Virus record (IMG/VR): IMGVR_UViG_3300020548_000018
Coordinates: 1-49,472 of that record
Length of the DNA: 49,472 nucleotides
DNA from: a virus
Direction: 5' to 3' (one strand)
Part shown: positions 1-49,472 of the stretch, piece by piece
Layout of the letters: every line of letters starts with the position of its first letter
How positions within the stretch are numbered: the first letter of the stretch is position 1
Made by a program: the position numbers and the translations under genes
Notes under the pieces: generated by a model
Databases searched by the model: none
What the model saw: the letters and a program-made list of their open reading frames with translations, nothing else
Told to the model about the DNA's origin: nothing

Positions 1-2
1 TA

Positions 3-146
3 ATGGCGGATCATCTCTCTCATTATCTCCTCTGGCGGACACTGATGGATTGTCAGAGGAAAGGTATCGCCACCGAGAAAACTCTGCTTGACTTGGGCAA
101 GTATTGGTGGTATGATGGGTATGAAGGGTTTAATACGGATCACTAG
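3..146 (+). CDS. Small hypothetical protein (47 aa)
   Basis: The ATG overlaps a TAA as TAATG at the window edge, which suggests translational coupling to a gene lying to the left. The product is rich in aromatic residues (KYWWYDGYEGF near the C-terminus). No family is recognised. It heads the rightward run of very small genes. It could instead start at the ATG at 45, but the coupled start at 3 fits the packing style of the neighbours. Confidence 0.5.
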   Translation: MADHLSHYLLWRTLMDCQRKGIATEKTLLDLGKYWWYDGYEGFNTDH

Positions 147-155
147 GAGACGAAG

Positions 156-272
156 ATGGATTGGAAGCTGATTGGAGATTGTGTGGCTCTGTTCACGCTT
201 GGTTTCGCATATGGCATCTGGATCGAGTTGTATGTGGACATGGTGCGCTACCGGCGACGTTGGCGTAAGTGA
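156..272 (+). CDS. Small membrane protein (38 aa)
   Basis: The start is preceded by AGGAGACGAAG, a good ribosome-binding site. Residues about 5-25 are hydrophobic (a single membrane segment) and are followed by a basic tail (RYRRRWRK), so the C-terminus probably faces the cytoplasm. It follows the 47-codon gene by 9 bases, as in an operon. Function unknown. Confidence 0.5.
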   Translation: MDWKLIGDCVALFTLGFAYGIWIELYVDMVRYRRRWRK

Positions 273-351
273 GTCGCACCTTTAGAAAATCGGTTGATGT
301 TCGTGCGGGGGACCCGGAGCCTAGTATTATCTCCACACACCCCGACATGCC

Positions 352-382
352 CAAAAGGTCAACCACACACCTCAAAAGGTCA
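352..382. repeat. Two 10-bp direct repeats 21 bp apart
   Basis: CAAAAGGTCA occurs at 352-361 and again at 373-382, exactly two helical turns apart. The repeats lie in a gene-free gap (273-499) just upstream of the promoter at 450. The spacing would suit a DNA-binding dimer or two adjacent protomers, but two copies could also be chance. The rest of the gap holds a short AT-rich inverted repeat (GGATTT...AAATCC near 400-417) and nothing else I can name. Confidence 0.3.
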
Positions 383-449
383 CACTGACTTTACCGAATG
401 GATTTTAAAAAAATCCGCAACAAAATTTTTTGACTTTTAAAGTTCGAGC

Positions 450-478
450 TTGACTTCTTATCAAAAGAGTGGTATCAT
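450..478 (+). promoter_or_regulatory. Sigma70-like promoter (copy 1 of twin pair)
   Basis: TTGACT at 450-455, a 17-base spacer and TATCAT at 473-478 form a near-consensus host-type promoter 20 bases upstream of the gene at 500. The 33 bases from 443 to 475 are identical to 1188-1220, where the second copy has TATAAT as its -10. These are probably early promoters read by host RNA polymerase. Confidence 0.7.
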
Positions 479-499
479 AGTGATATGATGGAGGGAGAA

Positions 500-700
500 A
501 TGCGGACCTATACGAATAAGATCCTAGATCTGGTGGATGACGGACTCTATGGTCGTCTTGATCAAGCTGCACGAGACCTTATTGCATCGCTCCTTATGTA
601 TATGTCTGAGGACGATGTAAAGCAGTTCTGGATTGATTATGGTATGGACGATCCCTTTGGAGAAGACGAATTTTTTGGAGAGGAAGATGAAACTTTATAA
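500..700 (+). CDS. Acidic hypothetical protein (66 aa)
   Basis: An ATG pair at 485/488 is also in frame, but the ATG at 500 follows GGAGGGAGAA, an excellent ribosome-binding site, so I start there. The product is acidic, ending EFFGEEDETL, and the middle is likely helical. No family is recognised. Its last 14 bases overlap the next gene in another frame. It is the first gene after the promoter at 450. Confidence 0.6.
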   Translation: MRTYTNKILDLVDDGLYGRLDQAARDLIASLLMYMSEDDVKQFWIDYGMDDPFGEDEFFGEEDETL

Positions 701-1001
701 AATTTCTCAGGAAGAAAACCGTGATTATGATACCTATGATTCTGCCGTAGTCATTGCAGAGTCAGAGGATGAGGCTCGTCTTATTCATCCTTATTGGTAT
801 GGAGAATGTCCATATTTCTGGCGTGAGTCGGATGAGAAGTGGTGCTATAAGGCAGATGGTCGGGTTGTCGATACGTATGTGAAAGCAAATTATGGTACGT
901 TATCGTGGACTTCTCCAGAATTTGTTCAGGTAGAATATCTGGGCGAAGCAAAGGAAGGTTCTGTAACTTCTATCGTTTGTTCTTCTTTCAATGCAGGGTA
1001 A
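687..1001 (+). CDS. Conserved-looking small phage protein (104 aa)
   Basis: The open frame extends back to 633, but the ATG at 687 follows AGAGGAAG and gives the N-terminus MKLYKISQEENRDYDTYDSA. That pattern, followed by VVIAESEDEAR, I associate with small uncharacterised proteins of many phages in which a short beta-strand precedes an acidic helix. Aromatic residues are frequent (PYWYGECPYFWRES). Role unknown; presumably a small cytoplasmic early protein. Confidence 0.6.
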   Translation: MKLYKISQEENRDYDTYDSAVVIAESEDEARLIHPYWYGECPYFWRESDEKWCYKADGRVVDTYVKANYGTLSWTSPEFVQVEYLGEAKEGSVTSIVCSSFNAG

Positions 1002-1042
1002 GATGCAGATCGAATCTAAGCACATTTTGGAGAACTGAGAAA

Positions 1043-1198
1043 ATGTTATTCCATAGCTATTACCGTAAGGGATCCATCATAATCTATCGTAGAGACAGAG
1101 ATCATGCATGGCTTCGACCATATGATGATTTTTATGCAGGGACTTATCCTTTTTTCATTAATCGAGTTAATCGTCGCATGCGAAAAATTCGAGCTTGA
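1043..1198 (+). CDS. Small basic hypothetical protein (51 aa)
   Basis: The start at 1043 follows TTGGAGAACTGAGAAA. An in-frame start at 905 would overlap the previous gene by about 100 bases and is rejected. The product is basic (RRMRKIRA at its end) and aromatic. Its 3' end carries the second copy of the promoter repeat: the stop codon overlaps the -35 box at 1195. Function unknown. Confidence 0.5.
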   Translation: MLFHSYYRKGSIIIYRRDRDHAWLRPYDDFYAGTYPFFINRVNRRMRKIRA

Positions 1199-1223
1199 CT
1201 TCTTATCAAAAGAGTGGTATAAT
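1195..1223 (+). promoter_or_regulatory. Sigma70-like promoter (copy 2 of twin pair)
   Basis: TTGACT at 1195-1200, a 17-base spacer and a perfect TATAAT at 1218-1223. Bases 1188-1220 are identical to 443-475. It drives the run starting at 1249. Keeping the spacer identical, not only the boxes, means recent duplication or selection on the whole block. Confidence 0.75.
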
Positions 1224-1248
1224 TATTCTATGGTTGAGGAGAAGTGAG

Positions 1249-1377
1249 ATGACAGTCTTTTATTCGTATTGGTATGACAACACTCGAAATATCTCGTTCA
1301 TTCGTTATCTTAGCGAGTGCATCTGCGACGAAGCTGATATCTCCTACTGGGCAGTTCCCGGGACGTTGGAGGACTAA
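1249..1377 (+). CDS. Small protein with C-terminal YWxVPGTLED (42 aa), tandem paralogue A
   Basis: The ATG at 1249 follows TTGAGGAGAAGTGAG. The C-terminus SYWAVPGTLED nearly matches the SYWIVPGTLED of the next gene, so the two look like a tandem duplication whose N-terminal halves have diverged. In both genes the codons for T-L-E-D contain GGAGG, which serves as the ribosome-binding site of the gene behind. Function unknown. Confidence 0.55.
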   Translation: MTVFYSYWYDNTRNISFIRYLSECICDEADISYWAVPGTLED

Positions 1378-1378
1378 G

Positions 1379-1522
1379 ATGATTGTCGTTTATTGGCAGT
1401 CGGTGTATATCTGTCCTGGCATGTTTGGTCATGCCTTTTATTTCACCGAACAGGATATGGCTCCCTATGATGAGAGCACCGATCACTCTTATTGGATTGT
1501 TCCGGGAACACTGGAGGACTAA
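1379..1522 (+). CDS. Small protein with C-terminal YWxVPGTLED (47 aa), tandem paralogue B
   Basis: It starts at 1379, one base after the upstream stop, with GGAGGACTAAG as its ribosome-binding site. An in-frame start at 1274 would lie inside the upstream gene. The N-terminal half (MIVVYWQSVYICPGMFGHAF) is hydrophobic and aromatic and differs from paralogue A, while the C-terminal SYWIVPGTLED is shared. No known family is recognised. Confidence 0.55.
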   Translation: MIVVYWQSVYICPGMFGHAFYFTEQDMAPYDESTDHSYWIVPGTLED

Positions 1523-1774
1523 ATGGAATTCTATTCACGAGACACCACGGATCGGTGGATTGAGATCAGAGAAGATCTTTATACCCGACTGCAGGAAGCC
1601 AAGGAATATGCAGAACGTCTCAAGAAGCACGTTGCATTTGACCCCTATGATGGGGGACTTAATGACGGCGAATTGAATGCAGTTCGAGAAGAGATCGAAT
1701 TTCTGCAGGGAATCATTGATAAGATCGATCGATCGTCAATGCGACGTCGCATTGATAAGATCGAGAGATCATAA
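1523..1774 (+). CDS. Coiled-coil hypothetical protein (83 aa)
   Basis: The ATG follows the preceding TAA directly, with GGAGG supplied by the end of the upstream gene. The product is highly charged and helical: heptad-like stretches run over residues 15-40 and 50-82 (basic end MRRRIDKIERS). It shares a TAATG overlap with the next gene. No catalytic motif is visible. Confidence 0.6.
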   Translation: MEFYSRDTTDRWIEIREDLYTRLQEAKEYAERLKKHVAFDPYDGGLNDGELNAVREEIEFLQGIIDKIDRSSMRRRIDKIERS

Positions 1775-2004
1775 TGACAAAGGACCAACTATTATGTAAG
1801 GGCATTCGTGCAGATCGTATTGAGATTGAAGCACAGATATCGGATCTTGAGTCTGATCTTAATAGCCTGCAGCAACTTTGTCCCCATATAAATGCTACTA
1901 AGACCTATAAGTCTTCCAGCGGGAATTATGATCCCTCTATGGATCGTCAATGGTTTGAATATGAATGTCCTGATTGTGGAAAGCGATGGACGGAGGATAA
2001 GTGA
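1774..2004 (+). CDS. Small zinc-ribbon-like protein (76 aa)
   Basis: Residues 1-35 look like a helical coil. Two cysteine pairs or near-pairs follow: CPH at about residue 36 and CPDCGKRW near the C-terminus. Together they could bind one zinc ion, as in small treble-clef or zinc-ribbon proteins. It could bind nucleic acid or a host protein, but no specific family is recognised. Its start overlaps the upstream stop (TAATG). Confidence 0.6.
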   Translation: MTKDQLLCKGIRADRIEIEAQISDLESDLNSLQQLCPHINATKTYKSSSGNYDPSMDRQWFEYECPDCGKRWTEDK

Positions 2005-2279
2005 TGCACAATCTTACAATCATAAAGTCTCCTACCATTAAGGCTGACTTCTCAGCCGATCAGTGGGAACTGTTTACAATGTCTTTCCCTCGGGATGAAA
2101 TTGAGTCCATAGCAAATAGACTGAACAATGAACTAGAAGACTATGTCAATAATGGCTATACCATACAAGAGACTCTTAGTGGTATGCATGATATTATGAA
2201 GAAGTTTAGTAAATATGGTGCCTATGACTCAGAACCTATTCGCTTTCTTGAACGTGTACTAGAGGAGATCTATAAGTGA
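2004..2279 (+). CDS. Hypothetical protein (91 aa)
   Basis: GTG at 2001 and ATG at 2004 are both possible. The ATG lies 7 bases after GGAGG (1992-1996) and overlaps the preceding TGA, so I prefer it. The product is acidic and mostly helical, with no membrane segment and no recognised motif. It belongs to the tightly coupled run that continues to 3310. Confidence 0.55.
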   Translation: MHNLTIIKSPTIKADFSADQWELFTMSFPRDEIESIANRLNNELEDYVNNGYTIQETLSGMHDIMKKFSKYGAYDSEPIRFLERVLEEIYK

Positions 2280-2578
2280 TGAAACTATCTTTAGAATTAA
2301 ATTATGAAGCCTATGATGATGCCTTCCTTCAGATGCTCTATGAAGGATATGAAGCCTGTTACTATTCGTTTGTTGAAGATAGTAATAAAATGGCTCGAGA
2401 TCCAGCACGTTATGAATATCTTGCAGAAGATGTTCTACACAATGCTGCTGTCTGTGGTGCATATGAAACTCTGGCCGAACACTATACTGCTGGGGACGGT
2501 CATAAGCGTAAGCTACAGGCCATCCGTGATCGTATTGAATATGGGCAGAAACTCGTCAAGGGTATGAGTAATGGATAG
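2279..2578 (+). CDS. Acidic helical hypothetical protein (99 aa)
   Basis: The start at 2279 follows GAGGAGATCTATAAGTG. The product is rich in tyrosine and acidic residues in the first half (YEGYEACYYSF) and helical after that. Its 3' end overlaps the next gene by 8 bases. Not recognised. Confidence 0.55.
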   Translation: MKLSLELNYEAYDDAFLQMLYEGYEACYYSFVEDSNKMARDPARYEYLAEDVLHNAAVCGAYETLAEHYTAGDGHKRKLQAIRDRIEYGQKLVKGMSNG

Positions 2579-2807
2579 AGAGTTAGTAGTTATCGTTATT
2601 GGAGCGATAGCTATTGCAATAATAATGACTTTTGTCATTACCATTGGCGGTGATCGGCAGGAATGGCTTGATCAACATTGTAAGGTTATTCATCGAAATC
2701 CCGATCGCACCGTCATGGAATATGACGTATCTCTTAAAATGGTGATGCCCAAAACTTATTTTGGGCGAGTGTTCTATGAATGTGATGATGGAGAATGGCA
2801 TGACTGA
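2571..2807 (+). CDS. Single-pass membrane protein (78 aa)
   Basis: Residues 5-26 (VVIVIGAIAIAIIMTFVITI) form a strong N-terminal membrane helix or uncleaved signal anchor. A soluble 50-residue domain with two cysteines follows. Topology is probably N-in with the soluble part outside. No family is recognised. Confidence 0.6.
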   Translation: MDRELVVIVIGAIAIAIIMTFVITIGGDRQEWLDQHCKVIHRNPDRTVMEYDVSLKMVMPKTYFGRVFYECDDGEWHD

Positions 2808-2988
2808 TTTTACTACGCTTACTGATAAACAACTAACCGAGGAAATGGATCGTCTCTGGCGCCAGCATATGTATTATATGGCTGCTGAAGGTAATTGGAA
2901 TCAAGAGGCTGCTGCTCGTGGAGCCAATGAAAAGGAATACTGGGCTTGTGTCGATGAATGCCATAAACGTGGTCTTGAATCGCTATGA
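2800..2988 (+). CDS. Hypothetical protein (62 aa)
   Basis: Several in-frame ATGs lie upstream (2776, 2785), but the one at 2800 is best placed behind GGAG and overlaps the previous gene by only 8 bases. The product (MTDFTTLTDKQLTEEMDRL at its start) looks like a short amphipathic helical protein with two cysteines. Unrecognised. Confidence 0.5.
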   Translation: MTDFTTLTDKQLTEEMDRLWRQHMYYMAAEGNWNQEAAARGANEKEYWACVDECHKRGLESL

Positions 2989-3200
2989 TCTCCTTTGAGG
3001 ATACCAGAGAATACGAATTCGTGTCGGAGGATCCGGTAACTATTTCGGACGGTTTGGCTGTTTGTCAAACCGCTTCTTTGGAGATTTCGAAGAAGGTTCC
3101 TTCGAACGTAACTGAACTTATTGCCTTCTGTATGAATAGAGGGTATATTAAGGTTAAAGTGAATAAACTAAAGAAACGTAGAGATTGGATTAAGCTATGA
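2985..3200 (+). CDS. Hypothetical protein (71 aa)
   Basis: It overlaps the previous stop as ATGA. It has an acidic N-terminus (ISFEDTREYEFVSEDP) and a basic C-terminus (KVNKLKKRRDWIKL), so it is strongly bipolar and might bind nucleic acid through the tail. No known family is recognised. Confidence 0.55.
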   Translation: MISFEDTREYEFVSEDPVTISDGLAVCQTASLEISKKVPSNVTELIAFCMNRGYIKVKVNKLKKRRDWIKL

Positions 3201-3310
3201 CTGATAACGAAAAGATTGAAGCTAAGATCGCTGCTATGGAAATGCTTATGATCCATGGGTATATTTCTCTTTCTAAGTATCTGGAGTTTCTTCGGAGTGT
3301 AAATAAGTAG
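3197..3310 (+). CDS. Very small hypothetical protein (37 aa)
   Basis: The start overlaps the previous stop as ATGA. The sequence MTDNEKIEAKIAAMEML continues through a short second helix to SVNK. It is a likely two-helix peptide at the end of the overlapping run. Its main support is the coupling. Confidence 0.45.
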   Translation: MTDNEKIEAKIAAMEMLMIHGYISLSKYLEFLRSVNK

Positions 3311-3341
3311 ACCGTCTCTTTAAACAGCGAAAGCCTATATA

Positions 3342-3524
3342 ATGAGTGATTTTATTTTTAGTAAAAAGTTCCATCTTTGGATGATGTGGATTAATGGTTT
3401 CTTTGTATTGTGTAATGCATTGCTAATGTATGTTGCAGATTATCCTACTGTAAATTTTATGTGTGCTCTAATTTCTCTATTAGGGTTTTCCGCATCATAT
3501 GTTATGTATAAAACTCAATCTTAA
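3342..3524 (+). CDS. Two-pass membrane protein (60 aa)
   Basis: Hydrophobic stretches at about residues 12-30 and 37-56 predict a small hairpin inner-membrane protein. The ribosome-binding site is weak: the upstream sequence is GCGAAAGCCTATATA. A holin would be of this size and shape, but so are many early phage membrane proteins, so I do not assign that role. Confidence 0.5.
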   Translation: MSDFIFSKKFHLWMMWINGFFVLCNALLMYVADYPTVNFMCALISLLGFSASYVMYKTQS

Positions 3525-3540
3525 ACATAAGGAATAGTAA

Positions 3541-3723
3541 ATGACAAACGCTCATTATTATGTTTTAATGCATAAGAAAAAGGGTTTGGTTCTTGGTTTC
3601 TATTCTTCAATAGAAGAAGCAGAATCAGCTAAACAGATTTTTTCTAGCCTAAATTCAAATGAATACGTACCCCTCAGTGAGATGGAAATTATAGAAACGA
3701 ATTCAACCCTACAAAAGATTTAA
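3541..3723 (+). CDS. Hypothetical protein (60 aa)
   Basis: It follows AAGGAATAGTAA. MTNAHYYVLMHKKKGLVLGF suggests a small beta-alpha-beta fold in which a strand pair is followed by a helix with EEAESAKQIF. It resembles small proteins of the SPOR- or YCII-like size class, but I cannot assign it. Confidence 0.5.
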   Translation: MTNAHYYVLMHKKKGLVLGFYSSIEEAESAKQIFSSLNSNEYVPLSEMEIIETNSTLQKI

Positions 3724-3734
3724 AAGGAACTCGT

Positions 3735-3920
3735 ATGGCAAAGGCAACTAAAAAATATAATCAGTCTAATTTGTTCGAGTTTAAGCCAGCCAATGATATT
3801 TCAGAAGAAGAAATTATTGAGTTGTCTAATCTTATTCGTATTGGCGTTTCTGGAGAAATTTTAAACAAAGCTTCTGACAATCTCAAGAAACATTTTGTTG
3901 AGGTTAAGAAGGCAGCATAA
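3735..3920 (+). CDS. Hypothetical protein (61 aa)
   Basis: The start follows AAAAGGAACTCGT. The N-terminus is basic (MAKATKKYNQSN) and the remainder is a likely helical bundle. No family is recognised. It is codirectional with neighbours on both sides, with gaps of about 10 bases. Confidence 0.5.
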   Translation: MAKATKKYNQSNLFEFKPANDISEEEIIELSNLIRIGVSGEILNKASDNLKKHFVEVKKAA

Positions 3921-3930
3921 AGGATATAAT

Positions 3931-4056
3931 ATGTTTTTTGACCCAAAGCTTGTTGTAGTTGTTTTACTACTAGTGGGCACCTTTCAGCCTCGAGCAGCTT
4001 TTGCTCTATTGGCTGGTTGGTTTCTATATCATAATTGGCATGCCTTTTTTGTATAA
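3931..4056 (+). CDS. Very small membrane protein (41 aa)
   Basis: The start at 3931 follows AAAGGATATAAT. Residues 7-33 are almost entirely hydrophobic (LVVVVLLLVG, then AAFALLAGWFL), giving one or two short membrane segments. It sits next to the small exported proteins that follow. Confidence 0.5.
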   Translation: MFFDPKLVVVVLLLVGTFQPRAAFALLAGWFLYHNWHAFFV

Positions 4057-4065
4057 GGAGCGAAA

Positions 4066-4218
4066 ATGAAACTCGTTGCAGCTATTGTCTATATGTGCAT
4101 TGCGGGAATGTGTACCGAGCAACATGTAGAAATTGAATCTAAAGCATGTAAGATTGGTCCTCTACATGGTAAAGTAATGGGGGCTGAAGCTAAATTTGGT
4201 ATACGTTGTCAGGGATGA
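4066..4218 (+). CDS. Small cysteine-containing exported peptide (50 aa)
   Basis: The start follows AAGGAGCGAAA. The N-terminus (MKLVAAIVYMCIAGMCTEQ) looks like a signal peptide, and four cysteines follow a pattern suited to disulphides in the periplasm. Its stop overlaps the next gene's ATG (ATGA). Unknown role. Confidence 0.5.
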   Translation: MKLVAAIVYMCIAGMCTEQHVEIESKACKIGPLHGKVMGAEAKFGIRCQG

Positions 4219-4448
4219 TTCAATATATACCAGTCATATTAATTTGTAATTCTATGCTTTCCGATTTTGAATGTAAAGAAGGTGGTCGAGATACAACAAT
4301 TATCATGGGAGAAATACAAAACACTCCAATGAGTTGTGCAAAAGAAGGCTATGAAAGAATAGCAAAGAGTGCTCTTGCTCCGAGGCAAGGCGATATCTTT
4401 TATGTCAAAGTGAAATGTGTTCCAAGGGATATGAGTCGTGAGCGCTGA
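4215..4448 (+). CDS. Small cysteine-containing exported protein (77 aa)
   Basis: A TTG at 4206 is in frame, but the ATG at 4215 overlaps the previous stop and is preferred. A short hydrophobic N-terminus (MIQYIPVILICNSML) precedes a segment with four cysteines (DFECKEGG, MSCAKEG, VKCVP). It resembles its upstream neighbour in design, and the pair may be an old duplication. Function unknown. Confidence 0.5.
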   Translation: MIQYIPVILICNSMLSDFECKEGGRDTTIIMGEIQNTPMSCAKEGYERIAKSALAPRQGDIFYVKVKCVPRDMSRER

Positions 4449-4758
4449 AGTTATACCTTTTCCTAAAACCAAAAAGCAGTTAGAGTTAGAAACTATGAAA
4501 GACTTTGTCAGTAAGGCAAAGACTATCATTGCACGTAGTATTGCCGAAGAAATGAAGCAATACGATGTACCTAATGTAATGGGTGTTCCTGTAGAAGAGC
4601 CAAAAACTCGTCAACAATATCAAAACATTCTAAAACAGTTTCTTGAACCAGAAGATTATCAAGATATTCTTTGCGGTATTTTAGATAAAGAACATTATGA
4701 TAGTCTTGAGCGACCACTTCAAAAGATTATTGATGCATATTACTCGTTCTCATCATGA
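4438..4758 (+). CDS. Hypothetical protein, GTG start (106 aa)
   Basis: The frame begins with GTG at 4438, about 9 bases after AAGGGAT, and overlaps the upstream gene by 11 bases. The product starts MSAEVIPFPKTKKQLELE and is charged and helical, with KQFLEPEDYQDIL in the middle. No family is recognised. An in-frame ATG at 4495 would give a shorter form. Confidence 0.5.
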   Translation: MSAEVIPFPKTKKQLELETMKDFVSKAKTIIARSIAEEMKQYDVPNVMGVPVEEPKTRQQYQNILKQFLEPEDYQDILCGILDKEHYDSLERPLQKIIDAYYSFSS

Positions 4759-4937
4759 CTGAGAAAAAAAGAATTTGGTTAGAATTATTGCTCATGTGCG
4801 GATATTTGATTATCCCATATTTCGATGCAATATATATAACACAGAAGATGAAGGACTCTGGCACCTTAATGGAAGTCCAGTGTCACGATGACCCTAAAAA
4901 TTGTTGGATTCAAGTCAAGGATAAACGACATGAATGA
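4755..4937 (+). CDS. Single-pass membrane protein (60 aa)
   Basis: It overlaps the previous stop as ATGA. Residues 7-29 (WLELLLMCGYLIIPYFDAIYI) form one membrane segment, followed by a soluble tail with two cysteines that would lie in the periplasm if the N-terminus is inside. Unknown. Confidence 0.5.
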   Translation: MTEKKRIWLELLLMCGYLIIPYFDAIYITQKMKDSGTLMEVQCHDDPKNCWIQVKDKRHE

Positions 4938-5142
4938 ATGGCAGTATACTAATCAATTTTTTCTCGAAGGTAAAACGCATTATGTAGAGGGAGGGTCTAT
5001 AAAGGATTGTCCCTATAATTATCTTTCCGTAGATCAGAGCAACGAGAGGCTAGTTCAGTCGGAACACTATCGTGAACGAGAGTGGTATGCTGGGTTCCAT
5101 CAGGGTTTTCAGGACTCTCTCGAAGCCAAAAAGATCGCTTGA
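4930..5142 (+). CDS. Hypothetical protein (70 aa)
   Basis: The open frame extends to 4888, but the ATG at 4930 follows AAGGATAAACGAC and overlaps the upstream gene by only 8 bases. The product begins MNEWQYTNQFFLEGKTHYVE and contains a tyrosine/tryptophan-rich stretch (EREWYAGFHQGFQ). The stop lies inside the -35 region of the next promoter. Unrecognised. Confidence 0.5.
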   Translation: MNEWQYTNQFFLEGKTHYVEGGSIKDCPYNYLSVDQSNERLVQSEHYREREWYAGFHQGFQDSLEAKKIA

Positions 5143-5167
5143 CTTTTTTAAAATATCGAGCTATACT
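5139..5167 (+). promoter_or_regulatory. Sigma70-like promoter of the DUF932 gene
   Basis: TTGACT at 5139-5144, a 17-base spacer and TATACT at 5162-5167, with a ribosome-binding site (AAGGAGAAGTAAA) just before the gene at 5202. The spacer contains TATCGAGC, echoing the TTCGAGC that precedes the twin promoters. Confidence 0.7.
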
Positions 5168-5201
5168 ATGTATATGATGGTTGATGTGAAGGAGAAGTAA
5201 A

Positions 5202-6182
5202 ATGGCTCATGAAATCGAATTCGTTGATGGTGTCGCTCAGATGGCTTATGCTGGCGATGTTCCGTGGCATGGTCTTGGTGTTAAGGTTCTCGGGGATCTC
5301 ACCCCGGAACAGATGTTGGAAGCTGCTGGTCTCAATTGGGAAGTCCAGAAGTTTCCTACTTTTGCTATTCTGGATGAAAACGATCCGGATAGTGTAATGG
5401 AGACAGGTCAGTCTGCTCTTGTTCGTATGAAGGACAAGAAGATGCTTGACGTTGTCTCTGACGACTGGAACCCCGTGCAGAATGCAGAGGCGTTCGACTT
5501 CTTTAATGAGTTTGTGATGGCTGGCGATATGGAGATGCATACCGCTGGTTCGCTAAAGGGAGGTCAGATCGTTTGGGGTCTCGCAAAGATCAAGGAATCT
5601 TTCGAGCTTTTCAAAGGAGATCAAATTGACTCTTATCTTCTATTTTCTAATTTCCACAAGTATGGTTTCTCTACTGACGTTCGGTTTACGCCGATCCGAG
5701 TCGTTTGCAACAATACGCTCTCGCTCTCGCTCAGTTCGAAGGTAGAGCGTATGGTCAAGATTTCCCATCGTAAGCAGTTTAACCCTGCTAACGTGAAGGA
5801 TATGCTTGGCATTGCAACCGACAAGCTCCAGAAGTATAAGGAGATGGCTCAGTTCCTTGGTTCGAAGAAGGCCAAGACTGAAACGATCGTCGAGTACTTC
5901 GAGCGTATCTTCCCGCTGGCTGGTGCTACTTCGGAAGATAAGGTTGAGGGTAAGCGTTCGAAGAATGCCAATATGGCTCTCGGTATTCTCGACACTCAGC
6001 CTGGTAGCGAATTCGCTCAGGGCAGCTGGTGGCAGCCTTTTAACGCTGTTACGTTTATGACCGATCACGTTCTCGGTCGTACGGCTGACACTCGAATGCA
6101 GTCGGCTTGGTATGGCTACAACAAGGGTCTCAAGACTAAGGCTCTTGAGCTTGCAGTAGAAATGGCCGAACAAGCGGCATAA
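5202..6182 (+). CDS. DUF932-family protein (326 aa)
   Basis: The N-terminus (MAHEIEFVDGVAQMAYAGDV, then PWHGLGVKV) and overall layout match the DUF932 / phage-plasmid protein family (TIGR03299 type), usually 300-400 residues. The PWHGLG motif, the central VRFTPIRVVCNNTLSL segment and the SWWQPFNAVTFMTDH stretch near the C-terminus are characteristic. The biochemical role is not established; members are common in phages and plasmids and some are suspected to act in DNA metabolism. It has its own strong promoter and terminator, so it is probably an abundant early protein. Arginine codons are mostly CGT. Confidence 0.85.
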   Translation: MAHEIEFVDGVAQMAYAGDVPWHGLGVKVLGDLTPEQMLEAAGLNWEVQKFPTFAILDENDPDSVMETGQSALVRMKDKKMLDVVSDDWNPVQNAEAFDFFNEFVMAGDMEMHTAGSLKGGQIVWGLAKIKESFELFKGDQIDSYLLFSNFHKYGFSTDVRFTPIRVVCNNTLSLSLSSKVERMVKISHRKQFNPANVKDMLGIATDKLQKYKEMAQFLGSKKAKTETIVEYFERIFPLAGATSEDKVEGKRSKNANMALGILDTQPGSEFAQGSWWQPFNAVTFMTDHVLGRTADTRMQSAWYGYNKGLKTKALELAVEMAEQAA

Positions 6183-6183
6183 G

Positions 6184-6612
6184 TTACAGAGGACGGTAGC
6201 CCCAAGTCCAGCTACCGTCCTCGTTCCATTTTTTATATCTTCTAGAAGCTAATTCAGACATACGTTTTCTATGTTCTGAAGACTTCATATGATTTTTATC
6301 TCCTATGAGTTTAGGGAGATATTTTCCGCAATCTTTATAAAACCCCTGCTGTTTTTTAGTATTAGCTGCCTTTATAGAGTTTTCTCTTACACGTTGATCT
6401 TCTTTTGTCAAACCTTTGTTCCAAGGTTTGGTAGGATTATTTTGTTTTGCTTGAGAAATTCTTTTGCCTATTTCAGCGACGTAAGGATCTTCTTTTGTCA
6501 AACCTTTGTTCCAAGGAATAATTTCTTGGTCTGGACAATAGGTTTTTATATCATAATTAAATTCGATAGGTTCGAGACCTAATGCTTTACCGATTGGATC
6601 ATAAATATCCAT
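6184..6612 (-). CDS. NUMOD3-containing homing-endonuclease-like protein (142 aa)
   Basis: Start chosen at 6612 (GAAGGAGCATCAGC before ATG). Two copies of a PWNKGLTKED motif (residues about 33-42 and 61-70) are NUMOD3-type DNA-binding repeats found in GIY-YIG and HNH homing endonucleases. They are followed by a basic helical tail (HRKRMSELASRRYKKW). I see neither a GIY-YIG nor an HNH core, so this may be a DNA-binding remnant or a protein whose nuclease domain I cannot recognise. It lies opposite to its neighbours, one base from the stop of the DUF932 gene. Its last codons are made of that gene's terminator. Its leader matches that of the endonuclease gene at 11901. Confidence 0.7.
   Translation of the reverse strand: MDIYDPIGKALGLEPIEFNYDIKTYCPDQEIIPWNKGLTKEDPYVAEIGKRISQAKQNNPTKPWNKGLTKEDQRVRENSIKAANTKKQQGFYKDCGKYLPKLIGDKNHMKSSEHRKRMSELASRRYKKWNEDGSWTWGYRPL
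6189..6234 (+). terminator. Rho-independent terminator of the DUF932 gene
   Basis: A perfect 12-bp inverted repeat (GAGGACGGTAGC at 6189-6200, GCTACCGTCCTC at 6211-6222) with a 10-base loop is followed, 6 bases later, by a run of six T (6229-6234). It sits 7 bases past the DUF932 stop. The whole hairpin is also the coding sequence for the C-terminus of the leftward gene. Confidence 0.8.
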
Positions 6613-6633
6613 GCTGATGCTCCTTCTTAGCGT

Positions 6634-6678
6634 TAGAGTCCGTAGAGCTCCCAACTCGTGACGGACAATAATATTTAG
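6634..6678 (-). promoter_or_regulatory. Late-promoter-like box plus hairpin leader of a homing gene (copy A)
   Basis: Read leftward, CTAAATA (plus-strand TATTTAG at 6672-6678) resembles the T4 late box. About 6 bases on, near the predicted start, begins a hairpin with arms GTCCGT and ACGGAC (plus positions 6638-6643 and 6661-6666) enclosing a smaller GAG/CTC stem. The 34 bases 6634-6667 match 12396-12428 except for one substitution and one insertion. Both copies precede homing-type genes whose coding sequences are unrelated. Confidence 0.65.
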
Positions 6679-6707
6679 TTGTCTTTGACCCTTATATAAA
6701 GTATAAT
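6679..6707 (+). promoter_or_regulatory. Sigma70-like promoter
   Basis: TTGTCT at 6679-6684, a 17-base spacer and a perfect TATAAT at 6702-6707, followed by GAAGGAGATATTC and the gene at 6733. It touches the leader of the leftward homing gene, so the inserted element ends just upstream of this promoter. Confidence 0.7.
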
Positions 6708-6732
6708 ATGTATACGATTGAAGGAGATATTC

Positions 6733-7860
6733 ATGGCTCGTCGCCCAGCACTCATTAAGCGTAAACCAAAGACTATTCGGGTCTCTCGATCCGAACAGTA
6801 TATTGTGAACAAGAAATATCTGGGCGACGAGCCTCTTATGACCCAGGATGTCAACGAGGGTCAGTGTTTCACATGGTATAACTACATGTGCACTGCCAAT
6901 GATGCTCGTGATTATCTAAAGGAATATTTCAAGAACACTGGTAAGCCAGACCTAGCCAAGAAGCTTTCGAGGATCTCCGACGTAGATATTCCTTTGACTG
7001 CTGCTTGGATTGCACGTATGATCTCTCGTGGTCATAAGCCATCGGGAACTACGATGCAGTTTTTCAGTTCTAAGATCCTAAATATGTGGGACAAGGCGAA
7101 GGAAGAACCCAAGGAGGAATCAGAAACTCCGAGGATTTCTATCCAGGATCGTATGCGTGAGAAAACTCATGATATTTTGGGAGAGATTGAAGGATTGATT
7201 GACGATTACATCTACGAGAATGTAGAGTTTTCGATGTATGAGTGGCTGCAGAGCAACAATATTCCTGCAGCCTATGCTACTTCAATCATTGCTAAATTTT
7301 CCCCAGTGCTCGACGAATTGCTTGAAGCGTATGAGGGAAAAGATGATCAGCTTAAAGAAGGTTATCGTCACCTTAAAAAGACAGAAATCAAGAAACTCGT
7401 CTCGTTCTACAACACCCTCATCGAAGATGCGGAGAGATATTCTTCAAATACGAAGAAAGTTAGAACGGCTCGCAAGCCACGAGCAGTATCAGTTGAGAAG
7501 AAGATCAAGGGTCTCAAGTTCCAAAAGGAAGATGCAACTTATAAAATTGCTTCAGTGTCACCGGAAAAAATCATCGGTGCAATGGAACTCTGGACTTTCA
7601 ATACAAAGTATAAGACGATTACGAGGCTTACAGCGATTGATCGTGGTGGGCTACAGGTCAAGGGAACTAGCATTACGAACTATGACGAAAGTAGTTCTAT
7701 TTCCCGCTCTGTGGGCAGGAAAGAACCGAACGATTTTCTCAAGCGCATACTTGAGGGTGGTAAACTTGTTCTACGAAAAGTCCTTGATGATCTCAAGACA
7801 GAAAAGCCTCTTGCGTATCGTATCAACGAGAACACGATTTTGTTGAGGGTGGTTCAATGA
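6733..7860 (+). CDS. Hypothetical phage protein (375 aa)
   Basis: The frame is open from 6718 (TTG), but the ATG at 6733 follows AAGGAGATATTC. The N-terminus is basic (MARRPALIKRKPKTIRVSRS). The middle has long acidic and charged helices (RMREKTHDILGEIEGLIDDY) and the C-terminal third looks like a beta-rich domain (WTFNTKYKTITRLTAIDRGG). It resembles large uncharacterised proteins of T4-like phages, but I cannot name a function. The size, basic N-terminus and own promoter suggest an early, possibly DNA-associated protein. Confidence 0.6.
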   Translation: MARRPALIKRKPKTIRVSRSEQYIVNKKYLGDEPLMTQDVNEGQCFTWYNYMCTANDARDYLKEYFKNTGKPDLAKKLSRISDVDIPLTAAWIARMISRGHKPSGTTMQFFSSKILNMWDKAKEEPKEESETPRISIQDRMREKTHDILGEIEGLIDDYIYENVEFSMYEWLQSNNIPAAYATSIIAKFSPVLDELLEAYEGKDDQLKEGYRHLKKTEIKKLVSFYNTLIEDAERYSSNTKKVRTARKPRAVSVEKKIKGLKFQKEDATYKIASVSPEKIIGAMELWTFNTKYKTITRLTAIDRGGLQVKGTSITNYDESSSISRSVGRKEPNDFLKRILEGGKLVLRKVLDDLKTEKPLAYRINENTILLRVVQ

Positions 7861-8033
7861 ACACTAAAGATGTAGAATTCTACGAAGACTTTAATGATAT
7901 AAAGATCGTAGCAAAGTTCCTTCTCGAAAAAGAAGGAGTATCAAGGGAAGAAGCGTTGAATGCTTTTTCTCGTATCACAAATTACGATGTTGCTTTGCTT
8001 AAGAACATCGTAAATAATACCGAAAGGAAATAA
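7857..8033 (+). CDS. Small helical protein (58 aa)
   Basis: It overlaps the preceding stop as ATGA. The acidic helical sequence MNTKDVEFYEDFNDIKIVAK continues with KFLLEKEGVSREEALNAF, which resembles a helix-turn-helix-sized two-helix unit without a clear DNA-binding signature. Unknown role. Confidence 0.5.
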   Translation: MNTKDVEFYEDFNDIKIVAKFLLEKEGVSREEALNAFSRITNYDVALLKNIVNNTERK

Positions 8034-8034
8034 G

Positions 8035-8226
8035 ATGAATAAGATTATCTTATCGACTATCGCTGCCATGCTTATGGGTGGTAGTGCAATTGCTGGCGAC
8101 GTTATTGCGCCTCCAGTTACAAAGTATGTTGAAGTTCCTCTACCTCCAAAGCGTCCAACCAATTTTGGTAAGATTGATTATCAAAAGGTTGCTCAAAAGG
8201 TTCAGGAAGTAACCACAAGGAAGTGA
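8035..8226 (+). CDS. Small exported proline-rich protein (63 aa)
   Basis: It follows GAAAGGAAATAAG. Residues 1-20 (MNKIILSTIAAMLMGGSAIA) form a signal peptide with an AxA cleavage site. The mature part is proline-rich (VIAPPVTKYVEVPLPPKRPT) with a basic helix at the end. Proline-rich secreted peptides next to a small lipoprotein can be spanin subunits, but there is no direct sign of that. Confidence 0.55.
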   Translation: MNKIILSTIAAMLMGGSAIAGDVIAPPVTKYVEVPLPPKRPTNFGKIDYQKVAQKVQEVTTRK

Positions 8227-8576
8227 TGATGAAGAATATCATGTATGGTGTGATTATCTCTTCAATGTTAACTGGCTCTGCTTTATCAGCAGAGTCAGAA
8301 TTGAAGTGTTATGAAAATAAAGAATTTATGAAGATGATTGATGATAAAGCTCTTGTTACTCTTTATAATGGTATAAAGAATGATAAGATGAATGAAGTTA
8401 TGATGTCCAAAGATCGGCATCTGTTTATCATTGAATACGATAAGTCTTCGGATGGAAATGCAATGGCAGCAAAGCAATATTGCGTTGTTGGTGTTTTAGA
8501 CGACGTTACATTTAATGATAAAGCGATTGAATATCTAGGTCAGTTGCTTGAAAAGGTAAAAGGACAAAAGACATGA
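8226..8576 (+). CDS. Exported hypothetical protein (116 aa)
   Basis: Start candidates are GTG 8223, ATG 8226 and ATG 8229, with AGGAAG just upstream; 8226 overlaps the previous TGA. A signal peptide (about residues 1-23, ending GSALSAES) precedes a soluble domain with two cysteines (LKCYENKE and KQYCVVGV), likely disulphide-bonded in the periplasm. No family is recognised. It is coupled to the next gene (ATGA). Confidence 0.55.
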   Translation: MMKNIMYGVIISSMLTGSALSAESELKCYENKEFMKMIDDKALVTLYNGIKNDKMNEVMMSKDRHLFIIEYDKSSDGNAMAAKQYCVVGVLDDVTFNDKAIEYLGQLLEKVKGQKT

Positions 8577-8860
8577 GTATTCTTGGACCAGATGGTGCAA
8601 TTGCTGCTAGCAGTCTCCCAACGGGAGGCGTTGATAAGAAAAAGCCGATTGTAGATTTTCGTATGGTAATGTTTCCTAAGATGATGGTTCATCCTCAGAC
8701 TAAGGAAATGGTAATGGTTCCAATGCAGGATCTTCAGTATCAACGTGAAGGTTCTACTGAATGGTTTTCTGTTGCTCTTCATGAAACTGAAAAGCACGAT
8801 TATAATCCGGAGGATAAGAATGAAAAAGGTTTATATAGCAATAGCAATGGTGTGTCTTAG
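8573..8860 (+). CDS. Hypothetical protein (95 aa)
   Basis: It overlaps the previous stop as ATGA. No signal peptide or membrane segment is present. The middle is methionine-rich (RMVMFPKMMVHP and EMVMVPMQDL). The last 41 bases overlap the lipoprotein gene. Not recognised. Confidence 0.5.
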   Translation: MSILGPDGAIAASSLPTGGVDKKKPIVDFRMVMFPKMMVHPQTKEMVMVPMQDLQYQREGSTEWFSVALHETEKHDYNPEDKNEKGLYSNSNGVS

Positions 8861-8942
8861 TCTGGGTGTTGCTGGCTGCGCTGAGTTGGCGACCGTCGGT
8901 AAGTGCATTGTACGGGACAGTTCTAACAGACCGTGCCACTAA
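8820..8942 (+). CDS. Small lipoprotein (40 aa)
   Basis: The ATG at 8820 follows CCGGAGGATAAGA. The signal sequence MKKVYIAIAMVCLSLG leads to the lipobox VAGC, so Cys20 should be lipidated and the mature 21-residue peptide (ending DSSNRPCH) anchored in the outer membrane. The size and nested position fit an outer-membrane spanin (Rz1-like) or an entry-exclusion lipoprotein. I cannot decide between them. Confidence 0.6.
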   Translation: MKKVYIAIAMVCLSLGVAGCAELATVGKCIVRDSSNRPCH

Positions 8943-8991
8943 AGAACCACCACATCCCCTAATTGAAGAATTTGAAAACGAAATTCCAAAA

Positions 8992-8999
8992 GAATAAAT
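8992..8999 (+). promoter_or_regulatory. Late-promoter-like box before the tmRNA acceptor piece
   Basis: AATAAATA differs by one base from the T4 late consensus TATAAATA and equals the boxes used divergently at 18769-18789. The expected start, about 6 bases downstream (near 9005), is where the acceptor RNA appears to begin. A weak sigma70 reading (TTGAAA, 17 bases, TAAATA) overlaps. The 49 bases between the lipoprotein stop and this box hold no gene I can support. Confidence 0.45.
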
Positions 9000-9004
9000 A
9001 AAGT

Positions 9005-9073
9005 TTGCCGAGGTCGTTGAGACTTAGCATATAGGTTGGTAAGACAGGGGTGCGAATCCCCTCACCTCCACCA
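9005..9073 (+). ncRNA. ssrA: Permuted tmRNA, acceptor piece
   Basis: The 3' end CACCTCC (9063-9069) plus ACCA (9070-9073) pairs over 7 bp with GGGGGTG at 9594-9600. The third pair is G-U, the alanine identity element of tmRNA, and CCA is encoded. Just before it is a T arm: stem AGGGG/CCCCT (9046-9050, 9058-9062) with the 7-base loop TGCGAAT. No normal D or anticodon arm is present. In two-piece tmRNAs of alphaproteobacteria the acceptor piece precedes the coding piece in the gene, as here. The 5' end is a guess. Confidence 0.85.
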
Positions 9074-9086
9074 TAAACTGATAAAA

Positions 9087-9120
9087 TCCTGTCTATTATA
9101 AATAAGTATGATTGACAGGA
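9087..9120 (+). promoter_or_regulatory. Hairpin with late promoter in its loop, controlling the HNH gene
   Basis: TCCTGTC (9087-9093) pairs perfectly with GACAGGA (9114-9120), and the second arm contains part of the ribosome-binding site AGGAGG (9117-9122). The 20-base loop holds a perfect T4 late box TATAAATA (9097-9104). A late transcript would start near 9110, lack the first arm and leave the site free. Read-through from upstream would hide it. T4 I-TevI-type genes are known to use this arrangement. Confidence 0.8.
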
Positions 9121-9127
9121 GGATTAA

Positions 9128-9592
9128 ATGAAACACATACATCATATTGTTCCCAAACATTTAGGCGGAACAGATGAACCAAATAACTTGATAGAACTTA
9201 CTATTGAAGAACATGCCGAAGCCCATAGAGTTTTATATGAAACACATGGTCACTGGCAAGATTTATTGGCTTGGAAAGGTTTGTTAGGTCTTCTTACTTC
9301 TGACGAATGCACTTTTATAGCAATTCGTGAAGGAGCAAAAAAAGGCGCTGCAATAACCAATGCTATTAGATGGGGAAATGGTAAGAAATCTGCCACTGGT
9401 AAATGGATAAGATCAGGCGTTCCTTCTCCTTATGAAAAAGGAACAGATGGCAGAAAAATTAGAAACAAGAGATATTGGTTCAATGATGGCGTTTCCGAAG
9501 GACAGTTCTCTTTAGAGGATTATCCTAAAGATTGGGTTCGTGGTAGATTAAAATCTGTTATGAAAAAAACGAATCCATATGTCAGTTTATGA
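9128..9592 (+). CDS. HNH homing endonuclease inside the tmRNA gene (154 aa)
   Basis: An N-terminal HNH core is visible: H5-H6 in HHIVPKHLGG, N20 in PNNLIEL and H29/H33 in EEHAEAH, a compact arrangement typical of phage homing nucleases. The C-terminus (RYWFNDGVSEGQF, then DWVRGR) shares a pattern with the end of the GIY-YIG protein at 46450 (WINNGRANTR, then GYVRGR) and is probably a DNA-recognition element. The gene begins 54 bases after the tmRNA acceptor piece and its stop is two bases before the coding piece. It would cut a tmRNA gene lacking the insert. Expression is expected late. Confidence 0.85.
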   Translation: MKHIHHIVPKHLGGTDEPNNLIELTIEEHAEAHRVLYETHGHWQDLLAWKGLLGLLTSDECTFIAIREGAKKGAAITNAIRWGNGKKSATGKWIRSGVPSPYEKGTDGRKIRNKRYWFNDGVSEGQFSLEDYPKDWVRGRLKSVMKKTNPYVSL

Positions 9593-9593
9593 T

Positions 9594-9746
9594 GGGGGTG
9601 TATAGGCTCGATTATCTACATTAAGGCTTCGAGGAGACCAAAGGCGAAACGTAGATGCAAACGATAATGATGCATCATTTGAAGGTTACGCTCTAGCAGC
9701 TTAATCCTCATTGGGTTGGCGACTGACCTAGAAACAGAACAGTCGC
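9594..9746 (+). ncRNA. ssrA: Permuted tmRNA, tag-coding piece
   Basis: It starts with GGGGGTG (9594-9600), the partner of the acceptor piece, followed by a D-loop-like TATAGGCTCGATTA. The resume region GTAGAT precedes GCA at 9657, and the tag reads ANDNDASFEGYALAA, stop at 9702-9704. The ANDN start is typical of alphaproteobacterial tags and YALAA resembles the E. coli end, a protease degron. A 7-bp hairpin (GCGACTG 9719-9725, CAGTCGC 9740-9746) then closes the piece. Residues outside the tag follow the two-piece tmRNA layout only loosely, and I could not define the pseudoknots. Confidence 0.85.
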
Positions 9747-9770
9747 ATTTTCATTTTGAAAGGATATATT

Positions 9771-9965
9771 ATGAGTAACAAAGACAAATATACGGGTATG
9801 CGTGAGTTCAACTTTGCTCTCAGTACTAATGTCTATATCTGCGCCGTTGCAGGTCTATTTCTGGGAGCTATTCTGGGTTATTGGGCGACAGGCGTAATTG
9901 AGATCACATTGGCTTCTGCAATTACGTTCTTTGTTCTTTCTGGCATTTTTGGAATGTTTGTATAA
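9771..9965 (+). CDS. Two-pass membrane protein (64 aa)
   Basis: Start at 9771 (GAAAGGATATATT before ATG); a TTG at 9756 is in frame but lacks a ribosome-binding site. Hydrophobic segments span residues about 23-42 and 45-64. It is a small inner-membrane protein of unknown role, just behind the tmRNA. A holin is possible but unproven. Confidence 0.55.
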   Translation: MSNKDKYTGMREFNFALSTNVYICAVAGLFLGAILGYWATGVIEITLASAITFFVLSGIFGMFV

Positions 9966-9970
9966 ACAAC

Positions 9971-9999
9971 TTGCTTTTCCATTCGGATCAGCGTATAAT
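9971..9999 (+). promoter_or_regulatory. Sigma70-like promoter of the tRNA gene
   Basis: TTGCTT at 9971-9976, a 17-base spacer and TATAAT at 9994-9999; the tRNA begins 10 bases later. It would also serve the small genes from 10105 to 11159. Confidence 0.65.
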
Positions 10000-10008
10000 A
10001 CTAACAAT

Positions 10009-10085
10009 GGTCCCGTAGCTCAGCTGGATAGAGCAACAGACTTCTAATCTGTGGGTCGCACGTTCGAATCGTGCCGGGATCGCCA
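10009..10085 (+). tRNA. tRNA-Arg (anticodon TCT), CCA encoded
   Basis: The acceptor stem GGTCCCG / CGGGATC is complete with one G-T pair. The anticodon arm ACAGA-CTTCTAA-TCTGT shows TCT at 10043-10045. The T arm contains GTTCGAATC and the gene encodes CCA at 10083-10085. The D arm reads GCTCAGCTGGATAGAGC. It decodes AGA (and AGG), the codon that dominates arginine positions in the phage's tail genes. Confidence 0.95.
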
Positions 10086-10104
10086 TTTCTTAACGGAGAA
10101 CAAA

Positions 10105-10215
10105 ATGTCAAACCGTAAGCTTCATTGGTTCTGGAACAGTTCTTTGGTAGACAAATTTCATCAAACGCTTCTAAACCTTTCATCATGGATTTGGCGTAAA
10201 CAGTCAGGTCGCTAA
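10105..10215 (+). CDS. Very small basic peptide (36 aa)
   Basis: The start follows AACGGAGAACAAA, a good ribosome-binding site, 20 bases after the tRNA. The product is MSNRKLHWFWNSSLVDKFHQ followed by a tryptophan-containing amphipathic helix ending RKQSGR. It could be a membrane-surface peptide. Supported mainly by spacing and the ribosome-binding site. Confidence 0.4.
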   Translation: MSNRKLHWFWNSSLVDKFHQTLLNLSSWIWRKQSGR

Positions 10216-10230
10216 TCTGGAGAATATATT

Positions 10231-10434
10231 ATGGCAAATTATCGTGAAGAAGATCATGGCCTAGCATATTACATTACTCTAACTGTAATATGGCTTGTCT
10301 TTTTTGTTGGATGGGTGATGAACATTATTGCTATCTGGAATACAATGGACAATCCTGTAACCGCTAAGTTTATTCTTCGCTGTATTGGTGTTTTTGTTGG
10401 CCCTGTTGGTTCTATCCTAGGATATCTATCATGA
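10231..10434 (+). CDS. Two-pass membrane protein (67 aa)
   Basis: It follows CTGGAGAATATATT. Residues 13-35 (ITLTVIWLVFFVGWVMNIIA) and about 47-66 are hydrophobic. The layout (short charged N-terminus, two helices) resembles superinfection-immunity (T4 Imm-like) membrane proteins, a family I recall with the pattern of two short helices around a hinge. The assignment is only suggestive. It overlaps the next gene as ATGA. Confidence 0.5.
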   Translation: MANYREEDHGLAYYITLTVIWLVFFVGWVMNIIAIWNTMDNPVTAKFILRCIGVFVGPVGSILGYLS

Positions 10435-10571
10435 ATAATTATGAATTGCTTTGGGAATGCTTTATGTCTGAACAGATGACTACTGCTCAGTTAGAGCAGC
10501 ATCTCAAGGAAGATCCAGAGTTTGCTGTATTTGTAAGAGAAAAGCTCGATCAAATTGAGGATTCAGAATGA
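10431..10571 (+). CDS. Small acidic helical protein (46 aa)
   Basis: It is coupled by ATGA overlaps to both neighbours, which supports translation despite its size. MNNYELLWECFMSEQMTTAQ leads into a second acidic helix ending QIEDSE. Function unknown. Confidence 0.5.
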   Translation: MNNYELLWECFMSEQMTTAQLEQHLKEDPEFAVFVREKLDQIEDSE

Positions 10572-10969
10572 ACAAACTACTGATCTCTGCATTAGTTCTA
10601 TTCTCTACCTCTGCTCTAGCAAACTATGATATAGTAGTTTCGAAACGCAGCCAGTCAATGACAATTTACGAGGATGGAGAGTTAATTGAACGTTGGCCAG
10701 TATCTACAGCCCGGAAGGGATATTATACGCCAACTGGAACTTTCCGCCCTTATTCTTATCAGCCTATACATTATTCAAAGAAATATGACAATGCTCCCAT
10801 GCCGCACTCTATATTCTTTTCTGGTGGTTATGCTATTCATGCTACCCCTCACGTGGGCAATTTGGGTCGACCTGCTAGTCACGGATGCGTTCGGTTGAGT
10901 CCAAATAACGCTTACACTCTTTACAATATGACCAAAGGTGAATCTACGACAATCACAATCAAGGATTAG
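10568..10969 (+). CDS. Secreted L,D-transpeptidase (YkuD family, 133 aa)
   Basis: The signal peptide spans residues 1-18 (MNKLLISALVLFSTSALA). The mature protein is essentially one YkuD domain with the hallmark HATPHVGNLG (91-100) and SHGCVRL (104-110), Cys107 being the nucleophile. Such enzymes form 3-3 peptidoglycan crosslinks or swap D-amino acids or amines at the third residue of stem peptides in the periplasm. Many alphaproteobacteria make much of their crosslinking this way. A phage copy could stabilise or weaken the wall or modify crosslinks before lysis. Neighbours are small membrane proteins. Confidence 0.85.
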   Translation: MNKLLISALVLFSTSALANYDIVVSKRSQSMTIYEDGELIERWPVSTARKGYYTPTGTFRPYSYQPIHYSKKYDNAPMPHSIFFSGGYAIHATPHVGNLGRPASHGCVRLSPNNAYTLYNMTKGESTTITIKD

Positions 10970-10973
10970 TTCT

Positions 10974-11159
10974 ATGGACACAATCAAAGAGACTTATGCA
11001 TACTCTCATGCTAGCACTGTAATGTGGTCATTACAACAGGAGTTGAACAGACATAAGGCTCGAAGATTGAACGATAGTCATATACAACAATATCTTGAAC
11101 GACGAATAGCCGAATTGAAGGAATATGAAAAACAATGCTTAAAAATTCAGGCTTCATAG
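10974..11159 (+). CDS. Small helical protein (61 aa)
   Basis: The open frame extends to 10938 inside the transpeptidase gene, but the ATG at 10974 lies 4 bases after that stop and gives MDTIKETYAYSHASTVMWSL. The rest is a charged coiled helix (RRIAELKEYEKQCLKI). It overlaps the next gene by 25 bases. Unknown. Confidence 0.5.
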   Translation: MDTIKETYAYSHASTVMWSLQQELNRHKARRLNDSHIQQYLERRIAELKEYEKQCLKIQAS

Positions 11160-11353
11160 AAGAAGTAGAAAAACTCTGTCAAGATAAAAATATTGAATAT
11201 ATTGACGCCGTAGTTTTTTGGTGCGAGAAAAATAATCTAGAAATAGAGACTGCGGCGTATTGGATACGAAAAGACCCAGTAATGAAGTCTAAGATTCAAT
11301 TGGAGGCTGAAAACCTTAATGTTCTGAAACGTGGGGCTAGATTGCCGATATAA
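11135..11353 (+). CDS. 33: gp33-like late transcription co-activator (72 aa)
   Basis: The sequence FIEEVEKLC, then IEYIDAVVFWCEKNN and KSKIQLEAENLN parallels the central part of T4 gp33 (FIIEKM..., YLEATTAFLEENS, EKIQSEA, from memory). Its place directly ahead of 59 and 32 is the T4 order. T4 gp33 links RNA polymerase to the sliding clamp at late promoters. This copy is 72 residues against 112 in T4 and lacks the LDFLL clamp-binding tail, ending RGARLPI instead. It overlaps the upstream gene. Confidence 0.7.
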   Translation: MLKNSGFIEEVEKLCQDKNIEYIDAVVFWCEKNNLEIETAAYWIRKDPVMKSKIQLEAENLNVLKRGARLPI

Positions 11354-11356
11354 ATA
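11349..11356 (+). promoter_or_regulatory. T4-type late promoter
   Basis: A perfect TATAAATA overlaps the stop of the gp33-like gene. The predicted start near 11362 gives a 20-base leader to the ATG at 11384, which is preceded by TTGGAGGCTAAT. Confidence 0.75.
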
Positions 11357-11383
11357 GTGGGTGAACCATTGTTGGAGGCTAAT

Positions 11384-11935
11384 ATGCGCATAAAAACAAT
11401 CGGTAAACCCTCACATATATCCCTGCCAATAGTCAAGAAGGCGGCGAATTTTTATGGAAAATATCTCATTGGAGGGGGTAAACTTTACAACAACTTAAAG
11501 TTGACTATCCAATTTGAGAAAATGGATCATATCGACGGAGACTACGCTTATTGCGACTGGACTGACGACAGTCAGCAGAAAAGAGAATTTACTATAGGCG
11601 TAGATAGAGCTCTTAACAAGAAAGAAACATTACTAGCTTTAGCTCATGAAATGGTCCACCTAAAGCAATATGCTAAAGGTGAAATGAAAGACATTTGGAA
11701 GCCAGTACGCATGGTCAAATGGCAGGGTGAAAAATACCTCCACGAAGAGATGGATTATTGGGAATGTCCTTGGGAAATCGAGGCTTATGGCCGAGAGAAA
11801 GGACTTTATTTTAAATTCATAAATTATATGAGAGAGGGAGAACCTGAAATAAAATGTCAGCCTTCGAAGCGTATAAAGATTATGGCTCCACAGAAACAAC
11901 CTAAGATTGCTTCTTCAAACGCCACCATTCTTTAA
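11384..11935 (+). CDS. HExxH metalloprotease-like protein (183 aa)
   Basis: A GTG at 11357 is in frame, but the ATG at 11384 has GGAGG in front and follows the late promoter. Residues 83-96 ([15 protein letters not shown]) contain HEMVH (88-92), a zinc-binding motif of metalloproteases. A downstream [12 protein letters not shown] could supply the third ligand, as in SprT- or IrrE-like small proteases. Its substrate is unknown. The last 27 codons run through a copy of the gene 59 start (11854) and overlap the end of the leftward endonuclease by 35 bases, so its C-terminus was probably altered by that insertion. Confidence 0.7.
11854..11904 (+). pseudogene. 59: Duplicate fragment of the gene 59 start
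   Basis: Bases 11854-11884 match 12450-12480 with four differences: both begin ATGTCAGCCTT and encode MSAFEAYK(D/E)Y. Here the frame reads [16 protein letters not shown] and stops at 11902. It lies in a different frame within the protease-like gene. It appears to be the original start of gene 59, cut off when the endonuclease gene arrived, or a copy made during that event. Confidence 0.7.
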
Positions 11936-12374
11936 TTTTTTCGGATTGTTGTCGTTTGAATTCTTCGCTTCTGGTTTTGCCTTTTGTTTTTTGTATTCTT
12001 TTTTCGATTGTTTCTTTTGATTGTTTTTTGCCAGATGCTTTCGATCGTAACTTTTGAATAGTTTCTTCTGAGTAGACTCCAGTTTTTCCTTTGTTCCAGA
12101 CGGTTGCTCCATCTGGTCCTTCGCCACCATCCGAGCGATTATGGAGAATACCATTGTTTAAATCTTTTCTTCCATACCAACGTATTAAACGTCGTTCAAT
12201 AGCGCAAGCACCAACGTTGGTTAGATTAGTTTCAAGAAATATTATTTTTGATTTGTCTTTGGGAACTGATACGCTATGAGATTTATTAAAGGCTCTTCGA
12301 CCTTTGCCCTTGCCGATATAATATGGGGAGTTGTCTGATGCTCGGATATATGCGTATACGTAATAAATATTCAT
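11901..12374 (-). CDS. GIY-YIG homing endonuclease (157 aa)
   Basis: The N-terminal GIY-YIG nuclease domain is clear: YVYAYIR (5-11), YYIGKGKG (18-25), Arg26, and Glu60 in [14 protein letters not shown] as the metal-binding residue. It is similar in style to T4 Seg proteins. Residues 90-157 carry NUMOD3-like motifs ([13 protein letters not shown] and KTRSEEFKR) for DNA contact. It lies against the direction of its neighbours, between a truncated and a full copy of the gene 59 start. Its leader is shared with the gene at 6184. It should cut near the start of gene 59 in relatives lacking the insert. Confidence 0.9.
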
Positions 12375-12395
12375 GCTGGACCTCTTTAACAGGTG

Positions 12396-12439
12396 TAGAG
12401 TCCGTAGAGCGCCAACTCGTGACGGACATCTTTATTTAG
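12396..12439 (-). promoter_or_regulatory. Late-promoter-like box plus hairpin leader of a homing gene (copy B)
   Basis: Leftward CTAAATA (plus-strand TATTTAG, 12433-12439) lies 6 bases before a hairpin with arms GTCCGT (plus 12400-12405) and ACGGAC (12422-12427). The spacing is identical to copy A at 6634. A second possible stem pairs GGACTCT with AGA-G-GTCC, which would cover the ribosome-binding site GAGG in front of the endonuclease ATG. Confidence 0.65.
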
Positions 12440-12449
12440 GTATTTTGAC

Positions 12450-13025
12450 ATGTCAGCCTTTGAAGCATATAAAGAATACGTGGCTTTAAAAAACCACTTC
12501 ACCAAAACTGATTACGACTACATTAAATACAACGGAAAGACAGGTCTGAAACATACTTCTTTCGAGAAGCGTAAGGATAAGATATTCTTTGAAAAACTTG
12601 CTAAGAATGAGAATTATCACGAGTTTCTTGTTGCTAATCTTAGCGATAATCCAAAGTTATGGATACGAGATATTGCATATTCTGAGACCGCCCAATTAAC
12701 ATACCAAAATTGGAAAAAGCGTAATCAGTCCCTCACCTACAATTTCAAAAATGATTTTAAGAAAATCCTACAAGAATCAGGAGGGCAGCATCATCCTGCT
12801 GCTTTGAGGTTATATCTTGGCAACGAGATCAGTTTAGAGTCTCTCTGTGTCTTTATTAAAATGACTAAAGCGATGGCTCAGTGGGACTCTAAACTTGAAT
12901 ACGACCCGATATGGGAAGAAGTCCGATTGAAGGTTGTGAAATATACTCCATTTATAAAATATGATATTGAGAAAATCAAGCAGGTAATGCTTGACATAAT
13001 GAGCGATATGGGGTATACTAAATAA
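12450..13025 (+). CDS. 59: gp59-like loader of replicative helicase (191 aa)
   Basis: The motif order YDYIKYNG, KRKDKIFFEKLAK, FLVANLSDN and LWIRDIAY parallels T4 gp59 (YDVIKYNW, KRRDKYFFQKLSE, FISNLVANQ, AWIGDI, from memory). T4 gp59 is 217 residues and lies just before gene 32. gp59 loads the gp41 helicase onto gp32-coated DNA. The immediate upstream sequence (AGGTATTTTGAC) is a poor ribosome-binding site, perhaps because the endonuclease insertion displaced the original one. Confidence 0.85.
   Translation: MSAFEAYKEYVALKNHFTKTDYDYIKYNGKTGLKHTSFEKRKDKIFFEKLAKNENYHEFLVANLSDNPKLWIRDIAYSETAQLTYQNWKKRNQSLTYNFKNDFKKILQESGGQHHPAALRLYLGNEISLESLCVFIKMTKAMAQWDSKLEYDPIWEEVRLKVVKYTPFIKYDIEKIKQVMLDIMSDMGYTK
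12991..13024 (+). promoter_or_regulatory. Overlapping sigma70-like and late promoters of gene 32
   Basis: TTGACA (12991-12996), a 17-base spacer and TATACT (13014-13019) form the best host-type promoter in the window, lying inside the end of gene 59. CTAAATA (13018-13024) overlaps its -10 and matches the late-type boxes used elsewhere. Gene 32 could thus be read both early and late. Confidence 0.7.
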
Positions 13026-13085
13026 TGTTGGGTGATACAAATACCCATCATACAATTGTCATACACTGTTATACGGAGAATATAC

Positions 13086-13988
13086 ATGGTAGATTTTAAG
13101 TCCCTCAAGGCAGCTTCTGGTAAGAAGTCTCTCGAATCCCTAACATCAGAACTCAATAAGCTATCAGGCGGCGAAGGCAAGGGTGCCGACGATCGCTTCT
13201 GGACGCCAACAGTCGATAAGGCTGGTAATGGTTATGCTGTTATTCGTTTCCTCCCTCCGCCAGCTGGCGAGGATGTTCCCTTCGTTCGTATCTTTGATCA
13301 TGGTTTCCAGGGTCCAGGCGGATGGTATATCGAGAACTCACTAACAACTCTTGGTAAGAGCGATCCAGTTTCTGAGTATAATTCTAAGCTATGGAATTCG
13401 GGTATTGAAGCTAACAAGGAAATTGCTCGTAAGCAGAAGCGTCGTCTTCACTTCATCAGCAATATTCATGTTATCAGCGATCCAGGTAATCCTGCCAATG
13501 AGGGTAAGGTTTTTCTTTACAAGTATGGTAAGAAGATCTTTGATAAGCTCAAGGAAGCAATGGAGCCTCAGTTTGCTGACGAGGAAGCAATCAACCCATT
13601 CGATCTTTGGGCAGGTGCACCATTCAAGCTAAAGATTCGTCAGGTCGAAGGTTATCGTAATTACGATAAGTCAGAGTTTGGTAAGCCAGAGCCTCTGTCT
13701 GATAACGATAAGGAACTAGAGCAGATCTGGAAGAGTGAGCATTCGCTTAAGGAATTCCTAGATCCTAAGAACTTCAAGTCAGAAGAAGAGCTACGTGCTC
13801 GTCTGGCCAAGGTTCTTGCTGAAGATTCACCTGCAGCAAAGCGTAAGGCTGCTGAGAATACAGAAGTCCCATGGCAGGAAGAAGATTCTGCTCCGGCATT
13901 TAAGGCGACTCATGCGCCGAAGTATTCTGGTGATGACGAAGATGACGATGAGTCATTGGAGTTCTTTAAGAAGCTTGCTAATGAATAA
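13086..13988 (+). CDS. 32: gp32-like single-stranded DNA-binding protein (300 aa)
   Basis: Start at 13086 (ACGGAGAATATAC). The T4 gp32 landmarks are present: AGNGYAVIRFLPP (47-59), DHGF...WYIENSLTTLG (71-90), NEGKVFLYKYGKKIFDK, a KIRQVEGYRNYDKSEF stretch, and an acidic tail (DDEDDDESLEFF) that in T4 contacts replication partners. Length equals T4 (301). It coats ssDNA in replication, recombination and repair. The protein has no cysteine at all, so the T4 zinc site (His plus three Cys) is absent. A strong terminator follows. Arginine codons are CGT/CGC. Confidence 0.95.
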   Translation: MVDFKSLKAASGKKSLESLTSELNKLSGGEGKGADDRFWTPTVDKAGNGYAVIRFLPPPAGEDVPFVRIFDHGFQGPGGWYIENSLTTLGKSDPVSEYNSKLWNSGIEANKEIARKQKRRLHFISNIHVISDPGNPANEGKVFLYKYGKKIFDKLKEAMEPQFADEEAINPFDLWAGAPFKLKIRQVEGYRNYDKSEFGKPEPLSDNDKELEQIWKSEHSLKEFLDPKNFKSEEELRARLAKVLAEDSPAAKRKAAENTEVPWQEEDSAPAFKATHAPKYSGDDEDDDESLEFFKKLANE

Positions 13989-13995
13989 AATGAAG

Positions 13996-14020
13996 AGGGA
14001 GCCTTTTGGCTCCCTTTTTT
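13996..14020 (+). terminator. Rho-independent terminator after gene 32
   Basis: AGGGAGCC (13996-14003), loop TTTT and GGCTCCCT (14008-14015), followed by T (14016-14020). It separates the rightward replication block from the leftward tail block, whose last stop is at 14022. In the leftward sense the T-run is weaker. Confidence 0.9.
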
Positions 14021-14021
14021 A

Positions 14022-16121
14022 TTATCCCCACATGTTCTTTTTGTAATTCTTCATTTCTTTCCAATGATTGCCACCAATCATTTCAGCCCAATCAGGCCAG
14101 CCAACATCATATGTGCCATTGTAGCCGCCAGCACTAACATTGCTGTTGTTATTGACAACTGTAGATGACGAACCAGATTGTTGACCAAATATAGAAGCAA
14201 GTATTTCAGATATTGGTTCCTGTTGCGCAATTTCTTGTTGAACTTGGTTTGATACAGCTGCCTGTTTAAGAGTTTGAGTGTTTTCTGTAGATCTACTCAA
14301 TTGTTCTAATATTTGTGTACTAGATAACTGTTGTGATTGTGGCTGTTCTGCTTGTTGCTGCGGAGCAATTGCTGCAGCTTCGTCTTGAGCTGATTGTAAT
14401 TGGCCCATCATTGCTGATGCTGCAGCCGCAGCCATAGGATTCATTCCTGTCATCATCATTGTCATTTGTTCAGGAGTTAATCCTGCGGCTGCTCCTGGCA
14501 TTGCCTGTGTCATTGCAACTGGAGTTGCTGTTGGCATCATCGGAGAACTTGATCCTGGAGTTGTTGCTGATGGTTCAGATCCGGGAGTTGTTTGACCGCC
14601 AATTATAGATTGACCACCTTTGATACCTTTGCCACCTATTTGAGCGTGAATATGGTTATCGTGACCTTTGGTTCTCCAAAGAACAGTATATCCTGCAGCT
14701 TGAATTTGTTTTGCCAATTCATCAAATCTCTTGCCCCAAACCGGATCACTGGCTTCAGTTATACTACCAGGAGCATTAATATCAATTGCCAACCCATCGT
14801 TATGAGCAGAACCAGGATGATGCTGTTCCGGATGAACGCCATTAAACGCTGGATGTTCTGAAACTCTTATTCCTTGTGCTTGTAGTGCTCTACCTAAAGC
14901 AACTATGTCGCCTCCAGGCAATGCAGGCATTTTACCAATACCAGCTTCTTTTTCATTGTGATTATGTTCCGCAGCGCCACTTATGGGACCATGTCCGTGT
15001 TCGCCACCAATTTTCTCAACTCTAGAAACGCCTTCAGAAGAAACTGGTGGTTGTTCAAACTTAGATTGCATTGGCGAAGATTGTGGAGTTGCTCCACTTT
15101 CAGAAGCTCCTTTGGTAGCTCCAGCCCCACCACCACCAACAATCGCTTTTTCTACAGCTGCAACATTCCCTGCTCTTTTTGATGCTTCTCCAGCTTGATC
15201 TCTTGGTTTTTCAAATTTATAAACAAATTGAGCAGCCGCTTCTTGGCCGCTAGAAACTGGAGTTTTTAAATAAGATTTCATTTCGCCTTCGGTCAGAGCG
15301 TAATCAATTTGCCCTTTCCAATTTTTCTGCCAGTCAGGTCCAGCTGCTCTAGTCATGTCAGTGAATCTATGTTCACCAGTTCTTAAATTATCATGATGTT
15401 GGAACAAACCGCCAGATGGACCATTAACGTCGTTGCGATTATATGCGCCTGAATTAAATTTTGATTCATTTTGTATATTAGCTAACATTCCTACAGCGTG
15501 TTCGTGGTCTATACCTTTTTCTTTAGTCAGGTAGCTATATATGTCCTTTGCCATAACAGGATTGCTTACCTGTTTGACTCCGCCACCAGCGCCGCCGAGA
15601 CCTCCACCAGCGCCGCCAGCACCACCTCCAGTCATAAAGTCCATTGCAGTTTTACCCGCACCAAAAGCCAAACCTCCCATAGCCAATGCACCAATACCTT
15701 TAACTATGGACATAGCTGTTCCGCTAAGACCAGTTAATAATCCTGGTAATAGACTTTGTCCAATTGAAGATTGAAGGTCTTGATTTAGGCGAAATATACT
15801 ATTATCAACGTTTGCTATTCCTCTGGCCATATTTTTTATGCCAGTAGCCATATCATGTATGCCAGAATTTATGTCTTGAAGTTCAGATTGAATTGCTTGT
15901 AATGTAGAAGAATTTCTTTCAGATACACTTTCGTTTTCCTGCATAACATTTTGAAGATCATTAAGATCCTGTCGCTGTGCCTTAATAGCAGCAGCAATAG
16001 TTCCCATAATCTTAGATAAATTAGCATTTCCTCTTTCCGCAGCTTCTCTGAATTGTCCAGCGGAATCTCCCATCGCTGAACGAATTGTGCCTGAGAGTTG
16101 CGAAAGTTCTGCTTGTTCCAT
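14022..16121 (-). CDS. Tail/baseplate protein with lysozyme-type and M15-like hydrolase domains (699 aa)
   Basis: Domains in order: helical coil (1-115), hydrophobic segment (about 120-163), Gly-rich linker (164-181), tail lysozyme domain (190-328; MLANIQNESKFNSGAYN with likely catalytic Glu219), a His-rich linker, and a peptidase M15-like domain (400-495; SAHNDGLAIDIN and HDNHIHAQ as zinc ligands). A Gln/Ala/Met-rich stretch and a short C-terminal domain follow. It should cut glycan and peptide bonds of the wall at injection. The position behind gp26 and the coil plus hydrophobic segment would also fit a tape-measure protein; hub lysozyme is the other reading. Confidence 0.75.
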   Translation of the reverse strand: MEQAELSQLSGTIRSAMGDSAGQFREAAERGNANLSKIMGTIAAAIKAQRQDLNDLQNVMQENESVSERNSSTLQAIQSELQDINSGIHDMATGIKNMARGIANVDNSIFRLNQDLQSSIGQSLLPGLLTGLSGTAMSIVKGIGALAMGGLAFGAGKTAMDFMTGGGAGGAGGGLGGAGGGVKQVSNPVMAKDIYSYLTKEKGIDHEHAVGMLANIQNESKFNSGAYNRNDVNGPSGGLFQHHDNLRTGEHRFTDMTRAAGPDWQKNWKGQIDYALTEGEMKSYLKTPVSSGQEAAAQFVYKFEKPRDQAGEASKRAGNVAAVEKAIVGGGGAGATKGASESGATPQSSPMQSKFEQPPVSSEGVSRVEKIGGEHGHGPISGAAEHNHNEKEAGIGKMPALPGGDIVALGRALQAQGIRVSEHPAFNGVHPEQHHPGSAHNDGLAIDINAPGSITEASDPVWGKRFDELAKQIQAAGYTVLWRTKGHDNHIHAQIGGKGIKGGQSIIGGQTTPGSEPSATTPGSSSPMMPTATPVAMTQAMPGAAAGLTPEQMTMMMTGMNPMAAAAASAMMGQLQSAQDEAAAIAPQQQAEQPQSQQLSSTQILEQLSRSTENTQTLKQAAVSNQVQQEIAQQEPISEILASIFGQQSGSSSTVVNNNSNVSAGGYNGTYDVGWPDWAEMIGGNHWKEMKNYKKNMWG

Positions 16122-16301
16122 TTATTTGCTCTTATTTTTGAGTTCTTCTACTTCTTTAAGATAATCAACTAACATCTGAACATAGATATCTCTTTCAAAT
16201 GGCATAAGGTGTTCAATATCACTAATTGAATATTTATGGTGCTGGGCCAATGAAAATATCGTTGAGAAATAGTTACCCAACGAATTATGACTCAGCGCCA
16301 T
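16122..16301 (-). CDS. Small protein at the gp51 position (59 aa)
   Basis: The ATG at 16301 lies 10 bases inside the end of gp26, and the TAA directly abuts the ATG of the 699-residue protein. MALSHNSLGNYFSTIFSLAQ and the ending DIYVQMLVDYLKEVEELKNK predict a helical protein with SISDIEHLMPFERD in the middle. T4 has gene 51 (hub assembly, much longer) after gene 26, so an assembly role is possible. This is by position only. Confidence 0.6.
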   Translation of the reverse strand: MALSHNSLGNYFSTIFSLAQHHKYSISDIEHLMPFERDIYVQMLVDYLKEVEELKNKSK

Positions 16302-17005
16302 GTAAAAAAATCGTTTAACGAATTCAAAACGATCTCTCGTTTTGTCCCTGCTGTATTTTCATACTTAATTACATATTCGATCTTAGGAATATTAAGTAAA
16401 AACTTCTGAATTTCTTCAAAAACCTTAATATTGAGGTTTTCTAGAAAGTCTACTAGATCCTGTTTTTTATAATCGCTTGCTTTATAGATCTGATCTTCAT
16501 AATAAATTGAATCGATACAACGAACTATGAGCTCAAATATGTAATCTTTCTCTAAACTCAAAAATTCTTTGTCGTCATACAGTTTTGCAGAAGGATATTT
16601 CATAACAATACCCGATTTATCGGTGATTTTTATGTTATTAATAATTTTTTCAGGAAAATTTACTTCAATTTTATTGAGATCGATCTCAAAATCGTATGTT
16701 TTATCGTCTTCAGAATCTTTGTATGAAACTTTTACGATATTATCCACTGAAATTGACCTTAATTTGAGAAAAATATACTCAAGATCAAAGAGCGCCAGCT
16801 TATCAATGTCAAATTTAGAATCAATAGAACAATTATTGATGATTTGTTTGATTGCTGAGAGAATATCCGTTGCCTGTTCACTTTCTTTAGCCATTAATAA
16901 CAGTTTTTCTTCTTTAACTAAGAAAGGTCTAAACTGAAATTCCTTTTTCAAGGAAGGAACATTTACTCTATAAACTGGATAATCAATTTTAGGCAATGAT
17001 GACAT
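16292..17005 (-). CDS. 26: gp26-like baseplate hub protein (237 aa)
   Basis: The N-terminus (SLPKIDYPVYRVNVPSLKKE, then FQFRPFLVKEEKLLLMAKES) is the signature of the T4-like baseplate hub family of gp26, which in T4 is 208 residues. QATDILSAIKQIINNC and FDLEYIFLKLRSISV also fit. It is required for central hub assembly. It sits between a tube-fold protein and a small helical protein in the leftward tail operon. Confidence 0.8.
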   Translation of the reverse strand: MSSLPKIDYPVYRVNVPSLKKEFQFRPFLVKEEKLLLMAKESEQATDILSAIKQIINNCSIDSKFDIDKLALFDLEYIFLKLRSISVDNIVKVSYKDSEDDKTYDFEIDLNKIEVNFPEKIINNIKITDKSGIVMKYPSAKLYDDKEFLSLEKDYIFELIVRCIDSIYYEDQIYKASDYKKQDLVDFLENLNIKVFEEIQKFLLNIPKIEYVIKYENTAGTKREIVLNSLNDFFTWR

Positions 17006-17023
17006 ATTAAAACTCCATTATGA

Positions 17024-17716
17024 TTAAAATATTGATTGTGATGATCCCACACCAACACCTATAGTTTCTCGTTCTTTTGCTGTTGATAGTCCACCTGGTT
17101 GCGATCTGGTTCTTAAAATTGATGAACCCTCAATTGTATATTCAGTATAAGCTAAAGAAACATTAATTCTCATCAAATTACCATCACCCCATGAAAGCGG
17201 TATTTCTCTTAATGCACTCGGAAACGCTTCAAATAAGTTAATTTTCTGAATTGAGTTTCCATAATGATCGTAAATTACAATTACTATTGTTGATGAATAC
17301 TGATCTTTGTATTCAGCTGTATATGTTGGCGCTTGACCTGTAGAAGTTCCACTATACTGGAAAATAGATCTAGTCCATTGATACCAATATTGCCAAAATT
17401 CGCAAAAATGATCACCAATCATAGAAATATTAGTTTCTTGATATTGGGCGTTTGTTGGTTTCTTTTGAGTTGGACCTATACCGTAATGATTGATGTCTGA
17501 AGAAATAAGAGAAATACCAGGAGCTCTGACTTGATCAACTCTGAAAGACATATTTTCAGATATTTGTTTTAACGAAACAGGAGTGCCCTGATTGCCCAAA
17601 GCACCACCGTTTTGCGTCATAACTGGTGGTGTTTGAACAAATACCTCAAAAGAATTATTATCTAGGTATCCGAAATCTCTTATATTAGTTGAAAACTTGT
17701 TTATGTTAAAAGCCAT
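17024..17716 (-). CDS. 54: Tube-fold baseplate protein, gp54-like (230 aa)
   Basis: The layout (N-terminal NSFEVFVQTPP, VRAPG loop, central FCEFWQYWYQWTRSIF, TIVIVIYDHYGNSI, then FEAFPSALREIPLSWGDGNL with a final INVSLAYTEY) is that of tail-tube-fold proteins such as T4 gp19, gp48 and gp54. Within a baseplate cluster and with gp48 encoded across the divergent promoter, gp54 (tube initiator) is the best reading. A tail tube subunit is the alternative. T4 gp54 is longer (320 residues). Confidence 0.6.
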   Translation of the reverse strand: MAFNINKFSTNIRDFGYLDNNSFEVFVQTPPVMTQNGGALGNQGTPVSLKQISENMSFRVDQVRAPGISLISSDINHYGIGPTQKKPTNAQYQETNISMIGDHFCEFWQYWYQWTRSIFQYSGTSTGQAPTYTAEYKDQYSSTIVIVIYDHYGNSIQKINLFEAFPSALREIPLSWGDGNLMRINVSLAYTEYTIEGSSILRTRSQPGGLSTAKERETIGVGVGSSQSIF

Positions 17717-17724
17717 TTTAGTCC

Positions 17725-18300
17725 CTAGTAAGGTGGTGAACCAGCATATCTTTTATTTGAGTTTATTTTCCATCTATGAATTGGCAACACAGCAGCCTTT
17801 TCCCAATTAGACGGGTCAACTTCATGAAACGAACTTCTAACATGACTATAAAGATATCTCTTTATACACCCATCAACGCCTTTAAAGACGTTTGAATAAC
17901 CTCTTAAAATTTCATAAGACAAACTAAGCCTTTTATTCATTTTATATTTATTTTCGTCAGTAAATTCTACTAAAGAGTTTAATAACCTGACTCTGGCCAA
18001 TGCCGGAAGATAATGTAGGTTGATACCCAAAAATCCGTCTATATACATCTCAACGGGCATAGTTAATGGATACATATCGTAAAAAGGAAGGGTGGCTTTG
18101 TATTTTGGATCATACAAATAAAGGTACATTCCTCCAATTTGAGGCAATGACATCTTTTTAAAATATTTGTTTGGTTCTGCTTTGGTCTTATTTGATTTTA
18201 AATCTTCGACAGAATCATTGAACCAATCCTCAGCTGAAAGAGATTTGTCAGCTAAAGCTCGGGCAGAGGCTCTTAGAAGGTCATTGAACGTATTTGGCAT
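17725..18300 (-). CDS. Conserved-looking virion assembly protein (191 aa)
   Basis: It overlaps the gp4 gene stop by one base. A distinctive block (MYLYLYDPKYKATLPFYDM, then YPLTMPVEMYIDGFLGINLH and YLPALARVRLLNSL) suggests a conserved family that I associate with T4-like phages, next to head-completion or baseplate genes. I cannot name its function. There are no membrane segments. Confidence 0.55.
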   Translation of the reverse strand: MPNTFNDLLRASARALADKSLSAEDWFNDSVEDLKSNKTKAEPNKYFKKMSLPQIGGMYLYLYDPKYKATLPFYDMYPLTMPVEMYIDGFLGINLHYLPALARVRLLNSLVEFTDENKYKMNKRLSLSYEILRGYSNVFKGVDGCIKRYLYSHVRSSFHEVDPSNWEKAAVLPIHRWKINSNKRYAGSPPY

Positions 18301-18755
18301 TAATAACCTTTCGGTAATCCTAGTTCGTTTTCTGTCATTATTATGAATTCAAATCCTCTATCTTTGCAGTATTCACGAGCAGCTTTCCATTTGGCTGAAT
18401 TTACACCCCAAGTCATAACTTCATTAACATATTTTCGACTTTTCTTTTTGCTTTCAGTAATAGTTGGCGGCTGCGTTTGCTTGAAGGGTTTTACCTCTAT
18501 GAGCACAGTTCTAGTCCCGCCTCCAGGCTTATTCATTTTTGCAGTAAAATCCACATAATAGCGATGTATTCTATTATCAACTGGCGATCTATATGGTATT
18601 ATAGTCTCCTCTGAAGACCACCATATTATGTTAGGGTCAATATCAAATCGACTCATTACTAATAATTCCCATCGAGAACGATAAATAATGTTGGTTGGAT
18701 CGCCTTTGTATTTTTGAGGATTCCTTGGTTTAAAATAACCTTGATACTTAGCCAT
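18300..18755 (-). CDS. 4: gp4-like head completion protein (151 aa)
   Basis: The N-terminus AKYQGYFKPRNPQKYKGDPT, then NIIYRSRWELLVMSRFD, closely follows T4 gp4 (150 residues). TVLIEVKPFKQTQPP contains the E-x-K of a PD-(D/E)xK/TnsA-like nuclease fold, with an upstream Asp in YYVDFTAK. gp4 acts after DNA packaging to finish the head before tail joining, perhaps by trimming DNA ends. It is the first gene of the leftward late operon. Confidence 0.9.
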   Translation of the reverse strand: MAKYQGYFKPRNPQKYKGDPTNIIYRSRWELLVMSRFDIDPNIIWWSSEETIIPYRSPVDNRIHRYYVDFTAKMNKPGGGTRTVLIEVKPFKQTQPPTITESKKKSRKYVNEVMTWGVNSAKWKAAREYCKDRGFEFIIMTENELGLPKGY

Positions 18756-18768
18756 GTTCTATATCACT

Positions 18769-18789
18769 AATAAATAAACTATATTTATT
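18769..18789. promoter_or_regulatory. Divergent pair of late-type promoters
   Basis: AATAAATA on the plus strand (18769-18776) faces away from the same box on the minus strand (plus TATTTATT, 18782-18789), with 5 bases between. Each lies a similar distance from its gene: ATG at 18809 rightward and 18755 leftward. Both differ from TATAAATA at the first base only. This single site launches both tail operons. Confidence 0.65.
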
Positions 18790-18808
18790 CAAATAATAAA
18801 AGGGAATC

Positions 18809-19573
18809 ATGGCAGTACCTAATTTTCCACAACCACCGGGAAGAAATATCGGAAGCGGGGCGGGCATGACCTTCCCTTCGGATCTCATCACAAATGGTAG
18901 AGAATACTATACCGAAATAAACTTCCAAAGTTACGAATATGCCACTGCAACTGGTTTAGGAGCTCTTTCCTTTGGTGGAGGAGTTAGATTACCCATTCCA
19001 AGAAGAATTAATGATAATGAAAGTATTATTTGGGAAGAATGGTCAGGAACACAAGCAGCACCACAGCTTTTAAATGCAGGGGCTGGTATAGCTAGCACAT
19101 TTGGTGCTGGTGCAGTTGCTAGAGTAGCACAGGGACTTGGCGGTGTTATGACTGGCTTGACAGCTGGTGTTGATATGGCTGGAACTTTTACTGGACAATC
19201 TGTAAATCCATTCCAGTTTATGATGTTCAAAAGACCAAATTTCAAAGAATATACTTTTAGTTGGATATTAGCTCCGAATACAAGAGAAGATTCTGATAAT
19301 TTGAAGGATATTATCAACAAATGCAAAAAATCTGCTTTGCCTTCAACTGGTTCTCTTGGTGGCGGATTAATGAAATATCCAGATATTGCCATGGTCAGAT
19401 TTAGACCAGATGATTATTTGTTCAAACTAAAGCCTTGTGCTATTCTAGGTGTTCAGGTGGACTATACAGGCGCAGGACCATCGTTTTTCAAAAGTGGCGC
19501 ACCAACAATTGTAACTCTTACTATGCAATTAAAAGAACTTCAATTGCAGAAAAAAGACACATACGTAGAGTAA
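18809..19573 (+). CDS. 48: gp48-like baseplate tube-cap protein (254 aa)
   Basis: Central SVNPFQFMMFKRPNFKEYTF and SWILAPNTREDSDNLKDII, with a final VQVDYTGAGPSFFKSGAP, are the conserved features of gp48 and related tube-adaptor proteins that sit on the hub below the tail tube. T4 gp48 is 364 residues; a shorter form like this is usual in cyanophage-type relatives. The middle Ala/Gly-rich stretch (about 85-130) could insert or be flexible. It leads the rightward operon. Confidence 0.75.
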   Translation: MAVPNFPQPPGRNIGSGAGMTFPSDLITNGREYYTEINFQSYEYATATGLGALSFGGGVRLPIPRRINDNESIIWEEWSGTQAAPQLLNAGAGIASTFGAGAVARVAQGLGGVMTGLTAGVDMAGTFTGQSVNPFQFMMFKRPNFKEYTFSWILAPNTREDSDNLKDIINKCKKSALPSTGSLGGGLMKYPDIAMVRFRPDDYLFKLKPCAILGVQVDYTGAGPSFFKSGAPTIVTLTMQLKELQLQKKDTYVE

Positions 19574-19576
19574 GAC

Positions 19577-20452
19577 ATGGTAGATAGATATTTCGACAAA
19601 CACCCAATTATCAATTACGGCAATAATAATGCCGTAGATATTACAAAGCGTGTTGCTTTGTTAGAAAAAGTTTCAACAGATCCTTTTGCTTTTTATCCTT
19701 ATGAAATTACTTCCAACGAAAGAGCGGATCAACTAAGTTACCGTTATTATCAAGATCCATTTAAAAGTTGGATATTGTATCTAGGCAATAAAATAGTTGA
19801 TCCATATTACGAATGGTATCTTCACACAGAAGAATTCCAAGAGTATATCACCAAAAAATACGGTTCATATGTTAATGCTACTGATAAAATTATGTTTTAC
19901 AGAAACGATTGGCCAAATGTAGAGGACATTAACGTAGAAGTCTGGAACTCATTACCCAAAACCTTAAAAAACTATTGGGAACCAAATTTTGGACCAAATA
20001 ACAAAATTATTGGGTATAAGAGAAAACAGGTTGATTGGAAAATAGTAACAAATAAAATGGTTTCCTATCAGGTGTCAAACACAAACTTTATTGTGGACGA
20101 AATAGTTGATATTGTATTTGATGAAATTAATTCTGGCTCAGGACAAATAGCATCAATTGCAAACAATATGATAAATGTTCAACATGTCAGCGGATCATTT
20201 TTCACAAGTGCCACAGTAGTAATTAAAGAAAATAGTTATATATACGGAAGAGAAAGCACAGTGAATACAGTTTTCACTTCTGTTACTTCTGTCGCTAATA
20301 ATCTATCAGAAGAAGAATATTCTTATTGGACTCCGGTTACTTATTTGGAACATGAAAATGAAAAAAATGAGTTCAATAAATCTGTAAGAGTTATCGATAG
20401 TAGCCTCAAACAAACCATGGTCAATAATCTAAAAGATTTGATGAGAGAATAA
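19577..20452 (+). CDS. 53: gp53-like baseplate wedge protein (291 aa)
   Basis: Residues 1-120 match gp53: YFDKHPIINYGNNNAVDITK, DPFAFYPYEI, ADQLSYRYYQDP and SWILYLGNKIVDPYYEW. T4 gp53 has 196 residues, so about 95 residues have been added in the C-terminal half (beta-rich, 170-250). gp53 joins wedges around the hub. The start is 4 bases after the gp48 stop. Confidence 0.85.
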   Translation: MVDRYFDKHPIINYGNNNAVDITKRVALLEKVSTDPFAFYPYEITSNERADQLSYRYYQDPFKSWILYLGNKIVDPYYEWYLHTEEFQEYITKKYGSYVNATDKIMFYRNDWPNVEDINVEVWNSLPKTLKNYWEPNFGPNNKIIGYKRKQVDWKIVTNKMVSYQVSNTNFIVDEIVDIVFDEINSGSGQIASIANNMINVQHVSGSFFTSATVVIKENSYIYGRESTVNTVFTSVTSVANNLSEEEYSYWTPVTYLEHENEKNEFNKSVRVIDSSLKQTMVNNLKDLMRE

Positions 20453-20453
20453 T

Positions 20454-21716
20454 ATGGCTATTGGTGATATTAAAATTTCTTCATTGAAGGTTGGACAAAT
20501 GGATTTGATCCAAGGGGGAAAGGTTTCTCTCGTTGGTTTCAACATTTATGAAGATATTCTAAATCCTTATGGACCATTAGCTGAAATAAGAGTTCTCGAT
20601 CCAACAGATCAATTGGGCAAAACAAAATTAAATGGTTCATACGACCAGGATGTTGAGATAAATTTTTCTGGCGACAATTCTATAGCAGGAATTGGTGGCG
20701 GACATAAATTAAAGATGAAAATGTTTCACAACAAAGATTTGAACGATCAATCTTTGAATAACGTTGGTTCTGGACATCACAAACAATATGACATTAGATG
20801 CGTTTCGCCAGAGTTTTTAAACGCTCAAGGTAACTATGTTGAAAAAAGTTTCAATCAAGAAACTTCTGAAGCAGTAAAACATATAGTTGAAAAGGGATTC
20901 AAATCTAAAAAACAATTCAATGCTGGTAAGACCAAAAAAAGAAGATTGATAATTCCTAAGTCTCATCCTCTAGATGCTTATAAACAAATAAGCACTGAGC
21001 ATGTTTCGGACAAATATGAATCCTCTTGTTTTGTGTTATTTCAGAAATCAGGTCAATCTGGTGGTGAATATGAGTATCACTTTAAAACTTTCGAAGAACT
21101 ATTTGAAGGCTCTTCAAAAGTAAAATTAAAACAAACCACTAATTTGAATTTTGAACTCAATAATAGACAAGAAAGACAAAATTCTGTTATGTGGTTCAAA
21201 CCATCAAAGTCTTTTGATAGTGGTCCAAGAGCGTTAGATAAATCTTCAGAATATACTTTTGATTATACTACGCATAAAGTTGTGGCTGTAAACCAACCAA
21301 AAAGCAATAACAAATTTAAATTTGCAGATAGAGATCCAGTTTATAACAGTTCGCCTTCATATGTTGATAAAGGCGTACCAACTCATTATGTGCATGATAA
21401 GGCAAACAATAAAGAAAAACATGAAACTGCTTCAGCTATGACTAAACGAGCAGCTTTTTTATCTCATCTGGCCCAAAATTCTGCAGAGTTTGAAACTTAT
21501 TATAACCCTGATATCAAATTAGGAGAAATGATAGAGCTTGATATTCCCACAAAAGCAAACAGTGATTGGGAAGGTGGCGAAAAACAAATGAATGGTAAGT
21601 TTTTGGTTGTTGCTATTAGAACAAAATATAGAATAGCAGCTGAACCACCTCATTGCACTATGGTAGTTAGAGTTGTAAAGGCTTCTTATAAAGAAGGTGG
21701 AGGAGGTCAAGCATGA
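20454..21716 (+). CDS. 27: gp27-like baseplate hub protein (420 aa)
   Basis: It contains NPYGPLAEIRVLDPTDQLG and FHNKDLNDQSLNNVGSGHHK, then a long second half with LAQNSAEFETYYNPDIKLG and EMIELDIPTK, the layout of hub proteins of the gp27/gpD fold (T4 gp27, 391 residues). The trimer forms the torus that carries the spike. It overlaps by 4 bases the OB-fold gene behind, consistent with the gp27-gp5 partnership. Confidence 0.7.
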   Translation: MAIGDIKISSLKVGQMDLIQGGKVSLVGFNIYEDILNPYGPLAEIRVLDPTDQLGKTKLNGSYDQDVEINFSGDNSIAGIGGGHKLKMKMFHNKDLNDQSLNNVGSGHHKQYDIRCVSPEFLNAQGNYVEKSFNQETSEAVKHIVEKGFKSKKQFNAGKTKKRRLIIPKSHPLDAYKQISTEHVSDKYESSCFVLFQKSGQSGGEYEYHFKTFEELFEGSSKVKLKQTTNLNFELNNRQERQNSVMWFKPSKSFDSGPRALDKSSEYTFDYTTHKVVAVNQPKSNNKFKFADRDPVYNSSPSYVDKGVPTHYVHDKANNKEKHETASAMTKRAAFLSHLAQNSAEFETYYNPDIKLGEMIELDIPTKANSDWEGGEKQMNGKFLVVAIRTKYRIAAEPPHCTMVVRVVKASYKEGGGGQA

Positions 21717-22126
21717 CATTTCATATAGCAGAAGTCAGAAACTTTGAAGACGATCCTACTAAATCAGGACGTGTGAAAGTTAGAATATACAATAAACATA
21801 ACGACGAACAACAAGTAAAGGATGATGAGTTGCCATGGGCCATGGTGCTTCATCCAGTCACTTCGCCAGCAACGTCGAGAATAGGAATATCTCCTTCAGG
21901 TCTAGTGGTTGGTTCTAGAGTTTTGATTATATATTCTGAAGAAGATCATGCTAAACAATATCCTATTGTTATAGGATCATTGGCAAGAGGTGATATGCCA
22001 GAAGGACATGAAGATAGTAATGGCGGTGTAGGAACAAATACTGATGATGCTAAGAAAAATTCTGGCGGTAAAATTAAAAAACCAGGCATTGATAATCCAG
22101 CTTGGACTAAAAAGGATAGTAATTAA
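21713..22126 (+). CDS. 5: gp5 N-terminal (OB-fold) equivalent (137 aa)
   Basis: Residues 1-95 match the OB domain of gp5 and related spike proteins: SGRVKVRIYNKHND, DELPWAMVLHPVTSP, GLVVGSRVLIIYSE and QYPIVIGSLARGD. A Gly/Asn/Lys-rich tail follows. T4 gp5 continues with lysozyme and beta-helix domains in one chain (575 residues); here only the OB part is present. It probably links the gp27-like trimer to the spike. Confidence 0.8.
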   Translation: MTFHIAEVRNFEDDPTKSGRVKVRIYNKHNDEQQVKDDELPWAMVLHPVTSPATSRIGISPSGLVVGSRVLIIYSEEDHAKQYPIVIGSLARGDMPEGHEDSNGGVGTNTDDAKKNSGGKIKKPGIDNPAWTKKDSN

Positions 22127-23619
22127 TGGCGCCTAAACCAGCTTTTGAAAAAAATAAAAAGAGAGTAAGTCCGAACAATCAAACTATTGGTGGTAAAAAA
22201 CCAAAAATTGATGCTTCGGTAAAATATGCTGATGCGCCAGCAGTTAAGCCAGACGATTCAAAAGAACTTTCTGATGTCAGAGATAAATTTGCTCCTAATG
22301 CAGACAAACCAACAACTGCTTCTGGTGATAAAGGTATCACAGATTTACCGCAATTAGTAAAACAAATTGATCCTCAAGGTAAAGCACAAGTCATACCACA
22401 AATGTATCAACAATTGATGCAAATGACTAGTATATTGTCTATGGGTAGTGGTTTTGGAGGTGGTGGTGCTGGTGGGCAAACTGGTTTAAATCAAATACCA
22501 GTATTACCTTCTGGTATTTCTTCAGTATTAGAAGATTCTTTTACTGGTGCTTTGGCTATTTTGGTTAGAAAATATGGATTTGAAAGAGTAATACAAGTTT
22601 TTGTTGAGTTACTCTCAGAAAACAGAATAAATCTAGTTGATATTAGATATAGAAAAATTGTTGAGAATGCTATGGCAAACTTGATAAAAGTTTGTCTATA
22701 TTATGGACCAGAAGATATTCCTGTGTCAGTATACGAAACAGTTGTATTTGGAGTTGATGTGCCCGATCCTTTGGTAGATCCAGCTGCTGTTCCTGATTTT
22801 TACCAAAAACAATACTACACTTTAGCAACAGACCCGTATCCTGGATACTATGAATGGAGATCTCCAGCTTCTACGGATAAGGTTTGGACAAAAAAGGAAG
22901 AAAATTCTTATCACTTTTCTTCATCAAGTCAAGAAATATACTCAAATTCAGAATTGGGATTGGCAGAAGATCTAGATCAATATGTGAAATTACAAACACC
23001 ACAACCTAATTTGGAAATTGGACCGCAACCTATTTTGACAATTGCAATATTTAATGAATTGTTGATAAAAAGATCAAACTTAATAGAGCAAGATACATTA
23101 AACAACAACATGGGAAATAATTCTGGTGGTAACTCCGGCAACAACGGAGGAAATAATATGGCTGGTATGATGGGTGGCCAATTACAGCAATTATTGCAAA
23201 TGTTACAATCTGAACAATTACCAAAATCTGTATTGAACCAAGGCGAGATTAATAAAGCTTTGCAACAGTATACAAAAGATATGTCGTTCAACAATCAGCT
23301 CTTTGAACTAGGAAATATGGCAATGGGCGGTGGTTTGGGCGGAGCTTTAGGATCTCTTGGAAACATGGGAGGCTTATCGAATATCATGGGAGGGTTTGGA
23401 ATTGGTGGAGGAGGTATTGGTGGTATCCTAGGAAATCTTGGTGGTGGAAGTCTGTTAGGCAGTTTCGGTGGTTTTGGTGGCGGTTCCAATGGCGGTGGCG
23501 GTGGGGCTGGTTCAGGATTCCCACAAGCTTCTGGCGGTGGCAGTTATTCCGGAGGAAATATTTCAGAAACAGGATTGACAAATATTGAAACAATGTTAAA
23601 ATTATTGGGAATATCGTAA
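22126..23619 (+). CDS. Glycine-rich hub-associated structural protein (497 aa)
   Basis: A Lys/Pro-rich N-terminus (1-75) precedes a folded centre (about 125-330; FERVIQVFVELLSENRINLV, then VENAMANLIKVCLYYGPEDI). A long Asn/Gly-rich, low-complexity end (330-480) follows. It lies between the OB and spike genes, sharing an overlapping TAATG with the former. I know no counterpart in T4. It may be a spike adaptor or a scaffold within the hub. Confidence 0.6.
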   Translation: MAPKPAFEKNKKRVSPNNQTIGGKKPKIDASVKYADAPAVKPDDSKELSDVRDKFAPNADKPTTASGDKGITDLPQLVKQIDPQGKAQVIPQMYQQLMQMTSILSMGSGFGGGGAGGQTGLNQIPVLPSGISSVLEDSFTGALAILVRKYGFERVIQVFVELLSENRINLVDIRYRKIVENAMANLIKVCLYYGPEDIPVSVYETVVFGVDVPDPLVDPAAVPDFYQKQYYTLATDPYPGYYEWRSPASTDKVWTKKEENSYHFSSSSQEIYSNSELGLAEDLDQYVKLQTPQPNLEIGPQPILTIAIFNELLIKRSNLIEQDTLNNNMGNNSGGNSGNNGGNNMAGMMGGQLQQLLQMLQSEQLPKSVLNQGEINKALQQYTKDMSFNNQLFELGNMAMGGGLGGALGSLGNMGGLSNIMGGFGIGGGGIGGILGNLGGGSLLGSFGGFGGGSNGGGGGAGSGFPQASGGGSYSGGNISETGLTNIETMLKLLGIS

Positions 23620-24444
23620 ATGGCTAATGATAAAGACAATAAAAAATTACCAAAGTCCGGAGTTGATGAGGGCGATATTGTTCCAAAATATGGATACATT
23701 CACGGAGAATGGGATGCATTAGGTGGTCATCATTTCAAATATCGTTATCCTGACGAAAACGAAAAATCTTATTCTGAAGAATTATTGCCTAGTGGAAGCT
23801 ATCATACCACACAGCACGATTCTGATAAAAAAGAAATACACACAAATCTAAAATCTGGTGAATATAGAGGATATACTGCTGGCGGGCATGCTAGTCAAGT
23901 TGATGGTCATTACGATCATAATGGTGAAAAAACTGGTAGAATTGAATACGGAAAAGATTTTGGTCAAGCAACTGGTGGAAAATATTACAGAGGTACACAA
24001 AAAGAAGAAATCAAAATGTCTGGAGGCGCACAATATAAGTCGACCCAGAAAGCCTCTGATTCCGTAACTTGTAAAGTAAGCTCTGGAACTCTTAGAGATA
24101 GATGTAAAAAAGATCGCTTTATGGCAACTGAAGGCGAATATGTTTCTATGGGTGAGAAAAACAAAATCGAAGTATTTCAGAAAGACGTTTCTTTATATGC
24201 AGGTTCTAACCATGATATTCACATAAAACAAAAGGGCAAAATAGAAACTGGTAGTACCATGATGATCCAAACAGGATCTGATGCTACTATTAATTCTGCA
24301 GCTAAGATTATAGGAAAAGCACAATCTGATATTACTGTCGAATCACAATCAAAAATTACATTAAAAGTTGGTGGTTCCAGTATAGTGATAGAAAGCGGTT
24401 CGATTACTATTAAATCTTCCCAGATTAAATTTGAACAAGGTTAA
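23620..24444 (+). CDS. 5: Spike beta-helix protein, gp5 C-terminal equivalent (274 aa)
   Basis: The C-terminal half has the short repeating strands of trimeric beta-helix spikes: HDIHIKQKGKIETGS, DATINSAAKIIGKAQSDITV, KITLKVGGSSIVIESGSITI, the pattern of gp5C, gpV and VgrG ends. The N-terminal half is His/Tyr-rich (GHHFKYRYPDE). It should form the membrane-piercing needle. The gene is followed by a PAAR-type tip gene. Confidence 0.75.
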   Translation: MANDKDNKKLPKSGVDEGDIVPKYGYIHGEWDALGGHHFKYRYPDENEKSYSEELLPSGSYHTTQHDSDKKEIHTNLKSGEYRGYTAGGHASQVDGHYDHNGEKTGRIEYGKDFGQATGGKYYRGTQKEEIKMSGGAQYKSTQKASDSVTCKVSSGTLRDRCKKDRFMATEGEYVSMGEKNKIEVFQKDVSLYAGSNHDIHIKQKGKIETGSTMMIQTGSDATINSAAKIIGKAQSDITVESQSKITLKVGGSSIVIESGSITIKSSQIKFEQG

Positions 24445-24451
24445 ATAGTAA

Positions 24452-24739
24452 ATGAGCCAAGCACATAGACACAGCGATCAAAGATCTTGTGGAGCTACTA
24501 CAGTTGTTAGTGGTCAGAATTTTGTTACCATCGAAGGAAAATTATGGGCTGTTGAAAACGATCAAAATACACATGGTGCTGGCGGTTTAATAGCTTCTAA
24601 ATCGTATATTACAATTGCTGGTAAAAAAATAATAGTGGTTAATGATAGTGCTAATCAGGACAATTTATGTCCAACAGCTGGCGGAGAACATTGTAATCCC
24701 AAAGCTTCTTCTGGAAGCAGTTTAGTAGAAGTAGGATAA
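24452..24739 (+). CDS. PAAR-repeat spike tip protein (95 aa)
   Basis: It has PAAR-like strands (VSGQNFVTIEGKLWAVENDQ and KSYITIAGKKIIVVNDSANQ), with His/Cys clusters (HRHSDQRSCGA and DNLCPTAGGEHCNP) able to bind the metal at the tip. It corresponds to T4 gp5.4 and to PAAR tips of contractile systems. It lies directly behind the spike gene and just ahead of gene 25. Confidence 0.85.
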   Translation: MSQAHRHSDQRSCGATTVVSGQNFVTIEGKLWAVENDQNTHGAGGLIASKSYITIAGKKIIVVNDSANQDNLCPTAGGEHCNPKASSGSSLVEVG

Positions 24740-25165
24740 ATGGCAACAACAAGAGCAGACGCTTTAACAGGCACATCAAAACAAAAAGAATATTTTTCGG
24801 ATTTTTTGACAGGTTTTGACATCACTCCATTTGGTAATCAACTTGGTAGAGTTACTAACGAGCAAGCAGTCAATCAATCGTTAAAAAATCTTATAAAAAC
24901 AAATCTTGGCGAGAGACCTTTTCAGCCAATGGTAGGCTCAGATGTGTATTCTATGCTTTTTGAGAATCAGTATCCTGAAGATATTTCTCTTCTGGAACTT
25001 TTTATAAAAAATACTATAGAGAACAATGAACCAAGAGCAAACCTTTTGGGTGTTGAAGTTAAAATTCAGCCAAACGAAAACTCTTTAGAAATAAGTATCT
25101 ATTATACTTTAATAAATAATCCAGAACCTATTACTCTTACTGTCCTATTGAAACGAGTCCGATAA
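24740..25165 (+). CDS. 25: gp25-like baseplate wedge protein (141 aa)
   Basis: The DITPFGNQLGRVTNEQAVNQ stretch, then SLKNLIKTNLGERPFQP (with the EERxF-like core), and ENSLEISIYYTLINNPEP match the gp25/lysozyme-like family that starts sheath assembly (T4 132 residues). Genes 25 and 6 are adjacent, as in most contractile tails. Confidence 0.9.
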   Translation: MATTRADALTGTSKQKEYFSDFLTGFDITPFGNQLGRVTNEQAVNQSLKNLIKTNLGERPFQPMVGSDVYSMLFENQYPEDISLLELFIKNTIENNEPRANLLGVEVKIQPNENSLEISIYYTLINNPEPITLTVLLKRVR

Positions 25166-27064
25166 ATGGCAGCAAATAGCTCACTAACACTTAGTTCTTT
25201 AGATTTTGATACTCTTAAAGAGAATTTCAAAGAGTTCCTAAAAACTCAGTCTGTTCTCAAAGATTACAACTACGACGGCTCAAATATTAACGTTCTATTA
25301 GACGTTATGGCATATAATTCATATTTGAATTCGTTTTATCTCAATATGGTTGCTTCTGAGATGTTTCTTGATTCAGCTCAGAAATACGATTCGATTGTGT
25401 CTCATTCAAAAGAGTTAAATTATACCCCAAGAAGCGCCCATTGTTCTGTTGCTAATGTTTCATTCACAGTTGAAACAACTGGTATTTTGGGAAATCTTAC
25501 CATTCCAAAGGGCACTAGATTCTCAGGGTCAAACTCCAATGGTTCATTCAATTTCGTAACAGACTCTAGAATTACAGTCACCTCAACTAATAATATATTT
25601 ACAATAGATAACCTTCAAATTAACGAAGGTATATATTTCCAAGATTCATTTGTAATGAATTATGATATTGAAAATCAATTATTTGTTCTTTCTAATCAAA
25701 ATATTGACACTACAAGTTTAGAAGTATATGTAGTTGAAGATAACGGTTCTACAAACACAGAATTTACACGTTCTGAAACCTTATTTGAACTTGACAATAA
25801 ATCAGAAGTGTTTTTCGTTCAAGGTTCTGATAGCAACAAATATGAAGTTGTTTTTGGTGACGGTTATTTTGGTAGAAAGCCTAAGAATGGGTCTACCATT
25901 CTTGTAAAATATATTGTTACCAATGGTTATCTTGGTAACGGCGTTGAAGAATTTACACTAGATGACGATATTGGACCATTTAATAACGGTGTCGCTTCAC
26001 CCTCTTCTATCACAACAGTTTCTCCCTCTGTTGGTGGTTCTGCACAAGAATCAATCGAATCGGTAAGATTCGCCGCTCCAAGATATTTTGCTACTCAGCA
26101 AAGAGCAGTTTCTTCAGACGATTATGCTGCTCTTGTTAAAAACAATTTCGGCGGAGAAATTCAAGACGTTGCCATATTTGGTGGTCAAGAAGTTGAACCT
26201 AAAAGATATGGTAGAGTTATTGTTTGTTTAAAGCCAGTTATTGGAACTATTGCTCCTGACTATTTGAAAAATAGAATCATTAACTTCCTTTTAAGATATG
26301 TTGCTCTTCCTAACAGATTAGATTTAACTGACCCAGAATACATATATGTCAAGCTTGATACAGTCGTTCAATATAACATATATACTACAAGTAAATCTGT
26401 TTCTGAAATTAATACAGAAGTTTTGAACTCTATACTTCAATATAGTTCAGATCACTTGGAATTATTTAATAAAGATTTAAGATTCAGTCGATTAGCTACA
26501 GAAATTGATGATTCTGACACTAGTGTGGTAAGTAACCAAACACATTTGAGATTAATTAAAAAAATTGCTCCTTTATTAAATTGGCCTACCACATATAGCA
26601 TAGCCACAAAAAATGTTATTATGTATGAGACTCCAACTAAAAAAGTTTATGAAAATGGAGTATTAATACCGCACGCTGAACTTTATTTGTCTAGTTATCA
26701 AACTCATTACGATCATGCTTCATTAATTTCTTCAAAATTCACATACGTATATAATGGTGTTGAATATACCGATGCATATTTTGCTGACGATGGACAAGCA
26801 GAAGAAACTGGCGATGATATTGGTAAAGCAATTATTAAAGTTTATGCTCCAGTAAATGGAGTCATCACACCTATTGTTGAAGTTGGTAAAATTAAATATA
26901 GTGATGGATCGTTTACTTTGAACGATATAACCATTTCTTCTTACAGTGGTGAAATTGCAATTTATCTTCGCAATGAAGATGTAGATATTTTTGCTGGCTT
27001 AAATAATATTATTAAAATAGTACCTGAAGATGTATCTATAACCATAATCGAAGCTAAAGAATAA
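25166..27064 (+). CDS. 6: gp6-like baseplate wedge protein (632 aa)
   Basis: The N-terminus (FKEFLKTQSVLKDYNYDGSN, then INVLLDVMAYNSYLNSFYLN) and the J-like core (SVRFAAPRYFATQQRAVSSD, then DYAALVKNNFGGEIQDVAIF) are diagnostic of gp6 (T4 660 residues). gp6 dimers form the inner baseplate ring and trigger the hexagon-to-star change. TAATG-type junctions connect it to genes on both sides. Confidence 0.95.
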   Translation: MAANSSLTLSSLDFDTLKENFKEFLKTQSVLKDYNYDGSNINVLLDVMAYNSYLNSFYLNMVASEMFLDSAQKYDSIVSHSKELNYTPRSAHCSVANVSFTVETTGILGNLTIPKGTRFSGSNSNGSFNFVTDSRITVTSTNNIFTIDNLQINEGIYFQDSFVMNYDIENQLFVLSNQNIDTTSLEVYVVEDNGSTNTEFTRSETLFELDNKSEVFFVQGSDSNKYEVVFGDGYFGRKPKNGSTILVKYIVTNGYLGNGVEEFTLDDDIGPFNNGVASPSSITTVSPSVGGSAQESIESVRFAAPRYFATQQRAVSSDDYAALVKNNFGGEIQDVAIFGGQEVEPKRYGRVIVCLKPVIGTIAPDYLKNRIINFLLRYVALPNRLDLTDPEYIYVKLDTVVQYNIYTTSKSVSEINTEVLNSILQYSSDHLELFNKDLRFSRLATEIDDSDTSVVSNQTHLRLIKKIAPLLNWPTTYSIATKNVIMYETPTKKVYENGVLIPHAELYLSSYQTHYDHASLISSKFTYVYNGVEYTDAYFADDGQAEETGDDIGKAIIKVYAPVNGVITPIVEVGKIKYSDGSFTLNDITISSYSGEIAIYLRNEDVDIFAGLNNIIKIVPEDVSITIIEAKE

Positions 27065-30000
27065 TGGAATTTTCAGTAGAAAAATATATCTCTAATTTCG
27101 TAGAGAACCAATTCCCGCAATTTTATCAGGAAGATGGACCAACCTTCATATTGTTTATGAAGGCATATTACGAATGGATGGAAAGCGAAGGCAACCCTAT
27201 TGGCGAAGCCAGAAGCTTATTCGACAATAGAGATATCGATAATACTACTGAAGACTTTTTACAGCACTTTCAGAAAAAGTATCTGTATGGTATTCCGTTT
27301 GATATCATTTCAAACAAAAGATTTCTACTAAAGCATATTCTTGACGTTTACAGATCTAAAGGGTCAATATACTGTTATAAGCTTCTTTTCAGATTAATTT
27401 ATGACGAAGATGTAGACATTTACCTTCCAGGCACTGATGTTATGAGAGTGTCTGATGGTAATTGGTATAAGCCCCAATATCTAGAAATTACTGATAATGA
27501 TGTAATGAAAGATTGGGTTGGTAAAACTATTGTTGGCACTTCTTCTAATACTTTTGCTGTTGTTGAAAATTATGTTCAACAAAGATATAACAACGATATT
27601 GTAAATCTTGTTTACATTACTAATGTTCTTCCAAACGGCGGCGAATTTATCATCGGCGAAAAGATAATTCGTTATGACTTTTTTGCTAACAGTGAAATAA
27701 ATTATCAAGCTCCAGTAGTTCTTGGTTCTATGTATAATCTTGACGTTACTATTGGCGGTCAGGATTTTAATGTTGGCGACGTTCTAAAACTTGTTTATAG
27801 AGATCCCATTACCGACGATATTATTTCTTATGGTAAAGAAGGTCTAATAAGAGTAGCAGAAGTATTCAAACAAATTGGTGCTTTGACAATTAGAGTTCAG
27901 AGTAGCGGATTTGGTTTTACAGCTAATTCTCTCACATTTCTCTATAATGACACATATGATAAAACAGGTACAGGCGGCGGATTCAATATTCGTAACCTTT
28001 ATTCTAAAAGATATGTATTATATAATGATGATATAATATACAACTATAAAAGAGTTTATCTAAACGATGCAACTTTTGGGTTTGATAAAAACCTAATTGG
28101 TAATATCAATTCAACATTAAATGACGTTTTGACTTATAAAGGTGGTACTTTTGGTAGAATTCTAAATCTTAGAAATATTAAAATTGGTAACAATTATACT
28201 AAACCAGCTACTACATTTACAAGATCAGTAATTACATCTAATGAATTGCCAGGAAAAGTCACATATTCTGCAGACGCTCTGGAAGTCAGAGAATTAATTT
28301 ATACTGGTATTGCTACAAATTATAACAATACAGATATTATCACTGTAGTAAATTTAAGATCTAATGTTAATATTAGAGATGCAAGAGGAACTACTGATCC
28401 TGCAGAGCTTCATGATATTGTTTTAGTAAGCAACGGCGCAATTTATCAATTTTATGCAAATTCTCAAGGATTTAGTAATACCTCTGATGTAATTTATATT
28501 TATCAAGCAGACGATTATTTTGCAAAAGGCGATAAGGTTTATTACCAAGTTCCTACCAATAATACTGCTTTGAGAGGGCTTACAGGTAATAATTATTACT
28601 GGATTAATTTCGTAAACACTACATCTATTGCTTTGACTGCCAATGCTCTTGGAACTAATGCTACCTTATCATTATCTACTAATAGCACTGGTGGAAATCT
28701 ATCATTTGTAGTTACTAATCCAGGAACTAATTTTATTAATTTGAACCCTACCATTGTAGTTTCAAATTCTATTGGTGGTAATTCAAGCGGTAGTGGTGCA
28801 GTTTTTGATGTTGGGTTTGCTTATTATGTTACTGGATCAACTCCTGTTCTTGGCGCAAATGTGGATATCCTTGCAGTTGTTCGTGAAGCTGATAACCCAG
28901 CAGAAACACATTATATAGAAGACGAAACAGGAACACAGTTTGCATTTTATGCGAACGGTAATGGCTTCAGTTTGTTGGGAAATTGGATTAAGCCAATAAA
29001 GTTGAGCCGAGGATATAACGTTGCTAACGTTAGCATTAATAACACTGCTCCTGGCGCAAACTCGAATGAAACTCATAGTATAGTATTGGTAAGAAATAAT
29101 GTTTCTTATAATTTCTATGCTAATTCTAGTGGTTTTGATTATAACACAGATACTATCAAAATAAGCTCAGCCAGTAGCTATTTCGCAAAAGGCGATAGAG
29201 TTTATTATCAAGTTCCTAATAGCAATACTCCGCTAAACGGATTGACTGGTAATACATATTATTATGTGAACTTTGTCAATAGTTCTAGTATATCATTAGA
29301 ATACTCTGAATTGACTTTTGGACAAAGAATTGAATACGTAGTACCTAATGGCAATACTGCTTTAGACGGTCTGACAGGTAATTCTTATTACTATATCAAT
29401 TACACAAATAATTATATTGTTACTCTTACTAGTGACGAAATAACAAATGCTAATTTTGGCACAGTGTTCTCAGAGGTTTTTGAGGCGAACGATGTAATTT
29501 GTTTCCAAGCGAATAGTGCAGATTCTAATACTGTTGAATTCCAAGTTATTAAAGAAGTTGTTAGCAATACAAAAATGTATCTGTATGGAAATACAATTTA
29601 TAATTCAACAGATAAAGCAAAATATTTTATGGCTCCAACAACTATACCTGCCAATTTTGCCAAATATGACACATTGATGTATAGTGCCAATGGTTCTATA
29701 AATGGTGAAAACGAAAAAATCACAGCTATTCCTAGCTCAGGAAATAATGCTATTAAGTCTGTTACTAGTCTTGATTCTGGTATTGGTTATGTTGAAGGCG
29801 AAGAAGTAACTGCTTATTTGTATAATGCAGTTTCAGATGCTATTACAATTGTTCAAGGCGGAACTGGATATGCTAACAACGAAAAATTGGTTTTCGCTGG
29901 CGGAGATCCAGGAACTATTGCCACAGGATTCATAACTACAAATACAACAGGCGGAATTGTTGACGCAACAGTATTGAATGGTGGATCGGGTTACAGACAG

Positions 30001-30639
30001 GCTCCTCAGGTACTTGTCCAAACAAAAAATGGCAAAAATGCATTTTTGACTTCTGAATTGGTAGAATTTAATACTCTGGTGGAAGTTACTGGCCTTGTCA
30101 ACAAAAAAGGTATAGGAGAAGGCAAAGGATTCTGGAATTCTACAAGAAGTTTCTTGGATTCCGATAAATACATCCAAGATAGTTATTATTATCAAGATTA
30201 TTCTTATGAAATCAGGGCTGCAAAAAATCTTTCTAAATACAAAGATATAATTAACGAAACTTTCCACTCTGCTGGTTCTGAATTATTTGGTAAGTATTTA
30301 TACAAAGATCTAAATACTTCTATTATGCAAATCGCATATGATCAATCATATGCTAATACTGATCCTGTTACACTTTATACTCTAGTTTCAGGAGATTTTA
30401 TTACTTGTGATGAGGATCATTTCACAGTAGATACATATGTTTATGACTATTATGAATATGCTGATATTCCTACAGTTTCTGTTGATAATATTGCAATCAA
30501 AGTTGACAATATAACTAACAGATCTGATTTTATTGTTATCTCTGTCGATAGAGATTTGAACTCAAATGGGGATATTTACGTTCATCTAACAGCAGACAGT
30601 AATTCTAGATTCGTAACTTCGGATATTATTGCTTATTAA
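27064..30639 (+). CDS. 7: gp7-like baseplate wedge protein with inserted repeats (1191 aa)
   Basis: The N-terminus (FSVEKYISNFVENQFPQFYQ, then FILFMKAYYEWMES) and the GSIYCYKLLFRLIYDEDVDI block are typical of gp7, the wedge core (T4 1032 residues). The C-terminus (GKGFWNSTRSFLDSDKYIQD, then YYQDYSYEIRA) is also conserved. Residues about 440-800 contain repeated modules (YFAKGD(K/R)VYYQVP, GLTGN.YY..NF) that look like inserted, fibre-like domains. They may face outward. Confidence 0.85.
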   Translation: MEFSVEKYISNFVENQFPQFYQEDGPTFILFMKAYYEWMESEGNPIGEARSLFDNRDIDNTTEDFLQHFQKKYLYGIPFDIISNKRFLLKHILDVYRSKGSIYCYKLLFRLIYDEDVDIYLPGTDVMRVSDGNWYKPQYLEITDNDVMKDWVGKTIVGTSSNTFAVVENYVQQRYNNDIVNLVYITNVLPNGGEFIIGEKIIRYDFFANSEINYQAPVVLGSMYNLDVTIGGQDFNVGDVLKLVYRDPITDDIISYGKEGLIRVAEVFKQIGALTIRVQSSGFGFTANSLTFLYNDTYDKTGTGGGFNIRNLYSKRYVLYNDDIIYNYKRVYLNDATFGFDKNLIGNINSTLNDVLTYKGGTFGRILNLRNIKIGNNYTKPATTFTRSVITSNELPGKVTYSADALEVRELIYTGIATNYNNTDIITVVNLRSNVNIRDARGTTDPAELHDIVLVSNGAIYQFYANSQGFSNTSDVIYIYQADDYFAKGDKVYYQVPTNNTALRGLTGNNYYWINFVNTTSIALTANALGTNATLSLSTNSTGGNLSFVVTNPGTNFINLNPTIVVSNSIGGNSSGSGAVFDVGFAYYVTGSTPVLGANVDILAVVREADNPAETHYIEDETGTQFAFYANGNGFSLLGNWIKPIKLSRGYNVANVSINNTAPGANSNETHSIVLVRNNVSYNFYANSSGFDYNTDTIKISSASSYFAKGDRVYYQVPNSNTPLNGLTGNTYYYVNFVNSSSISLEYSELTFGQRIEYVVPNGNTALDGLTGNSYYYINYTNNYIVTLTSDEITNANFGTVFSEVFEANDVICFQANSADSNTVEFQVIKEVVSNTKMYLYGNTIYNSTDKAKYFMAPTTIPANFAKYDTLMYSANGSINGENEKITAIPSSGNNAIKSVTSLDSGIGYVEGEEVTAYLYNAVSDAITIVQGGTGYANNEKLVFAGGDPGTIATGFITTNTTGGIVDATVLNGGSGYRQAPQVLVQTKNGKNAFLTSELVEFNTLVEVTGLVNKKGIGEGKGFWNSTRSFLDSDKYIQDSYYYQDYSYEIRAAKNLSKYKDIINETFHSAGSELFGKYLYKDLNTSIMQIAYDQSYANTDPVTLYTLVSGDFITCDEDHFTVDTYVYDYYEYADIPTVSVDNIAIKVDNITNRSDFIVISVDRDLNSNGDIYVHLTADSNSRFVTSDIIAY
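28387..29460 (+). repeat. Degenerate repeats within the gp7-like gene
   Basis: Two module types recur. The first is H-x-I-V-L-V...FYAN(S)xGF, at about 28411, 28909 and 29077. The second is YFAKGD(K/R)VYYQVP...GLTGN.YY, at about 28517, 29179 and a diverged copy at 29323. In addition, the 21 bases 29023-29043 are identical to 31119-31139 in the fibre gene and are read in the same frame (ANVSINN). Confidence 0.7.
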
Positions 30640-30653
30640 AAGGGGACAAATTT

Positions 30654-31589
30654 ATGGGTACATATCAAGAAATTGATGTTGGAACGACAGCTAATGATGG
30701 AACTGGCGATCCACTAAGAACTGCTATGATTAAGGTTAATGAAAGTTTGGCTAATGCTTTCAGTAATCCTACAGTCACTAGTTGGGTAACAGTTGGTAAT
30801 GCAACGTCAAATGTTATCCTTACTTCAAATTCAACAGCGGCTCCAAGCGTTCAGGTCGCTAATGCTACAAATTCTTCAAAATCAGTAGTAAATACATACA
30901 CAATTCAGGTTTCTAACAATACATATACTGCCAATTTAACAGCTGCGCAGCTTAGTATCGGAAATACAACCTCTGGAGCTTTTGGGGCAACAGTAAACAG
31001 TTCTGTTATCGCTATTGGAAACGCAACATCAAATGTATTTGCTAATGGAACTAATATTTCTATTGCTAATAACACTCAGGGTTCTATAGTTATTCATCCA
31101 AATAGAATTCTTGTTGGTGCTAACGTTAGCATTAATAACCAAGCTATTTCCTGTGGTAATACATCAGCAAACTTGCTTTTGGATTATAGTATTGTTCGTG
31201 TTGCCAACGGTACTTCTGGTCAGGCTAATGTTGAACCTGGTAAAATAACCGTTGGTGCTAATGTTACTATTAATACAACTATGGCCACTCTGCCGGCAGC
31301 TAATGTAGTATCAAACACTGGATTTACATTAGGTTCGCATACAGCCGCTGCTAATGGTTACACTTTTCTTCCAAACGGTCTAAAGATGACTTGGGGATGG
31401 GTGTTGTCTAACACTAGCACTGGTTCTATATCTTTTGCAGACGTTTTTAGTACTGCAGTATTTTCAATTACTGCTACAGGTAATACTGCAGATTACGTTT
31501 ATTTTACAGCAAGAACAGTAAGCGGTGCAACAGTAAGAACTTCTAATGCTACTGCAACAAACGTTTATTATATTGCTATCGGTAAGTAA
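30654..31589 (+). CDS. Tail fibre/whisker-type structural protein (311 aa)
   Basis: The N-terminal YQEIDVGTTANDGTGDPLRT is a baseplate-attachment segment common in phage tail fibre proteins. The middle is made of NATSNV / IGNTTS / GANVSIN-type repeats like those of the long fibre at 39646. The C-terminal 85 residues (GLKMTWGWVLSNTSTGSISF) resemble a receptor-binding head found at the ends of short fibres. It is placed between gp7 and gp8, where T4 has fibre-bearing baseplate proteins. Confidence 0.7.
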   Translation: MGTYQEIDVGTTANDGTGDPLRTAMIKVNESLANAFSNPTVTSWVTVGNATSNVILTSNSTAAPSVQVANATNSSKSVVNTYTIQVSNNTYTANLTAAQLSIGNTTSGAFGATVNSSVIAIGNATSNVFANGTNISIANNTQGSIVIHPNRILVGANVSINNQAISCGNTSANLLLDYSIVRVANGTSGQANVEPGKITVGANVTINTTMATLPAANVVSNTGFTLGSHTAAANGYTFLPNGLKMTWGWVLSNTSTGSISFADVFSTAVFSITATGNTADYVYFTARTVSGATVRTSNATATNVYYIAIGK

Positions 31590-31599
31590 GGGTTATTAA

Positions 31600-33159
31600 A
31601 TGGGTAAGTTACTACCTACATACAAAAAAGCTCTCATTGATGAAATGAAAGATAATATGTTGTCAGGCTCAAGCGATTATTACGCTTTTGCTGCTGATCC
31701 TGTTTCTAGCCTTACTGTCCCCACGCTAGCAAACGACGATTATGACACAAATTATCCTGTTTGGTCAATGCTTTTTGGTAAACGACTTACTTATAATGAT
31801 GTTACATTAGTCATAGACAATAAACAATGGGAATATGGAAAAGTATTCGACGAATATGATAATACCTCAGATACATTACATTCTAACAGTAATTTTTACA
31901 CTGTGTGTATTCCTGGCATTGTTGGTGGCAACTATTTGATCTATAAATGTATAGATAACGCCAATGGCGCTCCTTCTACAATTGACCCAAGCACCATTGG
32001 TGACCCTCAAGGCAAATTGTCATTTCAAACTTCAGATGGTTATGTTTGGCGTTATGTTTATTCTGTTTCTTCTGCAAACTACGATAAATTTGCAACAGAT
32101 GACTATATTCCAGTTTATACAGATCAAAATATCTATGCTACTGCATCAAGCTATTCAGGCGTAGAAGTTGTTGTCATTACTAACCCAGGATCTGGTTATG
32201 ATGCACACCATGACGGTATTGTAGAAGCTGTTATTAACAGTACCATGATTCAGATTTCTTCAAATGCATCATCTTTCAATGAATATTATACTAAAAATGG
32301 AATTTATATCTATAACACATTAGAAACAACTTCTCAATTAACATATGTGAAACAATATATTTCTAATACTACTGGTAATTTCGTAAGAGTGCAAGACGAA
32401 GGAATCAATACAGATAATATAATTGAAGGCGAGACTCAATATAAAATCAGCCCAAGAGTAGTTTTCAATACAGACGCTGATCTCGGAGCTCGACCAAAAG
32501 CTTATACTACAATCAATCCTTATCAGAATTCTATTGGTAGTATAATTATGCTTGACATTGGAACTGGAATCACAAGAGCCAATGTCTCAATTCAGAGTAA
32601 TACTCTTTGGGGATCCGGAGCCACAGCTTATGCTATTGTTCCTCCTCCTGGAGGGCATGGAAGCGACCCAGCATCAGAATTAGACGCCAAAGGATTCTGT
32701 GTAGCTTTTAGATTTTCTAACAACGAATTGACCACAATACCAGACAATATTAATTACTCTAAAATCGGTTTAATGAAAAATCCATACGCTATGGATATAA
32801 ATTTCGAAAAAAGTGAAAACAGGTATCAAACTAACACTTTTAATCAACTTTTGAAATTTGATATCAATAACATATATTACACTTTCAACGTTGAAGATGT
32901 TATCTATGGAGAAAGTTCTGGCGCTAAAGGAATTATAGCCTTTGTTAATTCTAGTGCAATGTATGTAGCCGGAGACAGAAGTTTTGAAGATGGTGAGAGA
33001 ATCACTTATGAAGATGGTACACCTACCCTCAATATAACTATAAGTGCAGAAGGCGCAATTTACACTAAAGACGTTAGACCTCTTTATGTTCAGAATATAA
33101 ATACAGTTGAAAGATCAAACACACAGACTGAATCGTTCAAGTTGATTGTAGAATTTTAA
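31600..33159 (+). CDS. 8: gp8-like baseplate wedge protein (519 aa)
   Basis: The N-terminus (LLPTYKKALIDEMKDNMLSG), then SDYYAFAADPVS and YPVWSMLFGKRLTYNDVTLV, with SDGYVWRYVYSVSSANYDKF, match gp8. T4 gp8 has 334 residues, and the extra length is in beta-rich C-terminal repeats. gp8 dimers brace gp7, gp10 and gp6 in each wedge. Confidence 0.85.
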   Translation: MGKLLPTYKKALIDEMKDNMLSGSSDYYAFAADPVSSLTVPTLANDDYDTNYPVWSMLFGKRLTYNDVTLVIDNKQWEYGKVFDEYDNTSDTLHSNSNFYTVCIPGIVGGNYLIYKCIDNANGAPSTIDPSTIGDPQGKLSFQTSDGYVWRYVYSVSSANYDKFATDDYIPVYTDQNIYATASSYSGVEVVVITNPGSGYDAHHDGIVEAVINSTMIQISSNASSFNEYYTKNGIYIYNTLETTSQLTYVKQYISNTTGNFVRVQDEGINTDNIIEGETQYKISPRVVFNTDADLGARPKAYTTINPYQNSIGSIIMLDIGTGITRANVSIQSNTLWGSGATAYAIVPPPGGHGSDPASELDAKGFCVAFRFSNNELTTIPDNINYSKIGLMKNPYAMDINFEKSENRYQTNTFNQLLKFDINNIYYTFNVEDVIYGESSGAKGIIAFVNSSAMYVAGDRSFEDGERITYEDGTPTLNITISAEGAIYTKDVRPLYVQNINTVERSNTQTESFKLIVEF

Positions 33160-33172
33160 ACAGGATTAGAAA

Positions 33173-36100
33173 ATGCCAATAAACACTAATTTTAACGTCA
33201 ACCCTTATTTTGACGATTATGATGAAGCTAAAAATTATTATAAAGTCCTATTCAGACCTTCTACAGCTATCCAGGCACGTGAACTCAATCAAATGCAGAC
33301 TATTCTGCAGAAACAAATTGATAGATTTGGTCAACATATATTTAAAAACGGCTCTATAGTATTAGATGGTTCTTTTGATTATGAACATTACATTGATACC
33401 GTAAAGGTAGTTTCATTAACCCAAGATCTAGAATCATCATATTTTGTTGGTAAAATTGTTACTGGATCTGTTTCCGGTGTCGAAGCTTACGTAAAACACG
33501 TAGACTATGATTTCGATAATAACGTTTATGTATTTTTCGTTAGATATACAAAATCAGGCACAGATACTAATTTCTTTCTAACGGACGAAATTGTCACTGA
33601 CAACAGCAATCCTAATAATTTCTTTAAAACTGTAGAAGAAGATTGCAACTCAGTAGGAACTATCTTTAGCATTTCGCAAGGCGTAATGTTCTCAAAAGGC
33701 TTTTTTGCAGCCTTTCCTGCGCAAACTGTGGCGCTTTCGTTTTATACCACAACTCCTTCTGTGATTGCAGGTTTTAAAGTTGTAGAATCAATCATAACAG
33801 ATTTACAAGATCCATCTTTATTGGATAACGCTCTAGGATCTCCTAATGAAAACGCTCCAGGAGCTCATAGATTTGCAGTAGATCCTACTCTTACTGTTGT
33901 TGATTATGATGCTGAGATTACTGATCCTGATTTTTCGATTCTTGTTGTTATTAAAAATGGCATTATCGAACAGTCTAAAGAAAGAACTGAATACGCAAGA
34001 ATTTATGACGAATTCGCAAAAAGAACTTATGATGAATCAGGCGATTATTACGTTTCTGGGTTTAATGCCAGAGTAAGAGAGCATTTAAACGTAAACTCTA
34101 ATGAAGGACTATTCTCATTAGCAGAGGGTGGCGATTCACAAAAACTAACTATCGATATTGATCCAGGTGTTGCTTACGTAAAAGGTTATGAAGTTAATAA
34201 ACTTGTCACACAGCACATTATTACTGATAAGGGCATAGAATACGAATCTGAAAACGGTGAAACTATTAATGCAAGAACAAGTGGTTATTATCTAGTCAAA
34301 GAAGCTATAGGGACCCTATCTTTAGATACTGGTACTTTAGTAAATCTTTATAATACTGCTGAACAGAGAATTACAAATAAAACAACATTATCAACAGCAA
34401 ATACTGGCGCTTTGATCGGTACTGCTAGAGTTAAGTATTTTGCTTACGATTCAGGATCTCAGGGTTCAGCTAACGGTTCATATAGATTATATCTATATGA
34501 TACTCAGCTTACTAACGGTAACATTGCAAATGTTAGATCAGTAGGTATCAGCTCTACATTTTTTGCTGACATTCAATTAAATTCAAATAGTACTCCAATA
34601 TTCAACGATTATAATCTTAACACTTTGCTTTATAAAGTTAATACCAATTATACTAGATCTCTCAGAGGTAATAATGGTATTTCTGATACAATTTTCAATT
34701 TCAGTAGAACAGAAACAAAAACCACAAACTTTGCTACTGGCGGTATCTTAACCTTATCTTTGAGTGGTTCAGATCAGGAAGAATTGTCATATTCTACTGG
34801 TTCTCTTTCTTCAACAGAAAAAAGAACTATTCTTCTTACTGTTAATGCTAATAAAGATATTCATTTATTCTCGCCATCTGGTGTAGTATCTGGAACTTCT
34901 GGTCAGGGCAATCTTACTGGAACTTCTACATATTTCTCTAGATTGAACGCTGGTGATAGAATCAAAGTAAACGGTAGCTACTATTTTGTAAACACAGTAT
35001 ACAGCGATACATCTATGAGTATTGTAGGTACTCTTTCTAATAGCCCAGTTTCTAACGTGATTTATAGATCATACATGGCTGGTGATATAGTTGATTTGAC
35101 TATAAAGGGCAGTTCAGGTGTAACCAGAAATGTTAGTTTATCATCTTCTGGTGTCATGACTGTTGATTTGAAAGAAGACACTTCAAACACAACAGGTTCA
35201 GTTTCTTGTTCAATCACTTATAATATTACTAGAAGTGGCGCTCAGGAAGTCAAAAAAATATTGAGTCCTAGACGTTATGTGATGATCAATACAGCAACTA
35301 ACGTTGCTAATACTGTTGGTCCATATAACTTAGGTTTGCCAGACGTTTATAGAGTAAGATCTGTAAGAATTAAGACTGGTGCATTTGTTAATAACACTGA
35401 TGGTGATGATGTAACATCATATTTCGCTCTAGATGATGGTCAAAGAGATTGTTTTTATGATCACGCTTCTTTGATATTCAAAGGCGGTATTGATATTAAA
35501 AACAAATATCTATTGGTGCAATTAGATCATTTTGAGGCAGATTATACTGGCGGCGCTGGCTATTTTTCTGTTGATTCATACCCAGTTGATGATACGACAG
35601 TTTCTGAAAGCACTATTTTCACCTATCAGATACCAGTGTATGCTACATCATACGGTGAAATGTTTGAACTAAGAAATGCTATGGACTTTAGACCATACAA
35701 AACTGCAACAGCTGCTAGCACTCAAGCTACTTCGACTGGTAATATTTCTGCAGCGACAGTAAATCCAGCAACAACTACTTCTATGTATGTTCCCACAGGA
35801 GGTTTAAGAACTTCTATTCCTGGAAGTAATATGTATATTGACTATTCATATTACCTTGCTAGAAGAGATTTGATTGCTGTAGACACCAACGGTAATTTCA
35901 TTTTATATAAAGGCAAACCAGACATAAATCCTATCAGCCCTATTGCGCCTGATAATGTTATGCCTTTGGTCAAAGCTCTCATCAAACCATATCCTTCTTT
36001 GTCTGAAACTTATGCAAGACAACTTGGTAACCAAACATATGGTTGTACTGCCAAAAATATTGCAAATAGAAGATATACTATGAAGGATATTGGCACTATC

Positions 36101-39100
36101 AAAAATAGAGTTGATAATCTAGATTATTATAATGCTTTGACTCTTCTAGAAAAAACAGCGACAGATTTAAATATTACAGATGCTGCTACTGGTCTGGATA
36201 GATTTAAAAATGGATTCTTTGTTGACGGTTTCGTAGATCACTCTTTGGGTGATACCAGAAATGACGATTATCGATGCTCCATTGATCCTAAAGAAAACTG
36301 TATTAGACCTTTTCACGAAGCTGATTCAGTAAAGTATCAATATCAGTCCACAGGTTCTTCTGGAGTTCAGTTAACTGGTTCTCTTGTAACTAGACCTTAC
36401 ACTGAAACAGTGTTACTAAGCCAAAAAAATATTTCAACTAGAAGAAACATTGAATACAGTGTTTACAGATTCGTAGGAAGAATGACCTTCCGTCCAGAAA
36501 CTGATATCTGGCACGACCAAAAAACAGTTGATAAAAAAATCACCTATGGTGATGATTTGCCAAATCCTATCTTGTTAAGCACAGAATGGACTTCATGGGA
36601 AAAGTATGGCGTAGGTAAACCAGTCTATAACGTTTATTCAACAAATGAAGGAGGTTATGGTAATAGCTGGAATGGTGGCAAATCATTAGAAGGTTCTTTC
36701 TCTAGTTATAAAGAAGCTTTGGATTTTGCTAAACCAGTTAAAACAAATACTCTTCCTGCTAATTATTATGCATATAATGCAGGTGGTGGTTATAACCCAA
36801 GAACTCCTTACTATTTGGCTAATGGTCAATTAGTTACCGGTTATTTTGGATGGTCAACAAACCCAGATATAGCCGTTCAAATGGGCAGTGGTAATTTAGG
36901 TAGTAATACACCTGATAATTTCATGCGTTCCTTTGCTATTGAAGGAACAGATCCGGGCACTACAGAACGCAGAAGTAAAGTAGAAAAATCTCTTGATTGG
37001 GGAACTGAAACACAAACTCTAGGTTCTTTCGTAACTGATGTTACCTTAGCAACATATATCAGACCACAGACTATAACCATAATAGTTCAGGGTCTAAAGG
37101 CCAGAACTAGATACTGGGTCTACTTTGATTCAGAAAATATGACCAGCTATTGTTCTCAGTGGGTAGCATCTAATCTTTTTGGCGCTAAACCAGATAGCTA
37201 TAAAACAGAGGGTGCTGAGCTAATTACTAATGACGGCGGTGATCTTGTATTCGATTTGAGATTACCAACAACTGGTAAACGCTTTAAAGTTGGCACTAAG
37301 GAAGTTATTGTAACTGACTCGCCAACTAATGCTGTTGATGCAACTTCACACGCCAGAGGTTATTGGACTTCTTTAGGAATCAACGCTCAGAAACAAAACA
37401 CTATTGTTTCTACTGTTGTTCCTACTATTGAAACTAACTCAACCCCAGAAGAAAGATTTATTCCAGGAAAGGGACAAACTCTAGAAATTTGGGCTTGTTC
37501 ATGTATGGCATATTCGTTTAAAGTTGATGTTCCACCAACAGAAGATGGTATTTTCCTAACTTCTGTAGACATTTTCATCGAATCAATGCACCCAACTCTT
37601 GGTGTTTGGTTTGAAATTAGAGAAATGAATGCCGGTGGTGTTACCAAGAATCAGGTTCCTTATTCTGAAGTTTGGATGAAGAGAACTGATCCTAGAATCA
37701 AGTTGAATCCTGTTGGAACAACTAATTTCCAAGCCACAAAGGTAAACTTCCCTGCACCTGTTTACCTAATGAATAACACTTCTTACGCATTTGTTATTCA
37801 CACTGAAGGTTTGAACCCTGATACATATTTCTGGGTTTCAAGACTTGGCGAAACTGACGTTCTTACTAATAGTCAAATTACTAGTAGAAGATTGACAGGA
37901 ACTTTGTATACCACTAATAACAATACTAATTATGATATGGTTCCTGACGTTGATTTGACTTGTACTTTCAATAGAGCAAACTTTGCTGTCGGTTCCGGAA
38001 CTGCTATGCTTGGTAACATTCCTGTTGAATATATTAAGCTAAAATCAGGTGCTGGAGCTTTCACTAATTATGGTGAAGAAATTGTTGGCTCTGCTAAACT
38101 AGCATTGACAAGCATAGTTTCAACAGGAAACACTATTGTAATAGGTGATATTTTAACAGGTTCAAGCTCAGGCGCTGTTGGAAATGTTACTGCAGTAGGC
38201 GCTGGTTCATTGTATTCTACCACAGGAATTGGTTTCTCTAACACTGAAACTGTTACTGTTAAGAATTCATCAGGAACTCTTAAGAATATTTCAGCTACAG
38301 TAAATGGTGTTTATAGTGGTTCAGGAAAACTAAAATCATACGATAGCGCAAATAATATTTTTATTATTGAAGATTCAAACGGATTGTATCTAGCGAACGG
38401 TGTAGTAAAAGGTGTTAGAAGTGCTAACGTTGGTGTAATTGATTCATTCACTTATTACCCATATTCAACCACTTGTTTGAAGCCTCATTATCTAACATTT
38501 AGAAACACTTCTTGTGGTTTCGAAAAGAGAGGCTGGAGATCTGATACAAACGCATATGGTAATTATTATCCTGGAATACCAGATGTTTCTTCAGATTTTT
38601 ACGAAGAAAATAAAATACTTTCTAGAGTAAATGAGATATCGTTGAACTCTAGTAATCCAAGTTCACAGGCCAGAGCAACATTAACTACTTCTAGTGTATA
38701 TGTTTCACCTGTTATTGACTTGTCAAGAGGTAATAGCGTTTATGTTCATAATTTGATTAATGCAGACGACCCGGATGTATTGATATTGGATAATATTGAT
38801 CAGGGAGCTAATACTATAATCATAGGCGATAAAATCGTCGGAACAGTAAATGGATATGTTACTTCTATAATAGGTAATACTGTTATTACTGACGTAAATG
38901 GATATGCAAACGCTGAAATTATTACTGTGTATGAATCTACAGGAACAACAAGTAAAGGCATATCTGCCAATGTTATTAGTGTTTCTAGATCCGAAGATCA
39001 AATCTCTGGCGGAAGTCTAATAAATAGATATATTAGTAAAGTCATTACTTTGGCAGAAGGCCAAGATGCAGAAGATTTGATAGTAAAAATAACTGCATAT

Positions 39101-39433
39101 AGACCTGTTGGAACTGACGTCAAAGTTTGGTTTAAAGTTGCTAATGCAGAGGATTATCAAGGTTTAAGTAATAAAAAATGGACACCAATGGTTTATTTTG
39201 ACTCGATTTATAGTTCAAGCGTAAACAATAGAGATTTCTTAGAATTTGATTATTCTGTAAATCCTGATAATTATGATGGTAATGGTATATTGCAATATAC
39301 ATCTGAAGGAAACACTTTCAAGGGATTCAAACAGTTCCAAATTAAGATTGGATTGTATGGTAATGCTGACGGTATAAGTTCAGCTCTAGTTCCTAAAGTT
39401 GGTGACCTAAGAGTTATTGCACTACAGAGATAA
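33173..39433 (+). CDS. Giant DUF4815-type baseplate/fibre protein (2086 aa)
   Basis: The first 200 residues (NFNVNPYFDDYDEAKNYYKV, then LFRPSTAIQARELNQMQTIL) are the signature of DUF4815 proteins found in tails of cyanophage-like myoviruses. A multi-domain beta-rich body follows, including a block of unique globular sequence (about 1150-1500) and repeated GxITGSSSGAVGNVT / GDKIVGTVNGYVTS units near the end. As the largest gene it probably forms a peripheral baseplate arm or a fibre-attachment scaffold, the place of T4 gp10 or gp9. Exact role unknown. Confidence 0.75.
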   Translation: MPINTNFNVNPYFDDYDEAKNYYKVLFRPSTAIQARELNQMQTILQKQIDRFGQHIFKNGSIVLDGSFDYEHYIDTVKVVSLTQDLESSYFVGKIVTGSVSGVEAYVKHVDYDFDNNVYVFFVRYTKSGTDTNFFLTDEIVTDNSNPNNFFKTVEEDCNSVGTIFSISQGVMFSKGFFAAFPAQTVALSFYTTTPSVIAGFKVVESIITDLQDPSLLDNALGSPNENAPGAHRFAVDPTLTVVDYDAEITDPDFSILVVIKNGIIEQSKERTEYARIYDEFAKRTYDESGDYYVSGFNARVREHLNVNSNEGLFSLAEGGDSQKLTIDIDPGVAYVKGYEVNKLVTQHIITDKGIEYESENGETINARTSGYYLVKEAIGTLSLDTGTLVNLYNTAEQRITNKTTLSTANTGALIGTARVKYFAYDSGSQGSANGSYRLYLYDTQLTNGNIANVRSVGISSTFFADIQLNSNSTPIFNDYNLNTLLYKVNTNYTRSLRGNNGISDTIFNFSRTETKTTNFATGGILTLSLSGSDQEELSYSTGSLSSTEKRTILLTVNANKDIHLFSPSGVVSGTSGQGNLTGTSTYFSRLNAGDRIKVNGSYYFVNTVYSDTSMSIVGTLSNSPVSNVIYRSYMAGDIVDLTIKGSSGVTRNVSLSSSGVMTVDLKEDTSNTTGSVSCSITYNITRSGAQEVKKILSPRRYVMINTATNVANTVGPYNLGLPDVYRVRSVRIKTGAFVNNTDGDDVTSYFALDDGQRDCFYDHASLIFKGGIDIKNKYLLVQLDHFEADYTGGAGYFSVDSYPVDDTTVSESTIFTYQIPVYATSYGEMFELRNAMDFRPYKTATAASTQATSTGNISAATVNPATTTSMYVPTGGLRTSIPGSNMYIDYSYYLARRDLIAVDTNGNFILYKGKPDINPISPIAPDNVMPLVKALIKPYPSLSETYARQLGNQTYGCTAKNIANRRYTMKDIGTIKNRVDNLDYYNALTLLEKTATDLNITDAATGLDRFKNGFFVDGFVDHSLGDTRNDDYRCSIDPKENCIRPFHEADSVKYQYQSTGSSGVQLTGSLVTRPYTETVLLSQKNISTRRNIEYSVYRFVGRMTFRPETDIWHDQKTVDKKITYGDDLPNPILLSTEWTSWEKYGVGKPVYNVYSTNEGGYGNSWNGGKSLEGSFSSYKEALDFAKPVKTNTLPANYYAYNAGGGYNPRTPYYLANGQLVTGYFGWSTNPDIAVQMGSGNLGSNTPDNFMRSFAIEGTDPGTTERRSKVEKSLDWGTETQTLGSFVTDVTLATYIRPQTITIIVQGLKARTRYWVYFDSENMTSYCSQWVASNLFGAKPDSYKTEGAELITNDGGDLVFDLRLPTTGKRFKVGTKEVIVTDSPTNAVDATSHARGYWTSLGINAQKQNTIVSTVVPTIETNSTPEERFIPGKGQTLEIWACSCMAYSFKVDVPPTEDGIFLTSVDIFIESMHPTLGVWFEIREMNAGGVTKNQVPYSEVWMKRTDPRIKLNPVGTTNFQATKVNFPAPVYLMNNTSYAFVIHTEGLNPDTYFWVSRLGETDVLTNSQITSRRLTGTLYTTNNNTNYDMVPDVDLTCTFNRANFAVGSGTAMLGNIPVEYIKLKSGAGAFTNYGEEIVGSAKLALTSIVSTGNTIVIGDILTGSSSGAVGNVTAVGAGSLYSTTGIGFSNTETVTVKNSSGTLKNISATVNGVYSGSGKLKSYDSANNIFIIEDSNGLYLANGVVKGVRSANVGVIDSFTYYPYSTTCLKPHYLTFRNTSCGFEKRGWRSDTNAYGNYYPGIPDVSSDFYEENKILSRVNEISLNSSNPSSQARATLTTSSVYVSPVIDLSRGNSVYVHNLINADDPDVLILDNIDQGANTIIIGDKIVGTVNGYVTSIIGNTVITDVNGYANAEIITVYESTGTTSKGISANVISVSRSEDQISGGSLINRYISKVITLAEGQDAEDLIVKITAYRPVGTDVKVWFKVANAEDYQGLSNKKWTPMVYFDSIYSSSVNNRDFLEFDYSVNPDNYDGNGILQYTSEGNTFKGFKQFQIKIGLYGNADGISSALVPKVGDLRVIALQR

Positions 39434-39434
39434 T

Positions 39435-39644
39435 ATGATGGAACAAAAAACAGAAAAAGAAGGTCTATACAGAGATTTGTCAACAGGGGCGTTATTAAAT
39501 AAAAATAACGCTGGCCTGTTGGCTTATAAAATAAGAAGAGAAAAAGAGAAAGAATTCGAATCTTTCAAAGAAAAAATAAAAAGAATTGATGATGACATTT
39601 CTGAAATTAAAAACGTTCTAAAAGCTATAGCAGAGAAGATCTAG
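39435..39644 (+). CDS. Small coiled-coil tail protein (69 aa)
   Basis: Start at 39435 (adjacent ATGs at 39435 and 39438). LYRDLSTGALLNKNNAGLLA, followed by a basic heptad-rich helix (KIRREKEKEFESFKEKIKRI), is a form I associate with a small conserved family sitting between large tail genes in T4-like cyanophages. An assembly or chaperone role is plausible but unproven. Confidence 0.6.
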   Translation: MMEQKTEKEGLYRDLSTGALLNKNNAGLLAYKIRREKEKEFESFKEKIKRIDDDISEIKNVLKAIAEKI

Positions 39645-39645
39645 A

Positions 39646-42600
39646 ATGACAATTAATGTAGCAAATACGGAATTAAATAACACATTCGAATATTGGCGTG
39701 GCAGAACAAACGAACTTGCAACGTTAATGTCGAATTGTGTAATTACAACGACAGCAAATTTGGCTTCTGCTCAAACTGCTGGTAATGCTGCAATTTCTGG
39801 TAGATTTTCTGCAAATAGTTTAACAGCTGCTAACGTTTATACTAACAGTGTTATTACTGTTAACGTATCCACAATTAATACTGCCAGCGAAGATCACTAT
39901 TTCGTAACAAATACTACAGCCCTTACCTTGGGTAATAATACTTGTAATACATACATAACGCCATCTTCTATTAGAGCTAATAATGTTTTAGTTAATGATA
40001 ATGTTGCTATCAACACTTCAGCTTTATATGTTGGCGATATCAATGGTAATCTTGTTTTAAATAAAGCTACCATTTATATTCAGAGCAATGACATTGTTAA
40101 CACTGTTTTAACTTCTGCTAATTTCAAAGTTTCAAATAATAATGTTAATTCCAATTTAACATACAATTCTTTAACTATTGGAAACGTAGTAGTCAACAGC
40201 ACATCGATGTCGTTCCCAACAGTTACTGGGACTCCCGTAATAAATTCTTCCACCATTGTTATTGGTGCGAACGTTTATGCGAACACTTCGACTTTATTGG
40301 TCGGAAATTCATCTGTTAACTCCACTGTCAACTCGACAATGGTTCAGATGTCAAATTCTTCTGGCACAGCTAATCTAACTCCTGTTGATCTTAAGATTGG
40401 CACTTCAATCGTCAATAGCACAATCATTACAACTGGCGCTGGCGGTTTGGTCGCAAACACTACCGCTATAACAGTAGGTTCAAACGTAGTTGTTAACACT
40501 TCAGTTGCTACCATTGGTAATTCGACTGTAAATACAGTTGCAAATTCTTCTTTATTGAAGATTGCAAACAGCACAGGAATTGCTAATCTTACTCCTACAG
40601 CCGTTTCTATAGGTATCTCTGTTCTTAATAATACTTCAGTATTAATTGGTTCAAACGTTATTGCAAATTCTTCAACGTTGTTTGTAGGTAATTCTTCAGT
40701 AAATGCTACTGTGAATTCTACAATGACTCAGATGTCTAATTCTTCTGGGACTGCAAATCTAACACCAGTAAACCTTACAATAGGTACTTCTCTTGTTAAC
40801 AGCACAATTATCACAACTGGCGCCGGTGGATTAGTAGCTAATACTTCTGCTATTACTGTTGGATCTAATGTAGTTGTTAACACTTCAGTTGTTACTATTG
40901 GTAATTCATCTGTTAACACTGTTGCAAATTCTTCTCTACTAAAAATTGCTAATAGTTCCGGAATAGCAAACTTAAATCCTACATCAATTAAAATTGGTAT
41001 TTCAGAACTCAACAATACTTCAGTATTGGTTGGAGCAAACGTAATTGTTAATGCTACAACATATTTTGTTGGTAATTCTTCAGTAAATTCTATTAGTAAT
41101 TCCACTTTAATTCAAGTAGCAAATTCTTCAGGCACAGCTAATTTAATTCCAACAAGTCTTGCTATTGGAGTTTCTACTGTATCAAACACTAATGTTACTG
41201 TTGGTGCTAATGTCACAGTAAACACTACTACATTTTTCGTAGGTAATTCTAGTGTAAATAGCGTATCAAATTCAACTCTACATCAAGTTTCCAATTCTAG
41301 TGGTATTGCTAATTTAACTCCAACATCAATAGCTATTGGTATTTCTACTCTATCAAATACTAATATTACTGTTGGCGCTAATGTTGTTGTAAATTCTTCA
41401 ACATATTTTGTTGGTAATTCTACTGTCAATTCTATCAGTAATTCTACTTTAATTCAGGTAGCCAATTCAACAGGAACTTCCAATCTAACTCCTATAGACC
41501 TTAGAATTGGCACTTCAGTGGTTAACTCTACTGTTATTGCAGCCGGAGCTAACGTAATTGCTAATACTACTGCGGTTTATGTAGGCAATTCAAGCACAAA
41601 CTCTGTTCTTACTTCAACATTATTGCAATTAGCTAATTCTTCAGGATCAGCTAACTTAAACTCATCAAGCTTGACTATAGGTCTATCAGCAATATCCAAC
41701 GGATTCTTCAATGCTGGCGCAAACGTCTCAGTAACCACTAGTGGGTTTACTGTTGGCAATTCAACAGTAAATGCTGTGGCCAATTCTTCTTTGTTGAAGA
41801 TAGCAAATAGTTCAGCTACAGCCAATATATCTCCTATAGGTTTGAATGCTGGTATTTCTACAGTAAACACTATTGCTGTTTCTGTTGGCGCTAACGTAAT
41901 TGCAAATAGTTCTTCATTGTTTGTAGGTAATTCTTCAGTAAATGCTTCAGTTTCAAGCACTTTACTATCAGTTACAGATGCTCTTGGTAATACAAATGCA
42001 AACACTTCCGGTGTTTATGCTACTGGAACTGTTAATGCTGCTACTCTTTCTACAACAAGATTTACTGCTAATTCTACATTAGCAAATGTTTATGCACTAA
42101 ATGTTCAAACAAATACATCTACTTTTGGAACTGCAGCTTATATTATTGCCAATGGTAATATTGGTATTGGTAATTCATCACCAGTTACAAAACTAAGAGT
42201 AGATGGTGACACTGTAATTAATGGTAACACTATATTCGGATCTGGTAATTCTACTTACAAAACTATCGTTGATGGTTTGCTTGAAGTTACTGGCGATTTG
42301 TCTGTAAGCGGTACTTTGAGTTATACTGGTAATGCTGCAGGAAATATCATTCCTCAGGGTAACGGTTATAATCTAGGTAATGCAACAAATAGATGGGGTC
42401 TATTTGGTGCTAGTTTGAATGTTGCTGGCGGTAATACTCTTATTGCTTCGCCAAATACTGTAGTTTCATCTAATCTTATTGTAAATGGCGCTAATTTTAC
42501 TATTGCTTCTAACATCAGTCACACTGGTGCTAATCTAGTAATATCCGGAACCAATACAAGTATCAGTTCTAATTTAACAGTTACTGCTACAACAACAACT

Positions 42601-43896
42601 CTTAACTCTAATGTTGTATTGGGTATTGGTACCACTCTAAGTGGTTCTGGCGCTGATATCAGTCTTAGAAATGCTACATTTAGTGGCAACCTAGTTGTTG
42701 GCGGAACAGTTGTTTCTGTAAATACTGCCACATTAATGGTAAATGACAATATCATTGAACTAGCTGATAATAATATAACAACTGATACTGTTGATATTGG
42801 CTGGTATTCACCAGCTGGTAATACTAGCAAAATTTGGTATTCAGGTTTAGTTCGTCAAGCTGCTAAGTCTTCAAACAGCAATCCTTATTTCTGGTTGTTT
42901 GTTTCTAACACCAACCCAAATACAGCTACAACAGTTGACACTTCTGCAAATTCAGGAACAGGAACTCTTCAAGCATATCTCGTTCCTTATGGAACTGGTG
43001 GCGCTTTCGTAGCAAATTCTACTGTTGTTAATATTACAGCAAATTCAACTGTAAGTTCTACAATAACTGCTAACAGCCTATATGGTACTGTTCTAACTGC
43101 AACTCAGGGAACAATAAACCACGATTCGCTAGCAAACTTCGTTGGTAACGAACATATTGATCACACCACAGTAACATTAACTGCTGGTAATGGTCTTACT
43201 GGCGGCGGAACTATAGCAGCCTCTAGAACATTCGATATTGGCCAAGGTAATGGTATTTCAGTTTCTGCTGATGCTATCGCTGCAGCAGCCGCCAACGGTA
43301 TTTCAGTCACATCTTCTGGCATTAATGTTCTTGCTGGCAACAATCAGTTAATTTCTAATACAACTGGTCTATGGATCGATCAAACTAAGATTGACCATAA
43401 TAGCCTTAGCAACTATGCAGTTAATAGACATATTGATCATACTGCAGTTTCTATTACAGCAGGAAATGGTCTGAGTGGTGGTGGAGATATATCTTCAACA
43501 AGATCTCTAGCCGTATTAGCTAACACTGGTATTATTTCTAACTCATCTGGTGTGTTTGCTAACTCTACATATATTCAATCTCTAGTAAATGTCTCAAACG
43601 GATCTGTTACAACTTCTGGAACAACTGCTCAGAATATCGACAGCTTCTTGATTGGTTCATATCTAGGTTCAGAATATCTCATCAGCGTTTCAGATAATGT
43701 TGCTAATAATAAATATGTGTCTAAAGTTCTCGTTATGCACGATGGTTCAGCTTCTCAGATTACTGAGTATGCATCTATCACTTCAAATAGTAACGTTGGT
43801 GTATTTTCAGCGACTCAAAATTCTACACATATTATACTACAGTTTACACCAGCATTATCAGCAACAACAGTTAAGTATACTAGAACGGTAGTCTAA
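39646..43896 (+). CDS. Long repeat-built tail fibre protein (1416 aa)
   Basis: An attachment region (1-60, LNNTFEYWRGRTNELATLMS) resembles the N-termini of cyanophage fibre proteins. Residues about 200-770 consist of some eleven copies of a roughly 53-residue unit (VGNSSVNS..NSTL.Q..NSSG.ANLTP...IG.S). Further on come GSGNSTYKTIVDGLLEVTGD-type and IIELADNNITTDTVDIGWYS domains shared with the fibre at 44543, GNGLTGGG modules, and a C-terminal 90-residue domain (YLISVSDNVANNKYVSKVLV). Almost no Cys; Asn/Ser/Thr dominate. It likely forms a trimeric shaft. Confidence 0.8.
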   Translation: MTINVANTELNNTFEYWRGRTNELATLMSNCVITTTANLASAQTAGNAAISGRFSANSLTAANVYTNSVITVNVSTINTASEDHYFVTNTTALTLGNNTCNTYITPSSIRANNVLVNDNVAINTSALYVGDINGNLVLNKATIYIQSNDIVNTVLTSANFKVSNNNVNSNLTYNSLTIGNVVVNSTSMSFPTVTGTPVINSSTIVIGANVYANTSTLLVGNSSVNSTVNSTMVQMSNSSGTANLTPVDLKIGTSIVNSTIITTGAGGLVANTTAITVGSNVVVNTSVATIGNSTVNTVANSSLLKIANSTGIANLTPTAVSIGISVLNNTSVLIGSNVIANSSTLFVGNSSVNATVNSTMTQMSNSSGTANLTPVNLTIGTSLVNSTIITTGAGGLVANTSAITVGSNVVVNTSVVTIGNSSVNTVANSSLLKIANSSGIANLNPTSIKIGISELNNTSVLVGANVIVNATTYFVGNSSVNSISNSTLIQVANSSGTANLIPTSLAIGVSTVSNTNVTVGANVTVNTTTFFVGNSSVNSVSNSTLHQVSNSSGIANLTPTSIAIGISTLSNTNITVGANVVVNSSTYFVGNSTVNSISNSTLIQVANSTGTSNLTPIDLRIGTSVVNSTVIAAGANVIANTTAVYVGNSSTNSVLTSTLLQLANSSGSANLNSSSLTIGLSAISNGFFNAGANVSVTTSGFTVGNSTVNAVANSSLLKIANSSATANISPIGLNAGISTVNTIAVSVGANVIANSSSLFVGNSSVNASVSSTLLSVTDALGNTNANTSGVYATGTVNAATLSTTRFTANSTLANVYALNVQTNTSTFGTAAYIIANGNIGIGNSSPVTKLRVDGDTVINGNTIFGSGNSTYKTIVDGLLEVTGDLSVSGTLSYTGNAAGNIIPQGNGYNLGNATNRWGLFGASLNVAGGNTLIASPNTVVSSNLIVNGANFTIASNISHTGANLVISGTNTSISSNLTVTATTTTLNSNVVLGIGTTLSGSGADISLRNATFSGNLVVGGTVVSVNTATLMVNDNIIELADNNITTDTVDIGWYSPAGNTSKIWYSGLVRQAAKSSNSNPYFWLFVSNTNPNTATTVDTSANSGTGTLQAYLVPYGTGGAFVANSTVVNITANSTVSSTITANSLYGTVLTATQGTINHDSLANFVGNEHIDHTTVTLTAGNGLTGGGTIAASRTFDIGQGNGISVSADAIAAAAANGISVTSSGINVLAGNNQLISNTTGLWIDQTKIDHNSLSNYAVNRHIDHTAVSITAGNGLSGGGDISSTRSLAVLANTGIISNSSGVFANSTYIQSLVNVSNGSVTTSGTTAQNIDSFLIGSYLGSEYLISVSDNVANNKYVSKVLVMHDGSASQITEYASITSNSNVGVFSATQNSTHIILQFTPALSATTVKYTRTVV
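40240..41965 (+). repeat. Array of about eleven 53-codon repeats in the fibre gene
   Basis: The unit includes a VGNSSVNS segment, a NSSGxANLTP segment and a VGANVxxNT segment. A larger unit of about 160 codons appears twice (about 40310-40780 and 40720-41180): the proteins share a run such as VNSTIITTGAGGLVAN and VGSNVVVNTSV. Many codons differ synonymously between the copies (for example CTACCGCTATA against CTTCTGCTATT). Confidence 0.8.
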
Positions 43897-44222
43897 TGGC
43901 AACAAAAGCTAACTTAGTTATAGATCAAGGCACCAATTTTTCAACAGATCTAACATTAACCGACGAAAACGGCGATATGTTGAATCTTGTTGGATATACA
44001 GCCAATTCTCAGCTAAGAAAATGGTATACTTCGACAAATTATGTGGCCTTTACAACTGCAGTTAATACTAGTGTTGGAGTTATTACTTTGTCATTAACAA
44101 ATGCTCAGACAGCAAATCTTGTGGCTGGTAGATACGTATACGACGTGGAAATATCTGACGGCACTACTATTTCACGTGTAGTTGAAGGGATTATCACAGT
44201 TACACCTAATGTTACGAGATAA
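43896..44222 (+). CDS. Small beta-sandwich virion protein (108 aa)
   Basis: TAATG overlap with the fibre gene. LVIDQGTNFSTDLTLTDENG, then NLVGYTANSQLRKWYTS and AGRYVYDVEISDGTTISRVV, is the pattern of small baseplate or fibre-linked proteins (BppU-like N-terminal fold) common among T4-like phages. It probably connects or decorates fibres. Confidence 0.6.
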   Translation: MATKANLVIDQGTNFSTDLTLTDENGDMLNLVGYTANSQLRKWYTSTNYVAFTTAVNTSVGVITLSLTNAQTANLVAGRYVYDVEISDGTTISRVVEGIITVTPNVTR

Positions 44223-44224
44223 AA

Positions 44225-44503
44225 ATGACTATAACTAATGTAGTAGTAGGTAGAAAGAGAACTATTCGTGTTTCAGCTAATGGAACAGCTGGGGTTTTGG
44301 AGACCTCTTCGCCTGTTACTCTTAAAAATACACCTACAATAAGTACAGGGATAGAAAGATTAGACAGTCTAAAAGACGTTTATTCAGTAGATGAAACTAC
44401 AGGCGCTGTTCCTGTTTATGATTCTGTAACAGACAAATATATCATAAAGAAACTTGATCTTGGTACTGATGTTGTTGGCGATCTAGATGGTGGAAGCTTT
44501 TAA
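44225..44503 (+). CDS. Small virion protein ending in LDGGSF (92 aa)
   Basis: The N-terminal half is beta-rich (VVVGRKRTIRVSANGTAG). The C-terminus DVVGDLDGGSF has the same last six residues as the fibre encoded next (YDILDGGSF). The conserved tail may be a docking or assembly signal. Family not named. Confidence 0.55.
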   Translation: MTITNVVVGRKRTIRVSANGTAGVLETSSPVTLKNTPTISTGIERLDSLKDVYSVDETTGAVPVYDSVTDKYIIKKLDLGTDVVGDLDGGSF

Positions 44504-44505
44504 TT

Positions 44506-44513
44506 TATAAATA
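44506..44513 (+). promoter_or_regulatory. T4-type late promoter
   Basis: A perfect TATAAATA, 3 bases after the upstream stop. The start expected near 44519 gives a 24-base leader with ACAGGAGCACC before the ATG at 44543. Confidence 0.8.
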
Positions 44514-44542
44514 TATAAAAATTCACAGGAGCACCATTTAAT

Positions 44543-46396
44543 ATGGCCAATAAGATTCAGATTAAAAGATCTACGTCCAACGCTACAGTTACTGGACTAT
44601 CAAACGGCGAATTAGCCTTTACTCAAGCCTCTAATACGCTTTATATTGGTCTTCCAGACGGGTCGGGTGTCCTTCGTGTTGGTGGCGCTCAGTATCCTGG
44701 TACTCTGACTGCTAATCATGCCCTTGTAGCCAACTCTACAAGCGGTATTGATAAAGTTATTGTTGCCAATGCGGTAATTACATCTTTGGTCGCAAATGGA
44801 TCTGCCGGTTCAAATGGGCAGGTTCTAGTTGTTAATTCTTCAGGCGGCGTTTATTGGGGTACAGGTACCTCTGGATCAAACACTTATGTTCAGTTCAATG
44901 ATTCTGGCGTAGCTAATGGTGTTGCTGGGTTTACATTTGTCAAAACTTCTAACACGCTTGCAATCGGTAATACTATTACCACCAACAATTTATTTGGAAC
45001 AACTGTTAATGCTGCTTCTCATACTGTTGGAACTGATGTAGTTGCTAATTCTATTGGAGTTTTCGCTACAGGCACAGTTAATGGCGCTACAATTAGTGTT
45101 GGTTCTAATTTTAAAGCAAATGTTACTCAAGTCACTATCGGAACAGGTGTTGGTCTTTCTGTTAATGGTTCTCTTGGTACAGCCAATCAGGTTCTTAGAA
45201 CAAACGGTTCTAGCACATATTGGGCAGACGACGTTGGTGATATTTCGAGCATCACTGCTGGAGACGGTCTAAATGGTGGTGGTAGCGTAGGCGATATCAC
45301 TATTGATGTCGGTGCTGGTATTGGTATTTCGGTTAATGCAACAGCCGTAAGCGTTCTTCCTAACAACGGTATTATTGCTAACACTACTGGTACTTACGTT
45401 GACCCTGCTAATGGTGTTTATGTCGATGCTTCTGGTGTTGGCGTTTTAGCTAATAATGGTATTGTTTCTAATACTTCTGGTACATGGGCAAAGGCTGCTA
45501 ATGGTATCAGCGTTGACTCTTCCGGTATTAACGTTGTTGGCAACACTGGTGTTACCGTTAATGCCACTGGTGTTTTCATCGGACAGCCGGTAGCTACAAC
45601 TTCTAACGTAACATTCGCAAATGTCGTTACCACTGACTTATCAGTTAATGGTAATACAACTCTTGGTGATGCAACTTCTGACAAAGTAACATTTAATGCT
45701 CGTATCGACACAGCTATTATCCCAACCACAAACAATAGCTATGATTTGGGTTCGAACTCTTTACGTTGGGCCAATATATATGTTAATCACATTAGTACCA
45801 CAGATGGAGCTTCATTTGGCTCAAATGTCAGTGTTGCAGGAACTCTAACTGTTACTGGCAATCTAGTAACTCAAAATGTTCAATCAGTTATTGTTTCTGA
45901 CCCAATGATATACCTTGCTGGTAACAATTATTCCAGCGATTTAGTCGATATTGGTTTTGCTGCAAACTACAATGATGGTGCAAACCGTCATACTGGTTTA
46001 TTTAGGGATCATACTGATGGATTATGGAAGCTATTCTTTAATCTAGAACAAGAACTATCTGGTAACAATGATGTAGATACTAACGATGCATCATATAGAA
46101 CAGCAACTCTTGTCGCATATCTAGCTTCCGGTGCTCTTACCACTAATACAACATCAGCTAATTTAACAGCCAATTCTACATATTCTGTTGGCATTGTTGC
46201 TAATACTCTTACTCTTGCCACTGCTCTTGCAGGAACTTCCGGTGGTACTGGAAAGGCAACAGTAACTAATAATGCATTATTGGTAGGTAACTCAACCAAT
46301 GGATATAACGAATTAACACTTGGCACTAGCGGATATGTTCTGCAGTCTAACGGAACAGCTTTAGTCTATGATATATTGGATGGTGGCAGTTTTTAG
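44543..46396 (+). CDS. Tail fibre protein (617 aa)
   Basis: The N-terminal KIQIKRSTSNATVTGLSNGE, then LAFTQASNTLYIG, is a widespread phage fibre attachment motif. NGI(I/V)(A/S)NT(T/S)GT-type repeats (about 270-350) and a knob-like domain (IYLAGNNYSSDLVDIGFAAN, then GLFRDHTDGLWKLFFN) follow. The latter is homologous to IIELADNNITTDTVDIGWYS of the 1416-residue fibre. It ends in YDILDGGSF. It has its own late promoter. The following homing gene is inserted right after its stop. Confidence 0.75.
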   Translation: MANKIQIKRSTSNATVTGLSNGELAFTQASNTLYIGLPDGSGVLRVGGAQYPGTLTANHALVANSTSGIDKVIVANAVITSLVANGSAGSNGQVLVVNSSGGVYWGTGTSGSNTYVQFNDSGVANGVAGFTFVKTSNTLAIGNTITTNNLFGTTVNAASHTVGTDVVANSIGVFATGTVNGATISVGSNFKANVTQVTIGTGVGLSVNGSLGTANQVLRTNGSSTYWADDVGDISSITAGDGLNGGGSVGDITIDVGAGIGISVNATAVSVLPNNGIIANTTGTYVDPANGVYVDASGVGVLANNGIVSNTSGTWAKAANGISVDSSGINVVGNTGVTVNATGVFIGQPVATTSNVTFANVVTTDLSVNGNTTLGDATSDKVTFNARIDTAIIPTTNNSYDLGSNSLRWANIYVNHISTTDGASFGSNVSVAGTLTVTGNLVTQNVQSVIVSDPMIYLAGNNYSSDLVDIGFAANYNDGANRHTGLFRDHTDGLWKLFFNLEQELSGNNDVDTNDASYRTATLVAYLASGALTTNTTSANLTANSTYSVGIVANTLTLATALAGTSGGTGKATVTNNALLVGNSTNGYNELTLGTSGYVLQSNGTALVYDILDGGSF

Positions 46397-46410
46397 CACT
46401 ATACTTTTTA

Positions 46411-46444
46411 CTAAATACTCCTATGGGAACAATTCATAGGAGTA
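46411..46444 (+). promoter_or_regulatory. Hairpin with embedded late-type promoter controlling a homing gene
   Basis: CTAAATA (46411-46417) overlaps the first arm of a perfect 10-bp inverted repeat, TACTCCTATG (46416-46425) with CATAGGAGTA (46435-46444), around a 9-base loop. The second arm contains the ribosome-binding site AGGAG (46438-46442). A late transcript starting near 46423 would miss most of the first arm and expose the site, whereas read-through from the fibre gene would mask it. Confidence 0.75.
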
Positions 46445-46449
46445 ATAAA

Positions 46450-47196
46450 TTGGAAAAGTATGGATTTGTATATATTTGGTTTGATAAAAAACATAAAAGA
46501 TATTATATTGGATCTCATTGGGGAACCGAAACTGATGGTTATAAATGTTCTTCGAACTGGATGAGAGACGCTTATAAAAGAAGACCTCATGATTTTAAAC
46601 GTAGGATTATTAAAAAGGTTTTTGATAGAAAACAGTTATTGATAGAAGAATATAAGTATCTTTCTTTTATAAAAGATGAAGAGTTAGGGAAAAAATATTA
46701 TAATTTAATAAACCATCTTAATGGTCATTGGACAACAGATGGAGAAAAAATATTAACAGTAGGCGAAAAGATATCACTATCTCATAAGAAACACGAAAAT
46801 TGGGGTCATTGGTCTATTGGCAAAACAAGGTCAGAAGAAACCAAACAAAAATTGAGAGAAGCTAATAAAAAGCAATTTGAGGATAATGATCAAATAGAAA
46901 TGAGAAGACAAAAATCTTTAGAATTGTGGACAGATCCAACATATAGACAAACTCAAATAAATATAAAAGTAGGTAAAAAACAATCTGAAGAACAAATTGA
47001 AAAAAGAATTAATTCTCTAAAACAAAGATGGAAGAAAACTCCGAAAAAAGGAGTTAATAAAACAGAAGAAGATAAACAAAGAATCCGTAGCGCTGTTTCG
47101 AATCTTATTTGGATTAATAATGGTAGAGCAAACACCAGAATTAACAAACAAGAAGCTATTCCGGAAGGTTACGTCAGAGGAAGAATTAAGAAGTGA
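46450..47196 (+). CDS. GIY-YIG homing endonuclease, probable TTG start (248 aa)
   Basis: An ATG at 46423 is in frame but lies within the hairpin upstream of the ribosome-binding site. TTG at 46450 lies 7 bases after AGGAG, so I start there. GIY-YIG core: YGFVYIW (4-10), YYIGSHWG (18-25) and a Glu in LLIEEYKYLSF. NUMOD3-like motifs follow (WSIGKTRSEETKQKLREANK and KKQSEEQIEKRIN). The C-terminal WINNGRANTRINKQEA, then GYVRGR, resembles the end of the HNH protein at 9128. It lies between two fibre genes and presumably targets that junction. Confidence 0.85.
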   Translation: MEKYGFVYIWFDKKHKRYYIGSHWGTETDGYKCSSNWMRDAYKRRPHDFKRRIIKKVFDRKQLLIEEYKYLSFIKDEELGKKYYNLINHLNGHWTTDGEKILTVGEKISLSHKKHENWGHWSIGKTRSEETKQKLREANKKQFEDNDQIEMRRQKSLELWTDPTYRQTQINIKVGKKQSEEQIEKRINSLKQRWKKTPKKGVNKTEEDKQRIRSAVSNLIWINNGRANTRINKQEAIPEGYVRGRIKK

Positions 47197-47226
47197 TATA
47201 TTTTTCGTTGACAAAGGAATTATACT

Positions 47227-47748
47227 ATGGAAAATGATGAAGGTCAAGACATTTATTTAAAACAGTTTATCCAGAAGCAAGAAAATATGCTTCTGGATTT
47301 TCTGCGTAAAAACATAGATCTAGAAATTAGAGTTACTGCACTATCAGCTTCAGTTAAAAATCTTTCATCAAAATATGAAGAATCTCAAAAACAAGTTGAG
47401 ATTCAAAATGAAATGATGCAACAAGCGGCCAAAGGCGTAGAATCTCTTACTATTGATAAAAAAATATTTGAACAAGAAAAGATAGAACATACAAAAACTA
47501 TAGAAGATTTAAAAAGATCTTTGCATGATTGTAAAGAAGAAAGAATAAAAATAACACAAGAATATAACGATTACAAAGATAAACATTTCGATGATATCAA
47601 AAGATTGGAAGATTTAGCAGAAGAATATCGTCGTCAGACTTCTGAATTAAATAAGTTACATCAAGAAAATTTAACACTTAAATCTAAACTACCAATAAAT
47701 AAAAGAAAACTAAAAACAGAGGCAACATTGCCTCCAGATGAATTTTAA
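47227..47748 (+). CDS. Coiled-coil protein (173 aa)
   Basis: It follows ACAAAGGAATTATACT. Nearly the whole chain is heptad-rich (residues 10-155; for example EEYRRQTSELNKLHQENLTL), with a basic end (INKRKLKTEATLPPDEF). It may be a fibre-assembly chaperone or a structural coil. No family is named. It belongs to the fibre gene block, between a homing gene and the next fibre. Confidence 0.6.
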   Translation: MENDEGQDIYLKQFIQKQENMLLDFLRKNIDLEIRVTALSASVKNLSSKYEESQKQVEIQNEMMQQAAKGVESLTIDKKIFEQEKIEHTKTIEDLKRSLHDCKEERIKITQEYNDYKDKHFDDIKRLEDLAEEYRRQTSELNKLHQENLTLKSKLPINKRKLKTEATLPPDEF

Positions 47749-47752
47749 TATT

Positions 47753-47768
47753 CTCAGTATATACTGAG
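47753..47768. promoter_or_regulatory. 16-bp perfect palindrome
   Basis: CTCAGTATATACTGAG reads the same on both strands, without a spacer. It lies between a stop at 47748 and the ATG at 47786, ahead of the ribosome-binding site ACAGGAGAG. It could be an operator for a dimeric regulator or a start site overlapping a promoter. No T4 late box is near. Confidence 0.45.
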
Positions 47769-47785
47769 CTACAGGAGAGCCTAGA

Positions 47786-49472
47786 ATGGCAAATACAGTT
47801 TTCAAACTGCGTCGTTCATCAGTCGCAGGCAAAAAGCCAACTACTTCAGATATTGCCATTGGCGAACAGGCTATTAATCTTACTGACAGAATATTATATT
47901 CTTCTGATGGAACAAACGTTTGGGAAATTGGGGCCAATAATACTATAGTCAATGTTACCAATTCAATAACCGTTGCAACCAATTCTATTACCAATTCTTC
48001 CGGTATTTTTACTAATTCTATTAATTCTGCTTCTTTTAAAGTAGGATCAGCGGCATTTATTGCAAACACTTCTGGCGTTTATACAAACAATAACATTAAT
48101 ATATCATACAATGATAGGGGTATAACATTTACTCCTTTGTCTGGCGGCGCCAATGTTGGTTTTAGACAACAGAGCGACGATAACTTTGTATTTTATTCTA
48201 CAAATACTACAAACGGTCAAAGAGCCATTTTTAATGTATATGCTAATACGATTTCTGGTCAAGGATCGGCTTTTAGAATTAATGTTCCACTTGACATAGG
48301 ATCTAATCCCATATATTCAAATGGTAGTATTGGTACTAATGGTCAAATTTTGACTTCTAATGGATCTGCTACTTATTGGGCGACTATTACTGGTACGGGT
48401 ACTGTTACTAGTGTTGGATCAGGAACTGGTTTGACTGGTGGGCCAATTACTTCGAGTGGAACTCTTTCTGTTAATACTGGGTATAATTTCACTTGGTCTA
48501 ATATTCATACTTTCCAGTCAAACGTAGCGTTTACTGGTAATAATATTTCTGTCGTTTCTAATACGGGTTCAATATTATTTGGTGGAGCATCTGACCAAAA
48601 TTGGAAAATTGGTCGTAATACAGGAGCCACTACAAAATATTACTATACAAACAATTCTCTTGATATTATTGCAGCAAATTCAAATTTAGAAGGTATTGTA
48701 TTCGGTTGGACAGGAAATTCATATTTAGAAACTGGATATGCTGGCACGTTTACAAGATTACCAATATATGTCGGTAATAGCACTGTAAATGTTTCTATAA
48801 ACTCTACTTCTTTTACTGGAACGGCTAATAATTCTTCATATTTTGGTGGCAATTTGCCTTCTTATTATACTGATGCAACTAATATTACTACTGGAACTTT
48901 ACCATACGCTCAGTTAGGAAATAATGTTGTTAATACAACTGGATCGTTTACTTTATCTGGTGTGACCACTTTTAATGCTAATATCGTATTAGGTTCCTCT
49001 GGTATATCAGCAAACGGTTCTTACGGTTCTGCAGGACAGTCTTTACTTTCAAACGGTTCTGCTACTTATTGGGCTACTGCTGGCGCTACATTAAACGCTA
49101 ATAATACAGACACTCAGACTTTCTATATTGGTCTTTCAAATGCTTCTTCTGGCGCTTGGACAAACGCAGTTGTATCAACAACTAAGTTGTATTACGTTCC
49201 AAGCACTGGCAAGCTAGACGCATCAATTGTTAACGCTGCATCACACACAGTAGGGACTGCCTTTACCGCTAACTCTACTGTAGTTAATGCAGTATCATAC
49301 TATGCAGGAACGACCTTAATTGGTAATACTACCGGTCCTTATGGTAAAACCGAAAGCAATTTAAATGTTAATAATGCGTTAACGTCAAACACAGCAACTT
49401 ATCTTGGTAATTCTTCTGCTACTGTTGCGAATGTATCGTCATGGATCACAGGTAACGCAGCTACTGCTTATA
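47786..49472 (+). CDS. Tail fibre protein, incomplete at window end (at least 562 aa)
   Basis: The ATG follows GGAGAGCCTAGA. The N-terminus (NTVFKLRRSSVAGKKPTTSD, then IAIGEQAINLTDRILYSSDG) is the widespread fibre attachment motif. The body is Asn/Ser/Thr-rich, with repeated SNGSATYWAT (about 190 and 425) and GTGLTGGP modules like those of the other fibres. The frame is open to the end of the window, so the C-terminal receptor-binding part is not seen. Confidence 0.75.
   Translation, partial: MANTVFKLRRSSVAGKKPTTSDIAIGEQAINLTDRILYSSDGTNVWEIGANNTIVNVTNSITVATNSITNSSGIFTNSINSASFKVGSAAFIANTSGVYTNNNINISYNDRGITFTPLSGGANVGFRQQSDDNFVFYSTNTTNGQRAIFNVYANTISGQGSAFRINVPLDIGSNPIYSNGSIGTNGQILTSNGSATYWATITGTGTVTSVGSGTGLTGGPITSSGTLSVNTGYNFTWSNIHTFQSNVAFTGNNISVVSNTGSILFGGASDQNWKIGRNTGATTKYYYTNNSLDIIAANSNLEGIVFGWTGNSYLETGYAGTFTRLPIYVGNSTVNVSINSTSFTGTANNSSYFGGNLPSYYTDATNITTGTLPYAQLGNNVVNTTGSFTLSGVTTFNANIVLGSSGISANGSYGSAGQSLLSNGSATYWATAGATLNANNTDTQTFYIGLSNASSGAWTNAVVSTTKLYYVPSTGKLDASIVNAASHTVGTAFTANSTVVNAVSYYAGTTLIGNTTGPYGKTESNLNVNNALTSNTATYLGNSSATVANVSSWITGNAATAY

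Follow-up and report, generated by a model that had tools for sequence, protein, structure and literature searches.

How does a phage tmRNA gene accommodate a homing-endonuclease gene (HEG) between its two pieces, and is the arrangement peculiar to one genome or the habit of a mobile lineage? The question is raised by IMG/VR virus record IMGVR_UViG_3300020548_000018, whose entire 49,472 nucleotides we refer to as the window. These 49 kb are a genome fragment from a T4-like phage and include genes for a gp32-like ssDNA-binding protein (52-57% identity to cyanomyovirus counterparts), baseplate proteins, gp33, and gp59. The gp33-like late-transcription coactivator gene (11135-11353; Pfam PF16805, E 6e-16) indicates a context of T4-type late transcription. 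A predicted L,D-transpeptidase (YkuD) gene (10568-10969) is located downstream of the tmRNA and a tRNA-Arg(TCT). Two minus-strand ORFs between other phage genes resemble GIY-YIG/NUMOD3 homing endonucleases, one at 11901-12374 with a PHROG 314 match and a second at 6184-6654 assigned by eye only. All features of the tmRNA and HNH genes described below, and the gp33 gene, are on the plus strand.

A first-pass annotation, made from the letters alone, had proposed a permuted tmRNA gene split by an HNH gene, and every part that it named is present where it was placed. The acceptor (tRNA-like 3') piece spans 9012-9073, its 5' end being putative, and comprises a T-arm (9046-9062; 5/5 pairs), the acceptor 3' strand CACCTCC (9063-9069), and ACCA (9070-9073), which is seen directly in the sequence. 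The HNH ORF follows at 9128-9592. The coding piece (9594-9748; 3' end approximate), identified from its sequence and the Rfam match, opens with the acceptor 5' strand GGGGGTG (9594-9600) and contains a tag reading frame, ANDNDASFEGYALAA plus stop (9657-9704), with an LAA-type hydrophobic end. The 7-bp acceptor pairing claimed across the HNH gene was confirmed at 7/7 pairs, including the G.U at pair 3 (G3.U70). The intervening sequence (IVS), put earlier at about 520 bases, measures exactly 520 nt (9074-9593) according to the Rfam match and the acceptor search, and its removal is expected; only base 9593 lies between the HNH stop and the coding piece. Rfam RF04321 (tmRNA_permuted) matches end to end over 9012-9704 with 52.8 bits versus a cut-off of 47 (E 1.4e-7), its alignment treating the HNH gene as an insertion. 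The alpha_tmRNA model, suggested at the outset as the check, gave no match above its cut-off in the window but matched in six of the other loci (L011, L155, L170, L172, L175, and L186), and RF04321 matches both window pieces. Unlike Rfam, ARAGORN did not detect the permuted tmRNA gene in the window. The same tmRNA/HNH arrangement was assembled in four further IMG/VR contigs of the same phage (L005-L008) and is therefore no assembly chimera. Judged by its sequence, the window locus is a true two-piece, circularly permuted tmRNA gene carried by a T4-like phage; by homology, its spacer would be removed and the tmRNA would be active.

The HNH gene encodes 154 amino acids and matches PHROG 655 (E 6.8e-14). 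Its Pfam HNH match (E 3.7e-4) scores 21.0 bits, just below the cut-off of 21.4 bits, because the window ORF starts at the HH motif. Residues H5, H6, N20, H29, and H33 are invariant among 19 HNHs, and a profile search of solved structures returned HNH-bearing chains; Foldseek with an AlphaFold model of the HNH (pLDDT 77.9, core 95) gave no significant match. HNHs of the clade defined below have dN/dS values of 0.05-0.24 and are under purifying selection. Two C-terminal tail types occur in this clade, YWFNDG..EGQFSL..RGRLKSVMKKTNP and WYHNP..GQGKKSKNPGLNFH, which are absent from other relatives. A group I or II intron in the insert was considered and rejected: no Rfam intron match was found in the window, and the IVS outside the HNH gene amounts to only ~55 nt.

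IMG/VR was scanned with the window HNH protein and with a four-HNH alignment, for a combined total of 107 loci. At these, tmRNAs were found by a simple search for a T-arm, acceptor, and CCA with a complementary 5' acceptor strand downstream, together with Rfam matches. Twenty distinct HNHs are located within the IVS of permuted tmRNA genes, all with tags ending in LAA or IAA. Their IVSs are 464-642 nt long, and those of 118 HEG-less permuted tmRNAs from viral contigs are 29-352 nt. The arrangement is present in about 20 IMG/VR phage lineages, with at least 18 besides the phage of the window. As an independent test, scans with the HNH C-terminal tails alone yielded 38 loci, all 38 at permuted tmRNAs: 35 inside the IVS (L320, L346, and L350 being placed there from the downstream coding piece only, where the contig ends or the upstream piece was missed by the simple search), two immediately upstream of the tmRNA (L324, which is L010, and L353), and one remnant (L336). 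No HNH with such a tail was found away from a tmRNA among these 38 loci. All examples are metagenomic, with zero HEG-bearing permuted tmRNAs in 50,697 isolate phage records; one scan of bacterial genome contigs gave a single HNH relative, aligned over residues 1-81 only, which is not a member of the clade.

Some loci are arranged differently. At L010 (3991-4734) and L353 (1213-1840), HNHs with tmRNA-type C-tails lie directly 5' of a tmRNA having an ordinary short IVS; given this position just upstream of the tmRNA and not inside it, some of the homing may follow the free-standing mode. Related HNHs at L181 and L184 are divergent from the tmRNA 5' end, and the HEG-bearing tmRNA of L012 is followed directly by a second HNH homing-endonuclease-like ORF in the opposite orientation (1840-2280, minus strand). 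Phages of the phiCbK type, from Caulobacter, have an ordinary permuted tmRNA, which in L003 (phiCbK) adjoins a GOLLD RNA match containing tRNA-Gly (479-965, minus strand).

In a tree of 63 HNH relatives, the 20 IVS members and the tmRNA-adjacent L154 form one clade (support 99/95), and the 42 related HNHs outside that clade are located elsewhere. A tree of 150 phage permuted tmRNAs, which is a quick tree of short molecules with many weak branches, scatters HEG-bearing genes among empty ones and implies 14 changes, at least 8 of them forced by supported branches. Related phages were compared for a tmRNA without the insert, as the first-pass annotation had recommended, and empty relatives were found in the same neighborhood. 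Most of 80 loci found via the upstream flanking gene hold a permuted tmRNA near that gene on the same strand, and among these loci the HNH is carried only by the phage of the window, the other IVSs being 23-242 nt long. In L011 and L274, the nearest empty/full pair, the flanks are ~90-93% identical and the tmRNA nearly so, but the IVS differs, and with it each of the two acceptor strands (CTGGTCC/GGGCCAG vs CGCCTCC/GGGGGCG). Comparison of the window with L238 and L241 places the peak of divergence around the IVS, with the coding piece further out almost identical. Joint replacement of the IVS and the acceptor strands fits the pattern expected from a short co-conversion tract, and co-conversion of both strands would explain how the stem is still paired after transfer. 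In L336, the tmRNA core and the IVS ends are those of the window, and tmRNA and helix are intact, but the 113-nt IVS holds just a 32-codon C-terminal piece of the HNH; we interpret this piece as a decayed HNH remnant. Tree discordance, empty sites, and co-conversion, by which mobility of a homing endonuclease is judged, are all found in these comparisons. The initial proposal of a two-piece permuted tmRNA with a HEG in its IVS is supported, and its relatives greatly strengthen it through recurrence, mobility among tmRNAs, empty sites, and the remnant. The joint replacement of insert and acceptor strands, and the IVS-end helix and hairpin-borne late box described below, go beyond that proposal. 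We consider it highly probable that the IVS was colonized by a mobile HNH lineage specialized on phage permuted tmRNAs, by way of the homing, processing, and two-transcript mechanism proposed below.

The lineage need not be purely selfish. The HNH could be a domesticated phage weapon for cutting host tmRNA genes or those of competing phages (marker exclusion), its own copy being protected by its placement. The tie of the clade to tmRNA would suit such a role, as would the co-conversion and marker exclusion by HEGs that are known in T4 (PMC2988022) and the finding of a lone, partially aligned HNH relative in the bacterial contig scan; the patchy distribution, the repeated gains and losses, and the remnant fit a homing life cycle instead. 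We regard service as a weapon as unlikely; the weapon and homing readings are compatible and not mutually exclusive.

The stem that joins the two pieces bears on whether the tmRNA is still a tmRNA. All seven acceptor positions are paired across the insert in 20/20 sequences (12 sequence types), with G3.U70 at pair 3 in all 20, 7/7 pairing and in part G3.U70 having served as selection criteria for some of them. When strands are swapped between lineages, a mean of 5.3/7 positions is paired. In 18/20 sequences, the IVS ends extend the acceptor stem through CCA by ~12 bp with one constant C.A mismatch, the exceptions being L164 and L168, in which most of this IVS-end helix is absent. The IVS-end helix played no part in selecting the 20 sequences. 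Its 5' strand in the window (9072-9083) pairs with 9580-9591, and its 3' strand (9580-9593) encodes the last HNH codons and the stop (CAGTTTATGAT). Over the acceptor and IVS-end helix in the alignment of 20 sequences, 94.5% of cells are paired vs 70.9% in shuffled controls, 87 cells show double changes vs 28.6, and the covariation score is 0.600 vs 0.159, with all slid registers at or below 0.15. The failure of ARAGORN to detect the gene and the modest Rfam score in the window could be taken to mean that the insert killed the tmRNA, leaving a pseudogene with pieces that can no longer assemble into a tmRNA, but in 20 lineages the acceptor stem is perfect, covaries, and keeps G3.U70, and the tags ending in LAA or IAA are intact, which renders this very improbable.

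The IVS-end helix was found in 84 distinct HEG-less IVSs too, the 3' leader of which was partly fixed by the search pattern; the helix is therefore ancestral, and its loop is where the HNH gene sits. The window HNH and 11 relatives use as their stop the TGA of the leader, TTTATGATGGG or a near variant of it; their last codons (..SL-stop) therefore double as the 3' strand of the helix. In L012, L164, L168, L177, L179, L180, and L186, the HNH ORF extends into the mature coding piece. Chance placement of an ordinary free-standing phage endonuclease in the spacer, with no specific link to tmRNA, has in its favor that free-standing HEGs are common between T4 genes and that segB lies within a tRNA cluster (PMC2988022), as well as the 42 related HNHs located elsewhere, but this reading is already largely refuted by the precise repetition of the placement inside the closing helix among IVS members, by the single clade of the 20 with L154, and by the C-tail loci, all of which are at tmRNAs, and we give it next to no credence.

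An RNA hairpin (9079-9126; z -4.0) overlaps the HNH Shine-Dalgarno sequence GGAGG (9118-9122) and contains TATAAATA (9097-9104), a candidate T4-type late promoter box proposed from its sequence and from the gp33 gene in the same genome. In 18/20 loci, the HNH ribosome-binding site is covered or abutted by a hairpin (z -1.3 to -8.5); the two HNH genes without a leader hairpin start 10-11 nt after CCA. Within the hairpin, TATAAATA, ACTAAATA, or CCTAAATA is present in 18/18 loci having a leader. Window-wide, TATAAATA is not enriched (5 observed vs 6.3 expected), so the late-box claim is based on its position in the 18/18 leaders. A late-promoter-like box, AATAAATA (8993-9000), precedes the acceptor piece and is proposed from its position, being weak on its own; a late-type box is present 49-54 nt upstream of the T-arm in 10/20 HEG-bearing tmRNAs, and in eight of these it is TATAAATA. 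The window thus combines the features of a T4-type hairpin-regulated HEG, namely a hairpin that hides the ribosome-binding site, a predicted late promoter inside it, and a phage with T4 late transcription. For I-TevI, II, and III, segB, and mobE of T4, early read-through RNA conceals the site and a late transcript from the hairpin exposes it (PMC2988022). Based on the box embedded in the hairpin, gp33, and the tmRNA's own box, it is probable that the tmRNA precursor and the HNH mRNA are transcribed separately.

Building on the anatomy, covariation, recurrence, phylogeny, empty sites, and remnant as read from sequence, we infer how cleavage, homing, RNA processing, promoter use, and tmRNA activity would fit together. 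During the late phase of a mixed infection, the HNH protein would cut a resident empty tmRNA gene, and repair of the break from a HEG-bearing copy would replace the IVS together with both acceptor-stem strands, leaving the stem paired. Within the complete precursor, the acceptor stem and the ~12-bp IVS-end helix would join the pieces over the ~500-nt insert; processing would then free two mature pieces, and the HNH RNA would be discarded. The HNH would remain untranslated from the precursor because the hairpin masks its ribosome-binding site, and would be translated from a second, late transcript that begins within the hairpin and does not include the acceptor piece. Leader-RCCA pairing slows RNase P, which must unwind it (PMC9433436), and removal of rRNA IVSs proceeds by an RNase III cut of a long helix (PMC4990558). 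An RNase III cut of the long IVS-end helix would be a reasonable first processing step.

The T4 HEGs (I-TevI/II/III, segB, and mobE) are similar in being phage HEGs with a ribosome-binding-site hairpin and late promoter, a patchy distribution, and flank co-conversion, and segB is located among tRNA genes (PMC2988022). They reside in self-splicing introns or simply between genes, whereas here the home is a permuted-tmRNA spacer and the 3' end of the HEG forms part of a precursor helix. In tmRNA T-loops, group I introns that carry LAGLIDADG HEGs, reported for 36 of 883 intron-form genes, likewise place a HEG within a tmRNA gene, in RNA missing from the mature molecule (PMC11915505). By contrast with their self-splicing and ligation, the window has an HNH family member and no intron, and the pieces stay separate. 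For HEGs, the 2025 tmRNA database paper names no location but the group I introns of intron-form genes, and as contents of permuted IVSs it mentions tRNA-Ala and a repetitive element (PMC11915505). Marine phages such as Melnitz resemble the window in having a two-piece permuted tmRNA upstream of gp33, with the same IVS-end sequences ACCATAAAC / TTTATGATGGGGG; the Melnitz IVS differs in being 142 nt long and free of an HNH gene (PMC9004378). In rRNA IVSs, including the insertions of CPR bacteria, an ORF or HEG is similarly found in a spacer cut from a structured RNA with no ligation (PMC11270868, PMC4990558), and GIY-YIG genes are known in non-intron rRNA insertions of CPR bacteria (PMC11270868); these cases concern rRNA, not tmRNA, and are bacterial, not phage. 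We found no homing endonuclease described in a permuted tmRNA in the open-access literature. That the HNH homing endonuclease represents a known kind of gene in an undescribed home, the permuted tmRNA IVS, is well supported by sequence.

Recurrent small ORFs other than HNH, of 62-114 amino acids, are present in IVSs of other phage permuted tmRNAs (L036, L046, L054, L061, L065, L071, L072, L075, L103, L113, L122, L129, and L257). These types occur in IVSs of 199-352 nt and in L257. The small ORF MTKITKENTPNKYVRWF.. of L054, L065, L103, and L129 has a dN/dS of ~0.1 or below, and two small-ORF types end in ..VSL-stop in the same leader as the HNH; tblastn of two IVS small ORFs against isolate phages found nothing. 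We lean toward the broader view that the phage permuted-tmRNA spacer is a general cargo site for the HNH homing lineage and several families of small ORFs, inside an RNA gene of an essential type, with processing replacing splicing and with the homing unit bringing along an acceptor stem that would keep the host RNA functional after each transfer.

The locus represents an intron-like niche without an intron, in which a homing gene occupies a spacer that is expected to be processed out and the end of the HNH gene itself is written into the precursor helix. As ARAGORN can miss such genes, counts of phage tmRNAs may be too low. Empty, full, and decayed loci constitute natural experiments for homing and for the maturation of a two-piece tmRNA with a 500-nt spacer. 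The maturation of pieces transcribed ~500 nt apart and the selection acting on phage tmRNA during infection are now testable.
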